Shown here: positions 1-18,456 of the stretch, piece by piece | Position numbering within the stretch: position 1 is the first letter of the stretch | Layout of the letters: every line of letters begins with the position of its first letter | Source: Dunaliella salina | Taxonomy: Eukaryota; Chlorophyta; Chlorophyceae; Chlamydomonadales; Dunaliellaceae | Reading direction: 5' to 3' | Assembly: GCA_002284615.2 (NCBI GenBank) | Contig: MU069542.1 | Span: 4,181 to 22,636, forward strand | DNA length: 18,456 nt | Made by a program: the position numbers and the translations under genes | The notes under the pieces: model-generated | Database searches by the model: none | Seen by the model: the letters and a program-made list of their open reading frames with translations, nothing else | Told to the model about the DNA's origin: nothing

Positions 1-67
1 GTGTGGGTGTGTGGGTGTGGGTGTGTGTATGTGTGGTGTGTGTGTGTGGGTGGGTGGGTGGGTGGGT
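1..67 (+). repeat. GT-rich microsatellite with G-quadruplex-type GGGT repeats
   Basis: Imperfect (GT)n/(GGGT)n tract. Five GGG runs separated by single T residues lie at 48-50, 52-54, 56-58, 60-62 and 64-66, which is a strong G-quadruplex pattern on the plus strand. It lies in the presumed intron about 65 bases upstream of the acceptor of the PCID2-like exon. Confidence 0.9.
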
Positions 68-131
68 GCACGCGCGGGACCGTTTGAACCCCAGCTCATT
101 TCCCTTTCTCTGTTGTTTTGTTGCCTCGCAG

Positions 132-283
132 CTGAGATGCAGTGTCTGCTTGCCAACCTAATCTACCGCAAGTTCATCAAGGGCTATGTTGCTTACCGCT
201 CTCGAGTGGTCGTGCTGGCAAAAACGGACGCATTCCCAGATTTGAAGCTCGTGCATTTAGCAGATCCCTTTGGCATAAGCTGA
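132..283 (+). CDS. Last coding exon of a PCID2/CSN12-like PCI-domain protein
   Basis: This exon encodes the C-terminal end of a PCI (winged-helix) protein of the PCID2/Thp1/CSN12 group, which in other eukaryotes works in the TREX-2 mRNA-export complex. The stretch EMQCLLANLIYRKFIKGYVA, followed by a hydrophobic strand RVVVLAKTDAFP, matches the conserved ending of the family (pattern VQC-LANLIY--KGY----VVLSK-DPFP). A pyrimidine-rich tract ending in CTCGCAG at 125-131 is a good 3' splice site, so the exon starts at 132 inside a codon (two codon bases, phase 1 intron). The frame ends at TGA 281-283, about 13 residues beyond the family's usual FP ending; that tail (DLKLVHLADPFGIS) is not one I recognise. 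The rest of the gene lies left of the window. The family match is from memory of the motif and was not searched. Confidence 0.8.
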
Positions 284-680
284 GTATGTTTTATGATATT
301 TGGCTTGACAAGGAGTGCAAATTCTTCCCTGTTCTTAATCTGAAGTACCAACCTGAAATGAGCATTTTTCCTGCAAGTTCATCAAATGTCGGATAATGTC
401 TTGTGACCTGGTTTTCATTGCAGGTTATAGATTCTTGCCAGCACTTAAATTGAAACATTTGATTTCATTAAACCCAAGACATGCTCTACCGTAGATTCGT
501 CGGTCTGTTTCAAAGTGCCTTTAGCAAAGAAAATGCTGGAAACGTCCTTAGGAACGCCATTCTTGGTGGAGTGAACACTGGCTGTTGAGACTTCCCTTGA
601 CTCCTGATGCGTACGTCCCGGCACATGCTGTGTTCACATTTTAAGCAAGCTTCAAAACCATGCGTGTCTAAAAGGCAAAG
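284..680. other. Downstream of the PCID2-like gene; no gene seen
   Basis: Moderately AT-rich sequence that probably begins with the 3' UTR of the PCID2-like gene. Open frames here are short and show no recognisable protein. A pyrimidine tract ending in TTGCAG near 417-422 resembles a splice acceptor, but no coding sequence follows it convincingly. Confidence 0.5.
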
Positions 681-681
681 G

Positions 682-765
682 AAAACTACGTAGGTAAGGT
701 AAGGTAAGGTTACATCGCTATATCCGCCTACGAGGGCGGCTGAGCGGAAACACAGACCTGGAACT
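682..765 (-). mobile_element. Short retroelement 3' end with a (TTACC)n run and hairpin, ending in the Dualen-type terminus
   Basis: Read on the minus strand, a 5-bp hairpin (CCGCC, loop, GGCGG, at about 726-741) is followed by GATGTAACC, three TTACC units, and then TACCTACGTAGTTTT. The last 15 bases are identical to the terminal bases of the fragment at 1012 and close to the 3' ends of elements A and B. The upstream part does not match those elements. It could be a SINE or a chimeric LINE fragment that shares the Dualen terminus; no tRNA-like promoter box was identified. Confidence 0.4.
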
Positions 766-1011
766 AGACAAGTCTTCAAAAAACGCGTATAGAAATGTCA
801 ACTGTTGAGGAACATGCCCTCAAAGTACCACATAAAGCAGAGGTTCTCCAAGTAAGCACAAGTAAGCACTGAGAAAATGGCACAAGAAGTCTGAGCCCGA
901 ATGCTCATATGTTTGACTCGGGACTCCAGATATTCAGAGACCAAGTGCAAGGAGAGAAATGGTCAGATGCAGATTTGCATGATGTTGGGCAAACAGTTTC
1001 CTTGAAACTCC

Positions 1012-1115
1012 AAAACTACGTAGGTAGAGAAAACTCTCCCTACTCTGTTAATGGAAGACATGAGGGAAGTTAATGCTGATCTGGTAGCACGCGGCTCCAG
1101 GGCACCAGGGATATT
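1012..1115 (-). mobile_element. 3'-terminal fragment of a Dualen-type element (copy F)
   Basis: On the minus strand this ends in ...TACCTACGTAGTTTTG, preceded by a block (AGGGAGAGTTTTCTC) that matches the 3' UTRs of element A (8393-8440) and element B (1627-1690). A further match is CCAGGGCACC against B's CCAAGGCACC. Only about 100 bases of 3' UTR are visible, with no coding sequence, so it reads as a heavily 5'-truncated insertion. No clear target-site duplication was seen. Confidence 0.55.
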
Positions 1116-1190
1116 AAGATTTTGTTTATGGTATGAGGGGTGTGCAGGTCATGCTGGGCCAAACAGTCTGCGCTGCCTACATTTATTCAA

Positions 1191-1570
1191 GGTTACAAGG
1201 TTACAATAGGGTTTGACCTTCAGCCAGTCACTGTTGTCACGGTTGTTTGGCTGCTCGGCCTGATGAACTGTTCCGTCCACAGAATAGATATCCATGAGAT
1301 TAGAAATAAAACGATCAGTCTCATTAGTTTGGTCCTGTAAGAGATGAAAGACATCCTCAGAACTAGCCTGAATGTAGTACAAAGCGCCTGTCTCGTCTTG
1401 AAGAACTCTTTGGGGAAATCAGAGGGGAAATCAGAGAACAGATGTTCAATAAGTCCTTCTAGAGAAGACACAGGACCGCAAGAACAAAGGAACACAGCAT
1501 GTTTTTCATCTTGAAATCCTCCTGGGTCACATTTACCACAAACTGAAGTGTGCTCCTGCCAAAGTGATGT
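1191..1570 (-). mobile_element. 5'-truncated LINE fragment of a second family, with CCHC motif and (TTGTAACC)n tail (copy E)
   Basis: The minus strand encodes the C-terminus of a LINE polyprotein. From 1570 downward the frame reads ETSLWQEHTSVCGKCDPGGF and on to DEKHAVFLC, giving C-x2-C-x9-H-x4-C, the zinc-knuckle pattern found near the C-terminus of many LINE proteins. A one-base frameshift near 1383 moves the reading into YYIQASSEDVFHLLQD and onward. A 12-bp tandem duplication (1412-1423/1424-1435) adds four residues. The 3' end carries two copies of the octamer GGTTACAA on the plus strand (1191-1206), a microsatellite-like tail typical of LINEs lacking poly(A). It differs from the Dualen-type copies and is clearly defective. 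Confidence 0.6.
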
Positions 1571-1616
1571 CTCAGAAAAGGTTACAAGGTTACAAGGTTA
1601 CAAGGCCTCAGAAAAG
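1571..1616 (-). mobile_element. 26-bp tail-only insertion flanked by 10-bp direct repeats
   Basis: CTCAGAAAAG occurs at 1571-1580 and again at 1607-1616. The 26 bases between are just over three copies of the octamer GTTACAAG, the same repeat that forms the 3' tail of the LINE fragment beside it. The structure matches a target-primed reverse-transcription product that stopped before leaving the tail. Confidence 0.6.
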
Positions 1617-1757
1617 ATAAGAAAGAAAAACTACGCAGGCAGTGAAAACACTCCCCACATCAATGAAGGAAAAGGGGAAACCTAGGGCCAAGGCACCGTG
1701 TATCCTCTTCACCAAGAGAAAGCAGAAGAAAGAAGTCAGTGGGGATCAGGTGGGTTA

Positions 1758-2800
1758 CTAGCAGTAGCCCGCGCTTGACGTCAGGCAAGGTCGACCTTGT
1801 TGAGAGTTGGAAAAGCTTTTCTCGAGAGCACGTCTGGTGCTGGCAAGTTTGTAAGCATACAGGACAGAATGAGCATGAAGCTTCCGGACAAGCTTGGTGG
1901 CCTTGAAAGTGTCAAGACCAAGCTCCTTAAGAGGCTCCAATGTGTGCGGGGTGTAGGTGACTCCTCCCACACCTAGCAGGATAATATGAAGGGTGACTTG
2001 AGCTGAAGCTCTAGAAGATGACGGTAAAGGTTGCAGTGCTGCTGCTTGGAGGCCTGAAGCTGGCTGTAAGGCCGGGTTTCCTCACAGTATTTGACTTCTA
2101 CAAGGTGGATGTGTCGCTGATCTGGGTGGAGCTGACTGGGGTCACGAGCCTTGAGTGTGGGTGGAGTGCCTGTGGCTGGCGCTGAGTCCTCCCTGTTCCC
2201 CTCGCACCCCCCTGTACTTCTCAATTCATAACGAGGATTCGACCTTGGCGCCCTTTTCAGAGGAACAATTAATAGAGCATCAGGCCGGCTGGAAGTGAGC
2301 CTATCCTTATCAGGGAAACGCCGCGGGAAAATATATTTGGGAAGGGTCCTATTAGTAGCATGTTCTGGGATCTGTAGGTCTTGCAAGGTAAGACGGTCTG
2401 CACTGCCAGTGTCCATGGAGGCAATACCTGCCCCAAGAGGGCCTTTGCTGATGGCTTTTAGGAGGATTCTGCTGGCAATATCATGTCTCTCAGTTACCAT
2501 ACCAGACATGGTTGAATTTTTGCATCCTGATCAGATGTGAAGGGCACTGTCAAGTCCCTCACAGAGGGGGTATTGTGGGCTGGTGGGAATTTTGAAGCGC
2601 ACTGCGTGTTTTTGATTGAAGAGGGTACCTGTGCGGTATTTAAAAATGTTCTGCCTCAATTTGGAAGAGAGTGTTGACATGGTCCAGAAGGCATTGCTGA
2701 TATTTTTGTGGGTGTGGGGAAGCAAACTTAGGTAGAAAGAGTTCCCTGTGTTGGTGTTGGCCTTTCCAAGTCTGTGTTTTGAGTGCATGTGTTTCCGCAA
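1758..2800 (-). pseudogene. Element B: zinc knuckle plus restriction-like endonuclease C-terminal domain
   Basis: C-terminal module of the element B polyprotein. On the minus strand the order is: a conserved lead-in (YRTGTLFNQKHAVRFK), a degraded zinc knuckle (YPLC-x4-DSALH-x4-C; the first Cys appears changed to Tyr), ERHDIASRILLKA, then SRPDALLI (codons at 2279-2287) and HLVEVKYCEETRP (EVKYC at 2084-2098). The spacing of a zinc knuckle, an RHN/RHD motif, R/KPD and E-x-K follows the restriction-like endonuclease of R2-type and Dualen elements. The end GVGGVTYTPHTLEPL...KLHAHSVLYA...TRRALE is also conserved in elements A and D. The frame breaks near 2530 and 1972, so it is a pseudogene. Catalysis is inferred from the motifs only. 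Confidence 0.65.
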
Positions 2801-2899
2801 AGCATCATGGAGGTTGGAGAAGTGATTAAGCTTAACGGCAGGTGGGTTCAGACGTCTAAACGCATTTGCATGAGTGCAGGAAGTCTCCTCAAAGGCAAG

Positions 2900-3400
2900 C
2901 CAGGTGGTGTCATGAAAAGGATTGCCTTCAAGGTTTGCACATGGGAAGGTTAAAACTGTGTCATTATTCTGAATGGCCTGATGCTTAGCAATGGCATCTG
3001 CGCATTCGTTGCCAACAATGCCAGCATGAAATTTAACATTGAAAAAATGGATAGGAGTAGGTGAGTTGCATACCAGTTGTATGATTATCTTGAGGATGTG
3101 GCCCTGGACATGCTGGTGATGAAGTTCTGGGTAGAGTATTTGCTTTCTGATCTGTTCTGGGGAGCAAAGGCTGTCAGTGGCGGTGTAACGATATCCTAGG
3201 AGAATGGCTGCTGCTATTGCCGCCAGTCTGGCTCTAGTGATGGTGTGAGTGATTCCTGCTCCATTTGGTTGGACATGGTTGGTGCTGTCGCTGGCAGGGT
3301 GGTAGGTGGCCCTGCACCAGTCACTTGTTTACCATTGTATACATGGCAGCTGCTGTCCGTGTATGCCCATTCTCCAGTTTTCAACGTTGCGTACCAGATA
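2900..3400 (-). pseudogene. Element B: RNase H domain, degraded
   Basis: RNase H removes the RNA strand of RNA-DNA hybrids during reverse transcription. The minus strand reads EWAYTDSSC (3346-3363), then after a one-base shift ITHTITRARLAAIAAAI, then TATDSL, and finally HAGIVGNECADAIAKHQ (2998-3036), the classic HxGxxGNExAD ending. The first Asp, the third Asp and the final Asp are present, but the catalytic Glu of RAEL in element A is Arg here (RARL), and TDGS is TDSS. These changes fit long inactivity. The frame stays open from the shift down to about 2531, so the RNase H and the C-terminal domain were one polyprotein. Confidence 0.75.
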
Positions 3401-3569
3401 AGTGCTGGATGATGTGAGAGATGAAAGAGTTTGTTGGCTTTGTGTGGTACTGTGAGAGGTTTGTTGGTGGGCAGAAGAAAGTTTTTTAATTCATTGAAGC
3501 CAATTTCAATTTCTGGGTGTCTTGGATTAAGGACTGGGTCGATGCTAATGTTTCTTTCCAGCCATCTTG

Positions 3570-4364
3570 CTTCACGGATGTCTTGTTTCAGGCCTGTGAG
3601 CCAATTTGAATTGTGTTCATTGAGGCGGACTCTTGCAGCGGAGTTTCAAACAGCAACTATTTGTAGGCTCCAGGAATAATATGGAAGGTCAATTTCTTGG
3701 CTTAGCCAGAAGGGGTGTTGGCATATTTGAGTCTTGTTGAGGGTATGGCTCCCAACGTGCGACAGAAGTGAGGGTAGGCATTCAGGAGTTTAGAGTATGG
3801 ATTCGCGCTCATAGGGCCTCCCCAGCTTGGTAAGAACATGAAAGTTGCTGTGGCATGGATTTGTTGCATGGCAGGAAAAATGGCATGTTTGAGAGTAAGG
3901 TACATCACATGGTCATCGTAAATTGGATGGCATATTGAAAATCCTGAGAATTTGGATGAGAGGCTGTTATGGATGGCTCCGAATACCCTATCTCGAGGGT
4001 GTCCACTCCAGTAGTTGAGGTGGCAGGGGTTGTAGTCTAGGGGAGAGGCCATTTTTTCCTGGGTTACGAGGGACCATTTTTGCATGGCAGTGTGGATATG
4101 ATTTGGTAGGATCTGCATGTATGAATCCTTGATCTTCTTACTTTGTTGCATTTTGTTGTTGAAGGTTGAGCGTAAGAAAAGACCCACGAGCTCGGAGGCA
4201 AAGCTTTGGGGCGGAGGTTGAATTGTGTTGTGGATCCCATTGTCTCTGGCTCTGTTGAATGCAGTGTGGAGGACATTGATGCGCTCAGGGGTTAGCATTC
4301 CTTTGCATTTTCCATCTGTGCCATACATGCATGCCACTTGTTTGGAATGGATTTTTGGTAGCAC
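3570..4364 (-). pseudogene. Element B: PCIF1-like methyltransferase domain with HPIY motif
   Basis: The minus strand reads, in order: an alpha-helical lead (LPNHIHTAMQKWSLVTQEKM), ASPLDYNP, RDRVFGAIHNSLSSKFSGFS, HPIYDD (3912-3929), TATFMFLPSW, and after a TGA (3645-3647) replacing Trp, AVxNSAARVRLNEHN. This follows the order of PCIF1, the cap-adenosine N6-methyltransferase: ASPLN, a D..FG segment, a strand leading into NPPF, EELM, FIVFIPEW, and AVHNTAVLF. The catalytic NPPF is HPIY in both copies of the element, so activity is doubtful or the substrate has changed. It lies between the PHD finger and the RNase H. The family call rests on motif order recognised by eye. Confidence 0.6.
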
Positions 4365-4562
4365 CAGAGGTGGTATTGATGGCGTAGAAGGGGAGTGGGT
4401 AGCATCTGCTCTGGGGTGGGGATCCGTTGTATTGTAGGGTTTGGCCTAATGAGGTCAACTGTTGTGATCCAGAATTCACAGCGGCCAGTTCCATTAATGT
4501 CAGCTTGGGGGCTCGTGGGATTCATGTCAAAGGTGGCCTTGTTGCGGAGTTCCGTGTCTAAT

Positions 4563-5360
4563 TTAAGTGTTTGTCTTGTCTGGGTTTTCAAATCCCTGTC
4601 TTTCAAGGTTGCCTAGCTCAAAGTCAGCAGCTGGAGTGGAGAGGTCTGGTTCATCTTTGCAGGCCTCGAATTGAAAAATGCATTGGTGAGAATTGGGCCA
4701 AGCTTCCCTGATGTCTTCAGGTTCCCAGCTTAACTCACAATCAATGCGTATAAATTCATTGCTGAAAGAGTTTGATTTCCTTTCTAATTTCTCATCTTCG
4801 CTGCGAGGTGTGCATGCAGGGCAGGCCCAATAAATGTTGTTGTCTATATCCTGTCTCTGTGCATCAGAGTAGCATCCGAGCTCCTTCATGCAGCACAAGT
4901 GGTAGGTTCGGTGGCAGACGTCGCAGATGTACATGTCAAGGTAGGGGGGCTCAGAGTTTATGGGCTCTTTGCCGCCATTGTAGTTGCACATCTCACAGCA
5001 GGCGCACTCCATCTCAGTTTGGGCGGCAGGTTTGGTATTGACAGGTGTGAACCCAGCGCGTTTGAACATTGGGGGGGCCCATTTTTCTATGGTCATGGGC
5101 GCTAAGTGGGTCAGGTATTGTTTCTGGTGCTTGGGAGGCTCATTGTTCCTGTCTCTTTTCTTGGCTGTAATGATCCTCCAATCACTGATATGTGTGATAT
5201 CATTTAGGTCGTAGTTGTAAACAGTATTCATTGCGTCTAGGGGGTTCGTTTCCTTTATCAGTTTCTCAATTATTTTTCTTGTAGTGCCAGAGCTCTGTGT
5301 ATTGGGCTGTTTGGCCCAGTGGAGAGATACTAGGGATGGAGAGGTTTGTATTAGTTTCAA
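4563..5360 (-). pseudogene. Element B: PHD-finger region
   Basis: The minus-strand frame holds a textbook PHD finger. CEMC is followed about 20 residues later by CDVC, then HRTYHLCC (giving C-x4-H-x2-C), and finally YWACPAC, where Trp lies two residues before the Cys. This is the full C4HC3 ligand set (about 4812-5012). PHD fingers usually read histone H3 tails. Upstream lies a conserved segment (ITHISDWRI, APMTIEKWAPPMFKRAGF); downstream lies an acidic/charged segment (ELSWEPEDIREAWP, GNLERQGFENP) that is also conserved in element A. The next segment in the polyprotein (about 4292-4606) is in a different frame, so a frameshift separates them. Confidence 0.75.
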
Positions 5361-5399
5361 GAAGCTTTCCCCTCTTTGTTTTCTGTCGGCTGTTTTGTG

Positions 5400-6580
5400 T
5401 GCCTTGGCTAGAGGAAGTGAGAGTCATGGTGAGAGGCTTGGAAGGAGAGCTTGGTTGATGGTGAGTGGGGGGTTAGGTTCTCGCTTTGGTGTTGTAAGGC
5501 CGGGGGATTGGATATTGTTTGGTTGCAGATGCTCTGTGTGTGGAGGGAGCTTGATTGTGACTTGGATCGTGTGCGTTTGCTGGGTGGCTCGTTAGGGGGA
5601 GACACAGCCTGTGGGTCACATCCGTGTGGGGCATCAGGATGGTTAGATTGAGTGGTGGGGAGTGTAAGGTTGGCAGAGGCGGCTCTTTTCCTAATGAAGG
5701 TGGTGGTTGAAGGACTTTCCTGGGTGCAAAGGGGTATTGTTAGTATTGTATCGCGTGCTTGCATGGGTGTGGTGGCAGAGCATGGGGTCTCTGTGGTTCC
5801 TTGCTGTATTTCCTGAGTTGGGAGCAGTAAGTAGTTTTGAGTTGTGTTTTGCACCAGGGAGGTTGCTCCTGTGGTTAGTGTGGTTGTTTGTTTGCTTTTA
5901 GAACGCGTCCTTTTGCTAGGTGGCTTTTTTCAGTCGCATTTATGGCATTTTGAGAAATTGTATTCAGTGGTACAGCTTGGGTGGGAGGCACATCATGTTC
6001 GTTGGCGGCTAGGATTATTGTCAGTGTTGTTAGGGCTCCTTTGGGTTGTGGTTCCTTGTACGTTCTCTTGTGTGGTATCCTGAGTGTTTCCAGGGTTCGT
6101 GCTGGCCTCTTCTGAAGGTGTGGAGGAGGTCTCTTACATGCTGTGAGGAGTGGTGGTCAGGGAAGTGGTGCTCTGGGAAGTGATGTCAAAGGAGGCAGTG
6201 TTTAGGGAGGTGGTGTTCAGGGAGGTTGTCTCTTTTGTGTTTAAGGAGGTGGTGGATTGATTGGTATTTATTCCTGCTGGGTTGGCCTCTTGATTCTGTG
6301 TTGCTTTGTTAGGGTTTTGGATGGGGGCAGTGATTGAAGTATTTGTCAGATTGATGCGGCGGCCTGTAAGCGGGTGCGTGTAGTGGGTCCTGGAGCAGGG
6401 TTGTGTTGGGGGCACTAGTTGTGTTGTGTGTGCCGTTAGAGGGATAGTTCCTGGGCATGGTGAGTTTGGAGATGCGTTGTTGAAGTGTGTGTCTACCAGC
6501 TCGCTTATGTGGCTGTTGTTGATTTGGCGGTACCTGGGGAGGGTGTTAGCTGCAGTATTTTTGTCTTCAAGAATGTTATG
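5400..6580 (-). pseudogene. Element B: low-complexity Pro/Ser/Thr linker with SKRTRS motifs
   Basis: This connects the RT connection region to the PHD region. It is rich in Thr, Ser, Pro, Asn and Gln and split over several frames. PPSKRTRSKS appears twice: in the 5408-5854 frame, and in another frame near 5890-5935 (KKPPSKRTRSKSKQ). Element A carries the same motif twice. Basic KRTR clusters in a disordered region would suit a nuclear-localisation or nucleic-acid-binding role; this is inference. A second shared landmark is YTHPLTGRR (YTHEHTGRR in A). A stretch of TTSLNT repeats lies at about 6150-6255. Confidence 0.55.
6150..6255 (-). repeat. Imperfect tandem repeats encoding TTSLNT units in element B
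   Basis: On the plus strand, variants of GGGAGGTGGTGTTCA recur. On the minus strand they encode STTSLNT, ETTSLNTTSLNT and STTSLTT. Element A has no matching run in its linker, so this is probably an expansion specific to copy B. Confidence 0.6.
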
Positions 6581-7440
6581 TATGATGTCCTGGATTAATT
6601 CTACATTGGGAGGTAGGTTGACTAAGGCTGCCAGCCTGTTTAGGGCTATTTTCCTTTTCTTTTGTAATTTTTGAGTGCTTGTTCTTGAGTTGCGCCACAC
6701 TGATTATGTGGGTTCCGCTATTGGTTGTAAGGTCATGGAGTCCTTGGATGTCCAGACTTAGGAAGGGTTTGGTGACAGGCAATCAGCGTTGGGAAAGAGT
6801 GGGCGGGGGGTTTATGGAGGGAGAGAGCCTCATCAATGATATTAAAGTCATCCAGGAACAGGCTTATGTTTTGTTTTGTGAGGTGGAGCTTGCTTGAGTA
6901 GACACTAATGAGCTGGCGAGCTCTCATGCAGTAGTCAAGTTGGCGCTTAATGCGGTGGTTTGTTCCTTCTCTCTTTGTAAGGTATTCTGTGCCTAGGTCC
7001 TTCAAGTGTTTTACTTGCATCGTGAGGAGGCTCAAAGTGACATTGCGGTGTCCGTTTGAGGGGCCTTCTAAGCTCAGAGTAAGGGCAAGGGCCATGTGCC
7101 TGTGGTATTCCACAGATATTGATGTCACACCCAGTCCACAATTTGAGGTGTCCTCTCGAATCATTGCAGTAGAGTTGCAAGTCCACAGACCGATCTTGTC
7201 TTTAATAATTCTATCCACCATATTATCCCACATCTCAAGGTCTGCAGGGGTGCATGGGGTGACTGCAAAAGAATAAGTCAGGCTGGGTATGATGGCTGTG
7301 CGAATTATCTTTAAAATCAAGCTTGCGGTTAGAGACGTTTCCCTTACGTTTTCTAGCTTTTCTTTGAGGTAACTTGTCATGCACTGTATTTGGTGCTTCC
7401 AATTCAAATTCATGTTCAGTTCTACTCCCAGACAGCAAAA
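6575..7440 (-). pseudogene. Element B: RT thumb and connection region
   Basis: This continues the reverse transcriptase after the palm. The frame starts at NMNLNWKHQIQCMTSYLKEK, the segment that in LINE RTs follows the YLGV-type motif E region, and goes on with IIRTAIIPSLTYSFAVTPCT (thumb-like helices), AMIREDTSNCGLGVTSI and IKRQLDYCMRARQLISVYS. It aligns along its length with the element A region at 12770-13670. It ends in a Lys/Arg-rich segment (KLQKKRKIALNRLAALVNLPP) in the next frame, which leads into the low-complexity linker. No separate enzymatic role is assigned. Confidence 0.7.
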
Positions 7441-8359
7441 AGGTGCGTCTGGTGTGATGAATTGTGCTTTTTTCCTTGTATGTCAATTTTATCTCCAAGC
7501 TGCTGACAAAGAGTCTGGGAGGGCGTCACTCCATTCTTGTCTCTAGGCAAGTGGCCGTATAGGATGCTTGTCACTTTGGTTTTGCTACCGGATATGATGA
7601 GTGCTGCCCAGTTAGAATAGAGTGTAATCTTACGGGCCTGAATTTTAAGGTTTTGAATAGTGTTTGTTTTGCTGAGTAAGTCATCAGCAAAGGAGGCGCT
7701 GCTTAGAATATTGGCCAGGTGTGTGTCCGAGACAGTTTGGTTTTGATTTGGGATGCAGATGTGTTTGTAACCGCGCCCCCCTACATGGAGTCAGCGGAGA
7801 AGGTGTTCCATGTAAAGTAGAAAGAGGAAAGGAGACAATGTGTCGCCTTGGATAGTGCCTCTTTCAACGGCAATTTGTCCAGTATTAGTCCCATTGGCAA
7901 GTCTGATGAGGGTGGTGGCGTATTCGTACAGGTTCTTAACATTGTCTATGGCATCAGTGGGGAAGCCAAGGTCATACATTGTCCATAGCATGCGGTCATG
8001 ATCGGTTGTGTTGAATGCGGAGGTGAAATCCACAATGAGGGCATAGATGTCTTGTCGGAAGAATTTGGCGTTTTTTAAGCTCATGATCACATTTTGGAGC
8101 TGGTGAATTGTATCTTTTTGGTTGCGGAAGCCAGCTTGCGTACTGCTGAGCAGTGAGTGCGCTTCAGCATATTCATTAAGTGTGCTAGTGATGAGGCAGG
8201 TCCAAAGTTTGTAGAGCGTGTCAGCGATTCCTAGTGGTCTGTAGGAGGAAAGGTTAGTTTCTTCTCCTTTTCCCTTGTCTATTAGGATTGTGCTGCTTGT
8301 TTTCCAGTTCACAGGGGTGAGACGCGTGGCCCACATTATGATGAAGAGCTTGTGTATAG
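7440..8359 (-). pseudogene. Element B: reverse transcriptase palm
   Basis: This is the reverse transcriptase that copies element RNA into the nicked target. The minus strand encodes LIDKGKGEETNLSSYRPLGI (motif 1/2 region), STQAGFRNQKDTIHQLQNVI, motif A IVDFTSAFN with its Asp, RGTIQGDTLSPFLFLLYM (motif B), then a TGA at 7791-7793 in place of Trp, LHVGGRGYKH, and motif C FADD (7680-7691). The six-T homopolymer at 7468-7473 is one base short of the homologous frame in A. The missing N-terminal part of this domain lies at about 14927-15020, beyond element A. All catalytic Asp residues are present, but the stop and the frameshift make it inactive. Confidence 0.85.
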
Positions 8360-8368
8360 TGTCTCGGA
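8360..8368. repeat. Target-site duplication of element A, left copy
   Basis: TGTCTCGGA is directly followed by the AAAAG-repeat tail of element A. An identical copy is at 14918-14926. The length suits target-primed reverse transcription. Confidence 0.85.
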
Positions 8369-8392
8369 AAGAAAAGAAAAGAAAAGAAAAGA
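8369..8392 (-). repeat. 3' tail of element A, (CTTTT)n on the minus strand
   Basis: On the plus strand the pentamer AAAAG/GAAAA repeats four to five times between the target-site duplication and the conserved terminus AAAACTACATAGG. Element B shows a decayed version of the same tail at 1611-1626, and element D at 16531-16550. Confidence 0.85.
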
Positions 8393-8499
8393 AAAACTAC
8401 ATAGGCAGAGAAACTCTCCCTACATCAATTAAGGAAGAGGAGACACATTGGCTCAAAAAGAGCCGTGTGCACCCTCCACCACAAAGTATGAAAAAGAGA

Positions 8500-9414
8500 A
8501 TTCTAACGTGGCTCTGGAGGGTTACTAGAAGCTCCTGGTTCTAGAACCTGGCTGTGGGAAGTATTCTTGTTTTCAATAGCTCGGCGTGTGGTGACTAATT
8601 TGTGGGCATATAGAATAGAATGGGCATGAAGTTGTTAAGCAAGCTTCGTGGCATGCTGATGATCCAATCCTAATTGTTTGAATTGCTTCAGGGTATGCTC
8701 AGTGTAAATAGTTCCACCTACACCCAGGAGAATAGGGTGAATTGTAACAGCTTTAGCGTTGATAAGTTTACAAAGGTGTGCATGTTGCTGCTTTGCTGCG
8801 TTCAACTGATGCTCTGGCCTTGTGTCTTCACAGAACTTGGTTTCTTTTAGGTGCACATGGCGTCCATTTGCATGGGGTTCATGGGGTTGCCTCATGTGGC
8901 TAGTTCTGGTGCTCCTCAGTGAGGAGCTGCGCATAGCGTGATGAGAATGGGTAGGAGAAACACCGTTAGAAGTATGTTTGGCATTAAAAGGGGTGATCAG
9001 AACAGCATCTGGTCGACTGGTTTTGAGTCTTTTCCTCTCTGGAAGGTTACGAGGAAAGAGGTAAGCAGGTAAAGTTCTGTTTGAGGCATGTGTAGGGAGT
9101 TGGAGGTTGTGTTGGGCAAGCTTAAAATCGCTTCCTATGTCTGTGTAGACCAGGCCTGCCCCTATAGGGCATTTGCTGAGGGCTTTTGTAATCATTCTGC
9201 CTGCAATGTTATGGCGTTCAGTTTTCATGTCGGAAATGATATGGTTTTGGCAGCCTGAGAGCATGTGTAGTGCGCTGTTCAAATGATGGCATCCTGGGAG
9301 GGGACAAGATGGATCTGTTGACCTTTTGAAGCGTACTGCATGTTTTTGGTTGTAGAGGGTGCCTGTGCGGTACTGCAGAATTGTACGCTTCATGGGTACA
9401 GAAATGTTGGGCAT
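8500..9414 (-). pseudogene. Element A: zinc knuckle plus restriction-like endonuclease domain
   Basis: C-terminal endonuclease module. On the minus strand: LQYRTGTLYNQKHAVRFK, a zinc knuckle CPLPGCHHLNSALHMLSGC (9250-9306), TERHNIAGRMITKAL, SRPDAVLI (RPD about 9006-9014), HLKETKFCEDTRP (ETKFC at 8830-8844), then HPILLGVGGTIYTEHTLKQF. A TAA at 8635-8637 precedes the conserved tail QLHAHSILYAHKLVTTRRAIE, which continues in frame to a TAG near 8503. The zinc knuckle, RHN, RPD and E-x-K order matches R2/Dualen-type restriction-like endonucleases, which nick the DNA target. Except for the premature stop, this is the best preserved copy of the domain in the window. Confidence 0.7.
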
Positions 9415-9429
9415 ATTTCTGAAGGCATT

Positions 9430-9720
9430 GCTGATTTTTTATCTGCTTGCAGTAATAAGTTATGATAGTAAGAGTAGTAGCCTGTTTTGGCATTGGCATA
9501 TCCAAGCTTGTTCTTAGAATGCATGTGGGATTTGAGGGCATCTTGAAGATTGGGGAAATACGTGAGCTTTTGGGCGGGTGGTGGACCTGCAGATGTGCTC
9601 GCAGTATGCACTCTTTCTTCCTTGGCTAACCAGAAAATGTTTGTGAATGGATTTCCACCAGGACCTGCACCTGAGATCTTGGAGGTCTGCTACGTAGTTT
9701 TGGGCTTGCTTTGCCTGATG
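9430..9720 (-). pseudogene. Element A: RNase H to zinc-knuckle connector
   Basis: The segment links the RNase H to the C-terminal endonuclease: AKQAQNYVADLQDLRCRS, then in a second frame KLTYFPNLQDALKSHMHSKNKLGYANAKTGYYSYYHN. Element B has the equivalent NHFSNLHDALRKHMHSKHRLGKANTNTGNSFYL in one open frame. Its conservation between copies shows that it is part of the polyprotein. No known fold was recognised. Confidence 0.55.
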
Positions 9721-9724
9721 TTTT

Positions 9725-10150
9725 GCAATAGCATCTGCACATTCATTTCCAGCAATGCCAGCATGGGACTTCACCTTGTAAATTCGAATGTTGGTATGGA
9801 AGTCTCTAATGAGAGTTGAAATCATTTTGAGGACGTCTCGTTAAATATGCCTCAGGTGTTTCTCAGGGTAAAGAAGTTGTTTACGTATTTGTTGAAGAGA
9901 GGTGACGCTGTCTGATGCAATGTCTGCATGTTTGGTCATGATAGCAGCCGCAATTGCTGCCAATTCAGCTCTTGTGATGGTTTTAGTAATCCCAGCATCG
10001 TCAGGTTCTACAAAGTTCTTGCTGTCAGTGGACGGGCAGTAGACTCCTGCTCCAGTTTCTTGCTTACCATTATGGACAAGGCAGCTGCCATCTGTGTATG
10101 CCCATGTTCTCCAATCAGCAACTTTGAGAGTTAGAATAGCACTGGATTGG
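9725..10150 (-). pseudogene. Element A: RNase H domain, catalytic residues retained
   Basis: All four RNase H catalytic positions can be read on the minus strand: Asp in WAYTDGSC (10081-10098), Glu in TRAELAAIAAAI, Asp in IASDSVTSLQQI, and Asp in SHAGIAGNECADAIAKH (9729-9776), which also has the HxGxxGNE signature. A TAA near 9841-9843 (where element B has Gln) splits the domain. RNase H domains occur in the Dualen, I, Tad and R1 types of non-LTR element; here it follows the PCIF1-like domain rather than the RT directly. Apart from that stop the domain is complete. Confidence 0.8.
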
Positions 10151-10299
10151 CTGGGCACCGAGTCTGTTTCTTGGACGATCATGTGTGGATGTTTAGGGTG
10201 TTTGGAGGCGTGTTGTTTGTCCAATTAGAGACGATCCAGCTTATTGAAACCTGGCATGTGAGCATGCATGGAATGTAGGACAGGGTGGCTGCTGACATT

Positions 10300-11060
10300 C
10301 GTCAGCTTCCACTGTGTGGCTTCTTTCAAATCTCCTTTCAGTACTTGTAGCCGGTCTTTGTTATGGTTGTTGAGATGAACTCGAGCTGCAGTGTTCCAAA
10401 CAGCAAAGATACGAAGGTTTCAGGTATGCTGAGGAAGAGGTATCTCTTGATTAGGGCAGGATTGAGGGGCACTGTAACTAAGTTTTTTGCGAGATATGGT
10501 GCCAAGGTCGTAACAGAGGTGGGGGTAGGCAGTAACAAGTTTGGAGTAGGGGTTGGTGATCATGTCCTTATTCCAAGCCGGAAGGAACATAAATGTAGCA
10601 GTAGCTTCTGTGTTGAGAATGGCAGAGTAAATGGCATGTTTCAAGGCTTGTGTCATGATTCCCTCATCATAAATGGGATGGCAGACTGAGAAGCCTGAGA
10701 ACTTGGATGAGAAGGCATTATGCATAGCACCAAAAGAGTGTCTCGGGAGTGCGCACTCCAATAATTCTGGTATTGTGGGTTGTGGTCTAGTGGGGAGGCC
10801 ATTTTTTCTTGTGTTACCAAAGCCCATTTTTGGAGGGCAGTATGAATGTGAGTTGGAAGGGCTCGTGAGAAAGAGTCTTTGATCTTCTTGCTAGAGTACT
10901 TTCTCTCAAGCATGGATTTGCGAGAAAGAAGCCCTTGCAGCTCAGTAGCAAAGCTACCAGGAGCTGGTGTTATTGTCTCGTGCATGCCAGCAAGCTTGGC
11001 CCCATAAAACAGCCATGTAGAGGATTTGGAAGCGGTTTGGGGATATCATGCCAACACACT
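10300..11060 (-). pseudogene. Element A: PCIF1-like methyltransferase domain with HPIY motif
   Basis: Second copy of the domain described in element B. Minus strand: LPTHIHTALQKWALVTQEKM, ASPLDHNPQYQNYWSAHSRD, a frameshift, then LFGAMHNAFSSKFSGFSVC, HPIYDE (10663-10680), ALKHAIYSAI, TATFMFLPAW, and after a TGA, RIFAVWNTAARVHLNNHN. The last motif resembles the PCIF1 segment YKAVHNTAVLFLQN. Because A and B differ elsewhere but both have HPIYD(D/E) and FLP(S/A)W, these residues were probably in the active ancestor and are not chance decay. It may have been a methyltransferase with an altered active site or a noncatalytic RNA-binding relic. Confidence 0.6.
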
Positions 11061-11586
11061 TGCCTTGCGTATTGTAAATGCAAGCCATGTGCGCCGTGTA
11101 TATTTCTGGGAGAATGAGGGGGGATGGAGTAGGAGGGGAATGGCTGTGGGATCCTGTGTCAGATGATGCTAAATAAGGGGATTGCTGATCCGTGTTCTTC
11201 ACGAGGTCAACCTCACGCAGCCAATATTCGCATGAGCCTGTGGGTTTCATGTCCGCTTGTGGATTAGTGGGGTTTGTATCAAAAGTGATTTTGTTGCGCA
11301 ATTCTGTGTCCATTTTCTGCTGCCATACATTGGTTTCATTACGTTTTTCAAAGCCCTGTCTTTCAAGATTTGAGAGGGTAGAATCTGCTGTGGGTGTTGA
11401 GAAGTTCGGCTCGCTCTGTTGTGCTTCAAACTTAAGCAAGCACTCTTTAAACTTGGGCCATGTCTCTTGTAGATCTTCTGATTCCCAGGAGGGCTTCCAA
11501 GTGACCCTCCTGAGTTCTTGTTTAGTCTGTTGTCCTTTTTCAATTTTTTGGGCATCATTTAGGCTTGCACAGGCGGGGCATGCCAT
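11000..11586 (-). pseudogene. Element A: segment between PHD finger and PCIF1-like domain
   Basis: An open minus-strand frame begins at the last PHD ligands (MACPAC) and continues through LRRVTWKPSWESEDLQETWP, STLSNLERQGFEKRNETN, KITFDTNPTNPQADMKPTGS and YTAHMACIYNTQGKCVGMIS. Element B has matching text (ELSWEPEDIREAWP, GNLERQGFENP, ATFDMNPTSPQADINGTG, VACMYGTDGKCKGMLT). No known family was recognised. Strong conservation between the copies indicates a functional linker or the N-terminal part of the methyltransferase-like domain. Confidence 0.6.
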
Positions 11587-12060
11587 GTGTAGGCTGTTGT
11601 AATTTCTTGTCTTTGCTCATCCGAGTAGCATCCAAGCCCCTTCATGCATGCCCAATGGTACGTCCGGTGGCACACGTCACAAACATACATATCAGGAAGT
11701 GGATGCTCCAAGGTTCCAGTTTCATAACTTTGGTAGTAATTGCATATTTGGCATCAGGCACACTCAATATCAGTGCGAGCAGCAGGTGAGACATCTTCAG
11801 GCACAAGGTTAGCTTGTTTGAAAAGTGGCAAGGCCCATTTTTCAATTATCATAGGTGCGTAATGGGTATGGTATTGCACTTGGAGGTGGGCGGGGGAGCT
11901 TGATTGCTCTTTCTTGTTCTCCGCAAAAATTCTCCAATCATCTATGTGAGTAATATCTAAATCACGGTAGAAGATAGAACTGATAGCATGGCTAGCAGCA
12001 TTCTCTTTAGCAAGTTTATCAGCTGTGTCTTTCCTATAGTTCCAGACTTTTGTGCCTTGG
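11560..12060 (-). pseudogene. Element A: PHD-finger region
   Basis: Second copy of the PHD finger. The minus strand reads ECA-stop-CQICNYY, where a TGA replaces the residue before the first ligand pair (Cys in B), then MYVCDVCHRTYHWACMKGLGCYSDEQRQE, and, after a one-base frameshift near the Trp, MACPAC. The ligand order C2, C2, H-x2-C, C-x2-C is complete if the frameshift is ignored. The region before it (DITHIDDWRIFAE, APMIIEKWALPLFKQANLVP) matches element B. Chromatin-tail binding is the usual PHD role and is inferred here. Confidence 0.7.
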
Positions 12061-12770
12061 GAAAGCGAGCTTAGAGAGTGGATAGCTGGGGAAATGATCT
12101 CTCTGTCTGTGTGGAGCAATTGTTGCCTCTTCTTTCTGGGTCTCTTTGTTTGGGTATTTAGGTTGAGCAGAGTNTGAGTTTGTGACTGAGGGTCGAGATA
12201 GTCATCTGTCTGCAGTTGGTGGTTTGTGGTAGGGGGGGGAAGTTGTGTAGTGATATGGTGAGCAGTGCTCAGACAAGCATCTATCATTTGGGTTAGCTTG
12301 GCTGAGTTGGGGTGTGGAAGAGGGGGAATTTCTCAATGCTGAGCGTGTGCGTTTGCTTGGGGGCCCTTCTGCAGTTGTACCTTGTTCAGCAGGAGCCAGA
12401 GTATCCAGGCTTGCAGTGGATACGTATTCAGAGTGGTGAGGTGCTTGCAACAATTGTGTGGGAGTGATGCTTAGTGAAGAATAGGAGCGAGTTCTTTTGC
12501 TGAGTGGCTCCTCCAGTGATTGTACTTCCATAACGTTAACAACTTGTTGTGTTTCAGGACAACTGATGGGTGTAGGATGATTGGCTGTACTTCTGAGGCG
12601 GCGTCCGGTGTGTTCATGGGTGTAGTAAGATGTGGAGCGAGGCTGTGGCGGTGGCACTGCTTGAGTGGGGGGGGATAGGGTTGGGTTGGGGGCTTGTTGG
12701 TTGGAAAACCTGGGTGTGGGGGGGCTGTTCCCCACCCGTGCTTGTATTGGTAAGGCCGCTCACATGTGTG
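12060..12770 (-). pseudogene. Element A: Pro/Ser/Thr-rich linker with two SKRTRS motifs
   Basis: This is a low-complexity segment between the RT connection region and the PHD region. The minus-strand frame 12202-12735 contains EEPLSKRTRSYSS and EGPPSKRTRSALRN, about 40 residues apart, and YTHEHTGRRLRS. A frameshift, probably in one of the G8/G6 homopolymers (12666-12673 or near 12719), joins it to the preceding RT frame. An ambiguous base lies at 12174. Basic clusters in a disordered chain suggest nuclear localisation or nucleic-acid contacts; this is inference. Confidence 0.55.
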
Positions 12771-13670
12771 TCGTTGATGCGACGGTAAACTGGGAGCGTG
12801 TTTGCTTCAGTGCTTTTGTAGGCAATGATCTTTTGGATAGAGGATGTGTTCAATTCTTGTTGTGGGGCAAGGTTGACAAGAGCTGCCAGCCTGTTAAGTG
12901 CAATTTTGCATTTGTTGTTCACCTTGGGGTGTTTAGCCTGAAGTTGAGAAACCGAGATGATGTGAGTTTTGCGAGGAGATGTAAGCACATGCAGCCCACT
13001 GATTCCCATATTCAGCAGAGGTTGCATAATGCAGGTGACGAGAGTAGGGAGGTTGTGTGGAGGTGGCTTGTGCAAGGTAAGGGCCTCACAAATGTGTTCT
13101 AGCTCTTCCTTGAACATACAAGTGCCATTTTTCATGAGATGGAGCTTTCTGGAATGGATGCTAGTGAGCTGGCGAGCACGCATGTTATAGTTGAGCTGAC
13201 GTTTAATGTGCAGATTTGTTCCTTTTCGTTTGGTGAGGTAGGTTTCAGATAAAGTATTTAGGTTTTCTATCTGTTTAGTTAAATGTTTGAGGCTAACTGT
13301 GCGGTGTCTTGCTGAGGGGTCCTCAAGGCTGGAAGAGAGAGCAAAAGCCTGGCGTCTATGNTATTCTACACAGATTGAAGTGCGTCCAAGTCCAAAATTA
13401 TCAGGATCTTCGCGGATCATTGCTGCAGCTGTGCTTTTCCAGAGTTTGTGTTTGTATTTGACCATTCTGTCTATCATGGTGTCCCAGATGATGAGGTCAG
13501 TAAGGGTGCAGGGAGTTACTGCAAAAGAGTTAGCAAGGCTAGGGATAATGGCTGTGCGGACTATGTTTAGCACTTGTCGTGGGGATGCATAGGATGCTTC
13601 AAGTTTATCTAGCTTATTTTTGAGGTTATAAGTCATACGCTGAATCTGGTGCTTCCAATTAAGGTCCATT
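12770..13670 (-). pseudogene. Element A: RT thumb and connection region
   Basis: The minus-strand frame is open from just below the FADD motif down to 12614. It includes FLYLGVQMTMDLNWKHQIQR (motif E region and start of thumb), IVRTAIIPSLANSFAVTPCT, AMIREDPDNFGLGRTSI, IKRQLNYNMRARQLTSIHS, SRKLHLMKNGTCMFKEEL, and a Lys/Arg-rich end (KCKIALNRLAALVNLAPQQE). It aligns with element B at 6575-7440. One undetermined base is at 13361. It is the longest uninterrupted frame in the window (390 codons from its first start codon). Confidence 0.75.
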
Positions 13671-14865
13671 GTCATTTGAACTCCAAGATAAAGGAAGGGC
13701 TCACTTGAGGCGAGGAACTGGGCCTTCTGTCCTTGGATTTCTATTCTTCCCTGCAGTCTTTGATGGAGTGCTTGTGGAGGAGTCACCCCATTGTGATCTT
13801 TTCTGGAATAGCTGTGTAGAATACCGGTAGCTTTAGTCTTACTGCCAGAAATAATGAGTGCGGCCCAGTCAGAGTAGAGGGTGAGCTTTCTGGCTTGTGC
13901 TTTCAGGTCTTGTATTGTGCTAGTTGGACAGAGGAGGTCATCAGCAAAGGCAGCGCTCTAAAGGTTATCTGCAAGGTGGTTGTCAGTGGTGGTTTTGGCC
14001 TGGGACACATCCATGTTTGTAGCCGCGACCTCCGACATGCAGCCAACGCAGGAGAGGCTCCATGTAGAGGAGAAAGAGAAATGGTGAGAGTGTATCACCT
14101 TAAATTGTACCTCTTTCAACGTAAATTTGCTTAGTGCTAACCCCTGAGGGCAGTCTCACTTGAGTAGTGGCATTTTCATATAGATTTTTGACGGTGTCTA
14201 TGGCATCAGTGGGGAAGCTTAAATCGTACATTATCCAGAGCATCCTGTCATGGTCAGTAGTATTGAAGGCTGAAGTGAAATCTACAATGAGGGCATAGAT
14301 GTCTTTTCCGAAAATTTTGGCATCTTCAAGTCCCATGATGACATTCTGGAGTTGGTGGATAGTATTTTTTTGATTCCGAAAACCAGCTTGTGTAGAGCTC
14401 AGGAGGGAGTGTGCTTCTGCATACTCATAGAGAGTATTGGTAACCATGCGCGTCCAGAGCTTGTAAAGCGTGTTGGCTAGACCAATGGGTCTGTAGGAGG
14501 ATATATCTGTCTCCTCTCCTTTGTTTTTGTCAATGAGGACAGTCTCACTCATTTTCCAAGGCACTGGGTTGAGGCGCGTAGCCCACATGATGATGAAGAG
14601 CTTATGAATGCTCTCTTGGATTTCGGGGGAGAGTATTCTAAGGATCTCATTCACTATGCCATCTGGTCCTGGAGATTTATTGTTGCTGAGGGTTTTGATG
14701 CATCCATTAAAGACACTTTTGTCCATGATTTTGGAATGGAGCCAGTCTCTTTGATCCTTCCCTTGTAATTCGTCTTTTGTGATCTTGGATTGTAGAGTAA
14801 CCGGGTCTGGCACAGGGGCAGAGTGATTGGTCTGCTCCCAGGGATAATTACGAGGGGCTTCGTGT
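13670..14865 (-). pseudogene. Element A: reverse transcriptase palm
   Basis: The minus strand encodes NNKSPGPDGIVNEILRIL (fingers/motif 0), LIDKNKGEETDISSYRPIGL, STQAGFRNQKNTIHQLQNVI, motif A VDFTSAFN, ERGTI followed by TAA (14100-14102) in place of Gln in the TIQGD motif, LSPFLFLLYMEPLLRWLHVG, a frameshift, then a TAG and AAFADDLL (FADD 13937-13948). All catalytic Asp residues remain. The region before motif 0 (EAPRNYPWEQ...DRDW-type linker) matches B at 15060-15180, showing that the truncation lies just upstream of the RT. Confidence 0.85.
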
Positions 14866-14914
14866 GGGAGATATTGGGAGATATTGGGAGATATTGGGAG
14901 ATATTGGGAGATAT
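14866..14914 (-). repeat. 10-bp tandem array at the 5' junction of element A
   Basis: The decamer GGGAGATATT is repeated almost five times without error. The innermost unit coincides with element A's own sequence (encoding QYLP, aligned with KYLP in B), so the array is an expansion of the terminal element bases, placed between the truncated element and the target-site duplication. Confidence 0.8.
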
Positions 14915-14917
14915 CCA

Positions 14918-14926
14918 TGTCTCGGA
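14918..14926. repeat. Target-site duplication of element A, right copy
   Basis: TGTCTCGGA, identical to 8360-8368. Beyond it the sequence resumes the RT coding of element B (LLRMLPPEIRD on the minus strand). Confidence 0.85.
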
Positions 14927-15190
14927 TCTCTGGAGGGAGCATCCTCAAGAGCTCATTAGCTATGCCATCCGGCCCTGGAGTTCTGTTGTTGCTCAGAGTC
15001 TTAATGCGTTAGCAGAGGGCACTTTTGTCAAGGATCTAGGAGTGGAACCAGTCTCTTTCTTGTTTTCCCTCTAATTCATCTTTGTTTTTTTGAAACTGGA
15101 GGGTTAAGGGGTCGGGAACATGCGTTAATGCCCCTGCTTGCTCCCAAGGACAACTTCTGGGTGCTTCCTCTGGAAGGTATTTTCCAGTTT
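14927..15190 (-). pseudogene. Element B: RT N-terminal fingers and lead-in
   Basis: The minus strand reads KYLPEEAPRSCPWEQAGALT, VPDPLTLQ, KDELEGKQERDWFHS, a TAG, ILDKSALC, a TAA, RIKTLSNN and TPGPDGIANELLRMLPPEIRD. The copy in A (14640-14865) matches throughout: HEAPRNYPWEQTNHS, DWLHSKIMDKSVF, IKTLSNNKSPGPDGIVNEIL. The two copies side by side look like a local duplication but are explained by the nested insertion. Confidence 0.8.
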
Positions 15191-16040
15191 TTATTTTGGC
15201 GTTTTTCAGAGCATTGCTGTAGTATTTTTCTACAATTTGTGTGATTTTCTTGGGTTCTGCTTCGAGATGGTTGTCATCAGGGTTGCGTAGGACTTGAAGG
15301 CCAGCTCTTGGTTTGCATTATTATCCTTGAAGATTTCTTTGTGCGCTTTCTTTGGGTTTTTGATAGCAAGTTTGCATTGCTGTTTGCAAGCTTGCTTGGT
15401 TTGTTGAATGTTTTTAGCCCGGTCAATGCTAGCTATAGTTTCTTTGGTGGATTGAAAAAGACTTTCCAGCTGTTCTTGCAGATGTAAGTTGGGATTGAGC
15501 GTCCTTAGCTCTGAGCCTTTCCTTATGTAAGGCTTCATTGCCCTTGACTTGCTCTAACACGTTAGAGGTCAAGTCTTTTGCGTTAACGTAGGGTGAGAGG
15601 ACATATTTCCGGATTGCTCTGATCTGACCTAGCCTTTTCAGCAGAGCGCTGCGCTTGTTGCTGACAGGTCTTGGGTTGTAGTGCTTATGGTCTTCAGAGA
15701 TTGTTTTAGTCTTGCAAATTTTTAGAGCAACGTCGAGGGAGGACGTGAGGTTGGGGACTTTGTTTGCCAGGTCATCTAGGATTTTAGAGGCAGGTCTTTG
15801 GCATAGAGAGGTGAGGTTCTTGGTAATTTATTTTGGCACTTGTTGACCTGAGGTTTCCGAGGAAGGTGCTAGCTTCTGTGTAGGCTGGGTTGAGTACTTG
15901 CAGAGTTCCTTCAAGCTCCTGGATGACTCCATGTGTGGGGTCAAGAACAGATTGCATGAAGGTTTACTGGTCAGGGTGAGAGGTTGTTAGCGAGGAGAAA
16001 ACTTCTGTACTGGATGTCTCAGGGATAGCTCCTGCTACTG
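15190..16040 (-). pseudogene. Element B: linker between APE endonuclease and RT
   Basis: A degraded coding region on the minus strand. The best frame (15230-15538) is rich in Lys, Gln and Asn: KPYIRKGSELRTLNPNLHLQ, KQACKQQCKLAIKNPKKAHK, EIFKDNNANQELA. LINE proteins commonly have such a charged, helical stretch between endonuclease and RT, with a K-x2-K/W-like end just before the RT. The rest (15545-16040) is broken in all frames. No known domain was recognised. Confidence 0.5.
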
Positions 16041-16528
16041 GTTCGGTCATCATCTTTTATTGTTGCATTCATGTCCCCATGTCCCCAATAATGATGGGTG
16101 TGCTGCACCTATGGGTGTTCATGATGGATTCAAGCTCTGCTTGCATCTGACCTATTGAGCCCATGTGTTCTGGAGAGCTGCCTGAGGGTCAATATGTACC
16201 AATGATTAGGAGGCTTGAGTATTGACTTTCGAGGATAACGGAGGCGTGCCTGCCATTTGGGTCTAGGCTTACATTGGAGCAGTTGGTTGAGAGAGCTATG
16301 TCTGTGCAAACACAGATGATAGTCCCACCGTCTTTGTTGTAGGCAGGCCACCAATTATATTGTTTGAGTAAGTTTGTTTGACAAGCCATGCTCGATGTTT
16401 GTTGCTCTTTTTGAGCTTGATTTCTGTGAGCACGAGGACATCTGGATTGTGCGTAGCAGTTGCATGTCCCAAGTCCAAATGGCTTGTAAACAGGCCTCTC
16501 ACTTTCACGGTCATGAATTTGAGCTTTG
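16040..16528 (-). pseudogene. Element B: APE-type endonuclease domain, degraded
   Basis: This is the endonuclease that nicks genomic DNA to prime reverse transcription in most LINEs. The minus strand reads KFMTVKVRGLFTSHLDLGHA, HNPDVLVLTEIKLKKSN (the catalytic Glu of the LTE motif), then in the next frame GGTIICVCTDIALST, LESQYSSLLIIGTY followed by TGA and PSGSS (the Y-x-P motif), and finally IIIGDM (the GDFN-type motif). An 8-bp tandem duplication (16071-16078/16079-16086) breaks the GDMN motif, and the usual Asn of the first motif is Lys. The domain is recognisable but dead. The family's last motif, SDH, was not found. Confidence 0.7.
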
Positions 16529-16530
16529 TG

Positions 16531-17300
16531 AAAAAAATAAAGAAGAGAAAAAGTTTACGCAAGCCAAAGGCCGCGCGCATTTAGGGAAGAACCCCTAACA
16601 AAAGTTGGAGGCCTCACCAGGGGGCCCTCTAACTAAACTAGACAAAACTAGCCTAGGAGAGAGCAGGAGACAAAACTAATGGGGATCTGGAAAATTGCTT
16701 GCCATGGCCCTGAGCGCTCGGACTCTCCTTCTTCCATCTTCAGCCGCCTCCGTGCGCCCAGCAAACCCCCTCCCAGATGCCCCCTGAAAGCAAAGCGCAT
16801 GTCTAGTGTTAATAATGGTGGATAATCTTTGGATGGCATGGTCCCTGAGCTTGGATGCTAGCGATTTAGCTTTTTATTTGGTCAGGCCCATATTTATAAG
16901 AGGTGCAATTGTATAATCATTGTGAAGTGTGCCACCCACACCAATTAAGATAATGTGCAAAGTCACTTTGTTATTCCTGTTTGGGTTTCTTAAGCTGCGT
17001 GTTTTAAGTCTGTTTATGATGTGGGAACGTTGAGCCTGCGCACTGAAGTGATGAAGGGATTTATGTCAGGGCAGAATTAAAGTTCAAGGAGGTGGATGCC
17101 TCTATCTTGTGAGGGGATCTTGGAAGAAACAAGGTGGGCTTGTCTGCCTGGGATAGGCGCACAAAGAGAGCATCAGGGCCGCTTCGGTGCCGTGCAGGAT
17201 GAGGTTGATGGTTCAAAACCGAGCTTGGTGACCTTATTATTGAAGTGAGGTTGGGGAGGAGCTTGGTGCTTGTTACATGGCTGCTTCCATCGGCACTGGT
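16531..17300 (-). mobile_element. Degraded Dualen-type 3' fragment, element D
   Basis: A third, older copy of the element's 3' end. Minus-strand coding traces include SGPDALFVR (RPD motif), HLLEL followed by TAA at the Lys of the E-x-K motif, VTLHIILIGVGGTLHNDYTI (16931-16967) and KSLASKLRDHAI, the same order as the restriction-like endonuclease of A and B. The 3' end near 16531-16560 (plus strand AAAGAAGAG, AAAAAGTTTACGCAAGCC) resembles the conserved terminus plus tail of element B (AAGAAAG, AAAAACTACGCAGGCA) and joins element B's 5' end directly. Its upstream limit is uncertain. Confidence 0.6.
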
Positions 17301-17373
17301 TGGTGGAGTGGGCGGAGAGGGGGCAGTAGTGTAATTTTTGCCAGAGGGTGGGGACTGTGGGGAAGTGTGTTTG

Positions 17374-17465
17374 TTTTCCAACAATGACATGGACAATACC
17401 AGTTCCTTGGTGTTCCTATTTTTCCAACAATGACATGGACAATACCAGTTCCTTGGTGTTCCTAT
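17374..17465. repeat. 46-bp perfect tandem duplication
   Basis: The unit from TTTTCCAACAATGACATGG to TGTTCCTAT occurs at 17374-17419 and immediately again at 17420-17465 with no mismatch seen. The perfect identity suggests a recent event. It lies between element D and the histone gene, and no coding role is apparent. Confidence 0.9.
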
Positions 17466-17990
17466 AATCCCAGAGGTGCGGTGAAGGAGGGGGTGGCTCT
17501 GGGGATGGGGGAGAAGGGGAGGGAGGTGAGGCTGCAGGTGCAGGCAAGGGTGGCAGGCAAGTTGGTTTTAGATTCATGGCATATAATACCAATAAAAACT
17601 ATGTTCACCAAAAAATGAAGAAAATCTGAAGACCCCAAATGACACTCCTGGCCTCAGATCACCCTAAAATGGCCCACAGCTCCACCCTGGGACCATTTTT
17701 CACCCCCAAAACATTTCTTTATTAACCCTTATATGATATGCTAACATCCTGCATATTCAAAAGTGGGAATGAAGGAGGTCAAAAATTGACCTTTTTGGCA
17801 CCCCTAAAGGAAATGGCTTAAGTTCAGCATCTGACCAACCACTGGGTCTTTCGCTCCATTTTTCCGCAATGATATTTGTTTATTACAAGGACTCCAAATC
17901 CAACCCAGTCATGCAGGCGTGTCCTCTTCCTGAAAAACTACTCAAGAATAGTACCCGTACTATGTCTGCTCACTTGCAACAGTGGGTGGT
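17466..17990. other. Intergenic region between retroelements and histone H3; no gene seen
   Basis: A purine-rich stretch (17480-17560) followed by AT-richer sequence without a convincing open frame, repeat or motif. It would hold the downstream flank of the minus-strand histone gene. Confidence 0.5.
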
Positions 17991-18006
17991 GGTGTTGAAA
18001 AACACC
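17991..18006 (-). terminator. Histone mRNA 3' stem-loop
   Basis: The minus strand reads GGTGTT TTTC AACACC: a perfect 6-bp stem with a 4-base TTTC loop, the same geometry as the canonical replication-dependent histone stem-loop (6-bp stem, pyrimidine-rich loop). It lies 66 bases after the H3 stop codon and is preceded by AACAACC. It would bind the stem-loop-binding protein and direct non-polyadenylated 3' end formation. Confidence 0.85.
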
Positions 18007-18072
18007 GGTTGTTTGAAGGTTGGAAGGCACCCCCCTCTCACGTCCTGACAGCCATGCTGTTGCTGCTGCTGC

Positions 18073-18456
<384 letters not shown>

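What the first reader, a model, noticed from the sequence alone, without database searches (positions are those of the whole stretch)
3570..11060. A PCIF1-like methyltransferase domain inside a LINE-type polyprotein
Both full copies (about 3570-4364 and 10300-11060, minus strand) encode a domain with the motif order of the cap m6Am methyltransferase PCIF1: ASPLD, (V/L)FGA, a strand into HPIYD(D/E), TATFMFLP(S/A)W and AVWNTAARV. The usual NPPF is HPIY in both copies, so the change predates their split. A retroelement carrying a cap- or DNA-adenine methyltransferase relative could protect or mark its own RNA or DNA, or the fold may have been re-used for RNA binding. I cannot check whether this pairing has been described.
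Basis: partly seen in the sequence, partly recalled or inferred. Interest (0 to 1): 0.88.

Follow-up and report, generated by a model that had tools for sequence, protein, structure and literature searches.

The report
Jumping gene carrying a cap-methyltransferase domain
A very abundant retrotransposon in this eukaryotic genome carries, inside its replication protein, a conserved relative of the enzyme PCIF1 that methylates mRNA caps, but with a key catalytic residue swapped, so it may recognise or mark RNA in a new way.

Summary
Both window copies of a minus-strand non-LTR retrotransposon encode a PCIF1/CAPAM-like methyltransferase-fold domain (PF12237, E 1.4e-4 and 1.6e-4; 32 of 50 family members match, best 4.3e-10). 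AlphaFold models of two homologues find PCIF1 structures as the only PDB matches with E<=1e-3 (six chains each). A printed profile alignment, not significant alone, puts HPIY over NPPF. The domain is general to the family: in the host genome the 150 best of 881 candidates were scored and all passed Pfam's cut-off. It sits in a constant order: RT, PHD-type finger, PCIF1-like, RNase H, CCHC plus PD..ExK. Subfamilies read HPIY, HPPH or HPPY; His is in 44 of 48 genomic and 121 of 130 database rows. dN/dS falls to about 0.1-0.25 for diverged copies, so the domain is selected for. Whether it methylates is unknown: the catalytic Asn is lost and most of PCIF1's cap-recognising helical domain is not matched, yet the loop is among the best-conserved parts. 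I saw no description of this pairing in ten literature listings. Both window copies are broken.

The parts
3562..4364 (-). Copy A PCIF1/CAPAM-like domain; ASPLD 4035-4049, VFGA 3975-3986, CHPIYDD 3912-3932, TATFMFLPSW 3822-3851; frame broken near 3700, stop in AV*NSAARV 3628-3654
   Evidence: PF12237 E 1.4e-4; homologues; motif positions; tblastn with P0005 and P0111
10318..11115 (-). Copy B PCIF1/CAPAM-like domain in three frame pieces; ASPLD 10785-10799, CHPIYDE 10663-10683, TATFMFLPAW 10573-10602, AVWNTAARV 10378-10404
   Evidence: PF12237 E 1.6e-4; tblastn with P0005 and P0111
7791..8367 (-). Copy A reverse transcriptase, 5'-truncated
   Evidence: RVT_1 E 1.2e-17; best PDB match R2 retrotransposon protein 5.3e-13
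6733..7790 (-). Copy A rest of RT (FADDLL 7674-7691) and thumb/connection region, frameshifted
   Evidence: ORFs, motif, match to copy B
5408..6703 (-). Copy A low-complexity Pro/Thr-rich linker with KRTRS basic motifs
   Evidence: translation
4812..4997 (-). Copy A PHD-type zinc finger
   Evidence: C4HC3 pattern; Pfam matches to KIAA1045 RING/PHD models below cut-off (E 0.028 here; 2.8e-5 in L033); family profile's best PDB matches are PHD-type fingers, weak, E 0.03-0.7; same place in 32 of 45 distinct loci
2954..3363 (-). Copy A RNase H (YTDSSC 3346-3363, NECADAIAKH 2981-3010), frameshifted
   Evidence: RNase_H E 0.0013, below cut-off; tblastn
1797..2575 (-). Copy A CCHC knuckle (stop inside) and PD..ExK restriction-like endonuclease (RPDALL 2270-2287)
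   Evidence: motif inspection; matches copy B endonuclease region; no PDB sequence match for the copy B version
1622..1660 (-). Copy A 3' hairpin and CTTT-rich tail
14100..15008 (-). Copy B reverse transcriptase N-terminal part, with five copies of a 10-bp repeat inside (14865-14914)
   Evidence: RVT_1 E 1.2e-11; tandem repeat
12614..13957 (-). Copy B RT palm end (FADDLL 13931-13948), thumb and following region
   Evidence: RVT_1 only E 0.071
11569..11760 (-). Copy B PHD-type finger, frameshifted
   Evidence: CDVCHRTYH 11655-11681, ACPAC 11569-11583
9691..10224 (-). Copy B RNase H (YTDGSC 10081-10098, NECADAIAKH 9718-9747)
   Evidence: RNase_H E 2.4e-8
8635..9438 (-). Copy B C-terminal CCHC knuckle (9250-9306) and PD..ExK endonuclease (RPDAVL 8998-9015; LKETK within 8827-8856)
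   Evidence: same domain in 38 of 45 distinct loci
8368..8425 (-). Copy B 3' hairpin and CTTTT tail, directly followed by copy A

Best explanation
What it is (shown): a CAPAM/PCIF1-homologous Rossmann methyltransferase-fold domain fixed between a PHD-type finger and RNase H in the polyprotein of a high-copy, R2-like, endonuclease-bearing non-LTR retrotransposon. Its catalytic Asn has been His since before the subfamilies split, and the domain is kept by purifying selection. How it works (inferred, about 0.4): it is a re-tooled, probably non-methylating or poorly methylating domain that uses the retained SAM/adenosine pocket and RNA-facing surface to bind RNA, most likely the element's own transcript near its 5' end, as part of the ribonucleoprotein that carries out target-primed reverse transcription; the PHD-type finger would add a chromatin contact and RNase H removes the template.
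For: Fold and family. Residue-level alignment of E..ASPL[DN], D..FG, [HN]P.[YF] and the following helix and strand to human PCIF1. Constant place in the polyprotein: on the same strand, RNase H about 0.6-0.8 kb downstream in 43 of 45 distinct loci, PHD about 0.9 kb upstream in 32 of 45 (one at 1.4 kb), endonuclease 1.0-2.1 kb downstream in 38 of 45; PF12237 and RNase H in one open frame in L050, L033 and L035. Selection: median dN/dS 0.84, 0.42, 0.29, 0.12, 0.21 and 0.25 with rising dS; copies A and B 0.12-0.22 in four stretches of the domain against 0.11 in the RT thumb region. His fixed: 44 of 48, 121 of 130; the four genomic exceptions (Q, Q, R, N) are one base from CAY. NPPF to APPA or SPPG mutants of PCIF1 are catalytically dead (PMC10544176, passages), so losing Asn argues against ordinary catalysis, while the loop columns S, P, G, C, Y, H rank 3, 4, 19, 20, 21 and 27 of 218 in conservation, which argues for a pocket still in use.
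Against: No function was tested. The structural match starts at PCIF1 residue 416-422 in the second model and at 461-493 in the first, so most of the helical domain that is reported to recognise the m7G cap is not matched. The models are poor overall (pLDDT 58.5 and 63.1), and the stretch with ASPLD-FGA is under 50 in both, so pocket geometry is untested. Foldseek TM-scores are low (0.26-0.36 by query length) with rmsd 10.8-16.2 A. 18 of 50 family members, among them the folded P0010, show no PF12237 match at E<=0.1. Not every loop column is conserved: the positions between C/S and after HP rank 157 and 138 of 218. dS is near saturation for diverged pairs. HPPY keeps the second Pro and the aromatic residue, so weak or altered activity is not excluded.
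Confidence: 0.5

Rival explanations
1. Active methyltransferase with an altered catalytic residue: the element methylates adenine (or another atom) in its own RNA, for example near the cap, to stabilise it or hide it from decay or silencing.
For: E..ASPL[DN] and FGA motifs kept; HPPY form keeps P and Y; purifying selection.
Against: The catalytic Asn is His in 44 of 48 genomic rows, Gln in 2, Arg in 1 and Asn in only 1; mutating that Asn together with Phe inactivates PCIF1 (PMC10544176, passages).
Confidence: 0.3
2. The domain acts on DNA: it binds or methylates adenine at the target or in the new cDNA, protecting it or marking the insertion.
Confidence: 0.12
3. The domain is a structural spacer or protein-protein platform within the polyprotein, with no ligand pocket in use.
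For: Catalytic Asn lost; modelled pocket region not confident.
Against: Six loop columns are among the 27 most conserved of 218, which a mere spacer would not need.
Confidence: 0.15
4. The resemblance to PCIF1 is chance or only a generic Rossmann fold.
For: Window E-values are below Pfam's cut-off; the first profile against PDB sequences found nothing relevant, a more diverse one found PCIF1 only at E 0.18.
Confidence: 0.03

Closest known systems
PCIF1/CAPAM, cap-specific m6Am methyltransferase
   Same: Methyltransferase-fold domain; E..ASPL[N/D], D..FG, xP.[F/Y] order in a residue-level alignment; PF12237
   Different: HPIY/HPPY/HPPH in place of NPPF; no WW domain seen; most of the helical domain not matched; embedded in a retrotransposon polyprotein
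R2-like (RLE) non-LTR retrotransposons, e.g. R2, NeSL/Utopia
   Same: RT closest to R2 among solved chains; C-terminal CCHC plus PD..ExK-like motif; short 3' hairpin and tail
   Different: Extra PHD-type, PCIF1-like and RNase H domains between RT and endonuclease; Utopia of oomycetes has RNase H upstream of the RT (PMC4640811, passages)
Dualen/RandI elements
   Same: RLE-bearing non-LTR elements, known from algae (the latter recalled)
   Different: Dualen has an additional APE endonuclease (PMC4640811, passage); the 5' part was not examined here, so not decided
CAPAM-like domains in choanoflagellate eTudor-DCD proteins
   Same: CAPAM-like methyltransferase domain fused to other modules; paper notes that Pfam PCIF1_WW is really a CAPAM-like methyltransferase (PMC7641849, one passage)
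   Different: No retrotransposon is mentioned in that paper's text by the terms searched
METTL14
   Same: Recalled precedent: methyltransferase-fold partner with a degenerate catalytic motif that serves RNA binding
   Different: Different family; no test made here

Membership tests
PCIF1/CAPAM family | PCIF1-type methyltransferase fold | tested here: met
PCIF1/CAPAM family | NPPF catalytic motif | tested here: not met
   H at the Asn position in 44 of 48 genomic and 121 of 130 database rows; aligned column by column
PCIF1/CAPAM family | ASPL[N/D] and FG motifs | tested here: met
   that they lie on the SAM side is recalled
PCIF1/CAPAM family | N-terminal WW domain | tested here: inconclusive
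   No WW family in Pfam scans of 7 long open frames at E<=0.05 or of 18 window stretches and P0029; a PHD-type finger lies upstream; the 5' part of an intact copy was not scanned
PCIF1/CAPAM family | Helical domain that recognises the m7G cap | tested here: inconclusive
   Structural match begins at PCIF1 416-422 in the better-covering model; upstream part modelled poorly
PCIF1/CAPAM family | m6Am methyltransferase activity | not testable with these tools
   needs enzyme assay
RLE-type non-LTR retrotransposon | LINE/R2-type reverse transcriptase | tested here: met
   RVT_1; R2 protein best PDB match
RLE-type non-LTR retrotransposon | C-terminal CCHC plus restriction-like endonuclease | tested here: inconclusive
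   CCHC, RPD and ExK motifs read directly in a conserved domain; no relevant profile or PDB sequence hit
RLE-type non-LTR retrotransposon | No LTRs; conserved 3' end | tested here: met
   repeat search (minimum 60 bases) shows only the two copies against each other; 3' hairpin with tail
Dualen | Additional N-terminal APE endonuclease | not tested
   5' part of intact copies not searched for APE

The most novel reading that the evidence does not exclude
A eukaryotic retrotransposon lineage captured a cap-methyltransferase (CAPAM) domain and, with an almost invariant Asn-to-His change, turned it into a dedicated RNA 5'-end recognition or marking module of its reverse-transcription machine; this would be the first mobile element shown to carry its own cap-enzyme-derived domain for template choice or self-marking.
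Probability: 0.33. Interest if true: 0.88.

Novelty: new variant of a known kind. Interest (0 to 1): 0.72.

Why it matters
How LINE-type elements choose their own full-length RNA and finish at its 5' end is, to my knowledge, an open question. A conserved cap-methyltransferase-derived domain inside the replication protein gives a concrete, testable handle on it. It also shows that CAPAM-type domains have spread beyond host mRNA capping into mobile DNA at very high copy number.

Tried and rejected
Rejected: chance or generic Rossmann resemblance (see rivals). The first profile search against PDB sequences found no PCIF1; a more diverse profile found it only at E 0.18, behind three PHD-type chains, and one subfamily sequence at 0.34, so sequence search of PDB alone is not significant; Pfam and fold evidence carry the claim. 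A scan of viral contigs found no relative (5 pattern matches, none confirmed). A DNA pattern for FEANPPF in the host genome, meant to find a host PCIF1 gene, gave 0 hits; this does not show absence. A longer-protein search with P0111 gave 3 proteins, itself included, of 622 candidates. In one search one RT stretch (A 8367-7738) was compared in a wrong frame (dS 0.15, dN 0.36); two short stretches (A 2706-2563 and 2844-2719, dN/dS 1.16 and 1.04) may be too; these values are not used, and several stretches have saturated dS and give no ratio. Five of 50 loci repeat places of others and were dropped (45 distinct; L027 and L028 have near-identical domains and both were kept). Rows without the motif column were left out (41 of 171; 9 of 57).

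Literature: the pairing was sought. I saw titles and starts of abstracts of the rows listed, which was a part of the hits (20 of 39; 20 of 867; 8 of 254); none seemed to describe it. The most likely place for an earlier mention, a 2016 BioEssays survey of eukaryotic adenine methyltransferases (recalled), is not held, and Repbase is not searchable, so prior notice cannot be excluded.

Full report
Observation. Pfam PCIF1_WW (PF12237) hits copy A at 3702-4445 with E 1.4e-4 over profile 19-146 and copy B at 10653-11045 with E 1.6e-4 over profile 19-83. Both are below Pfam's gathering score. A paper on EVE/DCD domains states that this Pfam family is misannotated and is a CAPAM-like methyltransferase rather than a WW domain (PMC7641849, one passage).

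Relatives. A protein search with copy A gave 106 proteins at E<=1e-3, and one with an alignment of 50 gave 592, of which 120 were listed. Their sources are labelled jgi, ena, ncbi, metaclust and eukprot; the eukprot ones bear the name Pelagomonas_calceolata, which was not verified. Of the 50 members of alignment A1 (49 database proteins and copy A), 32 match PF12237 at E<=0.1, best 4.3e-10; 18 do not, P0010 among them. In the 165 database proteins then held, the Asn position reads His in 121 of the 130 rows that have it.

Host genome. The window is G000:C107:4181-22636 in a 285-Mb assembly of 1403 contigs. PF12237 gave 881 first-look candidates; the best 150 were scored and all exceeded Pfam's cut-off; none of 14 control genomes rang. 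A search with the copy A RT gave 2276 first-look candidates, of which 150 were scored and 151 matches counted. The counts are lower bounds. The host was not identified; I take it for a eukaryote from what reads by eye as a histone H3 gene at the window's right end and from the retrotransposons.

Anatomy. Of 50 loci, 45 are distinct. On the same strand as the PCIF1-like domain, RNase H lies about 0.6-0.8 kb downstream in 43 of 45, a PHD-type finger about 0.9 kb upstream in 32 of 45, and the endonuclease domain 1.0-2.1 kb downstream in 38 of 45; the RT was found in range in 6 of the 20 ten-kilobase loci. Many copies are 5'-truncated, and the 30 loci of about 3.4 kb are too short to show all parts. 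The complete order RT to endonuclease is seen in L031, L043 and L048 (HPIY subfamily; L031 itself reads RPIY), L032 (HPPH) and L042 (HPPY). PF12237 and RNase H lie in one open frame in L050 (1401 aa, E 3.6e-9 and 3.5e-15), L033 and L035. The PHD-type finger rests on the C4HC3 pattern and on sub-threshold profile matches. The C-terminal region has CCHC, RPD and ExK motifs like the restriction-like endonuclease of R2-type elements (resemblance recalled); no profile hit was found. The RT's best solved relatives are R2 proteins (5.3e-13), ahead of LINE-1 (1.3e-6).

Fold. AlphaFold2 of P0010 (mean pLDDT 58.5) and of P0107 (63.1) both give PCIF1/CAPAM as the only PDB matches at E<=1e-3, six chains each, with low TM-scores (0.26-0.36 by query length) and rmsd of 10.8-16.2 A. 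VIA-align Z for human PCIF1 is 12.1 (170 residues, 4.4 A) and 11.4 (205 residues, 10.1 A); the best others are RlmJ at 6.8 (159 residues, 4.0 A) and a DUF519 protein at 5.6 (143 residues, 4.0 A). The second model's matches span PCIF1 416-673. The segment with ASPLD and FGA is under pLDDT 50 in both models, so the SAM pocket itself is not tested. The profile alignment printed (E 0.18, not significant alone) places ASPLD on ASPLN, rDrvFGA on TDGYFGS, and CHPiY on ANPPF of human PCIF1.

The changed catalytic residue. In the genome (window copies included) the motif is HPIY in 29, HPPH in 9, HPPY in 3, and seven other forms once each, of 48 rows with the column (9 of 57 rows lacked it); His in 44, Gln in 2, Arg 1, Asn 1. 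His codons are CAT (43) or CAC (1), and the exceptions differ by one base, as expected of decaying copies. HPP[Y/H] in two subfamilies suggests that Pro at the third place is older than Ile (inference). A review reports that PCIF1's catalytic loop carries NPPF, that APPA or SPPG mutants are used as inactive forms, and that the helical domain recognises the m7G cap (PMC10544176, passages).

Selection. Median dN/dS over domain columns 96-280 falls from 0.84 (15 pairs, dS<0.05) through 0.42 (263), 0.29 (204) and 0.12 (9, dS 0.5-1), and is 0.21 for 40 pairs at dS 1-2 and 0.25 for 494 pairs near saturation. This is the pattern of copies that drift after insertion while their active source lineages are under purifying selection. 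Between the window's copies, four stretches of the domain give 0.12, 0.15, 0.18 and 0.22, the RT thumb region 0.11; dS there is 2-3, near saturation. In a diverse alignment of 27 the loop columns G, S, C, H, P and Y rank 19, 3, 20, 27, 4 and 21 of 218 in conservation, while the residues between them rank lower (157 before C, 138 after HP).

Interpretation. Shown: a PCIF1-homologous domain, fixed in the polyprotein of a high-copy R2-like element, conserved with His in place of the catalytic Asn. Inferred: the pocket and loop are still used, most likely to bind RNA or an RNA end rather than to methylate in the ordinary way. The missing match to most of PCIF1's helical domain weakens a strict cap-binding model. 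Active methylation, DNA action and a purely structural role remain rivals. The domain is a homologue of PCIF1 but is not filed as a PCIF1 enzyme, since NPPF was tested and not met.

Novelty. In ten listings from the held open-access library I saw no paper that describes a retrotransposon with a PCIF1/CAPAM-like domain (three of them showed only a part of their hits); most subscription papers and Repbase could not be checked. Utopia shows that RLE elements can gain RNase H, upstream of the RT in oomycetes (PMC4640811, passages). I rate it a new variant of a known kind.

Noticed in passing
window 1622-1660, 8388-8425, 1007-1045 (minus strand): A short hairpin followed by CGTAGTTTTTCTTT closes the copies; over window and loci 27 such sites were found by pattern, with one inner pair A-T in 21, T-A in 4 and G-T in 2, i.e. 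a covarying 3' stem-loop like those LINE RTs recognise. The pattern itself required the flanking stem bases.
   Followed up: partly
window 1007-1200: A third, short stretch ending in the same 3' hairpin: a truncated copy or a SINE borrowing the element's 3' end; not searched.
   Followed up: no
window 11754-12332 (minus strand): Stretch upstream of the PHD-type finger scores above Pfam's cut-off for ANAPC10/DOC (23.4 bits, E 5.4e-5); the same region of L033 is weak (E 0.014), and the other 6 long frames, not all of which reach that region, show nothing at E<=0.05. Probably chance.
   Followed up: partly
window 14865-14914: Five perfect copies of a 10-bp repeat inside copy B's RT, with a duplicated stretch of RT sequence next to it.
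   Followed up: no
window 18073-18456: What reads by eye as a histone H3 gene on the minus strand beside the retrotransposon cluster; a possible PCID2-like exon at about 120-240 (both recalled resemblances, not searched).
   Followed up: no
L042, L024, L029 and L006, L013, L021, L027, L028, L032, L037, L038, L049: Two further subfamilies with HPPY and HPPH motifs, useful for tracing the origin of the domain.
   Followed up: partly
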